From: an uncultured Bacteroidales bacterium
GTDB taxonomy: Bacteria > Bacteroidota > Bacteroidia > Bacteroidales > UBA932
Reading direction: 5' to 3'
Assembly (NCBI GenBank): GCA_944323245.1
Contig: CALURT010000014.1
Location: 1-64,000, forward strand
Length of the DNA stretch: 64,000 nt
The position numbers and the translations under genes were made by a program. Each line of letters opens with the position of its first letter. Positions within the stretch are counted from its first letter, which is position 1. The notes below the pieces were generated by a model, which did no database searches, had not been told where the DNA came from, and worked only from the letters and a program-made list of their open reading frames with translations. Shown one piece after another: positions 1-64,000 of the stretch.

Positions 1-185
1 CATCAAACTACTCATAATTTTATATATTTCAATTACTTATCCGTGATTTTACCAACCATTTTGTGCATCATTACCATCAATTCGTTAGAAACGTTTTCAC
101 TTTTTTTTCGACTGTCCCTATATTATTCAACAAGCCCTCTCACATTGCTGCAAGAGGGCATATCGGTAAGTTATGTATTCAGATA
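1..185. other. left-edge intergenic segment
   Basis: No convincing gene. On the minus strand a 28-residue open stretch ends at a stop near 28-30 and has no plausible start; it may be a gene tail or chance. An ATG at 13-15 on the minus strand could begin a gene beyond the left edge. A perfect 7-bp inverted repeat (GCCCTCT/AGAGGGC, 134-159) lies just downstream of the HEPN gene and may act as a weak terminator, but a clear U-tract is absent. Confidence 0.3.
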
Positions 186-584
186 CTATTCCTTTATCAT
201 ATTACCGATTTTCGATATGAATGCCTTTAACGGCTCAATAAGCGGACGCATTTCTTTCTCGGTCGTTACATAAACACAGTTGTAATCGCTTTTCTCTCGT
301 AGTGACTGCAACTCTGTGTAGAGCCATGCCTCATCTGCCGTGAATTTTCCTGTCCTCACATAATACTGTCCGAATAAAGACATTGTTCCTTTGTGTGTAC
401 TTGCTTTATATCCGTCCTTGATAAGAAGTGCCAATACAGCATGGAATATCGCATAATACATTCTGTTCGCTGCTGTGTCCCAGAAATTCATCGCCGCTAT
501 ATCATCTACCTGTTTAAGAAAAGATAGCGATTTCTCATATTCCAGATTGACTATCGTCTTGCGTTCTACATCTGTCAGTTTCAT
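186..584 (-). CDS. HEPN-domain protein (toxin partner of MNT pair)
   Basis: The 132-residue protein is all-helical in appearance and carries the HEPN family core: an NR-x-YYA-x-FHA helix around residues 40-48, followed by a conserved THKG and a second helix with SLREKSDY. HEPN/MNT pairs are known toxin-antitoxin modules in which the HEPN protein is an RNase or AMPylation target and the nucleotidyltransferase neutralises it. Here the HEPN gene is downstream of, and overlaps by four bases (ATGA), the MNT gene, so the two are translationally coupled. Length is normal for the family. Catalytic R-x(4-6)-H toxicity residues are plausible (R41 and nearby H48) but activity is inferred. Confidence 0.8.
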   Translation of the reverse strand: MKLTDVERKTIVNLEYEKSLSFLKQVDDIAAMNFWDTAANRMYYAIFHAVLALLIKDGYKASTHKGTMSLFGQYYVRTGKFTADEAWLYTELQSLREKSDYNCVYVTTEKEMRPLIEPLKAFISKIGNMIKE

Positions 585-898
585 GCCAATACAATTCCGT
601 CTTGTTCAACATTCTTGTAAAATGGAGTGAACGAATATTGCTTCCATTCATCCTTTGTATATATGACCGGGCTGATTGTTTCCCCTATATCCCAACTCAA
701 CGCTGCAAACGGATAAAGGACATATCGGTAGTCATGCTGTTCTATCTCCGGCTTGTCTAAAAGTATCAGCAAATCCCAGTCTGAATCTTCCGTGGCTTCA
801 TTTCTCGCACGAGACCCGTACAGAATCAACTGCCCGCCTTTGGGGAGAACTTCTTTGGCTATCCGCTTGATTTCATTCAATATGTCACTCGATTTCAT
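581..898 (-). CDS. MNT-type nucleotidyltransferase (antitoxin)
   Basis: This 105-residue protein has the minimal nucleotidyltransferase signature GSRARNEATEDSDWDL at about residues 28-43, with the GS motif and the two metal-binding aspartates of the DxD-like segment. It is the first gene of a two-gene unit with the HEPN protein. In known HEPN/MNT modules the MNT protein AMPylates the HEPN partner to block toxicity. The start at 898 fits a TATCTTTG -7 box about 35 bases upstream. Complete length for a minimal MNT; nothing looks truncated. Confidence 0.8.
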   Translation of the reverse strand: MKSSDILNEIKRIAKEVLPKGGQLILYGSRARNEATEDSDWDLLILLDKPEIEQHDYRYVLYPFAALSWDIGETISPVIYTKDEWKQYSFTPFYKNVEQDGIVLA

Positions 899-934
899 AA
901 CTCCGTGGATTATATGGCGAAGATAACATTTTCA

Positions 935-942
935 CAAAGATA
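935..942 (-). promoter_or_regulatory. -7 box for MNT/HEPN operon
   Basis: TATCTTTG on the minus strand matches the Bacteroidota consensus TAnnTTTG and sits 36 bases upstream of the MNT start. No good TTTG -33 box is seen at the usual distance. Confidence 0.45.
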
Positions 943-1055
943 ATCTTTTTATCCATAACCGGATAATGCGCCTGCCAAATTCATTCCAAAGAGTCCCGCC
1001 GAAGTGAGGCGGAGCCGAAAAAGATCACCATTCCTGACAACTTACTGTAAACAAG

Positions 1056-1084
1056 AAAGGACAGGCGAAGAAACCTGTCCTTTT
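1056..1084. terminator. bidirectional terminator-like hairpin
   Basis: A 9-bp stem AAGGACAGG/CCTGTCCTT with a loop of about eight bases, flanked by A-rich and T-rich sides. It lies between the small ORF at 1103-1249 (minus strand, whose transcript it would end) and the HEPN/MNT promoter region. Confidence 0.6.
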
Positions 1085-1102
1085 CTGTAAAATACCCACC
1101 TG

Positions 1103-1249
1103 TTAATTAGACCTTATGCGTTTTCGAAATGGTACAGTGACATAACTAATCCATGATTCCCGTATATCATCAAATACGGATGTCAGCAAAATGGCGGTTG
1201 CCATGTATTTGGCTATATCCAACAGCCAGTCTCCGAACTTTTTCTTCAT
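1103..1249 (-). CDS. small 48-residue protein, DUF6722-like
   Basis: A short open frame begins MKKKFGDWLLDIAKYMATA and ends RKRIRSN. It has one likely membrane or amphipathic helix (about residues 8-25) and a basic tail. It resembles my recollection of the short Bacteroidales family DUF6722, which has the pattern K-x-G-x-W-L-x-DIAKY; function unknown. A hairpin terminator follows directly, supporting a real transcript. TAACTTTG, a -7-like box, ends only seven bases before the ATG, so the mRNA would be leaderless or another promoter is used. Family assignment is from memory and uncertain. Confidence 0.5.
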   Translation of the reverse strand: MKKKFGDWLLDIAKYMATAILLTSVFDDIRESWISYVTVPFRKRIRSN

Positions 1250-1265
1250 AGCAAGACAAAGTTAG

Positions 1266-1373
1266 AGAAAATATCCGAAATATAAAACAGGACGCAGTGA
1301 GCCTACATTGAAAGTGGCAAGAACCATCAGCAAAAAACTCAACATAGATGCCAATGTTGTATTGGGTGTTTGA
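1266..1373 (+). pseudogene. remnant of an XRE-type helix-turn-helix gene
   Basis: In one plus-strand frame, bounded by stops at 1263-1265 and 1371-1373, the translation reads like the end of an HTH_XRE domain: Y-x-T-G-R-S-E-P-T-L-x-V-A-R-x-I-x-K-K-L-N-I-D, then VVLGV. Only the last two helices remain; there is no start codon and the recognition helix is missing. It probably is the debris of a regulator or antitoxin gene. The neighbouring small ORF and toxin-antitoxin pair fit a region of accessory-gene turnover. Confidence 0.35.
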
Positions 1374-1418
1374 GAGCTAACGGTATGGAGCGGGCCGCCC
1401 GTTCGGGTCCTATAATTC

Positions 1419-1452
1419 AAAAAAAGCGGATCAGCTTATCGCTGACCCGCTT
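1419..1452 (-). terminator. terminator of tRNA-Gly
   Basis: On the minus strand AGCGGGTCAGC, a four-base loop, and AGCTGATCCGCT form a strong stem followed by a run of T, immediately after the encoded CCA end of the tRNA. Confidence 0.85.
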
Positions 1453-1527
1453 GGAGCGGAAAACGAGACTCGAACTCGCGACCCCAACCTTGGCAAGGTT
1501 GTGCTCTACCAACTGAGCTATTTCCGC
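1452..1527 (-). tRNA. tRNA-Gly (GCC)
   Basis: The minus strand folds as a canonical tRNA: acceptor GCGGAAA paired with TTTCCGC, D-loop AGCTCAGTTGGTAGAGC, anticodon loop CTTGCCAAG (anticodon GCC), T-arm GAGTTCGAGTCTC, discriminator T and a genome-encoded CCA. 76 bases including CCA. Confidence 0.95.
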
Positions 1528-1747
1528 ATAATTTTCTTCGAAAATCATGCGCTAAATTCGGCGGCGCCCCGGCATTCAAATAAATATGACTGCGCCCGGC
1601 TTGCACAAATTTTCCGCATTTTCAAGAAAGAACTTCAACCATCTTCTGGAACATGTTCCGAAGAATGGATTGCAAAGATATGGATAATTTCTTTATCTCG
1701 CAAAAAAAATTGTACTTTTCAATTCTATTGCCTCGTTAAATCTGCAC
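1528..1747. other. intergenic, with a palindrome at 1643-1663
   Basis: No gene is seen. It contains GGAACATGTTCC (1648-1659), a perfect 12-bp palindrome extended on both sides to CTTC...GAAG with one mismatched pair, the size of a dimeric regulator operator. It lies upstream of the tRNA-Gly gene and downstream of the cupin gene. Confidence 0.35.
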
Positions 1748-2077
1748 CTATTGTTTCGGTACGACAGCGAAAAACTCAAGATCACTGTCAGAATCGTTGA
1801 CAATACTATGAGAATGGCCTTTCGGGCAATAGTGACAGTCGCCGGCTGAAATTCCGGACTTTTCCCCGTCGAAAACGACCGAACCGCAGCCGGACAGGAT
1901 AAAGACAATCTCACTGCTGTCCTCATGCACATGCATTCCGACCGAAGCGCCAGGCACAAGGCTCATTTTCATGATCTTGTTGGCGCCGTCATCGAACATC
2001 CTCACCCGGACCTCCTTCTCTCCGCCCTTGAAATTCGGGATAACGGACAGTTCCATCTTGTCAAAATCTATGTTCAT
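1748..2077 (-). CDS. cupin-domain protein
   Basis: A single-domain beta-barrel cupin of about 109 residues. Motif 1 is seen as G-x(5)-HVHEDSSEIVFILSG, supplying the usual His/His/Glu metal ligands, and motif 2 as P-x-GHSHSIVN with the last His. Small cupins of this type bind a metal and are often sugar- or ligand-binding or dioxygenase-like; the substrate is unknown here. A start seven codons earlier (2098) is also possible, but the ATG at 2077 has an AAGG-like ribosome site just upstream. It follows pheS by at most about 37 bases and may be read through from it. Confidence 0.75.
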   Translation of the reverse strand: MNIDFDKMELSVIPNFKGGEKEVRVRMFDDGANKIMKMSLVPGASVGMHVHEDSSEIVFILSGCGSVVFDGEKSGISAGDCHYCPKGHSHSIVNDSDSDLEFFAVVPKQ

Positions 2078-2114
2078 GGCCTTATGGAGTTGATACACTA
2101 TGGATGTCCGGACA

Positions 2115-3140
2115 CTATATTACCGTTTCGAATTCACGGAGGAAGCGCAGGTCGTTCTCGAAATAGTTGCGCAGATCCTTCACCTGCCATTTCAGCATGG
2201 CTATTCTTTCCACGCCCATGCCGAATGCGAATCCGCTGTACTTTTTGCTGTCGATACCGGAAGCCTCAAGAACGTTAGGGTCGACCATACCGCAACCCAT
2301 GATTTCAAGCCAGCCGGTTCCCTTGCAGATGTTGCAACCCTTTCCGTGGCAGATGTTGCAGCTCACGTCCACCTCGGCCGACGGTTCGGTAAACGGGAAA
2401 TACGACGGCCTCATCCTGATGGAAGCATCGGCGCCGAACATTTCACGCACGAAAAGCAGAATCGCCTGCTTCAAATCGGCAAAGGTCACGTTTTCATCGA
2501 TATACAGCCCCTCAACCTGATGGAATATGCAATGCGCACGTGCGGAAATGGCCTCGTTCCTGAACACCCGTCCCGGGCAGACGATACGTATCGGCAGCGG
2601 AAGTTTCTCCATGGCACGGACCTGCACCGACGAAGTATGCGTGCGGAGAAGAATCGGGTCAGGATGGCCTGCGGAAATGAAGAACGTATCCTGCATCTCC
2701 CTCGCCGGATGCTCAGGAGGGAAATTCAAGGCTTCGAACACATGCCAGTCATCCTCGATTTCAGGACCTTCTGCGACATCGTAGCCGAATTTGCGGAAAA
2801 TATCCACGATTTCCTTTCTCACTATCGAAACCGGATGCCTCGAACCGAGAAGATACGGATCTCCCGGCATTGTGGCATCAAACGAAGATGACGCCGTAGA
2901 AGTCGTAGCCAAGGTTTCCTTTATGGCTTCTATCTTCGCCGCTGCCGCATTCTTGAGCTGGTTCAGTTTCTGTCCGAATTCCCTTTTGAGTTCAGGGGCA
3001 ACGGACCTGAATTCCTCGAACAACGCCGTAATTTCTCCTTTTTTCCCGAGCAGTCTGACCCTTGCTTCCTCTATTTCAGCTTCAGTCTTGCATTGCAAGG
3101 CTTCTATTTCCGCCAAAACGGCCTCTATTTTTTCCTTCAT
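2115..3140 (-). CDS. pheS: phenylalanyl-tRNA synthetase alpha subunit
   Basis: 341 residues, the normal length for PheS, the catalytic subunit of the alpha2-beta2 class II enzyme charging tRNA-Phe in the cytoplasm. An N-terminal coiled coil (about 1-85) binds tRNA; the catalytic core follows. Motif 2 is seen as FRNEAISARAHCIFHQVEG and motif 3 as GMGVERIAML near the C-terminus, with the phenylalanine-site segment around FAFGMG. pheT is not adjacent, as is common in Bacteroidota. A TAAATTTG -7 box and a leader hairpin precede the gene. Confidence 0.97.
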   Translation of the reverse strand: MKEKIEAVLAEIEALQCKTEAEIEEARVRLLGKKGEITALFEEFRSVAPELKREFGQKLNQLKNAAAAKIEAIKETLATTSTASSSFDATMPGDPYLLGSRHPVSIVRKEIVDIFRKFGYDVAEGPEIEDDWHVFEALNFPPEHPAREMQDTFFISAGHPDPILLRTHTSSVQVRAMEKLPLPIRIVCPGRVFRNEAISARAHCIFHQVEGLYIDENVTFADLKQAILLFVREMFGADASIRMRPSYFPFTEPSAEVDVSCNICHGKGCNICKGTGWLEIMGCGMVDPNVLEASGIDSKKYSGFAFGMGVERIAMLKWQVKDLRNYFENDLRFLREFETVI

Positions 3141-3164
3141 TGTCGTTTACTTTTTGAATTCCAT

Positions 3165-3190
3165 CGGCAGCACCCGAAAACGGTCTGCCG
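3165..3190 (-). promoter_or_regulatory. hairpin in the pheS leader
   Basis: CGGCAG and CTGCCG pair around an inner ACCG/CGGG-like helix in the 50-60 base leader between the -7 box and the pheS start. It may influence expression or be a remnant terminator of the upstream gene; no T-box or leader peptide is seen. Confidence 0.3.
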
Positions 3191-3198
3191 GCGGGGTG

Positions 3199-3206
3199 CA
3201 AATTTA
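3199..3206 (-). promoter_or_regulatory. -7 box for pheS
   Basis: TAAATTTG on the minus strand fits TAnnTTTG and lies 58 bases upstream of the pheS ATG, just after the nitroreductase stop codon. Confidence 0.45.
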
Positions 3207-3221
3207 ATCAAATTTTCCCGA

Positions 3222-3701
3222 TTATTGTTCCTCCGGATAGCCCAACGCAATTACACAATAGCACTTGAAACCGTCCTTCACGCCGAGCAGTTCTTCAAGA
3301 TAGTCTCCTGCAAGGCCTGCGGAAGGATCGGATGCCGACCTGTAACGTCCGTTGACATGAACCCAGCAGCTGCCGAGATCCATCGCCGTAGCGGCAAGAT
3401 GTACGAACGTGGCTGAAATGGCGCAATTGTCCACCCACAAGTCGGTCTTGGCCGTATCTCCGAGAACGACGACTGCCGCAGCCGCATCCTTTACGAAAGC
3501 CGAACCCCTGTCCCTCATCTCCGATATGGCCGCAAGCATATCCTTGTCTTCCACGACCAGAAAGGCGGAACTTTTAGAATTCTTCGACGACGGGGCTGTC
3601 GCCGCCATGTTCAGGACTGCATCTATGACTTCCCTTTCGACAGGCCTGTCGGCAAATTTCCTGACACTGTGCCTTCTGGCAATTACTTCTGCAAATTCCA
3701 T
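3222..3701 (-). CDS. nitroreductase-family flavoprotein
   Basis: 159 residues, a short member of the FMN-dependent nitroreductase fold. The start carries the family signature R-R-H-S-V-R-K-F (about residues 9-16), whose arginines contact the FMN phosphate, followed by ATAPSSKNSKS, and the C-terminal ALGYPEE that closes the FMN site. These enzymes reduce nitro compounds, quinones or related substrates with NAD(P)H; the real substrate is unknown. It lies seven bases after the gene for a small secreted protein, so the two are probably cotranscribed. Confidence 0.88.
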   Translation of the reverse strand: MEFAEVIARRHSVRKFADRPVEREVIDAVLNMAATAPSSKNSKSSAFLVVEDKDMLAAISEMRDRGSAFVKDAAAAVVVLGDTAKTDLWVDNCAISATFVHLAATAMDLGSCWVHVNGRYRSASDPSAGLAGDYLEELLGVKDGFKCYCVIALGYPEEQ

Positions 3702-3708
3702 GGTCCGG

Positions 3709-4122
3709 TTATTTTTTCTCTATTTTCGCCTCAGCCTGGGCCTTGCGTTTGGCTCGGGCTTTCTGCTGCTTGGCCGCACCGCTTTTCAGGTAGGCCTTCC
3801 ACTGCGTCTCATTGAATATGTTCATGTAAGAACTGTCCGTCTTTTCCATCCATTTGTCCTGTATCGCCTGATACAACGATGCGTTGGAGACCTTTGACCG
3901 GCTCATTTCCATTATTTCGTCCTGAAGGGCCTTGTAATTGTACTGCAGGGTCGAATCCACGTAAAACACCTGCCAGTACTCGAGGTCGAGCAGGCTTTCA
4001 AGCCTTTCGGCTTCCTTTGCAGCTATAGTCGGTATATCCGGAGGCTCAGGATTCTGGGCATTGACGGGAACGATGGCCGGAAAAGACAAGGCTGCCGCCA
4101 AAACAAAAAAAATCTTTTTCAT
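3709..4122 (-). CDS. small secreted protein of unknown function
   Basis: 137 residues with a clear signal peptide (hydrophobic run about residues 4-18, cleavage likely after NAQ at 23). The mature part is mostly helical and charged, with the segment YWQVFYVDSTLQYNY in the middle and a strongly basic, Lys/Ala-rich C-terminal tail. I do not recognise a catalytic motif. It is probably a periplasmic protein of the kind common in Bacteroidales, and is cotranscribed with the nitroreductase. It is divergent from the C69 dipeptidase gene. Confidence 0.65.
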   Translation of the reverse strand: MKKIFFVLAAALSFPAIVPVNAQNPEPPDIPTIAAKEAERLESLLDLEYWQVFYVDSTLQYNYKALQDEIMEMSRSKVSNASLYQAIQDKWMEKTDSSYMNIFNETQWKAYLKSGAAKQQKARAKRKAQAEAKIEKK

Positions 4123-4198
4123 AACGCATGTTTTTCCGTATGACTCGCAAAATTACAAATTTTATCCGATATTTGCCATGCAAAAAACATTACTGCTG

Positions 4199-5986
4199 AT
4201 GAATTACAAATATCTGTCTTTAACAGCACTTTGTGCTGCCATGCTGTCTTTCGACTGCAGCATTTCCGAAGCCTGCACCAATATTCTTGTGACCAAAGGG
4301 GCAAGTGCGGACGGCTCCTGCATGATTTCCTACGCAGCGGATTCTCACCAGCTTTACGGAGAACTGTATTTCTCTCCGGCTGCAAACTGGGAAAAAGGGA
4401 CGATGCTCGACATCCATGAATGGGACACGGGAAGATACTTGGGACAGATCCCGCAGGTCCGCCACACCTACAAGACAGTCGGCAACATGAACGAACACCA
4501 GCTCATTATCGCCGAGACCACTTACGGAGGCAGGCCCGAGCTCTTCGATTCGACCGGCATCATGGACTACGGCTCGCTCATATACGTTGCCCTCCAGCGG
4601 GCGGAAACCGCAAGGGAAGCCATTGACGTAATCGTCGGTTTGGCAAACACATACGGATATTTTTCGAGCGGGGAATCATTCTCGATAGCCGATAAGGACG
4701 AAGTCTGGGTAATGGACCTCATCGGCAAGGGACACAAGGAAGTGGACGGGAAAAATGTCCGTAAAGGCATCGTCTGGGTTGCCCGCAGGGTCCCGGACGG
4801 ATATATCTGCGCTCATGCGAACCAGGCCCGTATCAGCACATTCCCGTTGGACGATCCTGAAAACTGTCTCTACGCTCCCGATGTGATTTCCTTTGCACGG
4901 GAAATGGGCTATTTCGACGGAGAAGACAGTGAATTCAGTTTCTGCGACGCATACGCTCCGTTGAACTTCAGCGGGATGAGAGGCTGCGAATCCCGTGCAT
5001 GGGCGGCATTCAACATACTCTGCGACGGCAAATTCACCTTCGAGGATGAAAACGGCAATACCGTCACGAAAGACGCTTACGACTATATCGACTACGCCAT
5101 GGGTTACGATGCCGGCAAGCGGTTTCCTCTCTTTGTAAAGCCGTCGGAAAAAATCACGATGAAGGATGTGGCCGACGTCATGAGAGACCATTTCGAAGGC
5201 ACTCCTATGGATATGACCACAGATATAGGCGCCGGAGGCAACGCCCTGCCGTACAGGTGGCGTCCGATGGATTTCGAATACGAGGGGAATCTTTATGTGA
5301 ACGAACGTGCGATTGCGACCCAGCAGACCGGATTCTGGTTTGTAGGGCAGTCGAGGGGATGGCTTCCGGACGTCATCGGTGGCCTTCTGTGGTTCGGAAC
5401 GGACGATGCCGCCACTTCATACCTGACTCCGATATATACCAACATTTCAGAAGTCCCTGACTGCTTTGCCGTCGGAAACGGCGACATGCTCACCTATTCC
5501 CCGACTTCGGCATTCTGGATGTGCAACCGCGTGGCAAATGCCTGCTACAAGATGTACAATGTGATGGCTCCGTTCGTGAGGGAACACATCGACGCTTTCG
5601 AAAACGGACAGATGGCGAAAATCCCTGAAATCGATGCCGCTGCCATGGAATTGTACGAAAAGGCGCTTGAAACGCCGAGAAAGCAGATCAGGCGCAATGA
5701 CAAGGCTGCAAAAACCGTCGACCCTTATGCCGATGTCAAAAAATTCCTGACGGAATATTCCGTGAATACCGCACAGGCGATGTTCGAAGACTGGGTACTG
5801 CTCGAACAGACCCTGCTTATAAAATATATGGACGGCAATGTCAAGGCCCAGAATCCCGACGGTTCGTTCGTCACCAACGGATACACGGACCGCATTCCTG
5901 ACGGCATTACCAATCCGGGATACACTGAAAAATGGAAAGCATCCGTAGTCAAGGACCACGGATGCGTATTGAAAGCTGCCGAATAA
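4199..5986 (+). CDS. secreted C69-family dipeptidase
   Basis: About 595 residues. A signal peptide ends just before CTNILVTKGASADGS; Cys at the start of this motif is the N-terminal nucleophile of C69 (Ntn-hydrolase, PepD-like) peptidases, exposed after leader cleavage. The rest follows the family, with SYAADSH, LIIAETTYGGRPEL and GYFSSGESFSIAD segments. It likely cleaves dipeptides in the periplasm. Two starts are possible (4178 and 4199); 4199 gives the better signal peptide. The gene is monocistronic and divergent from the small secreted protein gene. Family-typical length; nothing missing. Confidence 0.9.
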   Translation: MNYKYLSLTALCAAMLSFDCSISEACTNILVTKGASADGSCMISYAADSHQLYGELYFSPAANWEKGTMLDIHEWDTGRYLGQIPQVRHTYKTVGNMNEHQLIIAETTYGGRPELFDSTGIMDYGSLIYVALQRAETAREAIDVIVGLANTYGYFSSGESFSIADKDEVWVMDLIGKGHKEVDGKNVRKGIVWVARRVPDGYICAHANQARISTFPLDDPENCLYAPDVISFAREMGYFDGEDSEFSFCDAYAPLNFSGMRGCESRAWAAFNILCDGKFTFEDENGNTVTKDAYDYIDYAMGYDAGKRFPLFVKPSEKITMKDVADVMRDHFEGTPMDMTTDIGAGGNALPYRWRPMDFEYEGNLYVNERAIATQQTGFWFVGQSRGWLPDVIGGLLWFGTDDAATSYLTPIYTNISEVPDCFAVGNGDMLTYSPTSAFWMCNRVANACYKMYNVMAPFVREHIDAFENGQMAKIPEIDAAAMELYEKALETPRKQIRRNDKAAKTVDPYADVKKFLTEYSVNTAQAMFEDWVLLEQTLLIKYMDGNVKAQNPDGSFVTNGYTDRIPDGITNPGYTEKWKASVVKDHGCVLKAAE

Positions 5987-6017
5987 CCGGCAACGGTTCC
6001 CCGAAGGATTCTGCAAT

Positions 6018-6031
6018 GAGGCTCAGGCCTC
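6018..6031 (+). terminator. weak terminator after the C69 dipeptidase gene
   Basis: GAGGC-TCAG-GCCTC followed by TATTTTT on the plus strand, ending inside the clpB stop region. Short stem, so only a modest terminator. Confidence 0.4.
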
Positions 6032-8187
6032 TATTTTTCCTTTATCTTTATCTCGCCGTTCTCGACATCGACCTCGATGATGGAATCCTTATGGACGCTG
6101 CCGTCGAGGATTGCCGTGGCGATAAGATTGACAAGCTCCCTTTGCATCAGACGTTTGACAGGCCTTGCACCGTAAGCCGGGTCGTAGCCTTTCGTCGTCA
6201 TGTAGTCTTCGAACGCCTGCGAGAAGGTAATCGAAACACCCTTGTCGGCAAGTTTGGACTGCAGGTCCTTCATCTGCAGATGCAGGATTTCCCGTATGTC
6301 CTTTCTCGTAAGCGGCTCGAACATGATGATTTCGTCGATTCTGTTGAGGAACTCCGGCCGCACGGACTGTTTCAGGACATCCATGGCTGATTTCTTGCAT
6401 TCGGCGAGGATTTTCTTCCTCTCGTCATCCGAAATACTGTCTTCTTCGCCTGCGAGCCTGTCCATATAGCCTCTTATGACCTCGGCTCCGGCATTGGACG
6501 TCATTATCAATATGGTATTCTTGAAGTCCACTGTCCTTCCCTTGTTGTCGGTCAGACGTCCGTCATCAAGGACCTGAAGCAGGATGTTGAACACGTCAGG
6601 GTGCGCCTTTTCTATCTCATCAAGAAGGACCACCGAATAAGGTTTCCTCCTGACGGCTTCTGTAAGCTGGCCGCCCTCGTCGTATCCCACATATCCCGGA
6701 GGAGCTCCGACAAGCCTGCTCACGGAATGCCGTTCCTGATACTCGCTCATATCGATACGGGTCATCATGTTCTCATCGTTGAACAGAAATTCTGCAAGCG
6801 CCTTGGCTAATTCCGTCTTGCCGACACCGGTCGTACCCATGAACAGGAACGAACCTATAGGCCTTTTCTCGTTCTGCAGTCCGGCACGGCTTCTTCTGAC
6901 GGCATCGGATACGGCGGCTATGGCCTCGTCCTGTCCTACGACCCTCTTGTGAAGCTCGCTTTCCATCCTGAGCAGTTTCTCCTTTTCGCTTTCGAGCATC
7001 CTCTTCACAGGTATTCCCGTCCATTTGGCCACGACTTCAGCTATATCTTCCGGCGTGACGGCTTCCGTGATGATAGGATCCTTGATGGCGGCCTGCTTGG
7101 CGGTCAGGGTCTCGATTTCCTTTTTGGCCTCGGCCATTTTTCCGTAACGGATTTCGGCGACCTTACCGTAATCACCTGCCCTTTCAGCGTTCTGAGCCTG
7201 TATCTTGTAGTCTTCTATCTTCTGCCTTGCGGCCTGAAGTCCGGAAAGGATGCTTTTCTCCTCGTCCCACCTTTTCATGAGGGCGTCACGCTCACTGTTC
7301 AGGGTATCAAGTTCGTCCTTGATCTTGTCCATCTTGATGGAAACGCCTTCACGGTTGATGGCGGCCTTCTCTATTTCAAGCTGACGGATACGGCTGTTGA
7401 GCGAATCTATCGGCTCTGGGACGGAATTCATCTCAAGACGCAGTTTCGAAGCGGCCTCATCCACGAGGTCTATCGCCTTGTCCGGCAGGAACCTGTTGGT
7501 AATGTACCTGTGTGACAATTCCACTGCGGCAATCAGGGCATCATCCTCGATTTTTACCTTGTGATGGTTTTCATACTTTTCCTTCAGTCCCCTCAGGATG
7601 GAAATGGACTCGGCCGGTGTCGGCTCGTCGACCATGACCATCTGGAAACGCCTTTCGAGCGCTTTGTCCGTCTCGAAGTACTTCTGATATTCATCCAATG
7701 TGGTCGAACCGATGGTACGCAACTCTCCCCTTGCAAGCGCAGGCTTCAGGATGTTGGAAGCGTCCATCGCTCCCGAAGAACGTCCTGCACCCACAAGCGT
7801 GTGGATTTCATCGATGAACAGAATGATTTCACCGTCGCTGTCGACGACTTCCTTGACCACTCCCTTCAATCTCTCTTCGAATTCTCCCTGATATTTGGCT
7901 CCGGCAATCAACGCACCGAGGTCCAATGAATATATTTTTTTCGTCTTAAGATTTTCAGGAACGTTGCCGTCGACGATTTTCTGGGCGATTCCTTCCGATA
8001 TTGCGGTTTTACCCACACCCGGCTCACCCACAAGGATAGGATTGTTCTTCGTTCTCCTGCTCAGAATCTGAAGAACCCTCCTGATCTCGTCATCCCTTCC
8101 GATAACGGGATCCAATTTGCCTTGTGCAGCCCTCTCGTTGAGGTTCACAGCAAATTTGTCAAGATTTTCCAATTTGTTGTTTTCCAT
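6031..8187 (-). CDS. clpB: ClpB disaggregase lacking the N-terminal domain
   Basis: 718 residues instead of the usual ~860. Both AAA+ modules are intact: Walker A GEPGVGKT and Walker B LFIDEIH in the first, GTTGVGKT and [13 protein letters not shown] in the second, with the coiled-coil M domain between them (about residues 255-375) that defines ClpB against ClpA/ClpC. The protein starts at [16 protein letters not shown], which is the linker that normally follows the ~145-residue substrate-binding N domain. A good AGGAG ribosome site precedes this ATG and no N-domain coding sequence is present upstream, so the short form is encoded directly. It should cooperate with DnaK to rescue aggregated proteins; N-domain-less ClpB is functional in other bacteria. 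Confidence 0.95.
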
Positions 8188-8239
8188 AAATACAATCTCC
8201 TTTTTGCCCTTGGGCGGCTCCGGCCGGCCCGTATGCAGG

Positions 8240-8273
8240 GATAGCCGTCCGCTCCGAAGAACAGACGGCTATC
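8240..8273 (-). promoter_or_regulatory. hairpin between secG and clpB
   Basis: A perfect 10-bp inverted repeat GATAGCCGTC/GACGGCTATC with a 14-base loop. It follows secG and precedes clpB on the same strand. It lacks a U-tract, so it may be an mRNA-end structure for secG or a structured clpB leader. Confidence 0.45.
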
Positions 8274-8324
8274 GTCAAATTATATTCCAAGTCCGGAAAA
8301 CTGACAAATTGTCAGCCCGGAGTA

Positions 8325-8684
8325 TTATTCCTGAGGCACTTCAGTAGCAGGAGCCTCCTGGGCCGGCAGTTCCTGTACAGGAGGGAACTGAGGCATGGAT
8401 TCCTGAATATTCTGCTCGATCTTGTCGGTAATATCCGAACCTGACCTGCCTGAATTTCCCGAAATGAAGGAAGACACGATCGTCACCACGAAAATGAAAG
8501 CGACGAGGCCCCATGTTACCTTTTCAAGGATATCGGCAGTCTGCCTGACTCCGAAAGTCTGGTTGCCTGCAGCAAAATTGCTTGCCAATCCACCGCCTTT
8601 TCCGTTCTGCAACAGGACCACAAGAGTGATCAGCACACTGGCAATTATCACTAAAACAGTCAGAATCGTAAAAACTACATTCAT
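8325..8684 (-). CDS. secG: protein translocase subunit SecG
   Basis: 119 residues with two membrane helices (about 3-22 and 57-75) joined by the SecG signature LLQNGKGGGLASNFA-x(3)-QTFG. The C-terminal ~40 residues are an acidic and Gln/Pro/Glu-rich extension, common in Bacteroidota SecG. The protein is an accessory subunit of the SecYEG channel in the inner membrane. It is the last gene of a run starting at the sigma-54 regulator, with the TPR protein gene 12 bases upstream. Confidence 0.93.
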   Translation of the reverse strand: MNVVFTILTVLVIIASVLITLVVLLQNGKGGGLASNFAAGNQTFGVRQTADILEKVTWGLVAFIFVVTIVSSFISGNSGRSGSDITDKIEQNIQESMPQFPPVQELPAQEAPATEVPQE

Positions 8685-8696
8685 AATAATATCTTG

Positions 8697-9332
8697 CTAA
8701 TTTTGATTTCCGTGTTCCAATTTTTGAATAAGGGCTGCAAAGTAAGCATTTTTTTCCGGATATGCCAAAATTAGTTTTGAATAAATGTTCTTTGCCTGCT
8801 CATAATAACCCTGATCGGCATAGATTTGGGCCAAGGTTTCAGTATAGATGTCCATACTTTCATGTTCCTCAAGCTCTTCTGCCGACATTTCCGCCTTCGA
8901 ACGGGCTGCAAAGTCCGAAAACACTCCGGCTTCCGACTTCCGGACCTCGTCATACTGGTCCTGCGAAAAATAATCCCCGCCTACGACATACACCTTGCGG
9001 CCCTTGTCCTCCTGGGCGTTGCCGTCGGCGGCAGGGGCAACCTTGGAAGAATCCGTCTCGGGAGCGGCGGCAATATACCTTTTCAGAAGGTTGCCGATAT
9101 CGTCATCCTCGCATGTCTGCCTGCGGCCGTCCCTGAACGCCTTGGACAGGAGCCTGCGGGAAGACACATACATGGCGGCATCGGAAAAGGCGGTCCCTGA
9201 AGCCGCATCGTCCCCGTGGGCGAGAAGTCTCATGAAAAGCTCCTTCCTTGCGCCTCCGAACCACGGATAGAGATTGACGACGCCGGTCAGCTCGTCCATT
9301 GTAAGCGACTTCAATTCAATATAACCTTTCAT
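8697..9332 (-). CDS. TPR-type protein of the LptE-SecG neighbourhood
   Basis: 211 residues, no signal peptide. The C-terminal half has one recognisable TPR-like helix pair (TETLAQIYADQGYYEQAKNIYSKL region, about 165-190). The N-terminal half (MDELTGVVNLYPWFGGAR) is typical of a family found between lptE and secG in Bacteroidota; its function is not known to me. Four bases separate it from lptE. It is probably a cytoplasmic or membrane-associated adaptor for envelope biogenesis, but this is only a guess from context. Confidence 0.7.
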   Translation of the reverse strand: MKGYIELKSLTMDELTGVVNLYPWFGGARKELFMRLLAHGDDAASGTAFSDAAMYVSSRRLLSKAFRDGRRQTCEDDDIGNLLKRYIAAAPETDSSKVAPAADGNAQEDKGRKVYVVGGDYFSQDQYDEVRKSEAGVFSDFAARSKAEMSAEELEEHESMDIYTETLAQIYADQGYYEQAKNIYSKLILAYPEKNAYFAALIQKLEHGNQN

Positions 9333-9336
9333 GACG

Positions 9337-9867
9337 CTACCACTGGGCTACGGTTGCATTGAAAATATCCTCCACCAATTTGTCAATGATTTCCTGGCAA
9401 AGGGACGATTCCACTGCGTCCAAAGACTGCATCGAATCGAAATCAGCGTATGCCGAGAACGACTGTTCGAGGTCGTCTTCAGGATATTTCCTGTTTACAA
9501 AATAAATCTTGACATTGACGGTAAGCCTGTTCTGTGCAGCGACCTCGTTGGCCGTGATACCCATGGCCTTGACATCGTACCCGATGATTTCCCCGGTGAT
9601 TTCCAGATCACCGTTCTCGTCCACCTGTTCGAGTTTGGTCAAACGGCGGAACTGGTCCTTGAGGGCTTCCGTCAGCTCGTTGCTCAGCGTAGGATTGACC
9701 CGCAGGGCCTTGTATTCGAAATAGTTGATAGTCACCGTATGGACATCCGGCTGAATGGAAGTCCCTGAAAACGAATATATACCGCAGGATACGCACAGAA
9801 CGGAAACGATTGCCGTGGCCATTATCCTGATTAGAAACAATACCGCTTTATTTTTCATCTTTTTCAA
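9337..9867 (-). CDS. lptE: LptE-family LPS-assembly lipoprotein
   Basis: 176 residues with a signal peptide and a lipobox-like end (VLCVSCGIYSFSG), giving a lipidated Cys at about residue 28. The Bacteroidota LptE family pattern follows: GIYSFSGTSI, INYFEN-like INYFEYKA, LTEALKDQF-x(6)-L. LptE plugs the LptD barrel in the outer membrane during lipopolysaccharide export. The gene overlaps the 3' end of the sigma-54 regulator by 20 bases and is followed by the TPR gene and secG, so it is expressed within that operon. Confidence 0.85.
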   Translation of the reverse strand: MKKMKNKAVLFLIRIMATAIVSVLCVSCGIYSFSGTSIQPDVHTVTINYFEYKALRVNPTLSNELTEALKDQFRRLTKLEQVDENGDLEITGEIIGYDVKAMGITANEVAAQNRLTVNVKIYFVNRKYPEDDLEQSFSAYADFDSMQSLDAVESSLCQEIIDKLVEDIFNATVAQW

Positions 9868-11113
9868 ATGATTTCAGTTTTCTGTACAATGTCCTTTCTG
9901 ATATCCCGAGCTCTTCCGCCGCAAGTTTTCTGTTCCCGTCGTATTTCTCCAACGCCTTTCTGATAAGTTCGGTTTCGGATTTTTCAAGGGACAATGTCCC
10001 GCCGTCCTGCTCCTCCGGCTCTTCTTCCCTCGGTTTCATCAGCGGCTCGGCCGACATTTTGTCGATATTGACGGACTTGCCCCATACGGTCGATAAATCC
10101 ACCTGAGGGTCATGCGGCTTGGGTCCGGATGCAGTTTCACCGATCTGCCCGCTGAATCCCTGAGCGGAAGAAATCACGGATTTCAGATAATCCACGTCCT
10201 GCTTCAGCTGGTAAATGGACCTTACGAGCATTTCCTTTTCAGAAGGGGAAAAAGAGGATTCGTCGGACGGTGAAGCCTTGACCGGCAGCATGTTCGGCCC
10301 GTCTTTCGGAATATATTTCCTGAGAGTGGCGGCATCTACCTCGCATTTGTCCGACCTGCCGGACACGTTGCGTGACTCAAGGGCCGACACGGTTTCGGTA
10401 ACGTTTTTCAGCTGACGTATGTTGCCGGGCCACCTGTACGATTCCAGAAGAGCGACCGCATCCTCGGTCAGGACGACTTTCGGCATCTTGTATTTTTCGG
10501 AAAAATCGTATGCGAACTTGCGGAAAAGCAGATGGATATCGCCCTTCCTTTCCCTCAGGGCCGGCATGAATATCGTCACTGCGTTAAGCCTGTAATACAG
10601 GTCTTCCCTGAACTTGCCTTTGGACATGGCGAATGCCAGGTTGACATTGGTCGCCGCCACCACGCGGACATCCGTTTTCAAGACCTTGGAAGAACCTACG
10701 CGCATGAATTCTCCGGACTGGAGCACTCTAAGGAGTTTCGCCTGTGAAGACAGCGGCAGTTCCCCGACTTCGTCAAGAAACAGGGTGCCTCCGTCTGCTT
10801 CTTCGAAATAGCCTCTTCTCATCTCGTTCGCTCCGGTAAAGGAGCCTTTTTCATGTCCGAAAAGTTCGGAATCGATCGTTCCCTCCGGAATAGCCCCGCA
10901 ATTGACCGCAAAATATTTGCCCGTACGCCTCAGGCTGTGCTGGTGGATGATTTTCGGAATATTTTCCTTTCCCACTCCGCTCTCGCCGCAGATAAGCGCC
11001 GTCAGGTCCGTCGGAGCTACGGCCACTGCTATCTCCAAGGCGCTGTTCAGGGCCGGATCATTGCCGATAATATCGAACTTATTCTTGAGATTCTGTAATT
11101 CCTGATTCGTCAT
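9848..11113 (-). CDS. sigma-54-dependent transcriptional activator
   Basis: 421 residues. The AAA+ domain starts almost at the N-terminus: Walker A GESGVGKE (about 43-50), the sigma-54 contact loop GSFTGA (the usual GAFTGA with one change), Walker B GGTLFLDEVGEL and the arginine-finger region LYYRLN. A linker of about 100 residues and a Fis-type helix-turn-helix (NRKLAAEELGISERTLYRKL) close the protein. There is no receiver or GAF sensor domain, so activity may be set by a partner protein. It heads an operon with lptE, a TPR gene and secG, which suggests a link to envelope homeostasis (inference). Confidence 0.92.
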   Translation of the reverse strand: MTNQELQNLKNKFDIIGNDPALNSALEIAVAVAPTDLTALICGESGVGKENIPKIIHQHSLRRTGKYFAVNCGAIPEGTIDSELFGHEKGSFTGANEMRRGYFEEADGGTLFLDEVGELPLSSQAKLLRVLQSGEFMRVGSSKVLKTDVRVVAATNVNLAFAMSKGKFREDLYYRLNAVTIFMPALRERKGDIHLLFRKFAYDFSEKYKMPKVVLTEDAVALLESYRWPGNIRQLKNVTETVSALESRNVSGRSDKCEVDAATLRKYIPKDGPNMLPVKASPSDESSFSPSEKEMLVRSIYQLKQDVDYLKSVISSAQGFSGQIGETASGPKPHDPQVDLSTVWGKSVNIDKMSAEPLMKPREEEPEEQDGGTLSLEKSETELIRKALEKYDGNRKLAAEELGISERTLYRKLKSFEKDEK

Positions 11114-11120
11114 AATGGCA

Positions 11121-11128
11121 CAAAGGTA
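11121..11128 (-). promoter_or_regulatory. -7 box for the sigma-54 regulator operon
   Basis: TACCTTTG on the minus strand matches TAnnTTTG; only seven bases separate it from the ATG, implying a very short leader. Confidence 0.4.
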
Positions 11129-11181
11129 CTAAAAGGGGTGGAAAATATGCGTTCCGGCGGATAAATTTTTAAAAATATGAT

Positions 11182-11189
11182 TATATTTG
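11182..11189 (+). promoter_or_regulatory. -7 box for the OmpA-TPR lipoprotein gene
   Basis: TATATTTG fits TAnnTTTG and lies 52 bases upstream of the ATG. The AT-rich leader contains a small CTATG/CATAG hairpin (11197-11214). Confidence 0.6.
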
Positions 11190-11241
11190 CCAAAACTATG
11201 CTTGAAAACATAGCAAATTAAACCTTATAATTATTTATACA

Positions 11242-12882
11242 ATGAAAAAGAGTATCAAATTCCTTTCTGCAGCAGTCCTCGGCATTGCGGCCGTAGCCTG
11301 CAGCTCTCCAGAAAAGATGGCAGAAATGGCGGAAAACGTTACAGTCAACTGCGAACCTGCCGTTCTTGAAGTTGTGGCCGGTAAGATAGATGCTACGGTA
11401 TCCGTCACTTATCCTGCCGATTACTTCCATCCGAAAGCTATCCTTGAAGTGACTCCGGTTATCGTTTACGAGGGCGGAGAAGCTAAAATGGCTCCATTCG
11501 TATATCAGGGCGAAGACGTTACCGAAAACTACAAGACAATTCCGTCCGAGGGTTCCACTGTAACTGAAAAAGTCAGCTTCGACTATGTTCCGGGCATGGA
11601 AAAATGCTATCTCGAACTCCGCGGTGTAGTCAAATACAAGAAGAAGGCTGTCGACGTTCCTACCCGCAAGGTAGCTGACGGAGCCAACACTACCTACATG
11701 CTTGTAAACAAAGCCGGAAAGGCAGACTACAAGGCCGACAACTATCAGGCTGTCATCAAACAGACGGCAGAAGGCCAGATTCTTTATACTATCAACAGCT
11801 CGGTAGTAAGAAACAACCAACTCAAATCCGAATCCATCAAGAATTTCCAGGCTGCCCTCGATGAAATCAAGGCCAACGAGCGCAAGGAAATCACAAGCAC
11901 GGACATCGTTGCCTACGCATCTCCTGACGGTGGCGAGGAACTCAATGCCAAACTTTCTGGCAAACGTTCCGAGACCGCTGAAAAGGCATTCGGAAAAGTT
12001 ACCAAAGGCCATGAAGTGGAAGCTCCTGTCAATGTGACCAGCGTAGGTCAGGACTGGGAAGGCTTCAAGGAACTCGTTTCGGAATCCGATATCGAGGACA
12101 AAGACCTCATCATCCGCGTTCTTTCCATGTACAGCGACCCTGCAGTGCGTGAAAAGGAAATCAAGAATATGTCCGCAGTCTACAAGACTCTTGCAAAGGA
12201 AGTTCTTCCTGAACTCCGCCGTGCAAGATTCATTGCAAACGTTGAATTCACGAACTACTCGAATGACGAACTCGTAGCCCTTATCGACGAGAACATCGAC
12301 ATCCTTGACGAAGAGGCTCTCCTCCGTGCTGCTTCCGTTGTGGAAGACAACGCAGCCAAGGCTCAGGTCTACAAGAAAGCCATCGAGAAATTCAACAGCG
12401 CACGCGCCCAGTACAACCTTGCAGTCGTTTACATCAACGACAACGACCTTGCAGCCGCCAAGAGCGAACTTGCCAAGGTTGAAAAAGACGCCGACTGGCA
12501 GAACGCAATGGGTGTAATCGCTCTCAGGGAAGGCAACAATGACGAAGCAGCCAAATACTTCGCAGCTTCCGGAAACGAGACATCGAAAGAAAATGCCGCA
12601 ATCCTTGACATCCTCAACGGCAAATATGCAGACGCTGCCGCAAAACTTGCAAATGCAAGCTGCTGCGAAAATGCCGCATTGGCATACATTCTTACAGACC
12701 AGCTTGACAAGGCCACAGCCGCCATTACCTGCAGCTGCCCTAAATCCTCTTATCTGAAAGCAGTGATTGCCGCACGTCAGGGTGACGCAGAAGGCGTCAA
12801 GGCAAATCTTGAGGCAGCAAGCAAGAATGCCGACCTCGCAGAAAGAGCAGCAAAAGACATCGAATTCGCCCAGTACAAATAA
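11242..12882 (+). CDS. OmpA-like outer membrane lipoprotein with TPR region
   Basis: 546 residues. The signal peptide ends in a lipobox (AVACSS), so a Cys near residue 20 is lipidated. Residues about 30-150 form a beta-rich domain; an OmpA-C-like segment follows (IVAYASPDGGEELNAKLSGKR, about 228-250), whose Asp/Arg pattern can bind peptidoglycan diaminopimelate. The C-terminal ~200 residues contain TPR-like helices (AQYNLAVVYINDNDLAAAK). Codon use is strongly biased (AAG, GAA, AAC, GAC preferred), typical of abundant proteins. It probably anchors the outer membrane to peptidoglycan and may serve as a scaffold. A good promoter and a terminator-like hairpin frame it as a single-gene unit. Confidence 0.82.
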   Translation: MKKSIKFLSAAVLGIAAVACSSPEKMAEMAENVTVNCEPAVLEVVAGKIDATVSVTYPADYFHPKAILEVTPVIVYEGGEAKMAPFVYQGEDVTENYKTIPSEGSTVTEKVSFDYVPGMEKCYLELRGVVKYKKKAVDVPTRKVADGANTTYMLVNKAGKADYKADNYQAVIKQTAEGQILYTINSSVVRNNQLKSESIKNFQAALDEIKANERKEITSTDIVAYASPDGGEELNAKLSGKRSETAEKAFGKVTKGHEVEAPVNVTSVGQDWEGFKELVSESDIEDKDLIIRVLSMYSDPAVREKEIKNMSAVYKTLAKEVLPELRRARFIANVEFTNYSNDELVALIDENIDILDEEALLRAASVVEDNAAKAQVYKKAIEKFNSARAQYNLAVVYINDNDLAAAKSELAKVEKDADWQNAMGVIALREGNNDEAAKYFAASGNETSKENAAILDILNGKYADAAAKLANASCCENAALAYILTDQLDKATAAITCSCPKSSYLKAVIAARQGDAEGVKANLEAASKNADLAERAAKDIEFAQYK

Positions 12883-12910
12883 TCGTCACTACGAATCGAC
12901 AATCTACTTA

Positions 12911-12949
12911 AAACAAGGCCGGAACTCACTCGTGAGCCCGGCTTTGTTT
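12911..12949 (+). terminator. terminator after the OmpA-TPR lipoprotein gene
   Basis: AACAAGGCCGG and CCGGCTTTGTT form a stem with one mismatch, followed by TTTG. It lies in the gap before maeB. Confidence 0.6.
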
Positions 12950-12975
12950 GTGAATAACAAGTAAAAACGGACTAT

Positions 12976-15270
12976 ATGAGCAATATCACAAAAGAAGAAG
13001 CATTATTGTACCACTCACAGGGCAAACCGGGAAAAATCGAGGTTACGCCTACCAAGCCTCACAGCACACAAAGGGACTTGTCCCTCGCCTACTCTCCCGG
13101 AGTCGCCGAACCGTGTCTTGAAATAGCGAAAAATCCTGACGACGCATATAAATATACGGCGAAAGGGAATCTCGTAGCCGTCATTTCGAACGGAACGGCA
13201 GTACTCGGACTCGGAGACATAGGGGCATTGGCCGGAAAACCTGTAATGGAAGGTAAAGGACTGCTTTTCAAGATATATGCAGGTATCGACGTATTCGATA
13301 TTGAAATCAACGAAAAAGACCCGGAAAAATTCATTCAGGCGGTAAAGGCCATCGCCCCGACTTTCGGAGGCATCAATCTCGAAGACATCAAGGCGCCTGA
13401 GTGCTTTGAAATCGAACGCAGGCTCAAGGCAGAACTCGACATTCCGGTAATGCATGACGACCAGCACGGTACTGCCATCATTTCCAGTGCCGGACTTATC
13501 AACGCCCTTGAAGTCGCCGGAAAGAAAATCGAAGACGTGAAAATCGTCGTGAACGGAGCCGGAGCTTCCGCCATCGCCTGCACAAGTCTTTACGTCTCCT
13601 TGGGCGCACGCAAGGAGAACATACTCATGCTCGACAGCAAGGGAGTGATAACGTCAGACAGGCCGAACCTTACGGAACAGAAGAAAATGTTTGCAACGGA
13701 CCGTCGTGACGTACATACCCTTGAAGAGGCAATCAAAGGAGCCGACGTATTTCTCGGGCTGTCAAAAGGCAACATTCTGACACAGGATATGGTACGCAGC
13801 ATGGCGGACTCCCCTATCGTCTTCGCTTTGGCCAATCCTGTACCGGAAATCAGCTACGAAGATGCCAAGGCATCCCGCGACGACGTGCTTATTTCCACCG
13901 GCCGTTCGGATTATCCGAACCAGATCAACAATGTCATCGGTTTCCCTTACATTTTCAGAGGAGCCCTTGACGTGAACGCATCTGCCATCAACGAGGAAAT
14001 GAAACTTGCCGCCGTGCATGCCATCGCCGATCTGGCAAAACAGCCTGTTCCGGACATAGTGAACGAAGTGTACAAGGTCAATGACTTTACCTTCGGTCCG
14101 GACTACTTCATTCCGAAACCAGTGGACCCGCGCCTTATCACGGAGGTGTCCATCGCAGTAGCCAAAGCTGCCATGAGTTCCGGAGTCGCAAGGAAGAAAA
14201 TCACCGACTGGAACGCCTACAGGGAACATCTCAAGGAGCTTATGGGATATGAATCCGAGTTCATCAGACAGCTTTTCTCGATGGCCCGGAGCAATCCGCA
14301 GAAAGTCGTCTTTGCCGAAGGCAACCATCCGAACATGATAAAGGCCGCCGTGGAGGCCCATGCGGAAGGCATCTGCAATCCGATACTTCTCGGAAACGAC
14401 GAAAGGATAGGGAAAATAGCCAAAAGGCTCAAACTCAATCTGGACGGTATCGAAATAGTGAATCTCCGTCATGACAAGGAGTCGGCAAGAAGGGAAAGGT
14501 ATGCGGCAATCCTCGCTAAGAAAAGAGCCCGTGAAGGTGCGACCTATGACGAGGCATGCGACAAGATGTTCGAGCCGAACTACTTCGGCATGATGATGGT
14601 GGAAACCGGCGATGCGGACGCTTTCATCACAGGTACGTACACCAAATACAGCAATACCATCAAGGTTGCCAAGGAAGTCATCGGAATCCGCGAGGGATAC
14701 GACCATTTCGGTACGATGCACATCGTAAATTCCAAAAAGGGAACGTACTACATCGCCGATACGCTTATCAACCGCCATCCGGACACGAAGACCCTGATAG
14801 ACATCGCCCTGCTCGCGGACCATACTGTCAAGTTCTTCAACCATACTCCGGTAATGGCCATGCTGTCGTATTCCAATTTCGGTGCAGACACCGAGGGAAG
14901 CCCCAAGACGGTGCATGATGCAGTGGATTTCCTGCAGAAAGAATATCCCGACCTGATGATAGAAGGTGAAATGCAGGTAAATTTCGCCCTCGACAATGAA
15001 CTGAGGGACAGGAAATTCCCGTTCAACAAGCTCAAGGGCAAGACCGTGAATACCTTGGTGTTCCCGAATCTGAGTTCCGCAAATTCGGCCTACAAGTTGA
15101 TTCAGGACATGAGCGACGCCGAACTTATCGGACCTATCCAGATGGGACTGAACAAGCCTGTCCACTTCACGGATATTGAAAGTTCCGTAAGGGACATCGT
15201 CAATATCACGGCCGTGGCCGCAGTGGACGCCATAGTTGCCAAAAAAGTGGGTGAAAGTTCGAAAGAATAG
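12976..15270 (+). CDS. maeB: NADP-dependent malic enzyme - phosphotransacetylase fusion
   Basis: 764 residues, the standard length for the MaeB fusion. The N-terminal ~430 residues are malic enzyme: [12 protein letters not shown] with the catalytic Tyr, [17 protein letters not shown] with the catalytic Lys, metal-site MHDDQHGTA, and the dinucleotide fold VVNGAGASA. The C-terminal part (from about [14 protein letters not shown]) resembles phosphotransacetylase but in this family usually acts as an acetyl-CoA-sensing regulatory domain. The enzyme converts malate to pyruvate, CO2 and NADPH in the cytoplasm. It follows the lipoprotein gene after a terminator and has its own hairpin terminator. 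Confidence 0.96.
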
Positions 15271-15291
15271 TTATATCTGCGGCGTTTTAAT

Positions 15292-15348
15292 GAAAGTTGG
15301 CCCAAAAGGGAATTTCACATTTGAAGTGCTCTTTTGGGTCAACTTTAA
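15292..15348. terminator. bidirectional terminator between maeB and the flavin reductase gene
   Basis: AAAGTTG-x-CCCAAAAG and CTTTTGGG-x-CAACTTT pair across a loop of about 20 bases, with A/T-rich flanks. It lies between two convergent genes. Confidence 0.65.
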
Positions 15349-15368
15349 TATATTACGAGAGTTTATTT

Positions 15369-15929
15369 TCAACGTAGTTTTTTCCCGTCCGAGAATGCGT
15401 TTCCTGCCTTTTCTCCGATTTTAAGGTATTCGTTATTGAACGGATCGAATATTATCGGAGCGACTTTGGCGACATCTATACGGCCGTCCCGGTCAAGGAC
15501 GCGTTCGTCGGCGCTTACATTCACGATCTGCCCTCTGAGGATGCAGGTGTCGGGATTATAGTCTTTCAACTTGCATTCCATTGCTACCGCAAGTTCCTCT
15601 ATGAGAGGGGCGTCGACGAATTCCGACTTGACGGCATGGAAACCGGCTTTGGCGAATTTATCAGGGACTGTATTGCCGGAGACAAGTCCGACGTAATCGC
15701 ATGACACCAAATGCTCCGTATCGGCCATGCTGACTGTAAATGCGCCTCTTTCAAGGATGTTCTTGACGGTTTTATGGCCTGCGCTCAGGCAGAGACTGAT
15801 CTCGTCCGACTCGCTGATTCCGCCCCATGCAGCATTCATGGCATCGGGAGTTCCGTTCCCGTCGTAAGTGGCGATAATGAATACCGGCTGCGGATAGCAC
15901 AGCGGCTTCGCTCCGAAATTTTTTCTCAT
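15369..15929 (-). CDS. flavin reductase-like FMN-binding protein
   Basis: 186 residues of the flavin reductase-like split-barrel family. Recognisable parts are CYPQPVFIIATYD at the start, PDAMNAAWGG, SLCLSAGHKTVKNI and FTVSMAD, which line the FMN site in homologues. Family members reduce FMN with NAD(P)H or act as small FMN proteins with unknown partners. No operon neighbour is present; the upstream 80 bases are AT-rich and probably hold its promoter (TATTTTTA is a near match to the -7 box). Confidence 0.85.
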   Translation of the reverse strand: MRKNFGAKPLCYPQPVFIIATYDGNGTPDAMNAAWGGISESDEISLCLSAGHKTVKNILERGAFTVSMADTEHLVSCDYVGLVSGNTVPDKFAKAGFHAVKSEFVDAPLIEELAVAMECKLKDYNPDTCILRGQIVNVSADERVLDRDGRIDVAKVAPIIFDPFNNEYLKIGEKAGNAFSDGKKLR

Positions 15930-16011
15930 GATGTTCCTGTATTTTTGTTTTTATGTAAAAATAAAAAATTTCAGGACAAGTTGTATCTGTTTGTCACGGC
16001 GACGTACTGAA

Positions 16012-16091
16012 TTGTCATGGTGAGCGCAGCCGAACCATCTGCCTTTGATGCCGCAGATCCCTCCGCTCGCTGCGCTCGGTCGGGATGACAA
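16012..16091 (+). repeat. 80-bp palindromic repeat, copy A
   Basis: The element begins TTGTCATGGTGAGCGCAG and ends GGGATGACAA, so its ends are inverted repeats (TTGTCAT/ATGACAA). The same sequence is found inverted at 17866-17951, with a nearly identical ~45-bp core including GCAGATGGTTCGGCTGCGCT. It carries no gene and resembles REP/MITE-type dispersed repeats. Confidence 0.75.
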
Positions 16092-16127
16092 AAAAAGCGG
16101 GAACAGGCCTTGCGCTTGCTCCCGCTT
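16089..16127 (-). terminator. terminator of the calycin-like lipoprotein gene
   Basis: On the minus strand AGCGGGAGCAAGCGC/GCCTGTTCCCGCT forms a strong stem followed by seven T. It lies about 20 bases after the stop codon. Confidence 0.85.
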
Positions 16128-16148
16128 GATATTGTCCAGTTTTAGAAA

Positions 16149-17096
16149 CTATTCTGTAACTACAGTACCTTCGAAAGTTACGGTTACTGTCAACATAGAA
16201 TATCCGATAGTAAGATTAGTGGAAACTTTACCATCCGTTACAGTCCCGTCAACTTCCACAGAACATTCGCCGAGATTTTCAACGGTAATTGTCTGGGCAC
16301 TGTCTGTCTTGAATGAGCAAACACCTTCTGTTTCAGTCACAGCCAAATCAGTAAGCGTAATTGTACCAAGAGGCATTTCTGAACCCATTATTGTAAGAGT
16401 CAAATCTTCAAGCCTAAGATTTACAGCACTTTCAGAAGTTTCTGACAAAAGAATATCTATGCTTTTAGGCTCATCGGTAACTACAGGGGAACCGAATAAA
16501 GACACATTCAACAATCCATCGTATGTGCCGACTATCTTATCAGCCGGAGTCAAAAAGGCTGGAAGTTCGGCTACAGATACGGTAAGGGTGAGAGTCAGTT
16601 TGCCGTCAGTTACGGTACCTTCGACTTTTACATCGCACTCTACAGGGGTTTTGAACACCTCAGGAACTTCTGCGCTCATCTGGGCTTCGCCGGAAATGGA
16701 GTAGCTTCCGTCGTTGTCAGTAACGGTGCAAGCCTCGAAAGTCCTGTCGCCGAAATCGAGAGCCATTCCCGCAACGGATACTGACAATGCCTTGACCTGA
16801 ATGTCCACAGTATTTTCAGCATCAGCTGCTGATATTACGATTTCATTTGTAAGATCCTTGGACACGTTGGACGCAGGTGCGCCCATAAGGCTCAGATCGA
16901 TGTTCAAAACACCGTTGTAAGTACCGGAAACTTCTTCCACAGGATCCACTGTCTCTACGGGAGGCTCTGTGCCGCCACCGTTGTTGTTTCCGTTTCCATT
17001 ATCCGTGCCGTTGCCTTCAGGATCGGTCGTCTGGCAGGAAGTGATGAATGCAAGCGCTGCAATAGAAGTTGCAACAATTGAAATTATCCGTCTCAT
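16149..17096 (-). CDS. lipoprotein with two calycin-like domains
   Basis: 315 residues. A signal peptide ends in a lipobox (FITSCQTT, Cys near residue 21), followed by a low-complexity Asn/Gly linker (about 28-46) that would lift the protein off the membrane. Two homologous beta-barrel repeats follow, about 57-180 and 187-314: each opens with SGTYNGVLNIDL or VGTYDGLLNVSL and closes with CDVKVEGTVTDGK or CSVEVDGTVTDGK. This is the pattern of the Bacteroidota calycin-like family (lipocalin fold, ligand unknown). The gene is single, with its own promoter and terminator, and lies between two inverted copies of a dispersed repeat. Confidence 0.78.
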   Translation of the reverse strand: MRRIISIVATSIAALAFITSCQTTDPEGNGTDNGNGNNNGGGTEPPVETVDPVEEVSGTYNGVLNIDLSLMGAPASNVSKDLTNEIVISAADAENTVDIQVKALSVSVAGMALDFGDRTFEACTVTDNDGSYSISGEAQMSAEVPEVFKTPVECDVKVEGTVTDGKLTLTLTVSVAELPAFLTPADKIVGTYDGLLNVSLFGSPVVTDEPKSIDILLSETSESAVNLRLEDLTLTIMGSEMPLGTITLTDLAVTETEGVCSFKTDSAQTITVENLGECSVEVDGTVTDGKVSTNLTIGYSMLTVTVTFEGTVVTE

Positions 17097-17131
17097 AATA
17101 AAATAAAATTAGTTGGTTAAAAATCCGGATG

Positions 17132-17161
17132 CAAATATACACTTTTTATTTTTAACGCAAA
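17132..17161 (-). promoter_or_regulatory. promoter of the calycin-like lipoprotein gene
   Basis: TTTG (17158-17161), 18 bases, then TATATTTG (17132-17139) on the minus strand: a full match to the Bacteroidota -33/-7 pattern, 35 bases from the ATG. Confidence 0.75.
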
Positions 17162-17174
17162 TTTTTCGTGCTTT

Positions 17175-17492
17175 TCAATGTGAATTTCCGATGATTTCAA
17201 GTAACTCATTGGGGTTCGCATCCTTGACCAATCCGGAAGTCGCTACTCTTTCGGAGTCCACACCTCCCTTGACAACAAGGTCAATCACTGCCGCAATATC
17301 ATCCTCGGCAAACATGAATTTGGGTCTGCGCAACACTTCCCGATATTCGGCAACTATCTCCGCATTAAACATGGGTACAATATCCCCGTTCACAAGATGC
17401 TCCAGAACTCTTACCGTAGCCGAATCGGGGCGCACCGCAAGCATGGACGACACTATGACATTGGTGTCTATGACTGCATATACCTTCATCAC
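17175..17492 (-). pseudogene. shortened PIN-domain toxin
   Basis: 105 residues. The N-terminal half is a normal PIN start: VIDTNVIVSSML with the first catalytic Asp, then EIVAEYREVLRRPKF with the second acidic residue. Family members continue for ~40 residues with a D-x-x-D and a TGNxxHF segment carrying the last metal ligands. Here the protein jumps after about residue 85 from GVDSERVATSGLV to a family-like tail PNELLEIIG, so the catalytic C-terminal acidic residues appear deleted in frame. The gene overlaps the antitoxin gene by four bases. It is probably an inactive toxin; it may still bind its antitoxin. Confidence 0.65.
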
Positions 17493-17782
17493 TTCCCTTC
17501 CCTTGCCAGTCTTATCTCCTCGTTGATTTCATCGAGCGACATACCGGAAATTCCGTTGTCAGCCGCCGTCTTTCTCATATTCCAAAACGCTTTTCCGGCC
17601 CTCTTCCTGACATCCTCGATAGTATCTGCCTCTATGGCAAAAGGAATGCTGCGTGTTCTGACCACCTGTCTGACATACACATTGAATGCAGTGCTGGCAC
17701 TCATTCCGAATTCTTCGCAGAGACGATCGAACTGTTCCTTCAAATCAGAGTCCAATCTGATAGTAAATGCTGACTGTGACAT
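17489..17782 (-). CDS. RelB/DinJ-type antitoxin
   Basis: 97 residues from the ATG at 17782. The N-terminus SAFTIRLDSDLKEQFDRLCEEFGMSASTAFNVYVRQVV is a ribbon-helix-helix domain of the RelB/DinJ type, followed by an acidic C-terminal part that would wrap the toxin. It overlaps the PIN gene by ATGA. A longer frame runs upstream to 18073, but it crosses a dispersed repeat and the -7 box, so the shorter start is chosen. The antitoxin is intact whereas its partner looks deleted, a common outcome of toxin-antitoxin decay. Confidence 0.82.
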   Translation of the reverse strand: MSQSAFTIRLDSDLKEQFDRLCEEFGMSASTAFNVYVRQVVRTRSIPFAIEADTIEDVRKRAGKAFWNMRKTAADNGISGMSLDEINEEIRLAREGK

Positions 17783-17796
17783 AATGATTGTTTTTA

Positions 17797-17826
17797 CAAA
17801 GGTAGCAAAATGATACACAAATGCAA
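17797..17826 (-). promoter_or_regulatory. promoter of the antitoxin/PIN operon
   Basis: TACCTTTG (17797-17804) on the minus strand fits TAnnTTTG, with a TTG at 17824-17826 about 19 bases upstream. The -7 box is 14 bases from the ATG, so antitoxin binding here could block transcription. Confidence 0.55.
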
Positions 17827-17865
17827 CCAAAAAAACTGATTTACTCGTAGAACACCGAGCTGCAA

Positions 17866-17951
17866 TGTCATCCTGAGCGCAGGCCACAGTCCGGAGTCGA
17901 AGGATCTGCGGCATAAACAGGCAGATGGTTCGGCTGCGCTCACCATGACAA
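17866..17951 (-). repeat. 86-bp palindromic repeat, copy B (inverted)
   Basis: Reverse complement copy of the repeat at 16012-16091. The first ~45 bases (minus-strand reading from the TTGTCATGGTGAGCGCAG end) are almost identical; the distal ~35 bases diverge but keep GAGCGCAG and the terminal TGTCAT. The two copies bracket the calycin-like lipoprotein and toxin-antitoxin genes. Confidence 0.75.
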
Positions 17952-18157
17952 GACGACGGGCTGTGCATTCCACGACTCGGACTGCAAAGCGAATCCCGCC
18001 TCTCACCGGGGATGGTGCTCGCCCTGAAAGGGCTGCGCATTCCCCTTTCTGCTCGCCGCAGGGGCGCCTGCATGACGGCAGCCGATGACCTGTGGTCATA
18101 ACGGCTGTTTTCCGCCCTTGCTCCTTATGCAAACAGGTTTGCAATGGAGCGGGCATA
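17952..18157. other. intergenic with a 41-bp palindrome
   Basis: No gene. An imperfect palindrome at 18114-18154 pairs GCCC-x-GCTCC with GGAGC-GGGC and has the perfect inner core TGCAAA-CAGG-TTTGCA. The segment 17950-18110 is GC-rich and repeat-like (GCTGTGCATTCC and GCTGCGCATTCC recur). Confidence 0.35.
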
Positions 18158-18191
18158 AAAACAGCCGGTTGCTTTTTTCAGCAACCGGCTG
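18155..18191 (-). terminator. terminator of tRNA-Ser
   Basis: On the minus strand CAGCCGGTTGC and GCAACCGGCTG form a perfect 11-bp stem followed by TTTTTA, eleven bases after the tRNA end. Confidence 0.85.
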
Positions 18192-18201
18192 CCGTCATGT
18201 G

Positions 18202-18289
18202 CGGTGAGAGGGGGATTCGAACCCCCGGTACGGTAAACCCGTACGGCAGTTTAGCAAACTGCTGGTTTCAGCCACTCACCCATCTCACC
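18202..18289 (-). tRNA. tRNA-Ser (GCU)
   Basis: 88-base class II tRNA on the minus strand. Acceptor GGTGAGA/TCTCACC, D-arm GTGAGTGGCTGAAACC, anticodon loop TTTGCTAAA (anticodon GCT, codons AGC/AGU), long variable arm CCGTACGGGTTTACCGTACC and T-arm GGGGGTTCGAATCCCCC. The discriminator is G; CCA is not encoded. Confidence 0.94.
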
Positions 18290-18343
18290 ATGAGTCCGTT
18301 TATGGCTGAATCGGTCAAAACGGACTGCAAATATACAATAAAA

Positions 18344-19306
18344 TTATTGTTTTGCAATATTTTCTCGCATATCGGTATCGGCCTCGATATTCTTCATCCT
18401 GTAATAATCCATCACTCCGAGATTGCCACTGCGGAAGGCTTCAGCCATTGCAAGCGGAACCTGAGCCTCGGCCTCGATGACCTTCGCCCTGGCTTCCTGC
18501 GCCTTGGCCTTCATTTCCTGCTCCAAAGCCACGGCCATTGCCCTGCGTTCCTCTGCACGGGCCTGTGCTATGTTCTTGTCAGCTTCGGCCTGGTCCATCT
18601 GAAGGACAGCTCCGATATTCTTTCCTATATCGATGTCGGCTATGTCGATAGACAGGATTTCAAAAGCGGTACCTGCATCAAGCCCCTTGCTCAAAACGAC
18701 TTTGGAGATGGAATCCGGATGTTCGAGCACCATTTTATGACTTTCGGAAGCTCCGATACTCGATACGATACCTTCTCCGACCCTCGCAAGCACGGTCTCC
18801 TCCCCTGCTCCGCCGACAAGCTGCTTGATATTGGCACGGACAGTCACCCTTGCCTTTGCTATCAGCTGGATACCGTCCTTTGCCACGGCAGTTACCGGAG
18901 GAGTGTTGATGACTTTCGGGTTGACCGACATCTGCACGGCCTCGAACACGTCACGGCCGGCAAGGTCGATTGCCGCCGCCATCTTGAAATCAAGTGCGAT
19001 ATTGGCCTTGTCAGCCGAAATCAGGGCGTTTACCACGCTCGGGACATTTCCTTTGGCCAAATAATGGGCTTCCAACTCATTGGCATCAAGTTTCAGTCCG
19101 GCTTTCGTTCCGGTGACCATGGCCATCACTATCGTTCCCGGCGGAACTTTTCTCCAGCGCATGAGCACAAGCTGGACAAGAGAAATCCTAACCCCTGAAA
19201 TCAGGGCCTGAAACCACAGAGTCACCGGGAAAAACCACAGGAAAATAATCAGAGCCACAATCGCTATTGCGACCCAGACCACAATCATTGCAATGTCTGC
19301 ATTCAT
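18344..19306 (-). CDS. floA: flotillin-like protein FloA
   Basis: 320 residues, the usual length of the FloA (YqfA) family. An N-terminal membrane region (about 5-45) is followed by the SPFH-like domain with [41 protein letters not shown] and a C-terminal Ala/Glu-rich coiled coil ([19 protein letters not shown]). FloA organises membrane microdomains and supports membrane protein complexes. It is cotranscribed with an NfeD-type gene 12 bases upstream, the standard partnership for this family. Confidence 0.95.
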
Positions 19307-19318
19307 ACGGTAATAATG

Positions 19319-19789
19319 TTAAAATTCGATATCTGGTTGTTTTACATAAATCTTATTGTCTTCTATCATCACGACTTCCACCTCTTCTCCAGGATCGATT
19401 ATCCCGGCCAAGGTCTTCACCTCGTATTTTTTGTCATTGATGACAGCGATTCCCATGGGAGCGAGACGGGTCAGAGAGCGGCCTCTGTCTCCGACAGCCA
19501 ATTTAGACTCGTCGAAGGCATTCACCTTGGAATCGATATTCGCCTTCAGGGCGAGCTTTTTCCAAGTCTTGGCTCTGAGACAGTAAACCGTGAATCCCAC
19601 GACAAGGGCACAATTCACGACAGTGATGATTACCCCCGCAAGGGTCCCGTATTCCGTAAAGGCAAAATAGGAAGATGCCCCCAAGGACAACAGGCCTAAA
19701 ATTCCGGCAACTCCTACTCCCGGTATCAGGAAAATCTCGGCAAGGACAAGCAGGACTCCCGCCACTATCAGCATTATTATAAATACCAT
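19319..19789 (-). CDS. NfeD-family membrane protein
   Basis: 156 residues. Two or three N-terminal membrane helices (about 2-20, 26-46, 51-70), including the glycine-rich IPGVGVAGILGLLSLGAS characteristic of NfeD, and a C-terminal OB-fold domain (about 95-152; VGDRGRSLTRLAPMGIAVINDKKY-like start). It lacks the ClpP-like protease domain of long NfeD proteins. Short NfeD proteins work with flotillins; here floA lies directly downstream and the PD40 gene directly upstream (seven bases). Confidence 0.9.
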   Translation of the reverse strand: MVFIIMLIVAGVLLVLAEIFLIPGVGVAGILGLLSLGASSYFAFTEYGTLAGVIITVVNCALVVGFTVYCLRAKTWKKLALKANIDSKVNAFDESKLAVGDRGRSLTRLAPMGIAVINDKKYEVKTLAGIIDPGEEVEVVMIEDNKIYVKQPDIEF

Positions 19790-19796
19790 ATATAAT

Positions 19797-21677
19797 TTAA
19801 TTATCGGTTTTCTTCTCTCCTATCCTGACAGCCGTGACATCAGTCTCTCCGGCTGCCCTTATCGCAGTCATCACTTTCTCCATTTCATCCCTGTCATCGA
19901 ACGGCCCGACGGTAAATTCCGTTCTCCCGTCATTTGCCGTCTTGGCAATATCTTTGGTACACATCTGCCCTATGGCCTTTATCGCCGTTTCGTCCAACGA
20001 TTCCTCCGCCGGTACAATCACGATATTGAAAAGAGGAACGGTTTTCATGGCTTCCTTTTCCAACTCCCGGGCCTTGGAGACCGGAACAGACTTTCCGTCA
20101 TTGAACGCCGTGATGAACGCTGACCTGAAACCGGCCCGCTTTACCTTATTGAGATTCGCAAGGACATCGGCATATTGTCTGAAAACCCCGACCCGGTATG
20201 TATAGCGGTCATCCGACCGTTCTTCGAAAACAGGACTGAGCCCGTTGAGCTGGGATACTTTTGCCGGTGCGGACAGACTGAACATCTGTATCTGGTAGAC
20301 GACGCCTTGCGGCAATGTATTGTCTTCCGCAAACCGACCCTCGGGAAGTATCATGAACGTATAGTCAAACTTTTTCTCCGGCTCCTCGAAACGGATTTCA
20401 AGCGGATTCCCGGGATGCTTTCTCGTAAAGACGTAATTCGTCGACGCTCCCTTGACTTCCCTGTCGGCCTCCTGCATGAGCATTGCCGGATCGAACGAGA
20501 TACCGCTGAAAAGGAATTTCATTTCGATTGCCTGCAGTTCGGATGTAGCCCTTTTCAGTGAATCCTGAAAAAACGGCAGCATCTTTTCCTGCCTCATGAT
20601 TTCATCGGTAAGTTCTGCCCGTTTCTCCGCATCGTCGCTTTCGGCAAACAGAATCCTGTTTTTGTCAAGGTTGTTGGCGTATGTGAATATGGAATCATTC
20701 AGGGCACGGATTTCCGTGGCCTTTTCCATGTATCTGCGGGTATCTTCGTTCTCGAAGAGTTCCGACGGCACGGCCGAAGCATTGTCCATTTTGGACACGT
20801 CGTCATCAGGTTCAAGCCTGCACAATCCGGCGAGAGCTACGGCGTTGCCCACACTTTTCCTCACCGGCATACGGTCATATTCCACGACATACACGCAGAC
20901 GCTGTCCGGCGGGCATTCCCGCGTCGATGCGAAAATGGAATATTTCCCGTCAGGGGTATTCATGAACAGAAAATCATCATAAGGTGACGAAAACGGGAAA
21001 CCCATATTGGACGGCGGACCCCAGTCGTTTCGGGTCTCGTCCCATTCGGAGACATACAGGTCGTAGCCTCCCATGCCGTAAAGGCCCGATGAGGCGAAGT
21101 ACATCTGTCTGCCGTCAGGGGAAAACATCGGATAAATCTCATCCCCGGACGAGGTCATGGCCTCATTGAGCAGGACAGGGAGACTCCACAACGAATCTTT
21201 CAACTCCGTCCTGTAGATATTCCTCGAACCGGCTTCGTCCACGGAAGAATAGAAGATTTCCCGGCTGCCCTCAGGCACATATACGGCTTTTACCAACGGA
21301 TGGGCCGCAGTGGAATCGAGAACGTTCGGAAGTGTCCGCCATGACTTGTCTGGCAACGGATAAAACAGGAAAAATTCATCCGCCGAAAAGAAATGTTTCG
21401 CGACGACCTCTGGAGTGGAGACATAATCCGTCATTCCCGCTCCGTTCTCTGAAAGAATCTTCAGGTCCTCGACTTCTATCCTCAGCAGGGAATCGGAGAT
21501 CTCCGAAAGAATCCCGTCATAAACCTCAACCGATTTTTCGAAATCGTATGCTTTCCTCAACGAGTCCGCCTTTCCGAGAAGTCCGTCAATGTCCGCTTCC
21601 TGAGCGGAAACCACTGCGGAAACCGCCCAGAAACAACTCAAAACGGAAACAATTGTACGGGTAAAATATATTGTCAT
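19797..21677 (-). CDS. secreted PD40 beta-propeller protein with SPOR-like C-terminus
   Basis: 626 residues with a signal peptide (cleavage likely after VSAQ). After a helical region, WD40/TolB-like PD40 repeats are seen at about 170-270 (IYPMFSPDGRQMYFASSG, GMGGYDLYVSEWD). A long coiled segment (about 310-390) follows. The C-terminal ~180 residues contain repeats like VYQIQMFSLSAP-x-F-x-Y-x-VGVF, which resemble SPOR peptidoglycan-binding modules. Similar proteins are periplasmic and thought to act in cell envelope organisation. It heads the operon with NfeD and FloA and is divergent from secDF. Function beyond this is unknown. Confidence 0.7.
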   Translation of the reverse strand: MTIYFTRTIVSVLSCFWAVSAVVSAQEADIDGLLGKADSLRKAYDFEKSVEVYDGILSEISDSLLRIEVEDLKILSENGAGMTDYVSTPEVVAKHFFSADEFFLFYPLPDKSWRTLPNVLDSTAAHPLVKAVYVPEGSREIFYSSVDEAGSRNIYRTELKDSLWSLPVLLNEAMTSSGDEIYPMFSPDGRQMYFASSGLYGMGGYDLYVSEWDETRNDWGPPSNMGFPFSSPYDDFLFMNTPDGKYSIFASTRECPPDSVCVYVVEYDRMPVRKSVGNAVALAGLCRLEPDDDVSKMDNASAVPSELFENEDTRRYMEKATEIRALNDSIFTYANNLDKNRILFAESDDAEKRAELTDEIMRQEKMLPFFQDSLKRATSELQAIEMKFLFSGISFDPAMLMQEADREVKGASTNYVFTRKHPGNPLEIRFEEPEKKFDYTFMILPEGRFAEDNTLPQGVVYQIQMFSLSAPAKVSQLNGLSPVFEERSDDRYTYRVGVFRQYADVLANLNKVKRAGFRSAFITAFNDGKSVPVSKARELEKEAMKTVPLFNIVIVPAEESLDETAIKAIGQMCTKDIAKTANDGRTEFTVGPFDDRDEMEKVMTAIRAAGETDVTAVRIGEKKTDN

Positions 21678-21720
21678 CTTCTTCTTTCGCTCATTTCAGG
21701 AACACAAAAATAAGAAATAC

Positions 21721-21750
21721 TTTATTTATAAGAAAAAAATAGTAAATTTG
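21721..21750 (+). promoter_or_regulatory. promoter of secDF
   Basis: TTTA (21721-21724), 18 bases, TAAATTTG (21743-21750). It shows that the open frame beginning at 21750 is not the real start; the ATG at 21801 is. Confidence 0.6.
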
Positions 21751-21800
21751 TGCCCTATTTCGAGCCAAGAAATTATTATACTAAAATTAACGATAAAATT

Positions 21801-24800
21801 ATGCAAAGTAAAGGCGCTATCAGATTCATAGCCATCCTTATTGCTCTTGCCTGCATCTGGCAGCTCATGTTCACGGTCGTGACGAAGGTCTACGAGAACA
21901 AGGCTGTCAAGTATGCTGACAATGCTGTAGAAGCATACAAGAACACAAAGGCTTATGAACAGATTCCGGACGTGGACAAGGCATACGTCCTTGATTCCAT
22001 CAGAGAAGACAAGAACAAATGGTACATCGATTCCATCGCCACTCAGAAAGTCTATTTCGGTTATACTTTCGATGACGTAAGGGAAAAGGAAATGAACCTC
22101 GGTCTCGACCTCAAGGGAGGTATGAACGTCATGCTGCAGGTTCAGTTGGAGGATGTGGTACAGGCTCTTGCGGAAAACAATCTTTCCCCAGAATATACTA
22201 CGGCTTTCAATCTTGCCCTTGAACGCAGCAAGACTTCGGGTACCGATTTCATCACATTGTTCGACGAGGCGTGGAAAGAGACTGCCGGAGGTCAGAGGCT
22301 TTCCAATATATTTATCGGACTCGACAGGAAGAACAAGACCGAAAACAAGAAATTAGAGTCTACCGATGAGGAAATCATCGCCCTCATCCGTGCTGAAGCA
22401 GAAAGTGCGATTGCCAATTCATTCGAAGTTCTCCGGAACAGGGTTGACCGCTTCGGTGTCACCCAGCCGAATATCCAGAAAGTCGGAAATACCGGACGTA
22501 TTCTTGTGGAACTTCCGGGCGTGAAGGAACCTGAACGTGTAAGGAAACTCCTTCAGGGAACGGCTTCGCTCGAATTCTGGACTACCTACGAGACAAGCGA
22601 GATTTTCCAGTATATGACTGAGGCCAACAACCTCCTTGCAGAACTTCAGGAATCTGACGAAGAAGAGACCGCACCTGCAGTGACCGAGGCTCCGGCTGCT
22701 GCAGCCGATACCACAAGCGATATCCTTGCGGAAGAAATCGCCGCACAGGCAACAGAATCCGCAGAACTCGAGCAGTGGCAGAAACAGAATCCGCTTTTCG
22801 CCATCCTTACTCCTCCTGTAAGTCAGACAGGAAGTGTAATGGGAGGCGCTACAATGGGTTATGCACACTTCAGCGATACGGCAAAAGTCAACAGGCTTCT
22901 TGAAATGCCTGAAGTACAGGCCCTCTTCCCTGAGGACCTCATCCCTATGTGGTCGGTAAAACCGGTGGAAGGCAACCAGTATGAACTCGTGGCTATCCGC
23001 AGTTCCCTCAACGGCGAAGCTGCACTCAAGGGTGAAAGGGACCAGAAATTCATCACCGACGCCCGAGTACAGTACAACGGCGCCAACCCTGAGGTTTCGA
23101 TGTCCATGAGCGCCGAGGCCTCCAAGGTATGGGCAAGAATCACCAAAGACAATATCAACAGGCAGGTAGCCATCGTACTCGACAAGATGGTTTACTCGCA
23201 TCCTGTGGTAAATACTGAAATTACAGGCGGAAACTCGCAGATTACAGGCAACTTCACCCTTGAAGAGGCTGAAGACCTTGTAAACGTCCTGAAATCAGGT
23301 ACTCTTCCTGCTCCGGCAAAAATCGTTCAGGAACAGGTTGTGGGTCCGTCCCTCGGAGCCGAATCCATCAACGCCGGTTTCATCTCGTTCATCATAGCAT
23401 TCTGCCTTGTGCTCCTGTACATGATTCTCTTCTATCACGGAGCAGGTCTGGTAGCTGACATAGCATTGCTTTGCAACGTGCTTTTCCTCTTCGGAACACT
23501 TGCTTCATTCTCCGCAGTGCTTACATTGCCGGGTATTGCAGGTCTCGTCCTGACCCTCGGTATGGCGGTCGATGCCAACGTCATCATCTACGAACGTATC
23601 AAGGAGGAACTCAGATCCGGCAAAGGCTTGAGCAAGGCCATTGCAGACGGATATTCGAATGCATATTCAGCCATCATCGACGGTCAGGTGACTACAATCC
23701 TGACAGGTATCGTGCTCTTTATCTTCGGTTCCGGTCCTGTGCAGGGATTTGCCACCACATTGATTATAGGTATCATCACTTCCGTGCTGACATCCATCTT
23801 CATTTCAAGGCTTATCTTCGACGACAGGGTTGCCAAGGGCAAGAAAATCTCCTTCGACAACAAGTTCACGAGGAACTTCCTGCAGAATACTTCTGTCAAC
23901 TTCCTCGGTATGAGAAAGATCTCATATACGGTATCGTCGATAGTAATCGTCATCTGCATCGCATCGATGTTCACGAAAGGCTTTACCTACGGTGTCGATT
24001 TCGCAGGAGGACGTACTTTCGTGGTAAGGTTCGACCAGCCGGTATCCGTTGAGGATGTCAGGGCTTCCTTGGTGAAGGAATTCAACGGCGGTATCGAAGC
24101 CAAGCAGTTCGGCGGTGAAAGCCAGATGAAGATTACCACCCAGTATATGATCGAGGACAAGTCTGACGCAGCGGATGATGCAGTCGAGTTGAAACTCTAC
24201 AACGCCGTCAAGGACTTCTACGCCGAAGACATGACTTTGGACGAGTTCACTTCCACTGCTACAAACCCTAACGGTATCATCAGTTCGGACAAGGTGGACG
24301 CTTCCATAGCCGATGACATCAAGAGGGACGCAATCATCGCAGTTGTCATAGCACTTTTGGTAATATTCGCATACATTGCAGTCCGATTCAGAAAATGGAC
24401 ATGGGGACTCGGAGGTACTCTCGGTCTGGCGCATACGGCTATCATCGTGGTCGGCTTCTTCTCGATATTCAGCGGAATCCTGCCGTTCAGCCTCGATGTG
24501 GACCAGACGTTCATCGCAGCCGTGCTTACCATCATCGGTTATGCAATCAACGATACGGTGGTGATTTTCGACCGAATCCGTGAGTACAAGACGCTGCATC
24601 CTAAGATGCCGTTCGATGTCAATGCCAACCAGGCTTTGAACAGTACGCTGTCACGTACCATGAACACTTCCCTCACGACCCTCATCGTAATGGTGGCTAT
24701 CGCAATCTTCGGAGGCGAGGTCATCAGGGGTATGGCAGTGGCACTCTGCGTCGGTATCGCAGTCGGTACTTATGCTTCCATTTTCATCGCTACTCCGATC

Positions 24801-24881
24801 ATGTACGATGTGACGATGGCTGCTGAAAGAAGAAAGGCCAAAAAACTTGCCGCAACAGCAACAGGTGGCAGGAAAAAATAA
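21801..24881 (+). CDS. secDF: fused protein translocase subunit SecDF
   Basis: About 1026 residues. SecD and SecF are fused, as is usual in Bacteroidota. Features include a first membrane helix (7-25), DLKGGMNVMLQV in the P1 domain, a large periplasmic region with a low-complexity Ala/Glu/Thr stretch (about 285-320), the SecD transmembrane block with GMAVDANVIIYERIKEE, then SecF with VDFAGGRTFVVRF and IGYAINDTVVIFDRIRE. SecDF uses the proton motive force to pull exported proteins through SecYEG. The start at 21801 is supported by the promoter and by the membrane helix that follows. A bidirectional terminator ends the gene. Confidence 0.97.
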   Translation: MQSKGAIRFIAILIALACIWQLMFTVVTKVYENKAVKYADNAVEAYKNTKAYEQIPDVDKAYVLDSIREDKNKWYIDSIATQKVYFGYTFDDVREKEMNLGLDLKGGMNVMLQVQLEDVVQALAENNLSPEYTTAFNLALERSKTSGTDFITLFDEAWKETAGGQRLSNIFIGLDRKNKTENKKLESTDEEIIALIRAEAESAIANSFEVLRNRVDRFGVTQPNIQKVGNTGRILVELPGVKEPERVRKLLQGTASLEFWTTYETSEIFQYMTEANNLLAELQESDEEETAPAVTEAPAAAADTTSDILAEEIAAQATESAELEQWQKQNPLFAILTPPVSQTGSVMGGATMGYAHFSDTAKVNRLLEMPEVQALFPEDLIPMWSVKPVEGNQYELVAIRSSLNGEAALKGERDQKFITDARVQYNGANPEVSMSMSAEASKVWARITKDNINRQVAIVLDKMVYSHPVVNTEITGGNSQITGNFTLEEAEDLVNVLKSGTLPAPAKIVQEQVVGPSLGAESINAGFISFIIAFCLVLLYMILFYHGAGLVADIALLCNVLFLFGTLASFSAVLTLPGIAGLVLTLGMAVDANVIIYERIKEELRSGKGLSKAIADGYSNAYSAIIDGQVTTILTGIVLFIFGSGPVQGFATTLIIGIITSVLTSIFISRLIFDDRVAKGKKISFDNKFTRNFLQNTSVNFLGMRKISYTVSSIVIVICIASMFTKGFTYGVDFAGGRTFVVRFDQPVSVEDVRASLVKEFNGGIEAKQFGGESQMKITTQYMIEDKSDAADDAVELKLYNAVKDFYAEDMTLDEFTSTATNPNGIISSDKVDASIADDIKRDAIIAVVIALLVIFAYIAVRFRKWTWGLGGTLGLAHTAIIVVGFFSIFSGILPFSLDVDQTFIAAVLTIIGYAINDTVVIFDRIREYKTLHPKMPFDVNANQALNSTLSRTMNTSLTTLIVMVAIAIFGGEVIRGMAVALCVGIAVGTYASIFIATPIMYDVTMAAERRKAKKLAATATGGRKK

Positions 24882-24902
24882 GACAGCCATTCGGCTTTAA
24901 TT

Positions 24903-24939
24903 AAAAACGGCTTCGGGAGTTTTCCGAGGCCGTTTTTAT
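24903..24939. terminator. bidirectional terminator (secDF / glpT-like gene)
   Basis: AAAAACGGC and GCCGTTTTT flank an inner CGG/CCG helix; A- and T-tracts on both sides allow termination in both directions between convergent genes. Confidence 0.85.
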
Positions 24940-24951
24940 GTGGGTGGGGGA

Positions 24952-26442
24952 TCATTCAAATTTACGGGCTCGCCCGTAACCGTCCCTTGGAGCTTTCCAC
25001 ATCAAGGAGAAAATGACACCACCGACTACTCCCGCACAAATAATAGCCATGAATACGGTATCCCATCCGAAACTATCTGCAAGGATTCCGACTCCGAGTG
25101 CGGAAAAGAACGAGCCTAAATAACCCAGTATGCCGTTCAGACCATTGGCCGTGGCCGAAAGATCCTTTGTCGCCTGATTCGCAATGGCAACTCCGACCAA
25201 AGCCTGCGGACCGTAAATGCAAAAACCGCTCAATGCAAGGCAGGCGGAAGAAACCACTGCAGGAAGATCCGGAAACAGAACAAAGATGCCCATGAATATG
25301 GTCGCCCCTACCATGCAATATACACATGTGTGGTGGGCCTTACCCTTGAAAAATCTGTCTGTCATCCATCCGGCCACAAGCATCCCGGCAATAGCACAGA
25401 TTTCGAAAAGGGCAACTGACCAACCGGCACTCACGATGGACATTCCCCTACTTTCCGTCAGGAACTTGGGTCCCCAGTCAAGGATTCCCATCCTCATCAC
25501 GTAAACGAAAAGATTGGCAATACACAGAATCCAGATGTAGGGGTTCCGGAATACCATGTACATCATGAAGCGGCGGTTTACCTTCGTCCCGGAATCATTA
25601 CCATGGGTAATTTCCGTCCCGGGGAGTTCCGGCAATCCTACTTTTGACGGAGAATCCTTGAGTCCGAAGAAAAGCCATACGGAAGTGGCAAGAGAAACAA
25701 TGGCAGGTATCCAGAAACACCATTTCCACGCTCCGGTATGGGAAGCGTACTCCATGACACGCTTCATGCCTTCGGGATCATCCTGCGATATGCCGAGATT
25801 GGCGGCGATTCCGGCTACAACATCAGGGTCATGGCTCATGTCTATTCCGAAATGAGCCATGATATATCCACACACTACCACAGCACAGGCCGCTCCTATC
25901 GAATGGGAAGTATTCCATACCGACATCTTGGTAGCAAGTTCGGATGGATGAATCCATTGCGGCAGAGTGCGTGCACAAGGAGGAAATCCCATGCCCTGAA
26001 AATACTGATTCACAATAATGGTTATACCCATCAGCATAACCAGCGTATTTACAACCTGAGGTCCGTCGCTGCTTCCTGTCACAAGGTAACTCAAATCATA
26101 TCCGAACCCGAATGCTACATTTGCCAATGCGCAAAGCAACAGGCCGGTGGACATAAGCAGCCTGGCACTGACCCTGTCGGCAAGGAACCCGTTCAGGAAA
26201 CGCGAAAGACCGTAAATCAGCGACCCTATGCCTATCACGATACCGAAACTCGTATTTGAAATACCGTATTCGGCAGTCATGCCAGGCATGGCCAAAGAAA
26301 AATTCTTCCTAACCAAATAGAAAGCAGCATACCCTATCATGGTTATCAGGATGGTCCTGCGCTGCCATTTCTTGAATGTATTGACCGTATCCTCGTCCCA
26401 TGAACCGTAAATGGACTTTTTCATCGGAGATTCATCTGCCAT
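24952..26442 (-). CDS. glpT: GlpT-like glycerol-3-phosphate:phosphate antiporter
   Basis: 496 residues, twelve predicted membrane helices, organophosphate:phosphate antiporter (OPA) family. The three residues that form the GlpT substrate site are conserved by alignment from memory: Arg in YLVRKNFSLAMP (E. coli R45), His in VWNTSHSIGAA (H165) and Arg in VYVMRMGILDW (R269). Other family landmarks are FQGMGFPPCARTL and GFCIYGPQALVG. It should import glycerol-3-phosphate or a close organophosphate in exchange for phosphate. An ~30-residue insertion after TM6 is present. It is the last gene of the SusCD locus, 26 bases after the FAD oxidoreductase gene; a terminator follows. Confidence 0.88.
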   Translation of the reverse strand: MADESPMKKSIYGSWDEDTVNTFKKWQRRTILITMIGYAAFYLVRKNFSLAMPGMTAEYGISNTSFGIVIGIGSLIYGLSRFLNGFLADRVSARLLMSTGLLLCALANVAFGFGYDLSYLVTGSSDGPQVVNTLVMLMGITIIVNQYFQGMGFPPCARTLPQWIHPSELATKMSVWNTSHSIGAACAVVVCGYIMAHFGIDMSHDPDVVAGIAANLGISQDDPEGMKRVMEYASHTGAWKWCFWIPAIVSLATSVWLFFGLKDSPSKVGLPELPGTEITHGNDSGTKVNRRFMMYMVFRNPYIWILCIANLFVYVMRMGILDWGPKFLTESRGMSIVSAGWSVALFEICAIAGMLVAGWMTDRFFKGKAHHTCVYCMVGATIFMGIFVLFPDLPAVVSSACLALSGFCIYGPQALVGVAIANQATKDLSATANGLNGILGYLGSFFSALGVGILADSFGWDTVFMAIICAGVVGGVIFSLMWKAPRDGYGRARKFE

Positions 26443-26468
26443 AATCCTATTCTTTCAATGTTACTGTA

Positions 26469-27944
26469 CTATCCGAGAAATGCTTTGTTTTCAAGAAGAA
26501 GACGCCTCAAATCCGCAGGGTCTATATCGCGCGGCGTCGTTCCTCCTTTCACTGCAAGCGAAGCCGCAAGACCGGCAGCCTGTCCCATGGCCATGCACGG
26601 CGGCATGACTCTGACAGCTCCTGCGGCATCGGATGTGGCGGAAATGGCCCTTCCTGCGACCAACAGATTTTCGACGTCAAGAGGCAGCAGACTGCGGTAA
26701 GGCAACCCGTACCAGCGACCGTTCTTCACTGTGATGTATTCGGTGGAATTGTCCGACAGCCGGCCATGTACATCCACGGAATTCGATGCCAACAGGATGG
26801 AATCCTCCGGAACCACCCCGTTGAGAAGGTCGTCCACCTGAAGGACATATTCGCCGGTCACATGACGGGACTCCCTGATTCCCACGGTGGAACCGGAACC
26901 CATGAGTGTGGCATGTTCACATCCCGGGACATATTTGTGGAAGAAATCCATAATCATCCTGATTTGACGGCGGCCTTCGATTTCTGCCATCGTAAGGCTT
27001 TCGGAATCACGTGCGTCAACACGGGCTATGCGGGTACAGTTCACGGCCCACTCGTCATCCCTGACACCTTTGTAGATATTGACCGACTTGCGGGCAATGT
27101 CCCATTCTCCGTTTTCAATGGCTTTTTCCACATGCCAGTGAAGCGCACGGTGACTTACACCGTCTATCTTGCGGAACGTGTGGAGCTTTGACTCGACGTC
27201 GGCTTCCAATTTGCGGGAATCGACATTATTGATATGGAAGAAAAGGGTAGCAGGCTGTACGCGTCCGGTCTGAGGATTTCCGAACTCGCACGGCGCACCG
27301 GCCCGTGCGGCAAAGTCACCGTTACCGGTGCAGTCCACCACGATTGAAGCCTTGACGGCTTCCAAGCCGCCGCGGGTGAGGACAACTGCTCCCGCAGTCT
27401 TCTTTCCGGACATTATTGGATTGACCAACGCCGTGTGCAGGAGAACCTTTACACCGGCTTCGGCACACATCTGATCCAAAACAAGCTTCATTACCTCCGC
27501 ATCTATTGGTGTGCAATGGTCGTGGCCGTCCGTAATCCATGCCGTATAAGGAGAGCACAGTCTTACCTTGCTCGGATGTATGGCACCGCCCAAAGCAACC
27601 ATCCGATCCACTATTTCTTCAAACATGCCGCGGATTATCATCTGCTCACCGGTAGTATCGTAACAAGTCATGAAAGGGGCTACCAAGCCGAGTGTGGCCA
27701 TTCCTCCCAAGGCTCCTCCCTGTTCCACTATCATCGTCCTTACTCCCTGCCTTGCGGCTGCAATTGCAGCGCATACTCCGGCAGGCCCTCCTCCCACGAC
27801 AAGAACTTGAGCGTCATAAGACTCTTTGATATCCATCGTCTTGATATCGGAACCTGAAATCGCGGAACATCCGCCTGGAATCGAAGCGACGGCTCCGCCT
27901 ATTGCCAACATGCCTGTTGCGGCTAAAAAATCTCTTCTGTTCAT
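26469..27944 (-). CDS. exported FAD-dependent oxidoreductase
   Basis: About 491 residues from the ATG at 27944. The N-terminus has a twin-arginine motif (NRRDFLAATG) followed by a hydrophobic stretch and a Cys at about residue 26, so the folded flavoprotein is probably exported by Tat and possibly lipidated. The Rossmann motif VLVVGGGPAGVCAAIAAARQG (from about residue 46) and the acidic EQGG end of beta-2 bind FAD; the C-terminal LLVAGRAISATSDAAGAVRV closes the FAD site. This is the FAD_oxidored (PF12831-like) family, often found in glycan loci, with substrates mostly unknown. The gene is 19 bases after an MBL gene in the SusCD operon. Confidence 0.85.
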   Translation of the reverse strand: MNRRDFLAATGMLAIGGAVASIPGGCSAISGSDIKTMDIKESYDAQVLVVGGGPAGVCAAIAAARQGVRTMIVEQGGALGGMATLGLVAPFMTCYDTTGEQMIIRGMFEEIVDRMVALGGAIHPSKVRLCSPYTAWITDGHDHCTPIDAEVMKLVLDQMCAEAGVKVLLHTALVNPIMSGKKTAGAVVLTRGGLEAVKASIVVDCTGNGDFAARAGAPCEFGNPQTGRVQPATLFFHINNVDSRKLEADVESKLHTFRKIDGVSHRALHWHVEKAIENGEWDIARKSVNIYKGVRDDEWAVNCTRIARVDARDSESLTMAEIEGRRQIRMIMDFFHKYVPGCEHATLMGSGSTVGIRESRHVTGEYVLQVDDLLNGVVPEDSILLASNSVDVHGRLSDNSTEYITVKNGRWYGLPYRSLLPLDVENLLVAGRAISATSDAAGAVRVMPPCMAMGQAAGLAASLAVKGGTTPRDIDPADLRRLLLENKAFLG

Positions 27945-27963
27945 TAATGTTATTTGTTTTACG

Positions 27964-29199
27964 TTATTTACATTCATACGGGCCGAACATTTCCACAATT
28001 CGATAACTCTGATCCGTATCGTCCAACTGATAGATCATATACTGCTTTCCTCCTGGGAAAACCCGCAGCACGAAATGCCCCTGCGTGGCCCTTATGCGGT
28101 CTTTATACGATTCTATTGCCGATCTGTTCTTAGGAGCAAGATTGGTGGTGAAAATTTCACATTCGGGATTGGAAGCAATGATACGCCCCAATGTGGCCCC
28201 GTTCGGCTGCACATCCCTCCATACATTTGCTATCACCACGTCCGGACGTGCCACATCCAGCAATTCCGCACTATTGGCAAGGGACGTACAATGATGGCTT
28301 GCCTTCATGGCCTCGACCTTCTTGATGACACGGGAAACAGGTTCCTCAATATCAAAATAAGGATATTCCGAGCGGTCCTTATACTGTATGTCTCCTCCGC
28401 TGAAATAATCGAAATCACCGTATGAAAGCAGAAAGACACAACTGAGGATATTCTCAGGTGGTAATGCCTTCTTGCCACCGTCTGCCAACATTACTGATTT
28501 TTCAGGAATCATGGTAAAACTTTCTTCCCCTTCTCCGGTCCAGACGTATCCGCCGGAAGCGATATTACGGAAAACGAAATCAGGATAAGAGGCAGGGTTG
28601 TGCGTCAATGTCACCTGACTGCAACCTGCCGGCATGAACGTCCCTGATTCCGTCCCGTTTTCCTCTTCCGTCCATTCAAGAAACGCCTTGGTATTCTCGA
28701 AAACCGCGGATTCCGCCAATATCACGGATGACGGACGCAGCGAATCCACGACGCGGAACAAAATCCTGTCTGCCGGGATCGACGAACCGACTTCTGCAAA
28801 CGAAGTCAGCTTGAACTTTCCCGAAGGATGGTCCGGCAATGAATCGGCATAGTCCCCAATATGATCGCTATGGAAATGCGTAATCATCATATAATCAAGC
28901 CGGCCGTCGCAAACAGCAGGGAGAAAATGCCTGACATAGTCGGAAATTACCTTTCCGCTCGATATGTCCGCCGACGGTTTAGGCTGCACCGGCATGTGTT
29001 TGTGTTCTTTCAGCAAGGAGCCGGCCGTATCCATCAGCAGGGTTGTTCCGTCAGGAAAGATGTGATATACACTTTCTCCGCGCCCCGTATTGATGAAATG
29101 TATGTCCATGTATCCCTCCTCCCATGCCGGAAGATTGTCGTCATCCGAACACGACAGCAGGAATACGGACATCAATATTGGAAATAATCTGACTTTCAT
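27964..29199 (-). CDS. metallo-beta-lactamase-fold lipoprotein 2
   Basis: 411 residues. Signal peptide with lipobox (VFLLSCSDD, Cys at 17), so probably an outer membrane lipoprotein. The fold is the ComEC/Rec2-like branch of the metallo-beta-lactamase superfamily: HFINTGRGES, LLMDTAG, and the metal motif THFHSDHIGD (His108, His110, Asp112, His113). A later GGDIQ carries the bridging Asp and KASHHCTS a further His pair. These hydrolases cleave phosphoesters or esters. It is a tandem paralogue of the next gene upstream, three bases away, and is followed by the FAD oxidoreductase gene. Confidence 0.83.
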   Translation of the reverse strand: MKVRLFPILMSVFLLSCSDDDNLPAWEEGYMDIHFINTGRGESVYHIFPDGTTLLMDTAGSLLKEHKHMPVQPKPSADISSGKVISDYVRHFLPAVCDGRLDYMMITHFHSDHIGDYADSLPDHPSGKFKLTSFAEVGSSIPADRILFRVVDSLRPSSVILAESAVFENTKAFLEWTEEENGTESGTFMPAGCSQVTLTHNPASYPDFVFRNIASGGYVWTGEGEESFTMIPEKSVMLADGGKKALPPENILSCVFLLSYGDFDYFSGGDIQYKDRSEYPYFDIEEPVSRVIKKVEAMKASHHCTSLANSAELLDVARPDVVIANVWRDVQPNGATLGRIIASNPECEIFTTNLAPKNRSAIESYKDRIRATQGHFVLRVFPGGKQYMIYQLDDTDQSYRIVEMFGPYECK

Positions 29200-29202
29200 T
29201 GT

Positions 29203-30573
29203 TTATCTGCATGTATAAGGACCGAAAACAGATGTCACATCCATGGACTCGTCATCATCTTCAAGAACATAGACATAGTACTCTGCACCGCCAGGTGCCA
29301 CGCGTATCACGTAATGGCCGCTTTCCGAACGGAACATTTCTGTAGCCGCAGACGGATAGGTGCTCCTCAATGAAGCATCGAGATTCGTGATGAATACATC
29401 GGCATCCGGAATACTGCCGGGAAGCCTGTTCATGGTATTGACATGAGGATGCTCGTCATTCCATGTCTGGAAAATCAGGACTTGGGGATCCATTGTACTA
29501 AGCAGGTACTCGCCGTTGGCATCGTGTGAACCATGATGGTTCGCCTTCATAGCCTCGACCTGTCCGACGGCATTGGCAATGGCGGTTTCCGTGATTTTCC
29601 ACGAATATGTTCCAGAACCGTTGTTACTTGCATCGCCTCCCGTATAATAGTCGAAGTCTCCGTATGACAATCTTATCGTGGCACTCAGGCTGTTTTCGCA
29701 CGGGCAGGCCTCTGTCGCCCCACCGTCCGAACTTGTATCAAATTCAGACTCGGGGATGAAGATATACGAAGTAGTCCCTGCACCATCTCCGGTCCAGACA
29801 TTGCCGTTCACGGAGACATTGCGGATGACAAAGTCCCCATAAGCCGCCGGATTGCGCTGGAGAGTGAACTGATCCGACGCTCCGGCCCGGAACACTTCCC
29901 TTACCAAGCCATTGGTCTGCTCATGGTATTGGTAGCACTTGATATAGTTCGCTACTATGTTCGAATTCGCCAGATCCTGATGCGCAGGAAAGTCATAGCC
30001 TCTGTCAATGACCTTGGTGACCGTTAAGTTGTCAAGAATTTCCGTCACGCCTCCGCGTGTATAGGTATTCGGGCCGGCAGAACCGTCCGGATTACTCCCG
30101 GAATAAGTTCCCACATGATCTGCATGCCAATGGGTCAGGAGAACATAATCAAGTTTGTCGTTTCCCGTCCATTCCATACACTTTTTGATATACCTCCTTA
30201 TATAGTACGCAGCCGTATGGAGACCGTCCGGCTTGAATCCGACAAAATCGTGTGAACTCGCCGTAGCGCTTGCCATGTCCACAAGCATCTGTGTTCCGTC
30301 CGGTAGGATGAAGAATGTACAGTCTCCCCGCCCGGTATTTATTGTATGGATGTCGAGACAGCCCTCCGACCATGGGTCAAGCACCTTGCCGACGGCAGGA
30401 TTGTCAGTGCCGTCCTGATTATCATTGTTGTCGTCTTCTGTTTCATCGTCTTCTGTCCCTCCCGGATTGTTAATCACAGGAAAAGCCGGAGAATCCGGTT
30501 CCGATGAGGAACAGGCTCCGGCAAAAACACAGGCAATGAGTACAATTAAAATTTCTATCGTTTTTCTTCTCAT
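29203..30573 (-). CDS. metallo-beta-lactamase-fold lipoprotein 1
   Basis: 456 residues. A signal peptide ends at CVFAGACSSS; a flexible acidic Asp/Glu/Asn linker (about 38-60) separates the lipid anchor from the enzyme, as in cell-surface lipoproteins. Metal motif THWHADHVGT (His148, His150, Asp152, His153), GGDAS with the bridging Asp and KANHHGSHD with the distal His residues are all present, so the dinuclear site looks complete. It shares with its neighbour the order HTINTGRGD / VDMA / YGDFDYYTGGD / PGGAEYYVYVL, evidence for tandem duplication. In the SusCD context it is a candidate surface phosphodiesterase or esterase. Confidence 0.83.
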   Translation of the reverse strand: MRRKTIEILIVLIACVFAGACSSSEPDSPAFPVINNPGGTEDDETEDDNNDNQDGTDNPAVGKVLDPWSEGCLDIHTINTGRGDCTFFILPDGTQMLVDMASATASSHDFVGFKPDGLHTAAYYIRRYIKKCMEWTGNDKLDYVLLTHWHADHVGTYSGSNPDGSAGPNTYTRGGVTEILDNLTVTKVIDRGYDFPAHQDLANSNIVANYIKCYQYHEQTNGLVREVFRAGASDQFTLQRNPAAYGDFVIRNVSVNGNVWTGDGAGTTSYIFIPESEFDTSSDGGATEACPCENSLSATIRLSYGDFDYYTGGDASNNGSGTYSWKITETAIANAVGQVEAMKANHHGSHDANGEYLLSTMDPQVLIFQTWNDEHPHVNTMNRLPGSIPDADVFITNLDASLRSTYPSAATEMFRSESGHYVIRVAPGGAEYYVYVLEDDDESMDVTSVFGPYTCR

Positions 30574-30589
30574 ATTTCATCCGTCTGTA

Positions 30590-32284
30590 TCAATAGCCCT
30601 CATTTTGGGTAAGTTTGCCTCCTGACAATGCGACCTCCTCATAAGGAATAGGCCACAATTCGATTTTCGGGTCATACATGCGTTCACCGTACTGTCTGCA
30701 GTATCCGGCTGCCGCCAAAGCAGAGAAGTCAGCAAAACCGTCCTCGTCTATTTCAGGGGTCATAGCCCAGAACCAGTTGCCGTCATTCTCCATGGCAGTC
30801 AGCGTGGCTTCATCGTTCGGCAGACCGTAATAATTGTGGCTGAATGCCTTCTCGAACCAGCCCCAGCGCATGAGGTCGAAATATCGCCTGCCTTCCCAAG
30901 CGAACTCCACTCGGCGCTCGTTCCGCAATATGCGGCGGAGTTCAGTCTGGTCCGTAGTGGTAACTGCAGGATAACGATTGGTCTGCGTGTAATCGACCTT
31001 GTAGGCCCTGGCACGCACCATGTTTATGTATTGCAGAGTCAGGTCGTCTATCGTGTTCAACTCGATGCAGGCTTCCGCATACATCAGCAACACGTCGGCG
31101 TAACGCATGATGATATACGGATTGTCATTCTGAAGGACGGTGTACCATAACTCCTGAGCACCTTTACGTATGGTACAGCCGTTCCTCGGGGCATAACGGT
31201 CTACGACGAGATTTTCCTTGTTGGATGTCATCTGCCCGTTCGACAGGACCTGCCTTGCCGACGGAAGAGGATTGAACACCGTCCCGTGGAGCTCCGTTCC
31301 CGGCTCTACAAAAGTGTATGTACAACGCGGGTCGCGGTTTGCATAAGGGTTATGCGGATCGAAAAGCGGAGACTCGTCGATAGGGAGACCGTCGGTGCAG
31401 GTATATGCGGCCAACAATTCCCACGACGGCTGTGCGACATTGTTGCCGCCTGCCGTACGCATCACCCAGCTTTTGATAGCTTCGTACTGACCAAGCTCCG
31501 AGGAATTGGCTATGGCGAATATCATTTCGCAGTTCATGCTCTTGTCGAGAAACAGCTCTCCATAGTCCTCATAAAGGCTGTAATGGTTCAAGTCTATGCA
31601 GGACTTGGCTGCTTCCTTGGCCGTAGCATAATCATGCTGGGCAAGAGCAATACGGGCCTTCAAGGCATAGGCCGCCCCTTTCGTCACTCTGTAGACTCCG
31701 GTACTGTTATTCTCTACAGGAAGATATGTAGCCGCAAAATCGAAATCCTCATAAATATGCCGGAGGATTTCATTCTTGTCGGTACGACCCATCTGCCGGG
31801 CCTGTTCCACGGTAATGTATGTCGTATAGTACGGAACGTCTCCGAAAAGCGTAATCAGCCGGGAATAACAGAACGCCCTAAAGAAAAGGGCCTCGGCCCT
31901 GAGCATGTTGATCTCCTCGGCGGTGGCGGACCCTTCGAGTTTGTCAAGAGCCTCGTCTATCATGTTGGCACGGACCACACCTTTGTAAGTGTAATTCCAC
32001 ATGGAAGATGCGGCACTCCATTCTCCGTCTACGGTTCCGCTGGCAACATCATAAATGGCATCCCTTTGTGCCCAGTCATCGGTCCTTCTGTCTGTAAAAT
32101 ATTCCGCTTCAAGGAAATAAAGATAGTTCCTATAGAAGTCGTTCAATGACAACTGAACATCATCCGTATCGGAATACCAGTTGTCGCTCGATGCTTCGTC
32201 GAGCGGATTCAGATCGAGCGAAACACATGAAGACAACTGCAGGGCAGCCAATAGAATCAGTATGTTTATACAATTTTTCATCAC
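30590..32284 (-). CDS. SusD-family outer membrane lipoprotein
   Basis: 564 residues with a lipobox (LQLSSCVSLDL, Cys near 20). Typical SusD features: N-terminal LDLNPLDEASSDNWYSDTDDVQ, TPR helices with ALFFRAFCYSRLITLFGDVPYY, and the C-terminal RNERRVEFAWEGRRYFDLMRWG. SusD lids close the SusC transporter and bind the ligand at the cell surface. One base separates it from susC, the invariable pair arrangement. The ligand is unknown; the lack of glycosidases nearby and the presence of phosphoester-type genes suggest it is not an ordinary polysaccharide. Confidence 0.95.
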   Translation of the reverse strand: MMKNCINILILLAALQLSSCVSLDLNPLDEASSDNWYSDTDDVQLSLNDFYRNYLYFLEAEYFTDRRTDDWAQRDAIYDVASGTVDGEWSAASSMWNYTYKGVVRANMIDEALDKLEGSATAEEINMLRAEALFFRAFCYSRLITLFGDVPYYTTYITVEQARQMGRTDKNEILRHIYEDFDFAATYLPVENNSTGVYRVTKGAAYALKARIALAQHDYATAKEAAKSCIDLNHYSLYEDYGELFLDKSMNCEMIFAIANSSELGQYEAIKSWVMRTAGGNNVAQPSWELLAAYTCTDGLPIDESPLFDPHNPYANRDPRCTYTFVEPGTELHGTVFNPLPSARQVLSNGQMTSNKENLVVDRYAPRNGCTIRKGAQELWYTVLQNDNPYIIMRYADVLLMYAEACIELNTIDDLTLQYINMVRARAYKVDYTQTNRYPAVTTTDQTELRRILRNERRVEFAWEGRRYFDLMRWGWFEKAFSHNYYGLPNDEATLTAMENDGNWFWAMTPEIDEDGFADFSALAAAGYCRQYGERMYDPKIELWPIPYEEVALSGGKLTQNEGY

Positions 32285-32285
32285 A

Positions 32286-35200
32286 TCAGAATTTAATGTC
32301 CAACCCCAAAGTATAAGTAGTGGTGATATATGTGTTTACGCTGGCCTCGGGATCCCATCCCTTAGGATAATTGTCAATACAGAACGGATCATCCACATTG
32401 ATATATATGCCTAATGATTCTATTCCTGCCTTCTTTATCCATTTCGATGGAAAAGTGTAGCCGAGATTGATATTCTTGCAGCGGAAGAAAGCTCCGTTGA
32501 AAAGCCAGAAATCAGACATGGCGTAATTGTTCGTTTCTATTGATGTCAGACGCGGATACCTTGCTGCCGAATTCTGTTCCGCAGTATTGTACAGACTCCA
32601 ATAGTTGCCAAGCAGGTTGGCTGACGGAGAAAGCCACGAACCTTCGAACGGCTGTATCATGGAGGTGTTCATGCGGGCCAGTTGTTTGCCGACTCCGCTG
32701 AATGTCATGGAGAAGGAAATCCCTTTCCAACCCAGATTGAAGTAACCTCCATAGATGTACTTAGGCTGCGAACTTCCGAGAATCACCCTGTCATAATCAG
32801 CGGTAATCTGATTGTCTGCAGCTCCGTCGGCTCCGGACACGTCGACATACTTTATGTCTCCCGGTTTGGTATTGGTGATGAGAAGGGCGCTGTTTGCCAC
32901 CTCGTCAGCGGTCTGGAAAAGGCCGTTTGACCTATAACCGTACCATGCAAGATACTCGCTTCCTTCACGGATAATCTGTTCTCCGTCGAACACGGTACCA
33001 TTCAGATTGCCCATCACGGAACAGTAGTTGGAAAGATTGACTCCTATGCTGTAGGAAAAGTCGCCATTCCTGTCGGACCAGCCCAATTTGATTTCCCAGC
33101 CCTGGGTGCTCATCTCTCCTGCATTCTGCTCAGGATCGGCAAATCCGGTAAACGAAGGGATCGCCGTTTCCAGCAACATGCCCACCGTTTTCTTGTAGTA
33201 GTAATCACCTGTGAATGTCAACCTGTTATCGAAAAAGTTGGCATCGATACCTGCATCTACATTGTAAGTTGTCTCCCATGTGATGTCGCGGACTGCATAT
33301 TCAACCTGTGCGGCAGCCATCTGTGAGACTATGCCTGACGTACCGAACATAGGCGTGGACTCGAAATTGATACTGGTCTGATAAGGGTAGTTGCCAATTC
33401 GTTCGTTTCCCAAAGAACCTACGGAAGCCCTTACTTTCAGGAATGACAACCAATTAACGTCCTTCAGGAATCCCTCTTCGGAAGCGACCCAGCCGACGGA
33501 AGCTGACGGGAAAAATCCCCAGCGGTAATCCCTGTGGAAACGGGATGAACCGTCGAATCGGGCATTGAACTGCACATAGTACCGGGAATCGTAGTTGTAC
33601 ATGGCACGAGCAAAATATGAACGGTAAGCATTCTCATAAGCCGTACCGCTGACACCGAGGAAGTTCTCATTGGCGCGGTCGAGATAAGGATAATTGTCAA
33701 GCACCATCTGGTCGGTACTGCCGCTCATGTATTCATTTCTGTAGTAATATTCCTCATAACCGGCCATTACATTGAGGTTGTGCTTCATTGCAAAGGATTT
33801 GGCATAGGTTGCAACCAAATTACCCTGCAAAGTCACTGTCTCGCGACGGGCTTCGGTAAGTGACGTGGTCGAGAAATTGTTTATGTATCCGATAAGCAGG
33901 TTAGGATCATAGGCATCGTATATCGGAATGGCTTTCTTGAAATCCTTGCTTTGGTTGAATCCCAATGACGGAAGGAAACTTGCCTCGAAAGAAAGTCCAT
34001 CAATCGGACGGAATTCGAGGGACACCTTGCCTGAAAACACAGTCTTGTTGGTAGTGGTGTTGCCTCCCTCCTTCAGGATTGCATACGTGTTGGCTCCGCT
34101 TTGTCCTTCAGCTATACGTCCGTCAGGATATTCCGCAAGGTAGATAGCCGGATACATATAGGCATGTTTGATGACATTGCTTGCCTGCGTGTTGTTGAGC
34201 TGCGACCTGTTGAGTGACATGTCGATATTGGCGGACCATTTCGGTGAGAATCTGATATTGTTGCGGAGACGCGCCGTGATACGCTCATAGTTGCGTCCTT
34301 TGAACAGGGCATCGCTGTTCTCATACGAAACAGAAGCACGGGTCTTGACGACCTTATTGCCGTATGTCAGCACAAGGGAATGCTTATGTCTTAACGCAAA
34401 ATCCTTGAGCATCAAATCTTTCCAGTCCGTCAAAGGATAGGTTATCGGGTCTATTTCATGATTCATGTAATAGTTGTCGATGAAATCCTGAGTGTAGGTA
34501 TTGTATTCGCCTCCGGCAGGATTTCCGGCATCATTCCACTGCATTTCGTTGTACATACGCATATAGTCGAGCGCACCGACTGATTCCGGAAGCTCGGAAA
34601 GGGTGTGGAAAGAAACTTCGCCGCTGTAATTGATGACAGTCTCGCCTTCGCTTGCCGACTTGGTAGTGATGAGAATGACGCCGGCTGCTGCCCTTGCTCC
34701 ATATATAGATGCAGAAGCCGCATCCTTGAGTACGGTAATCTGGTCTATATCGAGGCTGTTCACATCATCGATGCTTGATGCAGGCATGCCGTCAATGAGA
34801 ATCAGAGGACTGTTGTCGCTCATGGTGGTGACACCGCGTATCTGCAATGTGGCACTTGTTCCGGGCATGCTTCCTGTTCTGGAAACATTCAACCCGGGTA
34901 TCATACCCTGAAGTCTCTGTGAAAGCAATGTGGTGGATGAGGTCTGAAGAGACTCCCCGTCAAGGATACCGACAGACCCGGTCAGATCCTTTTTCTTCAC
35001 CGAACCGTAACCGATAACCACCGTGGCCTCAAGTTCAAGGCTTTCTTCCTCCATCGTAACGTCAAGACGAGGCCCGCCGTTCCAAGTGACCGTGACCGGT
35101 ATCATGCCGAGGCAAGAAAATTCAATGACGCTGTTCGGAGTGAGGCCTTCGAGCCGGTACATTCCTTCTGCGTCTGTGATTGCGAAAACAGATGTGTTTC

Positions 35201-35375
35201 CTTGTACCAAAGCGGCAACCCCCGCCAAGGGGGCTCCGCTCTGATCGGAAACAACACCTTCGACAACTGAATTGTCAGACGACGGAGTCTGTGCATACAT
35301 CTCCACATCCGAAGCCAGCCATGCCGAAATCATGCAGACAACGGCAAGCACCCATTTGTACAAATGTGTTGTCAT
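32286..35375 (-). CDS. SusC-family TonB-dependent outer membrane transporter
   Basis: 1029 residues. Signal peptide (cleavage after MYAQ), an N-terminal carboxypeptidase-like domain (VVEGVVSDQSGAPLAGVAAL, about 37-115), the SusC TonB-box region VVIGYGSVKKKDLTGSV, a plug with LQIRGVTTMSDNSPLILIDG, and a 22-strand barrel. It imports a ligand through the outer membrane with energy from TonB/ExbBD and works with the adjacent SusD. It follows the BACON lipoprotein gene by 31 bases. Full length; no frameshift seen. Confidence 0.96.
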   Translation of the reverse strand: MTTHLYKWVLAVVCMISAWLASDVEMYAQTPSSDNSVVEGVVSDQSGAPLAGVAALVQGNTSVFAITDAEGMYRLEGLTPNSVIEFSCLGMIPVTVTWNGGPRLDVTMEEESLELEATVVIGYGSVKKKDLTGSVGILDGESLQTSSTTLLSQRLQGMIPGLNVSRTGSMPGTSATLQIRGVTTMSDNSPLILIDGMPASSIDDVNSLDIDQITVLKDAASASIYGARAAAGVILITTKSASEGETVINYSGEVSFHTLSELPESVGALDYMRMYNEMQWNDAGNPAGGEYNTYTQDFIDNYYMNHEIDPITYPLTDWKDLMLKDFALRHKHSLVLTYGNKVVKTRASVSYENSDALFKGRNYERITARLRNNIRFSPKWSANIDMSLNRSQLNNTQASNVIKHAYMYPAIYLAEYPDGRIAEGQSGANTYAILKEGGNTTTNKTVFSGKVSLEFRPIDGLSFEASFLPSLGFNQSKDFKKAIPIYDAYDPNLLIGYINNFSTTSLTEARRETVTLQGNLVATYAKSFAMKHNLNVMAGYEEYYYRNEYMSGSTDQMVLDNYPYLDRANENFLGVSGTAYENAYRSYFARAMYNYDSRYYVQFNARFDGSSRFHRDYRWGFFPSASVGWVASEEGFLKDVNWLSFLKVRASVGSLGNERIGNYPYQTSINFESTPMFGTSGIVSQMAAAQVEYAVRDITWETTYNVDAGIDANFFDNRLTFTGDYYYKKTVGMLLETAIPSFTGFADPEQNAGEMSTQGWEIKLGWSDRNGDFSYSIGVNLSNYCSVMGNLNGTVFDGEQIIREGSEYLAWYGYRSNGLFQTADEVANSALLITNTKPGDIKYVDVSGADGAADNQITADYDRVILGSSQPKYIYGGYFNLGWKGISFSMTFSGVGKQLARMNTSMIQPFEGSWLSPSANLLGNYWSLYNTAEQNSAARYPRLTSIETNNYAMSDFWLFNGAFFRCKNINLGYTFPSKWIKKAGIESLGIYINVDDPFCIDNYPKGWDPEASVNTYITTTYTLGLDIKF

Positions 35376-35406
35376 ATTTCGTTTGTACTTATTGGAATTT
35401 ATGCTG

Positions 35407-36547
35407 TCATTCAGCTACGGAGACTATTTCCAAGACAATAGGATGACCGCTCTCTTCATGTGCCGTACCGTCTTCAAGATACTTCACTGTCGGAGAGAAA
35501 CGGCTCTCAAGACTGTTGTTGATGCAATCGCCTTTCTGTGTAGGGGTTTTGCTGAACGGGCAAAGACAGCCGGCTGCGCTCATGCGAATTTTCAGTTCTT
35601 CTGTATCTTCGGACACTGTGAACTGTTTCTCGGAAAGTTGGTATTTTTTGTTTACAAGATAGTTATACGTCACTTCCATAGAACCCGAAGAGGCTTCTCC
35701 GGTCGAAAAGAGCTGTGTCCATGTGTCTGTGGTCTTTTGCGGTTCTCCGACAGGAAGATATTCTCCTCCGTCACATGAGTATTCAAGCATCCACTTGTCT
35801 GTCGTAGTATTTCCGATACCGAAACTGAAAGTGAACTTGATGGTACTTCCTGCAGGTATGACCTTGTCAGGAGTAACGGTTACAAGCCAGTAATCACCGG
35901 CAAGGCCTCCTTTCACATAGAGGTCTCCGTTGCCTCCCACTGCCCTTGACGTGCCTTTATAAGCGGATGACCCGTCTGCAAGCACCATGACATTGGTCTG
36001 GTCAGCGTAATAGAATTCGATTTTGCCATTGCCCTCGGATGCGTTGGCGTATGCTCCGCCGTTTCCCGTAGCCGGAGTGGCTTCTTCAGTAGTGAATGTG
36101 CCTTCGTTTACGGTCACGTCATCTCCGAGATTCCATTGGGCGAATACTCCCGTACCGAGATATTCTACGTCCGGATCAGGTTCTTGATCTGGATTTTCTG
36201 ATTCGACTCCTGCCTGATTGACTGTAAGACGCTGAGGAGTGACATTGTCGCCGATAATGTTTACTGTACCTGTTCGGCTGGTTGTCGATGTATTTGCTTC
36301 AACTGAAACTGAATAGATTCGTGCGTCACCTTCTGATGAGGTTTCCGAGACTGTTATCCACGAATCCTGAGGATTGATACGATAATGGACGTTGGATGTA
36401 ACTGTAAGATTGAACGTCTGTTCTGTAGCATCGATGTTTATCGATTCCGGATCGATTGTAAGATAGCCTTCTTGAGTTTCATTAGTGCATGCTACCCCCC
36501 CCCCAAATGGCGAAAATCGCTGATAATGTGATGATTAAACGTCTCAT
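35407..36547 (-). pseudogene. BACON-domain surface lipoprotein, frame broken at a G10 tract
   Basis: From the ATG at 36547 the protein starts MRRLIITLSAIFAIWGG and then meets ten consecutive G (36495-36504, minus strand). With ten G the frame ends after 21 residues. With nine or twelve G it continues VACTNETQEG into a 379/380-residue lipoprotein without a stop. After the tract come a BACON domain (about residues 30-108; QTFNLTVTSN, SWITVSE, EANTSTTSRTG, LTVNQAG) and a ~240-residue C-terminal domain with YADQTNVMVLADG, DKWMLEYSCDGGEY and VTYNYLVNKKY that I do not recognise. It is placed where PULs encode surface ligand-binding proteins, upstream of susC. The lipobox is weak (GVAC). Either a phase-variable gene seen in the OFF state, or a homopolymer sequencing error. 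Confidence 0.82.
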
Positions 36548-36589
36548 AACTTTAAATTTATACGGTTATTGGTTTTGAATTAAAAGGTT

Positions 36590-37639
36590 TTATTTGGTGT
36601 TGTCGAAAGTGAAGGCATCCCATGGCAGATGTGCATCCTTCCCATTATCTAGAACATCATTCACGTGCGTCAGCATCGGGAAACGGGAAATATCCACTTT
36701 TCCGGTCTCTGCCCTTTTGTATATTGCCTTCGCTACTCTGCGTGCAACGACAAGCGATTCAAGCGTTACTCCGGCAAGGATTTCCATCGCTTCTTTGTAT
36801 GTCTTGCCTTCGCCGAGCAATATTCCCACCTTGCGGGTACGTCCACCGTAGACAGTGACATAGAGGTCTCCGATACCTATGATTTTGCAGTCTTCCGATG
36901 CCTTGAACATTTCAAGCAACTGCATCATTTCCCGTGCAGCCTGATAAAATGCTCCGGCCTGGGAATTATAATGAAGTCCGGCATTTGCTCCGAGGTCACG
37001 GTTTACCAATCCTATGGTCATGGCAACTCCAAGAGCATATGCATTCTTCAATGCGACAGCCGCTTCCAGTCCAATGACATCGTTTGTCAGCGAAATGTGA
37101 TAATAATCAGTGGCAAGGGCTGCTTTCATCATTTTCAGGTCAGCAGTGTTTTTCCCGCAAAAGGCCACTTCGGTATTGTCATGAAATACCAATTCATAAG
37201 AAGTACACGGACCTCCGATAGCGCAGACTTCACGTTCGATACCTTTCTTTTTCAGTTCAGCCTGCCAGTAATCCGGATAAGAGATCAAATCCCCGTTCTC
37301 AAGATTAATCAAACCTTTGGTAACGGACAAGACCGGAATTGACGGGGCAAGATTCATCAGGATTTCATTCAGGAACCAATCCACACCGAAAGAGGAGACT
37401 CCGCAAATAACAAAATCCGCTCCTTCTACAGCTGTTTTCCATTCTTCAAAATAGTAGTACCTGACTCCTTTCGGAAAAGGACGGTCAAATTTCGGATGCT
37501 GGTTCTTGGTCTTGCATCCGTCAATGATGTCACAGTCGAGATGCGTGCCCACCAGCCTTACCTCGTGCCCGTTTTCGGCAGCGGGGAAAGCAAGTGCGGA
37601 GCCCATCATTCCGGCTCCGATAATGGTTATTTTCTTCAT
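36590..37639 (-). CDS. gpsA: NAD(P)-dependent glycerol-3-phosphate dehydrogenase
   Basis: 349 residues. N-terminal Rossmann fold with IGAGMMGSALAFPAAENGHEV, the SVTKGL segment, catalytic Lys in AVALKNAYALGVA, and GIGDLYVTVYGGRTRKVG of the helical C-terminal domain, all as in GpsA. The reaction interconverts glycerol-3-phosphate and dihydroxyacetone phosphate in the cytoplasm. The N-terminal part (VGTHLDCDIIDGC) is unlike the common GpsA, so this may be a catabolic paralogue rather than the lipid-synthesis enzyme. It is the first intact gene of the minus-strand unit, 42 bases before the BACON lipoprotein, with a GlpT-like transporter at the far end. Confidence 0.87.
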   Translation of the reverse strand: MKKITIIGAGMMGSALAFPAAENGHEVRLVGTHLDCDIIDGCKTKNQHPKFDRPFPKGVRYYYFEEWKTAVEGADFVICGVSSFGVDWFLNEILMNLAPSIPVLSVTKGLINLENGDLISYPDYWQAELKKKGIEREVCAIGGPCTSYELVFHDNTEVAFCGKNTADLKMMKAALATDYYHISLTNDVIGLEAAVALKNAYALGVAMTIGLVNRDLGANAGLHYNSQAGAFYQAAREMMQLLEMFKASEDCKIIGIGDLYVTVYGGRTRKVGILLGEGKTYKEAMEILAGVTLESLVVARRVAKAIYKRAETGKVDISRFPMLTHVNDVLDNGKDAHLPWDAFTFDNTK

Positions 37640-37755
37640 ATTATATAAAAATTAAATAAAAGGTCATGGTTAAAAGCCTATTTTGAAAATCTCGCTTTCC
37701 GATTTCAAAAATACAAAAATTTCAAATAAACAACCGATAGCCGAACATTTTTTAC

Positions 37756-37912
37756 TTACAATTTTACATCTACGAACACGGGAAGATGATCCGACGCCTT
37801 GGCTCCGTTATTCAGGACCGCCACATAGTCTATACAGAATTGCGGGACATCGTCATAGCGATGAAAAAGATATCAGGTGCAACGTGACGTTTTTCTTCTC
37901 ATAATTCACGTA
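37756..37912 (-). pseudogene. remnant of an endonuclease/exonuclease/phosphatase (EEP) gene
   Basis: On the minus strand two frames together spell the end of an EEP protein: K-V-E-Y-V-N-Y-E-K-K-N-V-T-L-H-L-I, a one-base shift, then HRYDDVPQFCIDYVAVLNN and ASDHLPVFVDVKL before a TAA at 37756-37758. IDYV and SDHLPV are the conserved C-terminal motifs of the family, the His being catalytic. The N-terminal ~200 residues are gone. EEP proteins include sphingomyelinase-like phosphodiesterases, so the remnant fits the phosphoester theme of the adjacent locus. Confidence 0.6.
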
Positions 37913-38033
37913 TTCGACTTTATTGTTTCATTGATATTACACATATTCAAGATTATTGCTCTTGCAGAAAATACACTTTTTCTTGAATAATCAACACACC
38001 TTGTACCGGGACTGCCGCCGGCTTCGGGCCGCC

Positions 38034-38085
38034 GGAAGTCGCCCCGGCGTTCGGGGCTTCGCCCCTCTCTCCGGAGGCGACTTCC
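38034..38085. repeat. 52-bp GC-rich hairpin
   Basis: GGAAGTCGCC and GGCGACTTCC form a perfect 10-bp outer stem; inside, CCGG pairs with CCGG and GGGGC-TTC-GCCCC forms the tip. No U-tract. It looks like a REP-type palindrome and sits at the junction between the remnant and the next transcription unit. Confidence 0.55.
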
Positions 38086-38155
38086 ATTCTGCACCAAAGT
38101 TACAACTTTCAATCTTTTTCTACCTCCCCGTGTCTACTTTTTCGGCAGCAGCACC

Positions 38156-38186
38156 TTGGCTCGAAAAATGGAAAAGTGTATATTTG
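38156..38186 (+). promoter_or_regulatory. promoter of the secreted protein/outer membrane barrel pair
   Basis: TTGG (38156-38159), 19 bases, TATATTTG (38179-38186): a good match to the Bacteroidota promoter. It is followed by a ~55-base leader before the TTG start. Confidence 0.7.
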
Positions 38187-38244
38187 CATGGTAAAATTCT
38201 TTGGAAAAGTGTAATAAAATGCCTGAAAAAGCGAGGCAATCATT

Positions 38245-38586
38245 TTGATTAAAAGGCACATACTGATTTTTTATTGGTTCATACTGTCTTTGCCGATGGT
38301 CGGGAATGCTGAAACAGAGCCCGCGCCGTCGGCAGAGACGGATTTTGTCGTGGACGTGTCTTCGGTTGAAAACCATACCACAAAACCGGTCTACGATGCC
38401 AAGGTAAAACTGATCGTTGACAACGACACCCTTGTGCACTATTCAGAACCAAGGGTGATATTCAAGGACCTTACCGTCGGAAAGCAAGGAATCCTTATTA
38501 TATCGCATCCTGACTACGATACCTATATAAATAAGGTAACAGTTTCCGGAATGCCCGAAGATGTCAATCTTAGACCTAAAGAATGA
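38245..38586 (+). CDS. small secreted protein with Ig-like/regulatory domain
   Basis: 113 residues starting at TTG (38245); no ATG precedes a usable signal peptide. The signal peptide runs to about VGNA. The mature part (VVDVSSVENHTTKPVYDAKVKLIVDNDTL in outline) resembles a carboxypeptidase-regulatory-like or Ig-like beta-sandwich, ending DVNLRPKE. Its stop overlaps the ATG of the outer membrane barrel gene (ATGA), so the two are translationally coupled and probably act together. Function unknown. Confidence 0.65.
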   Translation: MIKRHILIFYWFILSLPMVGNAETEPAPSAETDFVVDVSSVENHTTKPVYDAKVKLIVDNDTLVHYSEPRVIFKDLTVGKQGILIISHPDYDTYINKVTVSGMPEDVNLRPKE

Positions 38587-41240
38587 TGTCCAAAACCATA
38601 AAATATGGACTGCCTGTGATATTGCTTTTTCTGACTGCCGCTGCGTCTTTCGGAAAAGGGATAAAATACAGCGGCTACGTGGCCGACAGCATAAGCCATT
38701 CCCCGATAATCGGTGCCGTAGCCATGATTTTCTCCCAGACCGACACTCTGTACGCCACGACAGACGAGGAAGGCGGATTCGTATTCCAGGAAGCACCGGA
38801 CACCCCTGTCGTATTTGAAATCTCGCACATCTCATACGCCCCGTTCAGGATAGAGACTTCGCTGACACCCGGACAGCCGGAACTGTTTTTCCTTGAGCGT
38901 CAGGACCGGACCTTGAAAAACGCCATTGTCACAAGTTCCGCTCCGGTTTTCACTTTTGACGGGGACACCCTTATATACAATGTTGCAGCCACACAGGAAA
39001 TCTTCGACGGTGAAATGCTCGGGGACGTGCTCGGAAAGTTGCCTGCCGTTGAAAACGACGGGCTTCTCAAAATCATGGGCAAGGCCGTATCCCGGGCATA
39101 TATCAATGGCCGCCTGATTTTCGGGGAAAATACCGATGACGCCCTCAGATACTTGTCGGGCAAAGAGGTCATAAGCATCAAGGTCTATGATGAAACCCCC
39201 AGGTCGGAACGCCACAGAAAATACAAATCCGGAAAAAAAGAGCGTGTGATAAACGTAAAGACCCGAAACAGGATAGATTTCGTCTCGTCGGGCCACCTCC
39301 TCGCTTCATACGGGCGCAATTTCATTGCTGCCGGGGATGACTCCGACAACCGATACACAGGAGGCGGCGCATTGAATTTCTTTTCCGAAAAGCTGCAGAT
39401 CAAGACCGATGCGGCAATCGACAATACGGGGCGGCCCAACGATCCAGGAAAGCTCCTTTTGACTAATGCTGCGTCCGCATCATATAACAGAAACATCAAT
39501 GCAGGAATTTCAACCGTCCGTACATTCAACATTCCGAAATTGTACAGTATAGGCCTGGATTACCGTTATGAAAACAATGCCGAAAGGGATTCTTCCTATT
39601 CCGAGACAGTATATTCCCCGTCCGAGACCTTTACAGAGCGGATATACAACAATGCGTCCCGCAGCCGGTTACGGACAGGTCGGCACACTGCAAGCCTGGA
39701 AATCAATTCTTATGACTTCATCACGGCGAACCTTTTCTTTTCAGCGGACGACAACCGTTCCGACTATCATTCAAGAATGTTGTCATATATGGACGGGTTA
39801 AATGAAACAATCTCGCAAAACACCGTATCAGACAGTCGTTCCTATGATTTTTCAGGTCATGTCAGCGGGACATTCGGCATAAATCATTTCGTAACCGGTC
39901 CCGACATAAGTTTTTCATTCTCAAACAGCGACGGATCCACAATTCAGAAAGACACGACGGCAACGGGCATCGACACATATATTTCCGAACCGATAGGCCG
40001 GTCTTACAACATATCTGCTAACATTCCAGTCGATTACAGGTTCGAGGATGGTAAAAGCATCGGACTGTCGTACAAGTTAGATATTGACCGGCAGACACGG
40101 CGCGAACTAAGGTATCTGAACGCTGTCGATGCTGCGAATCTCGACAATCTGACGAGCAACAGTTACACATACGACTACACCAAGCATACGGCCACTTTCC
40201 AGTATAGGAAAAATTTGCTCTTGATTGAACTCCCGGTAATGTTTTCTTCCCAGAATCAGGACAGGACATTGCCTGCGGCGGAAAACATATCACATTCCTA
40301 CATATCCTTCTGCCCGCATGTTTCATTCGCCGTTTCAGATTTCGCAAAAGGCCGTAACCATTTTTTCAATTTTATGGTTTTGAACGGCTTGCCTTCGCTT
40401 GAACAATCCAACCCGTATATAAACGCCCGCAATCCTCTTTTCATTTCACAAGGAAACCCAGATTTGAAACAAAGCATCACTTATAAATTGAGTTATAACG
40501 GCAACTTCCTTGTCGGAACCAGACACAGCATCCAGACAACTCTGACACTGAATGCCGTATCAAATCAGATTGTGGAAGACAGACGTTTTTTTGCGACAAC
40601 CGGGACTGTAAACGGCTACACGGTTCCCGCAGGAAGTTCGTTCTCGACCTACACCAATATTTCCGGAGCATGGGAAGTGGATTTCCAGCTTTTCTACACG
40701 ACATATTTCCGCCGCATAAAAACGAAATTGGACTTACGCACTGACTACACATACGACCATTCTCCCGCCCTCATAGAAGGGGAGAAAATCTTCTCTGACA
40801 GGCATAACCCGAAGGTCCGCCTGACTTTCACGAGCACGGTTTCCAAGAACCATAAAATCGTATTGACATCCATCACGTCCAACACATACAACCATAGCCG
40901 GGAATACGGCACCGTGGACTATTTCGACCAGGCTGTCAGCCTGTCCTCGGAAAACAAGTTCGCCAAACGGTTCTTCCTGAACGCCATGTGGACATATCAG
41001 GTCAGAATTCCTGTAGTGGGCAGCGTAAAAATATCCTCCAACGTGCTGAATGCCGTCGCAGGCGTCTATTTTACGAAAAACAACAGGTTGTCCGCAAGCA
41101 TTTCCTGCTACGACATCCTGAACAGGACGAATCCGTATTCATCCATAGCGGCACAGAATTATGTCCGGACATCGTTTTCACCGTTCTTCGGACGTTATTG
41201 GGCAATCAATCTGACGTGGCGTTTCAACTCTACCGAATAA
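38583..41240 (+). CDS. TonB-dependent-receptor-like outer membrane beta-barrel
   Basis: 885 residues. Signal peptide (about 1-24), an N-terminal carboxypeptidase-regulatory-like domain (KYSGYVADSISHSPIIGAV, to about 100), a plug-like segment (DTLIYNV-x(10)-LGDVLGKLPAVE, AYINGRLIFG) and a large barrel with aromatic-ended strands. The last residues (YWAINLTWRFN) form the terminal strand. It belongs to the outer membrane barrel group (OMP_b-brl_3-like) that is distinct from SusC: no SusD partner, no TonB-box GYG motif. Ligand unknown. It is coupled to the small secreted protein upstream. Confidence 0.8.
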   Translation: MMSKTIKYGLPVILLFLTAAASFGKGIKYSGYVADSISHSPIIGAVAMIFSQTDTLYATTDEEGGFVFQEAPDTPVVFEISHISYAPFRIETSLTPGQPELFFLERQDRTLKNAIVTSSAPVFTFDGDTLIYNVAATQEIFDGEMLGDVLGKLPAVENDGLLKIMGKAVSRAYINGRLIFGENTDDALRYLSGKEVISIKVYDETPRSERHRKYKSGKKERVINVKTRNRIDFVSSGHLLASYGRNFIAAGDDSDNRYTGGGALNFFSEKLQIKTDAAIDNTGRPNDPGKLLLTNAASASYNRNINAGISTVRTFNIPKLYSIGLDYRYENNAERDSSYSETVYSPSETFTERIYNNASRSRLRTGRHTASLEINSYDFITANLFFSADDNRSDYHSRMLSYMDGLNETISQNTVSDSRSYDFSGHVSGTFGINHFVTGPDISFSFSNSDGSTIQKDTTATGIDTYISEPIGRSYNISANIPVDYRFEDGKSIGLSYKLDIDRQTRRELRYLNAVDAANLDNLTSNSYTYDYTKHTATFQYRKNLLLIELPVMFSSQNQDRTLPAAENISHSYISFCPHVSFAVSDFAKGRNHFFNFMVLNGLPSLEQSNPYINARNPLFISQGNPDLKQSITYKLSYNGNFLVGTRHSIQTTLTLNAVSNQIVEDRRFFATTGTVNGYTVPAGSSFSTYTNISGAWEVDFQLFYTTYFRRIKTKLDLRTDYTYDHSPALIEGEKIFSDRHNPKVRLTFTSTVSKNHKIVLTSITSNTYNHSREYGTVDYFDQAVSLSSENKFAKRFFLNAMWTYQVRIPVVGSVKISSNVLNAVAGVYFTKNNRLSASISCYDILNRTNPYSSIAAQNYVRTSFSPFFGRYWAINLTWRFNSTE

Positions 41241-41253
41241 GGAGATTTTTTCT

Positions 41254-41261
41254 TACCTTTG
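41254..41261 (+). promoter_or_regulatory. -7 box for dnaE
   Basis: TACCTTTG fits TAnnTTTG, 27 bases upstream of the ATG at 41289. A frame starting at TTG 41259 lies inside this box and is therefore not used. Confidence 0.55.
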
Positions 41262-41288
41262 CTTTCCGTTTTAAAGCAAGGTAACATC

Positions 41289-44200
41289 ATGTCATTCGTC
41301 CACCTCCACGTACATACCCAATACTCGATTCTCGACGGCCTTTCGTCGATAGAAAACCTCTTCAAAAGGGCATCGGAACTCGGAATGCCGGGAATCGCCA
41401 TCACGGACCACGGCAACATGTACGGAGTGAAGGAATTTTTCAAGTATGCAGGAAAATTCCCGGACGTGAAACCTATCATCGGCTGTGAAATCTATGTTTC
41501 CAAGGCCGACCACACCATCAAGGACAAGGAACACAGGGGATATTACCACCTCATCCTTCTCGCCAAGAACTACAACGGGTACAAGAACCTGATGAAAATC
41601 GTGTCCACCGGACACATCGAAGGCATGTATTACGGCAAGCCGAGAGTATCCCATTGGGTCGTGGAAAAATATGCGAAGGACCTTGTCTGCTGCTCCGCCT
41701 GTATCGCCGGAGAAATCCCGAGAAACATCCTCGACGGGAACATGGAAGGTGCGGAAAAGGCCATTGAGTGGCATAAAAAGGTATTCGGAGACGATTATTA
41801 CCTTGAAGTGCAGCTGCACAGGACGGAAGTGCCCGGACAATCCTTGGAAGTCTACGAAAAACAGCTCGTCGTCAACGAAGGGATATTCAGCCTTGCCGAA
41901 AAGACGGGCACGAAAGTCATAGCCACGAACGACGTGCATTTTGTGAACAAGGAGGACGGCCCGGCGCACGACAGGCTCATCTGCCTGACCACCAACGTTT
42001 ACCTTGACAATCCCGACAGGTTGAGATACACGCAGCAGGAATACCTCAAGAGCGAGGAGGAAATGGCACTGCTCTTTCCCGACCATCCGGAAGTCCTGTC
42101 CAATACGATGGAAATCTTCGACAAAATCGAAAAATACACCATCGACCGGGGACATGTGCTGCCGGTATTCAAAATCGACGAAAAATTCCTTGCCGAAAAG
42201 GAAAAATATCTTGAAAAATACAAGGACATAATCGACGCCGGACGATGCAACAAGGACGGTTCTGACAGAGGCGAGGAGTTCACATACTCGGTCGCATACC
42301 TCTGCGAACTGTGCTACAAGGGAGCGGAGAGACGGTACGGTGCTCTCGACGAAGAACATGCGGAACGCATTGACTTTGAACTTAAGACAATATGCCGCAT
42401 GGGATTTCCGGACTACTTCCTTATCGTTCAGGACTTCATCGCAGCCGCCCGCGGCATGGGCATTTCGGTAGGGCCGGGCAGAGGCTCGGCAGCCGGTTCG
42501 GTAGTGGCGTACTGCCTCGGTATCACGAACATAGACCCTATCAAATACCAGCTCCTGTTCGAGCGTTTCCTCAACCCGGACCGAATCTCGATGCCTGATA
42601 TCGACATAGACTTCGATGACGACGGACGGTACCGCGTATTCCAGTACGTCGAGGACACATACGGCAAGGACCATGTCTCCCATGTGATTACGTTCGGCAC
42701 AATGGCGGCGAAAAGCGCCATAAAGGACGTGGCGAGGGTCAGCAACATGAGCATCGACGAATCCAACAAGCTGACCAAGATGATACCGGACAAGCCGTTC
42801 GAGGCTGATGTCATCGAGGACGGAAAAAAGGTAAAGAAGGAATTCAAGCCGAAACTGGGCAATTGCGTCAAATACCTTCCTGAGCTGAAAAACGAATACG
42901 AAAACGGTTCGGAGCTCACCAAGGATGTCCTTAGATACGCCGTCAAGCTCGAAGGCAGCATCAGGCAGACCGGAGTCCACGCCTGCGCCATGATTATCGG
43001 ACGAGGCGACCTCACGGACTATATCCCTATCACGATAGCTGCGGACAAGGCTACCGGCAAGGACGTGTGGGTTTCGCAATACGAAGGGTCGTTCATCGAG
43101 GAAGTCGGGATGCTGAAGATGGACTTCCTCGGGCTCAAGACCCTGTCCATCATCAAGGAATGCCTCGGAACCATAAAGAAAACGCACGGCATCGACATAG
43201 ACATCGAAAAAATCCCTATCGACGACGAAGAGACATACAAGTTGTACAGCCGCGGCGATACCACGAGCGTGTTCCAGTTCGAGTCACAGGGAATGAAGGA
43301 ATGGCTTCAGAAACTCCAGCCGACAAGGTTCGAGGACCTCATCGCCATGAACGCCCTCTACCGTCCGGGCCCTATGGACTATATTCCGTCATTCGTAGCA
43401 AGGAAGCAGGGCACGGAAAAAATCGAATACGACCTCCCGGAAATGGAGGAATTCCTGCAGGATACATACGGAGTCACCGTCTATCAGGAGCAGGTCATGC
43501 TTCTGTCGCAGAAACTGGCCGGTTTCACCAAGGGCCAGGCCGACAAACTGCGCAAGGCCATGGGTAAAAAGATGATAGACGTCATGAATTCCCTCAAGGA
43601 CCTGTACCTTGAAGGCGGAGTCAAGAACGGACATCCCAAGGAAATCCTCGAAAAGATATGGGCCGACTGGGAGAAATTCGCCCAATATGCCTTCAACAAA
43701 TCGCACGCAACCTGCTATGCGTGGGTAAGTTACCAGACGGGATATCTGAAAGCACATTATCCGGCAGAATTCCAGGCAGCCAATCTCAGCAAGAATCTCT
43801 CCAACCTTGAAGAGATCAAGAAGATAATGGATGACTGCAAGAAATCCCGCATCAAGGTCCTCAACCCCGACATAAACGAGAGTGATGCGAGATTCATGGT
43901 CAACAGGGACGGCAACATCCGATTCGGGCTCGGAGGAATAAAGGGATTCGGGGACAACATAGTCAAAGCCATCCTCGACGAGCGCGAGGCAAACGGCCAG
44001 TTCTCAGACATCTGGGATTTCGCCGAACGGATGGACGGAATCATAAACAGGAAGGCATTCGAGGCCTTGCTCTATTCTGGGGCATTCGACAGTTTCGGAT
44101 TCAGCCGCAGGCAATATTCCGGAGTCTGCAAATCCGGCGACATGTTCATCGACGCCATATTGAAATACGCAGACCTGTTCCACAAGGACAAACTGAACAG

Positions 44201-44978
44201 TTCCGCTTCTCTCTTCGAGGAAATGGATGAAATCAAGCCTGCAAGGCCGGAAATGCCGGAAGAAAAGCCGGTCACCGACGAAGACGACCGCATGGAATTC
44301 CTGAAAAGGGAAAAGGAACTCGTCGGAATGTACCTTTCGTCGCATCCGTTGGACAAATACGCCTTCGAAATGGAAAATTTCACGGATTGCGGCCTGTCCG
44401 ACATTCCCGACATAATAGCCAAATGCGACAAGGAAAAGAAAACGACTAAACTGAATGTGGCCGGATATATCACGAATACGCAGTTCCTCACGAGCAAGAC
44501 CGGCTCTCCGTGGTCCAAGACTGTAATTGAGGATTTCAGCGGCAGCTATGAATTCGCCCTGTTCGGGAAAGACCATGAAAACTTCCTCAAATACCTTCAG
44601 GTCTATTCCCCGGTCTACATCGAAGGTGCCGTGGAAGAAAAGTATTTCGTCCGTCCGGAAGACCGCAAGGCAAAGGGAGATCCTCCATATACATTCAAAA
44701 TCAAGAGAATCACCCTCCTCGGGAATACGCTGGAAGAGCATGTCAAGGGATTCGGCATAAACATCACCACCTCCATGCTAAGCAACGATTTCCGGAAAAA
44801 ACTCATTTCCGTGATTCAGAAAAACAAGGGCAACATCCCTCTTACCATGACCCTGTACGACCCTCAGACGAAGTACAATATCGAATTCCTTTCCAAAAAG
44901 TTCAAGGTATCGGTCACCATGCCTTTCATCAATGAATTGAAAGACCTTGCGATACCCTACTCGGTCATCAAGAAATAA
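41289..44978 (+). CDS. dnaE: DNA polymerase III alpha subunit
   Basis: 1229 residues, normal for DnaE. N-terminal PHP domain with HLHVHTQYSILDG and ITDHGNMYG; polymerase core with GPGRGSAAGS and the catalytic aspartates in MPDIDIDFDDDGR (about residues 435-447); helix-hairpin-helix region and a C-terminal OB-fold (LNVAGYITNTQFLTSKTG). DnaE is the replicative polymerase of the chromosome. The start at MSFVHLHVH is chosen because the PHP motif begins at once and the promoter box lies upstream. Monocistronic. Confidence 0.98.
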   Translation: MSFVHLHVHTQYSILDGLSSIENLFKRASELGMPGIAITDHGNMYGVKEFFKYAGKFPDVKPIIGCEIYVSKADHTIKDKEHRGYYHLILLAKNYNGYKNLMKIVSTGHIEGMYYGKPRVSHWVVEKYAKDLVCCSACIAGEIPRNILDGNMEGAEKAIEWHKKVFGDDYYLEVQLHRTEVPGQSLEVYEKQLVVNEGIFSLAEKTGTKVIATNDVHFVNKEDGPAHDRLICLTTNVYLDNPDRLRYTQQEYLKSEEEMALLFPDHPEVLSNTMEIFDKIEKYTIDRGHVLPVFKIDEKFLAEKEKYLEKYKDIIDAGRCNKDGSDRGEEFTYSVAYLCELCYKGAERRYGALDEEHAERIDFELKTICRMGFPDYFLIVQDFIAAARGMGISVGPGRGSAAGSVVAYCLGITNIDPIKYQLLFERFLNPDRISMPDIDIDFDDDGRYRVFQYVEDTYGKDHVSHVITFGTMAAKSAIKDVARVSNMSIDESNKLTKMIPDKPFEADVIEDGKKVKKEFKPKLGNCVKYLPELKNEYENGSELTKDVLRYAVKLEGSIRQTGVHACAMIIGRGDLTDYIPITIAADKATGKDVWVSQYEGSFIEEVGMLKMDFLGLKTLSIIKECLGTIKKTHGIDIDIEKIPIDDEETYKLYSRGDTTSVFQFESQGMKEWLQKLQPTRFEDLIAMNALYRPGPMDYIPSFVARKQGTEKIEYDLPEMEEFLQDTYGVTVYQEQVMLLSQKLAGFTKGQADKLRKAMGKKMIDVMNSLKDLYLEGGVKNGHPKEILEKIWADWEKFAQYAFNKSHATCYAWVSYQTGYLKAHYPAEFQAANLSKNLSNLEEIKKIMDDCKKSRIKVLNPDINESDARFMVNRDGNIRFGLGGIKGFGDNIVKAILDEREANGQFSDIWDFAERMDGIINRKAFEALLYSGAFDSFGFSRRQYSGVCKSGDMFIDAILKYADLFHKDKLNSSASLFEEMDEIKPARPEMPEEKPVTDEDDRMEFLKREKELVGMYLSSHPLDKYAFEMENFTDCGLSDIPDIIAKCDKEKKTTKLNVAGYITNTQFLTSKTGSPWSKTVIEDFSGSYEFALFGKDHENFLKYLQVYSPVYIEGAVEEKYFVRPEDRKAKGDPPYTFKIKRITLLGNTLEEHVKGFGINITTSMLSNDFRKKLISVIQKNKGNIPLTMTLYDPQTKYNIEFLSKKFKVSVTMPFINELKDLAIPYSVIKK

Positions 44979-44988
44979 ATTAACATGA

Positions 44989-45216
44989 GTTCGATGAAAT
45001 TCAATTTATTGAGAATCATCGAACAACCTCTGAGGAGCAGAATGTGTTCTGCGACGAGCCCCCAGCGAGGGGGGCGAATGGGGGTGGCGCCCCTTAGTAA
45101 GGGGCTGTCGTTTGGCGACTGGGGATTAAGAAGAAGGGGATTTCGGAGAAATCCTTAACGACAGTTCGACGAATTCCATAATCCTGAGCAATATAAATTC
45201 GTCGAACTATCGTTAA
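44989..45216. repeat. MITE-like segment with palindromic ends
   Basis: Left end: GTTCGATGA (44989-44997) and TCATCGAAC (45016-45024). Right end: two 21-base arms (45155-45175 and 45196-45216) that pair at 20 of 21 positions around a 20-base loop and contain GTTCGACGAATT. Both ends carry related GTTCGAnGAA words. Between them lies a GC-rich stretch with CCCCAGCGAGGGG-like repeats and no gene. It fills the gap between convergent dnaE and the EEP gene. Confidence 0.55.
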
Positions 45217-45225
45217 ATTAGGACA

Positions 45226-46062
45226 TCAGAAAACGAGTTCAGCGGAAATCGGGAAATGGTCCGAGATGAACTTACGCTCCGCATACGGTTTGGTCACGGT
45301 GGAGAACTTCCTGCATGCGCTGAACCCGCTGTAATAGATGTAGTCTATCACGGATGACGACTTGCCCCAGCCATTGTACGAATGGTGGGTATCCGTCGTT
45401 TCCGCCGAAGTCCTCGCATTCTTCATTATCGATTCCAATCCGGAAAACGACCTGTGTCCGGCTTTCATATTGAAGTCGCCTGTAAGCACCACAGGATACC
45501 GGTCCTTGTTCATGCTGTTTATCCTTCCTACTACAAGGGCCAATCCCTTTTCCCGGGCTTCCTCGCCGACGTGGTCAAGGTGAGTGTTGACGAAATAGAA
45601 TTTCCGCCCCGTCTTCTTGCATTTCATCAGAGCCCAGGTCGCAGTCCTTTTGCAGGCGGCGTCCCAGCCTTTGGAAGGCGAGTCCGGCGTATCCGAAAGC
45701 CAGAAAGTCCCCCATTTCTGCAATGCTATCTTCTTCTTGTTGTAGACTATGGCCGTCTGTTCCCCTTCCTTCTTCCCGTCGTCACGACCTACCCCGACCG
45801 CTTCGTACTGCTCATGGTTCTCGGTAATCATAAGTATCTGGAAATCCATGGCTTCCTGAAGGCCGACCACATCCGGCTGCACGTCCTCAAGCATCATAAG
45901 CGTCGCAGGATAACGGTACATCCAGGAATTGGTGCCGTCATTGGCAGTTCCCAACCTTATATTATAGGACATTACGGAAAGTGTCACCTCAGGAGCCGGC
46001 TTTGCGGCAGAACAAACTAAAGAGGAAACAAAAACAGCTGTAAACAGGAATTTCAAACGCAT
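45226..46062 (-). CDS. secreted endonuclease/exonuclease/phosphatase-family protein
   Basis: About 278 residues from the ATG at 46062, which begins a good signal peptide (MRLKFLFTAVFVSSLVCSAA). EEP motifs are complete: SYNIRLGTANDG with the metal-binding Asn, VGLQEAM with the catalytic Glu, NTHLDHVG, TGDFNMKAG, IDYIYYSG and the final SDHFPI with catalytic His. The family hydrolyses phosphodiesters or phosphomonoesters; this secreted type may act on nucleic acids, phosphoinositides or sphingomyelin-like lipids. It is a single gene divergent from the CDF operon. Its C-terminus resembles the remnant at 37756-37912. Confidence 0.88.
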   Translation of the reverse strand: MRLKFLFTAVFVSSLVCSAAKPAPEVTLSVMSYNIRLGTANDGTNSWMYRYPATLMMLEDVQPDVVGLQEAMDFQILMITENHEQYEAVGVGRDDGKKEGEQTAIVYNKKKIALQKWGTFWLSDTPDSPSKGWDAACKRTATWALMKCKKTGRKFYFVNTHLDHVGEEAREKGLALVVGRINSMNKDRYPVVLTGDFNMKAGHRSFSGLESIMKNARTSAETTDTHHSYNGWGKSSSVIDYIYYSGFSACRKFSTVTKPYAERKFISDHFPISAELVF

Positions 46063-46086
46063 GGCTTTTTCTTTTTCAATATCTTT

Positions 46087-46094
46087 CAAAGTTA
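46087..46094 (-). promoter_or_regulatory. -7 box for the EEP gene
   Basis: TAACTTTG on the minus strand, 24 bases upstream of the ATG at 46062; supports this start over a longer frame. Confidence 0.5.
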
Positions 46095-46136
46095 CACAAT
46101 ATTTTCTTAACTTGCGAATCTGATTTAACGGGACGG

Positions 46137-47063
46137 ATGACAACAGATACGGCAGATACTCACAAACAGGTGCTGAGGGCTTCCTACGCCAGCATCATCG
46201 GGAACGGCCTGCTTTCCGCCGCCAAATTGGTCGTGGGATTCATAAGCGGCAGTTTTGCGGTGATAAGCGACGGCATCGATTCCGCATCCGACGTCGCCGT
46301 ATCCGCCGTGATAGCCGTCACCGCCAAAATCATGGAACGCAAGCCGAATACCAAATACGTCTACGGCTATGCGAAAGCGGAATCCATAGCCACGAAAATC
46401 CTTTCCATGGCGATATTCTTCGCCGGTGCCCAGATGCTTTTCTCCGCCGTGGAACACCTTTTTTCGAAAGAACCGCGTGAAATGCCGGGAATGATTGCCG
46501 TCTACGTCACCGTCGCATCCATCGTCTGCAAACTCCTCCTTTCCCTGTACCAGACAGCCGTAGGAAAGAAAAACGGTTCTTCCATGCTGATTGCCAACGG
46601 GATAAACATGCGAAACGACGTGATAATCTCACTGAGCGTCCTTGTCGGGCTGTTCTTCTCGTTCATATTGGAAATGCCTGTATTCGACTCGATTACGGCA
46701 TTGTTGGTAAGTATTTTCATCATCCGTTCCGCCATCATGATTTTCATGGATTCGAACGTGGAGCTCATGGACGGAGTCAAGGATACATCGGTCTATCAGA
46801 AGATATTCAACGCCATAGGCGAGGTGGAAGGGGTAGGAAACCCTCACAGGGTACGGTCCCGCAGCATAGGAGGCAAATACATGATCACCTTGGATGTGGA
46901 AGCCGACGGCAACATGACGCTTGCCGAGGCTCACGCCCTGTCAAACAAGATAGAAGAAAACATACGGAACAATATTCCTGAGGTATACGATATTGTGGTA
47001 CATATCGAACCTTTCGGGACGCACCCGGAAGACGTTTTCGGAGTGGAAAAACAAAAACAGTGA
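46137..47063 (+). CDS. cation diffusion facilitator transporter
   Basis: 308 residues, six membrane helices plus a C-terminal cytoplasmic domain (about 210-300). The TM2 metal motif reads DSASD (normally HxxxD or DxxxD) and the TM5 motif NMRND, with Asn where zinc transporters have His; the final Asp is kept. The tail contains GGKYMITLDVEADGNMTLAEAHALSNKIEE, as in CDF proteins. It exports divalent metals from the cytoplasm by proton antiport. The altered ligands argue against a standard zinc exporter and may mean manganese or iron (inference). First gene of a four-gene plus-strand cluster. Confidence 0.9.
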   Translation: MTTDTADTHKQVLRASYASIIGNGLLSAAKLVVGFISGSFAVISDGIDSASDVAVSAVIAVTAKIMERKPNTKYVYGYAKAESIATKILSMAIFFAGAQMLFSAVEHLFSKEPREMPGMIAVYVTVASIVCKLLLSLYQTAVGKKNGSSMLIANGINMRNDVIISLSVLVGLFFSFILEMPVFDSITALLVSIFIIRSAIMIFMDSNVELMDGVKDTSVYQKIFNAIGEVEGVGNPHRVRSRSIGGKYMITLDVEADGNMTLAEAHALSNKIEENIRNNIPEVYDIVVHIEPFGTHPEDVFGVEKQKQ

Positions 47064-47067
47064 ATTT

Positions 47068-48069
47068 ATGGCAGAAACTACATTTTCCGAAATAGGCAAG
47101 ACCGAAGCCGTAAGAGCCCTGTTCGAAGGGAGCGGCTACGAGCAGACGGATATATGCTCGTTCCAGTCATCTCAGGGAAAAACGGTACAGTCATCCGTGA
47201 TGTCCGTTGAGGGCATAGACTTCGACCTGACCTATTTCCCGCTCAAACATTTGGGATACAAGTCCGTCATACGGGCTACCGGCGGTATCTATGCGGAAAT
47301 GGGCTCTCCGAAATCGCTTGCCGTAAGGCTCGCCGTTTCTTCCAAGCTCGATTTCGTGAGGATAAAGGAACTCTGGTCCGGAATCACGGCCGCCGCAAAG
47401 GAGCACGGATATGTTTCAGTCTCACTCGACCTCGTGCCGTCACCGAACGGACTTTACATAAGCGTTTCGGCGGTAGGAGAGCGGAACAGCCTCACCGACA
47501 AACGCCGTCCGGCAGCCAAAAGCATGGACCTCGTATGCGTGTCCGGCAATCTCGGAGGCGCTTTCATGGGGCTGCAGGTCTTGGAAAGGGAAAAGAAGAA
47601 GTTTCTTCAGGAAAAACAGGATTCGAAACAGCCGGAACTGTCGGATTACAAACACTTCGTCGGGGAATATCTGAAACCTGAAATAAACCCCTCGTACGTA
47701 AGACTTCTGGAAGAGGATGAAATCATACCGTCATACGGGTATTTCGTGGACAGAGGGCTGTCGGATGCCCTGAAACGCTTGGAAAGGGACAGCGGACTCG
47801 GAGTAAAGGTATATGTAGAGAGGATTCCGTTCATCAGCGGAATCTTCGATCTCGGCAAGGAATTGGACATCGATCCTATATCAGCCGCATTCAACGGCGG
47901 GGACGACTGCAGGCTGCTCTTCACCATTCCGATAGGAAGTCATGACAGGTTCAGGCACGATTTCCAGACATTCGACATCATAGGCCACCTGGCCAAACCG
48001 GATGTCGGGGCCGTACTCGTCACGCCAGAAGGCGTGGAACTTCCCGTAAGGGCACAAGGATGGAAATAA
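47068..48069 (+). CDS. ThiL-like protein with degenerate active site
   Basis: 333 residues from the ATG at 47068, four bases after the CDF stop. Overall it follows thiamine-monophosphate kinase (ThiL): EGIDFDLTYFPLKHLGYKSV, SPKSLAVRLAVS, VSGNLGGAFMGLQVLE, and NGGDDCRLLFTI near the C-terminus. The N-terminal GDDAAV metal motif of ThiL is absent, SDIYAM is replaced by GGIYAE, and GGDTTS by SLDLVPS, so the Mg-ATP ligands are largely lost. It may be a pseudoenzyme, a binding protein, or a ThiL family enzyme with a different reaction. No other thiamine genes are nearby. Confidence 0.75.
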   Translation: MAETTFSEIGKTEAVRALFEGSGYEQTDICSFQSSQGKTVQSSVMSVEGIDFDLTYFPLKHLGYKSVIRATGGIYAEMGSPKSLAVRLAVSSKLDFVRIKELWSGITAAAKEHGYVSVSLDLVPSPNGLYISVSAVGERNSLTDKRRPAAKSMDLVCVSGNLGGAFMGLQVLEREKKKFLQEKQDSKQPELSDYKHFVGEYLKPEINPSYVRLLEEDEIIPSYGYFVDRGLSDALKRLERDSGLGVKVYVERIPFISGIFDLGKELDIDPISAAFNGGDDCRLLFTIPIGSHDRFRHDFQTFDIIGHLAKPDVGAVLVTPEGVELPVRAQGWK

Positions 48070-48080
48070 AATCTCACAAT

Positions 48081-49547
48081 ATGTTCGACAAGGAAATTTA
48101 TATCGGAAGACGCCGTACACTGCTGAATCTCATGAAAGATTCAGGCAACGAAGGCAATCGCGGAATCGCAATATTCCTCGGCAATGCCGAAGCGCCCCAG
48201 AATTACAGGGGCAATGATTACAAATTCCGTCAGGAAAGTTCGTTCCTGTACTTTTGGGGAATCGACGAACCCGGATTCGCCGCAATCCTCGATTTGGACA
48301 GCGGGGACGAATGTCTTTTCGGAGACGATGTTGACATCGATGACATTATCTGGATGGGACCACAGCCGTCAGTCTCGTCGAAAGCGGAAAAAACCGGAGC
48401 AGGAACTTCCGCCCCGTTCAAGGAATTCGCTTCCAATATCCTGAAAGCAAAGGCTTCCGGAAGGAAAATCCATTTCCTGCCGGTTTCAAGATATTACAAC
48501 ACCCTGTTCTATACGGAACTGTTCGGCTGCCCGTCGGAAAATCTCAGGAAAACAGCCGTCATTTCGGAAAATACGGAAATCTCGGCTTCCCTCCAGCTTA
48601 CAAAGGCCGTCATCTCTATGCGTCTCATCAAGGAAGAATGCGAAATCGAGGAAATCGACAAGGCCTGCGAAATCGGATATCTGATGCATACGGCCGCACG
48701 TCAGGCCTGCAAGCCAGGCGTCCGCGAACAGGACATAGTGGGACGGATGGAAGGCGTCACCCTTTCCAAGGGATGGGGAGTCTCTTTCACCTCAATACTT
48801 TCACAGAACGGAGAGACGCTGCACAATCATTCCCATCATCAGACAATTACTCCCGGCCGGCTTCTCGTCATTGACGCCGGAGCGGAGAGCAATACGCATT
48901 ATGCCTCCGACTTCACACGCACCCTTCCGTGCGGAGGGAAATTCACTTCCCTGCAACGTGATGTCTATGATATTGTCGCCGAATGCAACGAACTCGCATA
49001 CACTCTCGCAGCACCTGGCATTGAATACCGTGAAGTACACCTTGCAGTGGCGGCAAAAATGCTTGACGGGCTGAAAGCACTCGGACTTGTAGAGGGACAT
49101 ATCGACGACATGGTCAGGGAAGGCATCGCCGGACTCTTCATGCCGCACGGCCTCGGCCACAATATGGGTATCGACGTACATGACATGGAAGACCTCGGAG
49201 AGGACCTTGTAGGCTACGATGAAGGACAGGTCAGGGCTGCACAGCTCGGTCTCGGCTCGCTCAGAATGGCGCGGAAACTCCGCCCTGGCCACGTGGTCAC
49301 GGACGAGCCCGGAATCTATTTCATTCCTGCCCTCATAAACAAATGGAAAACTGAAAAAACCGACAAGGGCATGGTGAATTACGCAGCGCTTGAAAAATAT
49401 CTCGATTTCGGCGGAATCCGGCTCGAAGACGACCTCCTGATTACGGCTGACGGCTGCAGAAGGCTCGGCCCGCACAGGCTCCCGATAACCTCGGCTGAAG
49501 TCGAAGCCGCGATGGACTCGGAAGCCGCAATGGCATCAGAGGAATAA
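48081..49547 (+). CDS. pepP: Xaa-Pro aminopeptidase (M24B)
   Basis: About 488 residues; an ATG at 48060 overlapping the previous gene is also possible. An N-terminal creatinase-like domain (to about 180) is followed by the pita-bread fold. The five metal ligands are visible: Asp in VIDAGAES, Asp in SDFTRT, His in MPHGLGHNMG, Glu in VTDEPGIYF and Glu in RLEDDLLIT. It removes N-terminal residues before proline, using two metal ions, in the cytoplasm. The tail has extra Ala/Glu-rich residues. It is the third gene of the CDF cluster. Confidence 0.95.
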   Translation: MFDKEIYIGRRRTLLNLMKDSGNEGNRGIAIFLGNAEAPQNYRGNDYKFRQESSFLYFWGIDEPGFAAILDLDSGDECLFGDDVDIDDIIWMGPQPSVSSKAEKTGAGTSAPFKEFASNILKAKASGRKIHFLPVSRYYNTLFYTELFGCPSENLRKTAVISENTEISASLQLTKAVISMRLIKEECEIEEIDKACEIGYLMHTAARQACKPGVREQDIVGRMEGVTLSKGWGVSFTSILSQNGETLHNHSHHQTITPGRLLVIDAGAESNTHYASDFTRTLPCGGKFTSLQRDVYDIVAECNELAYTLAAPGIEYREVHLAVAAKMLDGLKALGLVEGHIDDMVREGIAGLFMPHGLGHNMGIDVHDMEDLGEDLVGYDEGQVRAAQLGLGSLRMARKLRPGHVVTDEPGIYFIPALINKWKTEKTDKGMVNYAALEKYLDFGGIRLEDDLLITADGCRRLGPHRLPITSAEVEAAMDSEAAMASEE

Positions 49548-49553
49548 ACAAAT

Positions 49554-50048
49554 ATGGAAACTGTAATAGCGATAATCGCAGTCCTTGCGGGACTCATCGG
49601 CATACTCGGCAGCATTCTTCCCGCCCTCCCCGGACCTCCGTTGAGCTGGGCGGGAATGCTCCTGCTGTATTTCTGGGGCGGAACGAACGGAGCCGGAGAA
49701 AAAATGTCCCTTACCATCCTGCTCGTGATGCTCGGGGTCACTGTCCTTGTATCCGTACTGGATTATGTCGTTCCCGCCTACCTTACCAAGGTGACAGGAG
49801 GAACCAAATACGCTGAACGCGGGGCCCTTGCAGGCCTGATAATCGGGGCTTTCATCATCCCGCCTTTCGGCATGATAATCCTTTCGTTCGTAGGAGCTTT
49901 CGTCTGCGAGATATACTACGCCAGCAAAAACACGACTGAAGCCCTCAAATCGGCTTTCGGCTCGTTCTTGGGCTTCATCGTAGGCACAGGCCTGAAACTG
50001 ATGGCCTGCGGTATAATGCTGTATTACATCATCGTATATATGGCCTGA
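49554..50048 (+). CDS. DUF456 membrane protein
   Basis: 164 residues with about five membrane helices rich in Gly and Pro. The family landmarks are GILGSILPALPGPPLSWAGM at the start and GGTKYAERGALAGLIIG in the middle, with IPPFGMIILSFVGAFVCE. DUF456 proteins resemble small transport or glycine-zipper proteins; their function is not established. The gene follows pepP by six bases and ends the plus-strand cluster. Confidence 0.88.
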   Translation: METVIAIIAVLAGLIGILGSILPALPGPPLSWAGMLLLYFWGGTNGAGEKMSLTILLVMLGVTVLVSVLDYVVPAYLTKVTGGTKYAERGALAGLIIGAFIIPPFGMIILSFVGAFVCEIYYASKNTTEALKSAFGSFLGFIVGTGLKLMACGIMLYYIIVYMA

Positions 50049-50071
50049 CCTTTCAAGCCTTCAGCAGGAAT

Positions 50072-51076
50072 CTACTCTTTCGGCAGGAATCCCCTTTCAA
50101 TGAGATAAAGGGCAATCTGGACGGCATTGGTGGCAGCTCCCTTGCGGAGGTTGTCAGCAACGCACCACAGGTTAAGGCCGTACTTCACCGAGTCGTCACG
50201 ACGGATACGTCCCACGAAGACCTCATCCTTGCCCCATGCGAAAAGCGGCATAGGATATATGTTGTGTGCAGGGTCATCCTGAAGCACGCAGCCCGGAGTC
50301 TCCGATATGATGCGGCGCACGTCTTCGAGGGTGAAATCCTTTTCAAATTCGATATTTACGGATTCTGAATGTCCGCCCTTGACAGGGACGCGGACAGTGG
50401 TAGCCGACACGGCGATATTTTCATCCAAGATCTTGTGCGTCTCGTTGACCATCTTCATCTCTTCCTTGGTATAGCCCGATTCGAGGAACGAGTCTATATG
50501 CGGCAGGATATTTTCGTCGATAGGATAAGGATATACTGCAGGATATTCTCCCCATTTCTTGCCCGAACGTTCGGCCTCCATCTGGTCAAGGGCCTTGTAC
50601 CCTGTCCCGGTCACCGACTGATAGGTGGAGACGACGATTCTTTTTATCTTATACGCCCTGTGGAGAGGAGCAAGGGGCATAAGCATCTGAATCGTCGAGC
50701 AATTCGGATTGGCGATGATATAATCGTTTTCGGTAATGACGTTTCCGTTGATTTCAGGTACGACGAGTTTCTTGTCCGGGTCCATCCTCCAGCAGGAAGA
50801 ATTGTCCACGACCCTGCACCCTGCGGCCGCAAATTTCGGAGCAAGCTCCTTGGATGCCGAAGCTCCTGCGGAAAACAGAGCAAGGTCAGGCTTGGCGGCT
50901 ATGGCGTCTTCCGCACTTACTACTGTCCATTCCTTGCCGTTGAACGTGATTCTGCGTCCTACGGATTTGGCCGAAGCGACGGGAAAAAGTTCTGTCACGG
51001 GGAAATTGCGCTCGGCGAGCACTTCCAACATTCTCGTGCCTACAAGTCCGGTGGCACCTACTACTGCTACTTTCAT
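50072..51076 (-). CDS. asd: aspartate-semialdehyde dehydrogenase
   Basis: 334 residues. N-terminal GATGLVGTRMLEVL nucleotide-binding loop, NPNCSTIQMLMPLAPL with the catalytic Cys (about residue 130) and a VRVPVKGGHSES segment with the active-site His. It makes aspartate semialdehyde for methionine, threonine and lysine in the cytoplasm. It is the third gene of the metX-metY-asd run (33 bases after metY), a logical grouping since its product leads to homoserine. Confidence 0.96.
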   Translation of the reverse strand: MKVAVVGATGLVGTRMLEVLAERNFPVTELFPVASAKSVGRRITFNGKEWTVVSAEDAIAAKPDLALFSAGASASKELAPKFAAAGCRVVDNSSCWRMDPDKKLVVPEINGNVITENDYIIANPNCSTIQMLMPLAPLHRAYKIKRIVVSTYQSVTGTGYKALDQMEAERSGKKWGEYPAVYPYPIDENILPHIDSFLESGYTKEEMKMVNETHKILDENIAVSATTVRVPVKGGHSESVNIEFEKDFTLEDVRRIISETPGCVLQDDPAHNIYPMPLFAWGKDEVFVGRIRRDDSVKYGLNLWCVADNLRKGAATNAVQIALYLIERGFLPKE

Positions 51077-51108
51077 TGTTCTATCTGTTTAAAGTTCTGA
51101 AATTCGTA

Positions 51109-52386
51109 CTACGCCAATGCTTCTCCGAGGTCGACGATAAGGTCGTCGATGCTTTCCGTGCCGACGGAAAGACGCAGGAGATTAGGATATACTCCAGCCG
51201 CAACCTGTTCTTCCGCACTCAGCTGGGAATGCGTCGTCGACGCAGGATGCACTATCAGGGATTTGGAATCCCCCACGCTGCCCACGTGCAGAATCAGGCC
51301 GAGCCTGCTTACAAGGGCCGCTGCCGCATCGAAACCGCCCTTTACCCTGAATGTAAGGACAGCTCCGAAACCGTGCTGCAGGTATTTCTTCGCAAGGGTA
51401 TGGTAAGGATTGTCCGGCAATCCCGTATAGTTCACACTTTCGACAGCCGGATGCTTCTGAAGGAACTCAGCCACGGCAAGGGCGTTGCTGCAGCATCTTT
51501 CCACCCTGAGCGACAATGTTTCGAGGCCCTGAAGCATGAGGAAGGAATTGAACGGCGATGCCGCCGCCCCTATGTTTCTGAGTCCGTCGACCCTTACCCT
51601 TCCGGCAAAGGCTGCGTTTCCGAAAACTTCCTTATAGACAAGGCCGTGGTAGCTTTCCGACGGAGCGGCAAGGAGCGGATATTTTTCCGGAGTCCAGTCA
51701 AATCTGCCGCCGTCCACCACCACGCCGCCAAGAGCCGTACCGTGACCGCAAATCCATTTCGTGGCCGAATGTATCGAGACATCGGCTCCCCAGTCCAACG
51801 GACGGAACAGGTAGCCGCCGCACCCGAAAGTATTGTCCACCATCACGCAGATTCCCTTTTTATGGGCCATGTCTATAATCGGCTCGAAATCAGGCACATT
51901 AAAGGCCGGATTTCCGAGAATTTCGAGATAGACGGCCTTGGTGCGGGAATCGATGAGCCTTTCGATGTCCCCTACACTGTCGCTGTCGGCGAATCTCACT
52001 TCGATACCCATGTCACGCAAGGTGATTTCGAACATGGTGAACGTCCCTCCGTACAGAAACGGCGAAGTGACTATATTGTCCCCCGGACCGCAGATATTGG
52101 TCACCGACAGAAAGACAGCCGACTGTCCTGATGCCGTAGACACCGCTGCGACACCGTTTTCAAGGGCGGCCATACGTTTCTCGAACACCTCGTTGGTGGT
52201 ATTCGTAATGCGCGTATAGATATTTCCCTGCCTTTTCAGGGCAAAGAGGTCTGCGCCGTACTGCATGTCGTCGAAAACGTATGCCGTAGACTGGTAAACC
52301 GGCACCGCAGTCCCCTTGGAAACCGGATCTATTTCCTGTCCGGCCCTGAGCTGCATAGTCTCGAATCCGTATTTCCTTTTTTCCAT
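51109..52386 (-). CDS. metY: O-acetylhomoserine sulfhydrylase
   Basis: 425 residues of the Cys/Met-metabolism PLP family. ETMQLRAGQEIDPVSKGTA at the start, YQSTAYVFDD, RITNTTNEVFEKRMAALE, VDNTFGCGGYLFRP and the PLP lysine in SIHSATKWICGHGTALGG. Its length and sequence fit O-acetylhomoserine (thiol)-lyase, which makes homocysteine from O-acetylhomoserine and sulfide. The position directly after metX supports this over cystathionine gamma-synthase. Confidence 0.93.
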   Translation of the reverse strand: MEKRKYGFETMQLRAGQEIDPVSKGTAVPVYQSTAYVFDDMQYGADLFALKRQGNIYTRITNTTNEVFEKRMAALENGVAAVSTASGQSAVFLSVTNICGPGDNIVTSPFLYGGTFTMFEITLRDMGIEVRFADSDSVGDIERLIDSRTKAVYLEILGNPAFNVPDFEPIIDMAHKKGICVMVDNTFGCGGYLFRPLDWGADVSIHSATKWICGHGTALGGVVVDGGRFDWTPEKYPLLAAPSESYHGLVYKEVFGNAAFAGRVRVDGLRNIGAAASPFNSFLMLQGLETLSLRVERCCSNALAVAEFLQKHPAVESVNYTGLPDNPYHTLAKKYLQHGFGAVLTFRVKGGFDAAAALVSRLGLILHVGSVGDSKSLIVHPASTTHSQLSAEEQVAAGVYPNLLRLSVGTESIDDLIVDLGEALA

Positions 52387-52465
52387 GTCCTATTATTTTA
52401 TACTTCGTCTACAATCTCGCTGCGCCTTGGCATAACCGGATGAATCCGCTTCTGTACTCGGCATT

Positions 52466-53509
52466 TCAGTCGTCGAGCATCTGCTGCAGAATGTTCCCGA
52501 GCGGTCCGCTTTCTATCAGGAAGCCGTCATGACCGTATTTGGACTTTATCTCGGCATACATCGCCCTGTCGATATGCTCTGCCATGAATTTCTGCTCCTC
52601 TACCGGGAAAAGATTGTCGCTGTCTATCCCGACTATCACCGTATCCGCCTTGATACGTTTCAACGCAGCCTCGACTCCTCCCCTGCCTCTGCCTATGTTG
52701 TGGCTGTCCAGCGAGTATGTCAGGCAATAGTAGGAATATGCGTCGAACCTGTCTATCAGCTTCTTGCCCTGGTACTGCTGGTATGAGCAGACCTTGTCGG
52801 CAAAAAGTTTGTCCGGATCGCTTTCGGCCTGGGATTCGTTATAGCAGATATAATTCCTATAGGAAATCAATGCGATGGCCCTGGCGCATCTGAGCCCGGC
52901 CTGTCCCCCTTTGAGACTTCTGCATTCCCTGAATGTAGGGTCGGCCTCCAATGCCATCCTCTGCGACTCATTGTATGCGGTGACCCATGGAGTGACCCGC
53001 GCCCCGCAGGCGGACACAAGGCTGCGCTTCATGATTTCCGGCTCCATCACCATCCATTCCAATGCCTGGAAACCGCCTATCGAGCCCCCTATCATAAGGT
53101 CTATCCTTTCCACACCCACATGCTTGCGCACGAGAATATTGGCATTCACTATGTCCCTTACGGTAATTTTCGGAAAATCGAAATAATAAGGCCTGTCAGT
53201 CCCCGGCTTGACGGAAGCAGGCGAAGTGGACCCGTAAGGCGAACCGAGCATGTTCACGCATATCACGAAATATTTTTCCGGATCGATGATTTTTCCCGGA
53301 CCGACCAAATCAGGCCACCAGTCCTGAGGATCTGAATTGGCCGTAAAGGCATGGCATATCCACACGACCTTCCTCCCGTCTCCCGGACCCTTGTACGGTA
53401 TGTCGGAGCAGTGATACCTGACAGTCAGGCCGTCGAGATGCTCCCCGCTTTCAAGTAAGAAACTTCCGTTATGATGATATTCGCAAACTGTCATTTCCCA
53501 TTTATTCAC
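52466..53509 (-). CDS. metX: homoserine O-acetyltransferase
   Basis: 347 residues with the alpha/beta-hydrolase fold of MetX. The catalytic Ser is in GGSIGGFQALEW (about residue 143), Asp in VIVGIDSDNLFPVEEQ and His in KYGHDGFLIE. NMLGSPYGSTSPAS is the family fingerprint. It transfers acetyl from acetyl-CoA to homoserine, the first committed step to methionine. First gene of the metX-metY-asd run. No SAM or other riboswitch fold is apparent in the ~40 free bases upstream. Confidence 0.94.
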   Translation of the reverse strand: MNKWEMTVCEYHHNGSFLLESGEHLDGLTVRYHCSDIPYKGPGDGRKVVWICHAFTANSDPQDWWPDLVGPGKIIDPEKYFVICVNMLGSPYGSTSPASVKPGTDRPYYFDFPKITVRDIVNANILVRKHVGVERIDLMIGGSIGGFQALEWMVMEPEIMKRSLVSACGARVTPWVTAYNESQRMALEADPTFRECRSLKGGQAGLRCARAIALISYRNYICYNESQAESDPDKLFADKVCSYQQYQGKKLIDRFDAYSYYCLTYSLDSHNIGRGRGGVEAALKRIKADTVIVGIDSDNLFPVEEQKFMAEHIDRAMYAEIKSKYGHDGFLIESGPLGNILQQMLDD

Positions 53510-53552
53510 AACAAACCTGCGAAGATACCAATATTCGGATAAAAAACAAAGC

Positions 53553-53584
53553 AGGGTGGCCCAAAAGGAATCTCAGGCCACCCT
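53553..53584 (-). terminator. terminator of the amino-sugar salvage operon
   Basis: AGGGTGGCC and GGCCACCCT form a perfect 9-bp stem with a ~14-base loop; on the minus strand GCTTTGTTTTTT follows. It lies 26 bases after the MFS transporter gene. Confidence 0.88.
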
Positions 53585-53609
53585 CTTAAACGTCTCCGTT
53601 ATATGACAC

Positions 53610-54815
53610 TTACCGGGATTTCTGTCTGTAACCGATATATGCGTAATACATGATGAACAGGAAGCACGGAATCCCTATCCAGTATGCGGCCTGGCTTCCG
53701 ACCCAATCCTTGAGGAATCCGTACAGCAACGGTATCACGGAACCGCCTGCAATGCAGGCCACGAGAATGGACGAACCGGTCTTTGCAAAGCGGCCCAGCC
53801 CTTTCAATGCGAGAGGGAATATGGCCGGATACATCACGGAACATCCGAATGTCACTATCATGACCGCATATACCGACAGCCGCGGCGGAAGGAGCACGAC
53901 CCCAAGCGTTCCGGCAACCGCTATCCATGAATGCAGACGCAAGGCTCCACTCTGACTCAGATACTTCGGAATCATGACTATTCCGAAAACGTATCCTGCC
54001 ACCATGCCGATGCTCGGTATCAGGGCGTATTGTTCCGGATTCGGCAAAGCCAGACTTACTGCGTAGTCCACGGAACTTGCCATGGCAATGGTCTCAATCC
54101 CGACATACATGAACAGCGCAATGCTTCCGAGAATAAGATGCGGGAATTGCCATATCGATGTCTTGCCTTCATCGGCATTGTCAGAGGCCTCTTCATCGCC
54201 CTCCTGCTCTCCGAACGGGATTTCCTTGAGCGGCGAAAGCCATACGAGCAGTCCGAGGATGACGAAAATGCCTGCAAGCACATAGAACGGGAAGATAATG
54301 TCAGCGAGAACCATCGAATCGAGAGACTTGCCGACAAGCCACGAAAGGAAGAGCGGGGACACCGGCCATGCGATGATGTTGCAGATGCCCATAATGCTGA
54401 TTCGCCGTGCCGCCGTGTCAATCGGCCCGAGATAGGTGGCATACGGATTTATTGCAGCCTGCAGGACCGTATTCGCCGTGCCGCAGACAAACGAAGCCAC
54501 GAGGAAGAGCGGAAGGCTCTGCAATTTCGCCGAAGGCACGAAAAGCAGGAATCCGACCGCAAATATGGCGAATGACAGGACAATCGTCCTGCGGTAGCCT
54601 ATCCTGAAAATCACGGAAGTCGCCGGATAGCTGAATATCAGGAAAGCGGCAAACGTCGCTGCCAGAATCATGTAGGACTGCCCTGACGACACTTCGAGGG
54701 CATTTTCGAGCAGCGGCACGATATAGCTGTTCACCCCGAGGGCGAAGCCGACCGTGAAAAACATCATCCCGATGATTGCAAGCGGGATGGCATTACCTGT
54801 CCTTCTGTCACTCAT
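53610..54815 (-). CDS. FHS-type MFS sugar importer
   Basis: About 401 residues from the ATG at 54815, twelve membrane helices. Family marks of the fucose/glucose/galactose symporter group (FucP, GluP, NagP): FFTVGFALGVNSYIVPLL in TM1, TANTVLQAAINPYATYLGP in the TM4 region, and FGCSVMYPAIFPLAL in the C half. It overlaps the kinase gene by eight bases (ATGAGTGA), implying coupled translation. Because it shares an operon with an amino-sugar kinase and MurQ, N-acetylglucosamine or N-acetylmuramic acid is the likely substrate. Last gene of the operon. Confidence 0.87.
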   Translation of the reverse strand: MSDRRTGNAIPLAIIGMMFFTVGFALGVNSYIVPLLENALEVSSGQSYMILAATFAAFLIFSYPATSVIFRIGYRRTIVLSFAIFAVGFLLFVPSAKLQSLPLFLVASFVCGTANTVLQAAINPYATYLGPIDTAARRISIMGICNIIAWPVSPLFLSWLVGKSLDSMVLADIIFPFYVLAGIFVILGLLVWLSPLKEIPFGEQEGDEEASDNADEGKTSIWQFPHLILGSIALFMYVGIETIAMASSVDYAVSLALPNPEQYALIPSIGMVAGYVFGIVMIPKYLSQSGALRLHSWIAVAGTLGVVLLPPRLSVYAVMIVTFGCSVMYPAIFPLALKGLGRFAKTGSSILVACIAGGSVIPLLYGFLKDWVGSQAAYWIGIPCFLFIMYYAYIGYRQKSR

Positions 54816-55665
54816 GTCCGTACATTCTGTGATATTCGACAAGACCCTCCATAGGAGCCTGGACTATCTTTCCGACCTGCATTCCGTATTTCTCCACGAC
54901 AGGTTCAAGCAAATCCCTGAAATGGAAAGCCACCGAGCCTACGGCATTGAAGGTATATGACCTGTAATCCTCATAGTGGGTGACTATCCTCTCGAAAAAC
55001 TTGCAGAACGCATCGGTAACGAGTTCCGGAAAATACGGGTCGGTGTCCGTGTTCTTCCTGATGAACTTTGCAAACTGGGCGCAGAACCGGTTCGGGAACG
55101 GCCGGGTGTATATTATGTCGAGAAGTTCGTCGTTGTTGTGCCCGAGAGCCTCGCCGACAAGGGAATACACATGTTCTGGCATGTTGCGTCTGATATAGTC
55201 CGTTATCAGGCGTTTCCCGAGATAGGCGCCGCTGCCTTCGTCTCCGAGGATGAAGCCGCAGGAATCCACGTTGTGACACTCGTCATGGCCGTCATAGAGA
55301 CATGTGTTGGCCCCTGTGCCAAGTATGGCGGCGAATCCCGGTTCGGAACCGAGAAGGGCACGGCAGGATGCAAGCGTGTCCATCGCTATGAAAACGGTTT
55401 CAGCATTCCCGAATACCTTGAGCAGGGTTTCGGTCATGAAAGGGTACTGGAGGGGTGTGACTCCGGCACCGTAGAAATGAATTTCAGTGACTTCCTTTTC
55501 GGGAAGCGACTCCGGCATGTTGAGCCGGATATCCTCCACGATGGATTCTCCGCTGATATAGTTCGGGTTATATCCCTGGCTTATGAAGGATATACGTTCC
55601 CCGCCCTGTCTTGAAATGCACGCCCATTCGGTCTTGGATGCCCCGCTGTCTGCAATAAGAATCAT
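54808..55665 (-). CDS. BadF/BadG-type amino-sugar kinase (GlcNAc/MurNAc kinase)
   Basis: 285 residues of the ASKHA fold. Phosphate-binding loop 1 is DSGASKTEWACI at the N-terminus; loop 2 and adenosine parts are LGTGANTCLYDG and GFILGDEGSGAYLGKRL, typical of N-acetylglucosamine kinases and of MurK, the MurNAc kinase of Tannerella and Clostridium. The product, MurNAc-6-phosphate, would be the substrate of MurQ encoded in the same operon; GlcNAc is the alternative. Coupled to the MFS importer gene downstream; 12 bases after the transglutaminase-like gene. Confidence 0.88.
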   Translation of the reverse strand: MILIADSGASKTEWACISRQGGERISFISQGYNPNYISGESIVEDIRLNMPESLPEKEVTEIHFYGAGVTPLQYPFMTETLLKVFGNAETVFIAMDTLASCRALLGSEPGFAAILGTGANTCLYDGHDECHNVDSCGFILGDEGSGAYLGKRLITDYIRRNMPEHVYSLVGEALGHNNDELLDIIYTRPFPNRFCAQFAKFIRKNTDTDPYFPELVTDAFCKFFERIVTHYEDYRSYTFNAVGSVAFHFRDLLEPVVEKYGMQVGKIVQAPMEGLVEYHRMYGHE

Positions 55666-55677
55666 GATACCAATCCT

Positions 55678-56697
55678 TTAGAAATCAAGTTCGCTGTATC
55701 TGCCGTTGAATGTTTCCATATATGACCATGCTTCATGGTTGCCGAACGTATTGTTGTTGTTGGAGGCATCGCAGAGATACCAAACCCCATCAACATACAG
55801 CTCGGCCATCACATGGCCTATGACTCCGCTTGAATACATACACTGCGCATGGCGGTACCTCGACGGAATGCCTGCTGCACGGGCCATGGCCACGATGCCA
55901 TGAGTAAGGTCGCAGCAGTTGCCTGCCTTGTCCTCTATCGTCTTGACGGCACCTCTTTCAGTATTGTAGTAGTTTTCATACTCCCATTCGTCGCGTGCAT
56001 ATTCGAAGATTGCCTTGGCCTTGTCATAGTCGGTGGTCGCATTCCCTATGGCCTTCTCCATTTCGGCGATGACAACCGGAGATGTCACTTCGCAGTTCTT
56101 CGTTTCCCTGAGGAAGTCAGAATGCCATGTGGATATGGTCTCCGGGAGGACGTTGTTTTCGGCAAAATAATCGAAAATCCTTGCAAGCATGACAGCGAAT
56201 GCATTGATCGTCAGCTTGGTACTGTACTGCGAGCCGTCAGGGTCGGTGTGTTCGGATTCCACCGTGCAGTAGTTTGCGAACCTGTTGTTGGTCACGGCAT
56301 AGTCGTAGTTGTTGTCAAGGACGGTCATGAATTCGTCCAAGGTCATTTCGTCCTTGTCGATGGTATTGTTGGCATTGCTGCTCGGGGCCGCCACGTCTAT
56401 GAAGTCGGCTTCATTGTCCTGCCACGTATCCGGTTCCTCCTTGATTTTCTTCAGAATCACGCAGCCTGCCGCAATGTATTCTCCCCTGTCAAAATCTATC
56501 GCCTCGACATTTATCGTGGACGGCATTTTGTCGTTCTCAAGGAAATATCCGTATGCCGACGCCATGGCCTCCACATAGTATCCGTTCCAGCCGGTAGCGG
56601 TAAATTCCCCGTTCCCGGTATCCGGATTATCAGGGGTCTTTTCGCAGCCGCATATCAGCAATGCAATTGGTAGTACAAGTGTTATTATGCGTTTCAT
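55678..56697 (-). CDS. transglutaminase-like lipoprotein with pseudomurein-binding-like repeats
   Basis: 339 residues. Lipobox LLICGCEKT (Cys 18). Residues about 35-85 and 117-200 hold two or three repeats of the form hydrophobic helix - NDKMPSTINV or NNVLPETIS - helix, which resemble pseudomurein-binding repeats. A transglutaminase-like cysteine peptidase domain follows (about 210-339) with a full triad: Cys261 in AGNCCDLTHG, His295 in IGHVMAEL and Asp310 in LCDAS. Such domains cut peptide bonds, in cell walls among others. It has its own possible -7 box and lies inside the MurQ operon, which suggests a wall-peptide role. Confidence 0.78.
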   Translation of the reverse strand: MKRIITLVLPIALLICGCEKTPDNPDTGNGEFTATGWNGYYVEAMASAYGYFLENDKMPSTINVEAIDFDRGEYIAAGCVILKKIKEEPDTWQDNEADFIDVAAPSSNANNTIDKDEMTLDEFMTVLDNNYDYAVTNNRFANYCTVESEHTDPDGSQYSTKLTINAFAVMLARIFDYFAENNVLPETISTWHSDFLRETKNCEVTSPVVIAEMEKAIGNATTDYDKAKAIFEYARDEWEYENYYNTERGAVKTIEDKAGNCCDLTHGIVAMARAAGIPSRYRHAQCMYSSGVIGHVMAELYVDGVWYLCDASNNNNTFGNHEAWSYMETFNGRYSELDF

Positions 56698-56716
56698 AAT
56701 TTTTATCGGTTATTCG

Positions 56717-56724
56717 CAAAAATA
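56717..56724 (-). promoter_or_regulatory. possible internal -7 box
   Basis: TATTTTTG on the minus strand fits TAnnTTTG, 20 bases upstream of the transglutaminase-like gene; could give separate transcription of the last three genes. Confidence 0.4.
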
Positions 56725-56744
56725 TCCTTTCCTGTCGTCTCGAA

Positions 56745-56788
56745 CGGAGCGCAAAGCACGCAGTTACCACTCCGTGCTTTGCACTCCG
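56745..56788 (-). terminator. hairpin inside the salvage operon
   Basis: CGGAGCGCAAAGCACG and CGTGCTTTGCACTCCG pair with one mismatch around a 12-base loop, between the 757-residue lipoprotein gene and the transglutaminase-like gene. No U-tract follows, so it may be an attenuator, a processing or stability element, or a REP-type repeat. Confidence 0.5.
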
Positions 56789-56818
56789 GCCGATATGACA
56801 GTACTGCAAGACGCCGCT

Positions 56819-59092
56819 CTAATTGAGGTGATGCGTCTCGAATGTCTGGTCTTCAGACACGCTGCTCAGGTCTTCAAGATTGTTGTCGAGCATGTACTTG
56901 AAGAAATAAGCGTAGGTAACGATGGCCCTGTGGGCGCTGAAACAGCCGTAATACCCTGCAAGCTGTCCGGCAGCATATCCGCACATGTTGGATATGGAAC
57001 CGTTGTTTATCGGATAGTTGGTACTCCTCTGAGCGAAATTGTCGAGGATGTCCATCTTCACGAGTTCTTTACCGTCTGCAGTGTTCGGGTCACCCATCCT
57101 GAGGCCGCCGCCGTTTCCTGTCGTGACATTGCCTGCCGCAGTGGATCCGCTCTCGTTGTACGGAGCGTTACCCCAGACGTACTGGTGTGTTCCCGGAATG
57201 GCGTCGGACATGGTTGCCGGCTCTACGGTTTCGAATGTGCCGTTTCCTCCTGTGGTGCTGTTTCCGTCATATCCGCGAAGAAGCAGATAGGAACGCATGG
57301 CTATTTCAAGCATGTCTGCCGTACCGAATGTCGTCTCGCCGACGGTGATTGTGGTCTCCAACGGAATATAGTGGGCGTTCTCCACGTTCAATGATACATT
57401 GTCACCTTCCGTCACTTCTCCCGGACCTTCGACATAGTTGACTGTTCCTACTGTCTTTTCCCATACGTCAAGGACTGTCACATACTCTGTCGCAAATTCC
57501 TTGATGGTATAGGCCAACGGGGCAGATGCCTGTGTGATTTCCACGTTCACCGTTGTAGTTCCGTCAGTAAATACGACTGTAGCGTTGCGTGCCACGGAAG
57601 TATTGGCTTCTACCTTGATGGAAACTGGCGTCCCTTCCGTGCTGACCCCACCGGTAGCCGGTTCTATGGTCACCCATGATTCGCTGCAGGTAGCAGTCCA
57701 TTGGGCTTCGGTAGATATTACGTTGACAGTCTTTGTCTCCTCAGCTGCTGAGTAGTTGAGAGTAGAGACATCCAACCTCAGGGAAGCCTGTGTCAGTACA
57801 GGATCATAGAAAAGGACTGTCGTGAATGTCTGGTCAGGAGAAATGCCTTTTGCATCGGAAAGTCCGTTTTCAAGCATGTACTTGAAGAAGTGTGCATATG
57901 TAAGCAATCCTCTCTGTGCACTGAAGCATCCGTAATACCCTGCAAGCTGTCCGGCAGCATATCCGCACATGTTCGGGATAAGCATGTCGTAATTCCACGG
58001 ATAGTTCACTGCCCTTTGGGCAAAGTTGTCGAGAATGTCTGTCTTCACGAGTTCGATACCGTCGGCAGTAGCGGCGTTACCCATTCTGAGCTCACCTCCG
58101 TTGCCTGTAGTACCGCCTCCCGGGGTTGTAGTACCGGCTTCGTTGAACGGAGCGTCACCCCAGTTGTAGGAATTGGTCTGCGGTATTGTGCTGGCCATCG
58201 TGTAGCCGTCGAGCGGTTCGAATGTGCCGTTTCCGGCCGTAATGCTGGTACCGTCATATCCTCTCAGAAGCAGGTACGAGCGCAGGGCTATCTCGAACAT
58301 CTCCTCCGTACCATAGGTGTTGTTCCCGACCGTAATGGTGGTCTCCAACGGCACGTAATGTGCGTCCTCCTTGTCAAATTCCTCGTATGTCGGATCTGTA
58401 GTGGCGCCTATGCCGGTCACGTAATTGACTGTTCCCACTGTCTCTTCCCAGATGTCAAGGATCTTCACATACTCGGTAGCGAAAGCCTCGATAGTAGGGG
58501 CAGGGGAAGTGTAGTCCGCCGATACGCTTTCCGGCATTGCACCGTCGGCTGCGTAAGCTGCTATCGCCCTTGCAAAGCATACGGTAGCCCTGTTCGTAGA
58601 GAAGGCGAGAGCTTCGCCGCTCCTGTAGAAAATGGTCTGGTTAGGCACCGTGCCGTTTTCGGCCATTGCCGCCATCATCCTGTCGGCGACATTTCCGAGG
58701 TCTTCGGTATTGCCTTCGTTTTCAGGACCGTTGAATACGGCGATTTCATCGGCATCGTAACTGTCCCTTTCAGGATGTTCTGCTGCCTTGTAACTCAACA
58801 CTTCGATATCTGCAGTATTACCGTCCCTTATGCTGACAAGAAGTTTTGCCATGGCATACTGGTATTGTGGAGTAGTAAGCGCGGTACCTGAAACAGTAAT
58901 TTGTTCCGGTATCGTCGTAGTCGATTCCCATTCGGCGTACATGTCCGCGATGGCTTCAACAAGGGCTGCCTGCGTAAATGTTCCTACGCTTTTGGCCGGT
59001 TCTTCGGGTTCAAGTCCGTTTTTGTCTTTGCAACCCGTGAACAGCATTGCCGTTGCCAATATAGGCAACATGAATAACTTGACTTTTTTCAT
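56819..59092 (-). CDS. large lipoprotein: duplicated unknown domain around a BACON domain
   Basis: 757 residues from the ATG at 59092. Lipobox AMLFTGCKDK (Cys 21). Residues about 38-195 hold pseudomurein-binding-like repeats (ENGTVPNQTIF, ADGAMPESVSA). A ~220-residue domain occurs twice, at 202-430 and 530-752, with long identical blocks: AHYxPLETTITVG, RSYLLLRGYDG, LVKxDILDNFAQR and NMCGYAAGQLAGYYGCFSA. Between them lies a BACON domain (about 438-522; SWVTIEP, VEANTSVARNATV). Both copies keep two Cys in the C-terminal block. I do not recognise the duplicated domain as an enzyme; the surface location and neighbours suggest cell-wall fragment binding. Confidence 0.75.
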   Translation of the reverse strand: MKKVKLFMLPILATAMLFTGCKDKNGLEPEEPAKSVGTFTQAALVEAIADMYAEWESTTTIPEQITVSGTALTTPQYQYAMAKLLVSIRDGNTADIEVLSYKAAEHPERDSYDADEIAVFNGPENEGNTEDLGNVADRMMAAMAENGTVPNQTIFYRSGEALAFSTNRATVCFARAIAAYAADGAMPESVSADYTSPAPTIEAFATEYVKILDIWEETVGTVNYVTGIGATTDPTYEEFDKEDAHYVPLETTITVGNNTYGTEEMFEIALRSYLLLRGYDGTSITAGNGTFEPLDGYTMASTIPQTNSYNWGDAPFNEAGTTTPGGGTTGNGGELRMGNAATADGIELVKTDILDNFAQRAVNYPWNYDMLIPNMCGYAAGQLAGYYGCFSAQRGLLTYAHFFKYMLENGLSDAKGISPDQTFTTVLFYDPVLTQASLRLDVSTLNYSAAEETKTVNVISTEAQWTATCSESWVTIEPATGGVSTEGTPVSIKVEANTSVARNATVVFTDGTTTVNVEITQASAPLAYTIKEFATEYVTVLDVWEKTVGTVNYVEGPGEVTEGDNVSLNVENAHYIPLETTITVGETTFGTADMLEIAMRSYLLLRGYDGNSTTGGNGTFETVEPATMSDAIPGTHQYVWGNAPYNESGSTAAGNVTTGNGGGLRMGDPNTADGKELVKMDILDNFAQRSTNYPINNGSISNMCGYAAGQLAGYYGCFSAHRAIVTYAYFFKYMLDNNLEDLSSVSEDQTFETHHLN

Positions 59093-59140
59093 AATACTTT
59101 TAGTTAAACGTGTTATGTTCAATTTTTTCGTTTTCCGCAA

Positions 59141-60499
59141 TTACTCAAGGACCAGATCGTTCACATCGGGGAATGTTCCGAGCGCATAGCGGAAAAGCAC
59201 CACGCCCGAGACGCCTGTCCCGATGAAATTGTCGCAGTCCGACCGTATGGTTCCGGCATCAAGACCGTGTACGGAAGTCCCCACATAGTCGTAAGTCTGC
59301 AACCCGGCCCATACCTGTGCATCCGTGGCGCCGGCGAAGTTCTTTGCCATGCTCTGACACCAGCTCTCCCCATAAGCGACCCCGCCGCTCTGGTACCGGT
59401 ATATCATCGGCATCAGCACATGTATGTATTTTCCCATTTGGGATGCATCCTGGCCGTAATAATAGGCTGCGTTGTTCTCTGCCATCAGGGCTGCGGAAAG
59501 GATTATCCCTTCCCCGCGGGCATCCATGGCTTCCCTTATCTGACGGCAGAACTCGGTCACGGCCCCCACAGCCGTCACTTCAGGGGACGGATTGTGGTTC
59601 GGCGCCGTGCCTCCGAAACGGATGTAGTCGAGATGTATGCCCTGTACGCCCCATTCGTCGATGTAGGCGCTTGCCTTAGCGATGATGTCATCGAAAAGTT
59701 CCTGATCATAGCGGTTCTCTTCATCGATTACCGGGCTCACCCAATTGCCGTTGCTGTAGAAACACTGTATCCATCCGTGAACCATGAGTCCTGCGTCCGC
59801 AGCAGCCTCGATGAATTTCTTTGTCTTCGTGCGTTCCTTTGACTCGAATGCCGCATAGTTCAGAAGGACGTGGTCGTAACCGAGAGCCTTCATCTGCTTC
59901 ATCAGAGCGGCATCATCAGCCGTCCATTCATTCATATAGGTACTCCAGAGCCAGATGGCATTGTGTTTCGTGTTGTCAAGGCCCATTATGATATTTTCAC
60001 GGCCGCGGGTCGATACAAGTGTCCTTGTCATCGGACCCGTACCGTCCGGCAACCTTTGGTATGAACCCGCCACCGGCAACTGCTTCTGAGGCGAAAGGCC
60101 GCTGTTGCTGAAACTGTCCACGCAGTCTCCGGATTTGTCCTTGGCAAGACGGATCTCGAACTCGGAGTCGGATGCGATTCCGGTCTTCAGGCCGCCGTCT
60201 TCCGTACTGAGCAGCATCCTTTCTCCCGGAGCGAGGACAGAACCTTCGAACTCATGCAGGACGAATCCCTCGAAATAAGCGTCATACAGAAAGAGCTTCA
60301 GCCCGGAAAGGTCGACATCGTTCCCTGAGGCGTTATACAGTTCCACCCAGGTAGTCCCGGCGTCCCTTTCGTCATGTGCCGCCACTTCGTTGATGGCAAC
60401 GCCGCTGAAAGCACGCAGGTCATCACTGCCGGTCGTTCTGCATCCGACGGCAAGGGATGCCGCAATGATTGCGGCCGCTGACATTATCGCTGTTTTCAT
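59141..60499 (-). CDS. lipoprotein with lamin-tail and GHL10-like glycosidase domains
   Basis: About 452 residues from the ATG at 60499, which overlaps the murQ stop by ATGA. Lipobox SLAVGCRTT (Cys near 20). Residues about 30-150 form a lamin-tail-like beta domain (VAINEVAAHD, WVELYNASGNDVDLSGLKLFLYD). The rest is a TIM barrel of the putative glycosidase type (GHL10/DUF4015 group): ALGYDHVLLNYA, VHGWIQCFY, GVQGIHLDYIRFGG, ILSAALMAENN. The Asp in HLDYIRF is a likely catalytic or substrate contact. Substrate unknown; the operon suggests an amino-sugar glycan. Confidence 0.77.
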   Translation of the reverse strand: MKTAIMSAAAIIAASLAVGCRTTGSDDLRAFSGVAINEVAAHDERDAGTTWVELYNASGNDVDLSGLKLFLYDAYFEGFVLHEFEGSVLAPGERMLLSTEDGGLKTGIASDSEFEIRLAKDKSGDCVDSFSNSGLSPQKQLPVAGSYQRLPDGTGPMTRTLVSTRGRENIIMGLDNTKHNAIWLWSTYMNEWTADDAALMKQMKALGYDHVLLNYAAFESKERTKTKKFIEAAADAGLMVHGWIQCFYSNGNWVSPVIDEENRYDQELFDDIIAKASAYIDEWGVQGIHLDYIRFGGTAPNHNPSPEVTAVGAVTEFCRQIREAMDARGEGIILSAALMAENNAAYYYGQDASQMGKYIHVLMPMIYRYQSGGVAYGESWCQSMAKNFAGATDAQVWAGLQTYDYVGTSVHGLDAGTIRSDCDNFIGTGVSGVVLFRYALGTFPDVNDLVLE

Positions 60500-61344
60500 T
60501 CTTCCGGAAGTTTGTCTATTATCTTGTGCTCGAAAAGATACTGTTCGGTCTTCTTCACGTTGCCGCACTGCTTTATCATCTTTTCGCAGAAATCATAGTC
60601 GGTCAAGGACGGATTGCGCTCCATGAGCATCCTGACAGAACGGTCCACGACCTTGTTGTTTATCAGGCGGACATTGACCATCCTGTTGCCCTCGATGCGT
60701 CCGAGACGGATAAGTACCGTGGTGCTTATCATGTCGCAGACGAGTTTCTGCACCGTACCGCATTTCATCCTCGTGCTTCCGGTAATGTACTCGGGTCCGC
60801 AGACGATTTCGCACGGATAGTCGGAGTATTTGGATATCGGAGAATCGGGATTTCCCACGAAAGACCCGGTAGGAATGCCGTTTTCCTGGCAATGCTTGAG
60901 GGTGGCAAGCACATACGGAGTACATCCGCTTGCGCTGATGCCCACTATGATGTCCTTAGGGCTCACATGTTTCGCCTGAAGGGTACGCCAGCCTTCCTCG
61001 ACATCGTCTTCCGCCTCTTCAAGGGCGAGAACGAGGTTTTCGACGCCCCCTGCAAGGACACACTGTATCATTTCAGGGTCGATTCCGTATGTGTTCGGGA
61101 GCTCCACCTGATCAAGGACGGACAATCTTCCGCCGGTGCCGCATCCCACATAAAACATTCTTCCCCCGTTGCGCAACTGGTGTTCGATTGCACTGATGAG
61201 CCGTTCGAGGTCCGGCAACGCCTTTTCTATGGCAAGAGGAACTTTCTTGTCCTCCTCGTTGATGTCATGAAGTATCTCTGCCACCGATTTCTTTTCAAGA
61301 TGGTCATACAGAGACGGTTGTTCAGTTACTCTAAGTGATGTCAT
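60496..61344 (-). CDS. murQ: N-acetylmuramic acid 6-phosphate etherase
   Basis: 282 residues of the SIS fold. MurQ fingerprints: LIRLG-type NEED-like INEEDKKVPLAIEKALP, GCGTGGRLSVLDQVELP, GISASGCTPYV, CEIVCGPEYITGSTRMKCGT. It removes D-lactate from MurNAc-6-phosphate to give GlcNAc-6-phosphate in the cytoplasm, committing the operon to peptidoglycan amino-sugar recycling. Start supported by the gap of four bases after the GH20 gene; its stop overlaps the next ATG. Confidence 0.96.
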   Translation of the reverse strand: MTSLRVTEQPSLYDHLEKKSVAEILHDINEEDKKVPLAIEKALPDLERLISAIEHQLRNGGRMFYVGCGTGGRLSVLDQVELPNTYGIDPEMIQCVLAGGVENLVLALEEAEDDVEEGWRTLQAKHVSPKDIIVGISASGCTPYVLATLKHCQENGIPTGSFVGNPDSPISKYSDYPCEIVCGPEYITGSTRMKCGTVQKLVCDMISTTVLIRLGRIEGNRMVNVRLINNKVVDRSVRMLMERNPSLTDYDFCEKMIKQCGNVKKTEQYLFEHKIIDKLPEE

Positions 61345-61348
61345 TGTA

Positions 61349-63193
61349 TTAAAAATGTTTTGTTCTTATTTCTCCGATTATTTTCCCGTTACGGAATGCC
61401 GCAGCAGTGACTGTCTGTTGTCTGTTGATCACGAACGGTTTGTCGTAGACAGGGGAGCTTGCGTCCGGAACAGAGCCGTCAAGCGTGTAGCGTATTTCGG
61501 CATCCGGCGCATCCACTGTCATGGTCACGACCTTGCTGTATTTAGTGTCGTTGTGGAACACGATGAGAGGGTTGAAGAACGCCTTGCAATAGCCTACATC
61601 AAGCCTGTCAAGTCTTCCGAGATGGGTTTCGAGACGTCTCGTGAAGCCGTCCCAGTCCTTGCCTGTCTGCGTCCATCCGGTTTCCGCTATTGCGCACATG
61701 CGCGGCCATGCCATGTATTCGACCCTTTCCGGGCTATCCATGTATTCCGTCCATACGCAGCCTTCCACTCCGATTATGTATCTCGCTTCTTCCGGAGTGA
61801 GGACTTCCGGTACGGGCTCGTATTCATACATCGTTTTCAACGTCGTAGGCCCTCCCATGGCGAGCGGTTCCGAATCCGGATCCGCCTGCCAGTAGTCGAG
61901 ATAATACTTCTGGTGCGGAGCCATTACTACTTCGTGATGCTGTCGGGCGGCCTGTATTCCGCCTTCTTCGCCGAGCCAGCTCATGACCTTGGCGTTAGGG
62001 GCAAGACCTCCCTGCAGGATTTCGTCCCATCCGATGATTTCCCTGCCTTTCGAGTTGATGTATTTCTCCATGCGGGTGACAAACCAGCTCTGGAGTTCGT
62101 ATTCGTCCTTCAGACCGAGCTTGCGGATGAGGGCCTGACAGTGCGGACATGCTTTCCAGCTGGCCTTCGGGCATTCGTCACCTCCGATGTGCACCACTTC
62201 CGACGGGAAAAGTTCGAACACTTCGTCGAAAACGTCTTCAAGGAACTCGAACGTGGTTTCCTTAGGGCAATAGACCTGTTTGAACACGCCCCATTTAGTG
62301 GCGGTCTCATAATGGTCTTCGAGTCCGCACGACAATTCAGGATAGCAGGCTATCGCGGCAAGGGCATGTCCCGGCAACTCTATTTCCGGAATGATGGTGA
62401 CATACCTCTCGGCTGCATACTGCACCAAATCCCTGACCTGTTCCTGAGAGTAGTATCCGCCATACGGAGTTCCGTCATAGACTCCGGAATTGAGCGAACC
62501 TACGACTGTCTCCTTGCGCCACTGGCCTTTTTCCGTCAGCAGCGGATACTTCTTGATTTCAAGTCTCCAGCCCTGATCTTCGGTAAGATGCCAGTGGAAG
62601 CGGTTGACCTTGTGCAGGGCCATGATGTCGATGTACTTCTTCAGGAAGTCGACATCGAAATAATGCAGGCAGACGTCAAGGTGCATTCCCCTGTATTTGA
62701 ATCTCGGTGCGTCCTCCATGGCAAGGCAAGGGATTTCCCATTTGACTCCACGTTGCCTGCTGTCGGCGAAAATCTCTTCAGGAAGCAACTGGAATATGGT
62801 CTGCAGGGCATAGAAAGCACCGGCCCCGTCACCGTAGTCGATGACAATCCTGTTTGGCTCGACGTGTATTCCGTATGCCTCTGAAGGCAATCCTGCATTC
62901 ATGAAGAAAATGACGTTTCCGTCGGCGGTCATCTCATCGGTGATTTCCAATGAGAATCCTGCGGCAGCAAGAAGACGTTCGTTCAGGAAACCGGCTATCC
63001 TCATGTACTCCTCCACAGGCTCGTCAAGAAATATTTTGGTATCCTTGTCTATGCGGAAGGTCCCTTCGTCCATCTGAACGTAACGGGGCTGGGGAATGAT
63101 GCTGACCGTATCGGCTTCTTCATGGCCGGCCTGCGAACATGCGGCTGCAACGAGCAGCATGGATGCTATTATTGTGAATCGTAATGCTTTCAT
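61349..63193 (-). CDS. beta-N-acetylhexosaminidase (GH20) lipoprotein
   Basis: 614 residues. Lipobox LVAAACSQAG (Cys 19). A GH20b N-terminal domain (about 30-160) precedes the TIM barrel: YRGMHLDVCLHYF, FHWHLTEDQGWRLEIKKYP, ELPGHALAAIACYP and the catalytic Asp-Glu pair in HIGGDECPK (about 325-333), then GWDEIL. A C-terminal beta domain (AEIRYTLDGSVPD) closes the protein. It removes terminal GlcNAc/GalNAc in the periplasm or at the surface; substrate assistance by the N-acetyl group is usual. Located between another GH20 gene and murQ. Confidence 0.95.
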   Translation of the reverse strand: MKALRFTIIASMLLVAAACSQAGHEEADTVSIIPQPRYVQMDEGTFRIDKDTKIFLDEPVEEYMRIAGFLNERLLAAAGFSLEITDEMTADGNVIFFMNAGLPSEAYGIHVEPNRIVIDYGDGAGAFYALQTIFQLLPEEIFADSRQRGVKWEIPCLAMEDAPRFKYRGMHLDVCLHYFDVDFLKKYIDIMALHKVNRFHWHLTEDQGWRLEIKKYPLLTEKGQWRKETVVGSLNSGVYDGTPYGGYYSQEQVRDLVQYAAERYVTIIPEIELPGHALAAIACYPELSCGLEDHYETATKWGVFKQVYCPKETTFEFLEDVFDEVFELFPSEVVHIGGDECPKASWKACPHCQALIRKLGLKDEYELQSWFVTRMEKYINSKGREIIGWDEILQGGLAPNAKVMSWLGEEGGIQAARQHHEVVMAPHQKYYLDYWQADPDSEPLAMGGPTTLKTMYEYEPVPEVLTPEEARYIIGVEGCVWTEYMDSPERVEYMAWPRMCAIAETGWTQTGKDWDGFTRRLETHLGRLDRLDVGYCKAFFNPLIVFHNDTKYSKVVTMTVDAPDAEIRYTLDGSVPDASSPVYDKPFVINRQQTVTAAAFRNGKIIGEIRTKHF

Positions 63194-63195
63194 GT

Positions 63196-64000
63196 TCAGA
63201 ATACTTTGGTTATTGTTCCTCCTACTGGCGTCCCGTCTGGCATGAAGCCTCTGACCTTGAGCACGTCGCCTTTGTCTACGGTTATCCTGTAAGGGATTAC
63301 CGGAGAGTCGACGGAAGGTTCTGTCCCGTCAAGGGTGTACCTGATGTCTGCGTAAGGCCAGTCCAATTCCACTTCGACCTCACGTGGATAAGGGGATTCG
63401 AGATTCATGTTTACAATCGGCCTGTAATAGGCGTTGCTGTACGAAAGTCCGAGGGCGGAAATCCTTTCAAGTTCCTTTTCCGTCCTGAGTCTGAACGAAT
63501 TCCAGTTCTTGCTGTCTGCAGGAAGCCAGGAGAGTTCGGCCATTGCTGCAGACCTCGGGAAAGCATGTTCCTGAAGGCTTTCCCATGTCGGAATCGCCTC
63601 TCCCCAAAGACATGCCTGGAATCCGAGAAGCAGACTGTCGGACTTGGCAAGGACATCAGGATTTATCATTTCACGGAAATCGTAATTGTAGGTCTTTCGC
63701 AACGTGATGAAAAGATGGTGGTTGGCCGGTATGTCCTCGATTTCGTCCTGGACATAATCGTAGTAGCACCATCTGTTCGGCGTCAGTATGACCTTCATGT
63801 CCTGTTCCATGGCTTTCGATGCCGGGGCATGCCCGCGGTAGGACATTACCACCGTGCTCTTTACGGCACTTCCGTCCAAAATCTCGTCCCATCCGATGAC
63901 GGTCTTTCCGTGCTGGCGCAGGAATGTGTCGAAATGCTTCACGAAGTAGTATTGCAGGTCATCCACGCTCTGAAGGCCGAGGCTGTCGGCGAGATGATGG
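63196..64000 (-). CDS. second GH20 hexosaminidase, C-terminal part (runs off the window)
   Basis: At least 267 residues; the open frame continues through 64000 so the N-terminal half lies outside. The visible part covers the end of the GH20 barrel (KTVIGWDEILDGS, VVMSYRGH, YYDYVQDE, GFQACLWGEAIPTWE) and the C-terminal beta domain (ADIRYTLDGTEPSVDS). The catalytic Asp-Glu pair would be upstream of the window edge. It stops three bases before the next GH20 start. The two GH20 proteins are only moderately similar, so they probably cut different linkages or substrates. Confidence 0.9.
   Translation of the reverse strand, partial: HHLADSLGLQSVDDLQYYFVKHFDTFLRQHGKTVIGWDEILDGSAVKSTVVMSYRGHAPASKAMEQDMKVILTPNRWCYYDYVQDEIEDIPANHHLFITLRKTYNYDFREMINPDVLAKSDSLLLGFQACLWGEAIPTWESLQEHAFPRSAAMAELSWLPADSKNWNSFRLRTEKELERISALGLSYSNAYYRPIVNMNLESPYPREVEVELDWPYADIRYTLDGTEPSVDSPVIPYRITVDKGDVLKVRGFMPDGTPVGGTITKVF

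Follow-up and report, generated by a model that had tools for sequence, protein, structure and literature searches.

Does a run of ten G in the signal-peptide codons of a lipoprotein gene act as an ON/OFF switch for a nutrient importer in an uncultured Bacteroidales bacterium of the UBA932 lineage? The run lies on the minus strand of the window, by which we mean the whole stretch of DNA analysed (64,000 nucleotides, contig CALURT010000014.1). An earlier note, made from the letters of this DNA, had read the run as a phase-variation switch of a SusC-linked lipoprotein, and the proposal is supported by an in-frame nine-G tract in the one orthologue found (L043) and by the occurrence of eight or nine G in a related SusC family. 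We consider it likely, judging from sequence, that the locus is a translational poly-G contingency locus with slipped-strand phase variation. The observations from which this reading starts are the anatomy of the site, its frame logic, the tract in the orthologue, a bimodal spectrum of run lengths and a length polymorphism in the SusC family.

Frame logic of the tract and its operon

The assembled minus strand reads MRRLIITLSAIFAIW between the ATG at 36547 and exactly ten G (36504-36495), and the frame opened by this ATG (36547-36545) closes at a TAA (36484-36482) to give the product MRRLIITLSAIFAIWGGGSMH, 21 aa in length. With nine G the same ATG opens a frame of 379 aa, with the N-terminus MRRLIITLSAIFAIWGGVAC-TNETQE..., that continues without any further defect over 1.1 kb to a stop at 35409-35407, and twelve G restore the same frame as nine. 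The count of ten consecutive G in the signal-peptide region, the stop after 21 residues, the open frame of about 380 residues at nine or twelve G and the lack of another defect over more than 1 kb, all claimed in the earlier note, were thus recovered. With eleven G the sole long frame begins at a TTG two bases 5' of the tract and the signal peptide is absent, and no start codon was found that brings the G10 allele into frame at its N-terminus, the first in-frame start being GTG 36117, from which both the signal peptide and the BACON domain would be lost. Inspection of MRRLIITLSAIFAIWGGVAC against the lipobox pattern revealed a positively charged n-region, a hydrophobic h-region and a lipobox before the Cys. 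The tract occupies signal-peptide codons near the start of the ORF, where unit changes alter the reading frame, and its ten G exceed the PhasomeIt cut-off for hypermutable tracts (poly-G/C of at least 7; PMC6321876). The assembled sequence has the OFF length, so that on the consensus of this one assembly the sequenced cells may be OFF; nine G could be the true length in most cells.

Table 1. Features of the switched lipoprotein gene and its operon in the window.
Feature	Position	Strand	Basis or remark
G10 tract, proposed switch	36495..36504	-	frame open at 9 or 12 G, stopped early at 10 or 11 G
ATG start codon of the switched ORF	36545..36547	-	sequence
TAA closing the 21-residue peptide of the G10 allele	36482..36484	-	sequence
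TGC, Cys codon of the lipobox (G-G-V-A-C) at 9 G	36487..36489	-	lipobox agreement read from sequence
BACON lipoprotein gene, 379 aa at 9 G	35407..36547	-	frame reading and profile match
BACON domain, Ig-like; only well-modelled part	36208..36462	-	profile match and AlphaFold2 model
SusC-like TonB-dependent transporter	32286..35375	-	starts 31 nt after the lipoprotein stop
SusD-like lipoprotein	30590..32284	-	profile match
MBL-fold lipoprotein, same operon	29203..30573	-	profile match and synteny
Second MBL-like lipoprotein	27964..29199	-	likeness to neighbour, weak ComEC match, synteny
FAD-dependent oxidoreductase, final gene of the conserved order	26469..27998	-	profile match and synteny
gpsA (glycerol-3-phosphate dehydrogenase), upstream neighbour	36590..37639	-	conserved in L043

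The BACON domain expected in the open frame was found in the mature part of the protein (PF19190, 3e-10; PF13004, 6e-9), and the claimed SusC linkage holds, with susC (32286-35375) and susD (30590-32284) directly downstream; the other operon genes around the lipoprotein are intact. An AlphaFold2 model built from two sequences was reliable for the BACON domain only, and the C-terminal part has no recognisable fold in this model, in the PDB or in NCBIfam, the non-BACON part having given no convincing PDB match and no NCBIfam match at all. Downstream of susD, the pair of MBL-like lipoproteins (27964-30573), whose order is kept in the L043 genome, matches the ComEC model weakly, with the similarity lying in the ComEC MBL domain, and may hint that the SusCD pair takes up something unusual, perhaps nucleic acid.

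Run lengths and other tracts in the same genome

The length of the tract alone proves nothing, since G8 is not rare in dinucleotide shuffles of the window (mean 1.96; 27 of 100 shuffles contained at least the observed match count). Under a first-order model the genome should contain about 43 exact G8 runs and about 11 exact G9 runs, and an argument from composition-only excess was dropped because dinucleotide models expect as many G8-G9 runs or more. Only the bimodal spectrum, not tract length, is informative. In 189 kb of sequence from this genome, a draft of 41 contigs with 50% GC, G/C runs of 3, 4, 5 and 6 numbered 2857, 548, 51 and 2, whilst exact run lengths across the whole genome gave two G7, 14 G8, four G9 and five G10; runs of 6-7 are thus nearly absent, followed by 23 runs of 8-10. 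The departure from the first-order model arises because G runs are avoided. Among the Gly codons of ten window genes GGG is used least, at 13%, and GGGGGG was used for none of the 36 Gly-Gly pairs in these genes. A dip at 6-7 and then a rise at 8-10 is the look of mutable, selectively kept tracts. The second mode in the L043 genome comprises 13 runs of nine and one of ten, with none of exactly eight, and the poly-G/C tracts treated as phase-variable in Campylobacter also peak at 9 and 10 (PMC6321876).

All 23 tracts of at least eight G were inspected. Four lie in or just behind signal peptides, namely those of the window lipoprotein, a TIG-domain lipoprotein (L015, G8, in frame), a TonB receptor (L020, G8, in frame) and a NAGPA-domain lipoprotein (L019:2626-3657; C25:22825-23856 in this genome) with an in-frame G8 just behind the lipobox. 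The last of these stands about 120 nt upstream of a susC, in the same arrangement as the window gene, and is apparently ON. In a prophage-like cluster (L006) two paralogous genes each carry a tract at the N-terminus, and another tract cuts a hybrid two-component regulator into its kinase and its response-regulator/AraC parts (L001). Three more are in frame deep inside genes (L012, L013, L014) and two are at gene ends; the remaining tracts, about half of the 23, are intergenic and without known effect.

The divided regulator (L001:265-3613; C5:85264-88612) carries nine C and has a kinase part of 853 aa, one C fewer giving a continuous 1115 aa, and this polysaccharide-locus type regulator may itself be frame-switched. 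In the prophage-like cluster the tracts are G10 and G9 (L006:3090-3099 and 4961-4969; C16:36089-36098 and 37960-37968), both out of frame as assembled, in paralogues of about 420 codons, whilst an upstream paralogue (502-1824) is intact and has no tract; their neighbours include holin-like and Rz-like genes, recognised by eye, and a DNA methyltransferase. The pattern is reminiscent of Campylobacter phages, whose receptor-binding proteins are switched by poly-G. A D12-class DNA adenine methyltransferase gene has a G8 (L006:6660-6667; C16:39659-39666) just 5' of it, and this tract, if it affects expression of the methyltransferase, could be a switch of the phasevarion type. On the opposite strand, three intergenic poly-C tracts, TTTG-C8 (L017:2762-2769), TTTG-C9 (L004:725-733) and TTTGT-C8 (L018:2699-2706), follow closely on a motif that resembles the -7 promoter element of Bacteroidetes (TAnnTTTG), the first of them about 24 nt 5' of the start of a TonB-dependent outer-membrane protein, and poly-C at a transcription start could tune expression at these three sites.

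The tract in relatives and the competing explanations

The search for poly-G at the same site in relatives, a check named alongside the original claim, yielded one orthologue in a scan of 84,980 species genomes, L043, in a MAG labelled 'uncultured Alistipes sp.', with the seven-gene order from gpsA to the FAD oxidoreductase in common with the window. No further orthologue of the lipoprotein was detected in 300 genomes of the window's genus or among 150 relatives of the L043 genome, and the site was absent from viral-contig records. The L043 signal peptide, MKRLFYATTLLSAILLGGGC, is encoded with a nine-G run in frame and the ORF is complete, that is, ON. Protein identity to the window lipoprotein is 60%, and 66 of 105 four-fold degenerate sites differ (63%), so that silent positions are near saturation and the tract has been kept at the site beyond neutral expectation, as judged from a single orthologue for this gene. 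The distance from the G run to the Cys codon is 1 nt in L043 and 5 nt in the window gene, which means that conservation extends to having some long G run at the lipobox and not to each base. A glycine before the lipobox Cys is normal, yet GGG is the least used of the Gly codons in the ten window genes. The tract lengths known for the lipoprotein itself are G10 in the window and G9 in this one distant species. Near the operon in L043, two nine-base G/C runs (L043:1482-1490 and 1573-1581) lie in opposite orientation 82 nt apart; similarly close pairs of G/C runs occur in L076 and L077, in apparently non-coding DNA.

The genus has more than 300 species and belongs to an order rich in SusC/SusD genes; at the level of a guess, it may be Candidatus Cryptobacteroides. 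Across the 300 genus genomes the pattern ATGAA, 18-48 nt, G9 gave 70 matches by hand count, compared with 32 for a reversed control. A selection of these matches comprises G9-G12 tracts in SusC-like signal peptides (e.g. L084, L090-L092, L096-L100) and in lipoprotein signal peptides (L088, L089, L095), some in frame and the majority out. With its fixed minimum of nine G, the pattern could show genes that are ON at eight G only in their OFF state. To remove this bias, a SusC protein from genome G280 was used as a tract-independent query and the signal peptides of the best 30 matches were read. At the site ..FL[ML]GGAA..AQP, nine species had exactly eight G and an open frame and two, G280 and G289, had nine G and a broken frame, these cross-species counts not being independent events since the tract-bearing genes share ancestry; each tract length compared comes from one assembly per species. 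The remaining matches among the best 30 were without the tract, with other codons or residues, and one contig fragment lacked the start. The SusC of G280 and that of G192 share 97% protein identity, with 13% of four-fold sites differing, and have nine and eight G respectively, whilst between G280 and the other tract-bearing SusC genes 52-63% of four-fold sites differ and the G run is retained. The in-frame reading yields a mature A-Q start, as expected from the Bacteroidetes Q-rule (PMC5837995). In this wider set of relatives orthologous SusC signal peptides therefore carry G8 (ON) or G9 (OFF) by species, direct evidence at the sequence level for a one-base length polymorphism with a predicted ON/OFF consequence at an orthologous SusC site in the window's genus. 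Many families of the order contain runs of nine G; none of the 30 tract loci listed for other families was in a SusC or lipoprotein signal peptide. Of the ATG-to-G9 tracts, 15 of 67 in the genus and 5 of 73 across the order passed a crude signal-peptide filter, a contrast that is suggestive, not strong.

Homopolymers are the commonest site of indel errors, and the tenth G might be an error of sequencing or assembly, with a real gene of nine G that is simply expressed; the draft state of the genome (41 contigs) and the nine G of the orthologue fit this reading, which we regard as unlikely because it accounts for this one length only and leaves unexplained both the persistence of long G runs at the same signal-peptide sites despite silent divergence and the further SusC genes found out of frame in independent assemblies. 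Transcriptional or ribosomal slippage, which a homopolymeric run can bring about, might also yield some full-length lipoprotein from the G10 allele, both frames being produced and the tract tuning the level rather than acting as a switch. The tracts in frame deep inside genes (L012, L013, L014) would suit such tuning, whereas the alternation of eight and nine G between near-identical genes is the prediction of DNA slippage, and we hold tuning to be distinctly improbable. A fixed frameshift in a young pseudogene of this strain, with the tract merely a mutation hot spot, is very improbable, since beyond the assembled allele encoding 21 residues only there is no second defect in 1.1 kb, the neighbouring operon genes are intact and the tract is retained in L043.

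Two other candidates were rejected. An invertible promoter upstream was set aside because only five imperfect inverted-repeat pairs were found, with 191-1687 nt between the arms, and no close inverted repeats of at least 12 nt flank the lipoprotein start, no pair closely bracketing the start region. Loss of mismatch repair was discarded as the cause of the long G runs, mutS1 scoring above the cut-off here and in tract-rich and tract-poor relatives alike, with only a fragment in the incomplete genome G201; as mutS1 is intact in the window's genome, loss of MutS does not account for slippage, and a high slippage rate has no special explanation.

Proposed switch, precedents and meaning

Under slipped-strand phase variation, mispairing at replication would add or remove a single G in the signal-peptide tract. 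Nine or twelve G would place the ATG in frame and yield an outer-membrane BACON lipoprotein belonging to a SusC/SusD uptake operon, and with ten or eleven G translation would end after about 20 codons. We infer that slippage would occur in vivo at phase-variation rates and be reversible within a clone. The OFF state plausibly lowers susC/susD expression by polarity, because some 1.1 kb of the transcript 5' of susC would then go untranslated. Because many tracts sit in SusC-like and lipoprotein signal peptides, such a set across importers would make populations mosaic for the importers displayed, and the benefit would presumably be evasion of phages or immunity, or diversified feeding. On balance we favour the broader reading of a genus-wide poly-G phasome in a large lineage of Bacteroidales-type bacteria, acting on SusC and lipoprotein importers, and here also on a hybrid two-component regulator, in which one-base slippage instead of inversion would diversify uptake and receptor display.

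A functional precedent is provided by HmbR and HpuAB, the poly-G phase-variable haemoglobin receptors of Neisseria meningitidis (PMC3786947, PMC3352162), in which the poly-G also lies inside the ORF and a single-base change toggles a nutrient receptor of the TonB system. The phylum and gene family are different, the tract here being in the signal peptide or lipobox and the targets being SusC-like transporters and operon lipoproteins, and the likeness on our side is one of sequence. The Campylobacter phasome analysed with PhasomeIt (PMC6321876) likewise has many G tracts per genome with frame-dependent ON/OFF states and the same peak at 9-10, whereas those genomes are AT-rich and the targets mostly surface structures, compared with 50% GC, about half of the tracts intergenic and mutS1 present here. 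In Bacteroides fragilis, phase variation of SusC/SusD is described as invertase-driven (Nakayama-Imaohji et al. 2009, as cited in PMC11868660); the outer-membrane targets are alike and a similar benefit is presumed, but site-specific recombination operates there and one-base slippage in coding sequence would operate here. For Bacteroides, a 2025 review gives only invertase-driven examples, and it states that an abundance of phase-variable loci in one genome seems to be confined to pathogens (PMC11868660). The earlier note called homopolymer switches uncommon in Bacteroidota, which agrees with this literature, in which the described Bacteroidales switches are invertible promoters. In 5.4 million open papers we found no description of SusC or lipoproteins being switched by poly-G in Bacteroidales, most subscription papers and preprints lying outside the search.

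Phase variation in gut Bacteroidales has so far been described in terms of invertible promoters, and the window's bacterium and its relatives probably rely on a switch otherwise known chiefly from pathogens. If importers across a large lineage of commensal type are indeed switched by poly-G slippage, tools that search for inversion only would miss it, some SusC genes annotated as 'pseudogenes' in draft assemblies may be alleles in the OFF state, and tract lengths would have to be counted whenever strains are compared for glycan use or sensitivity to phages.
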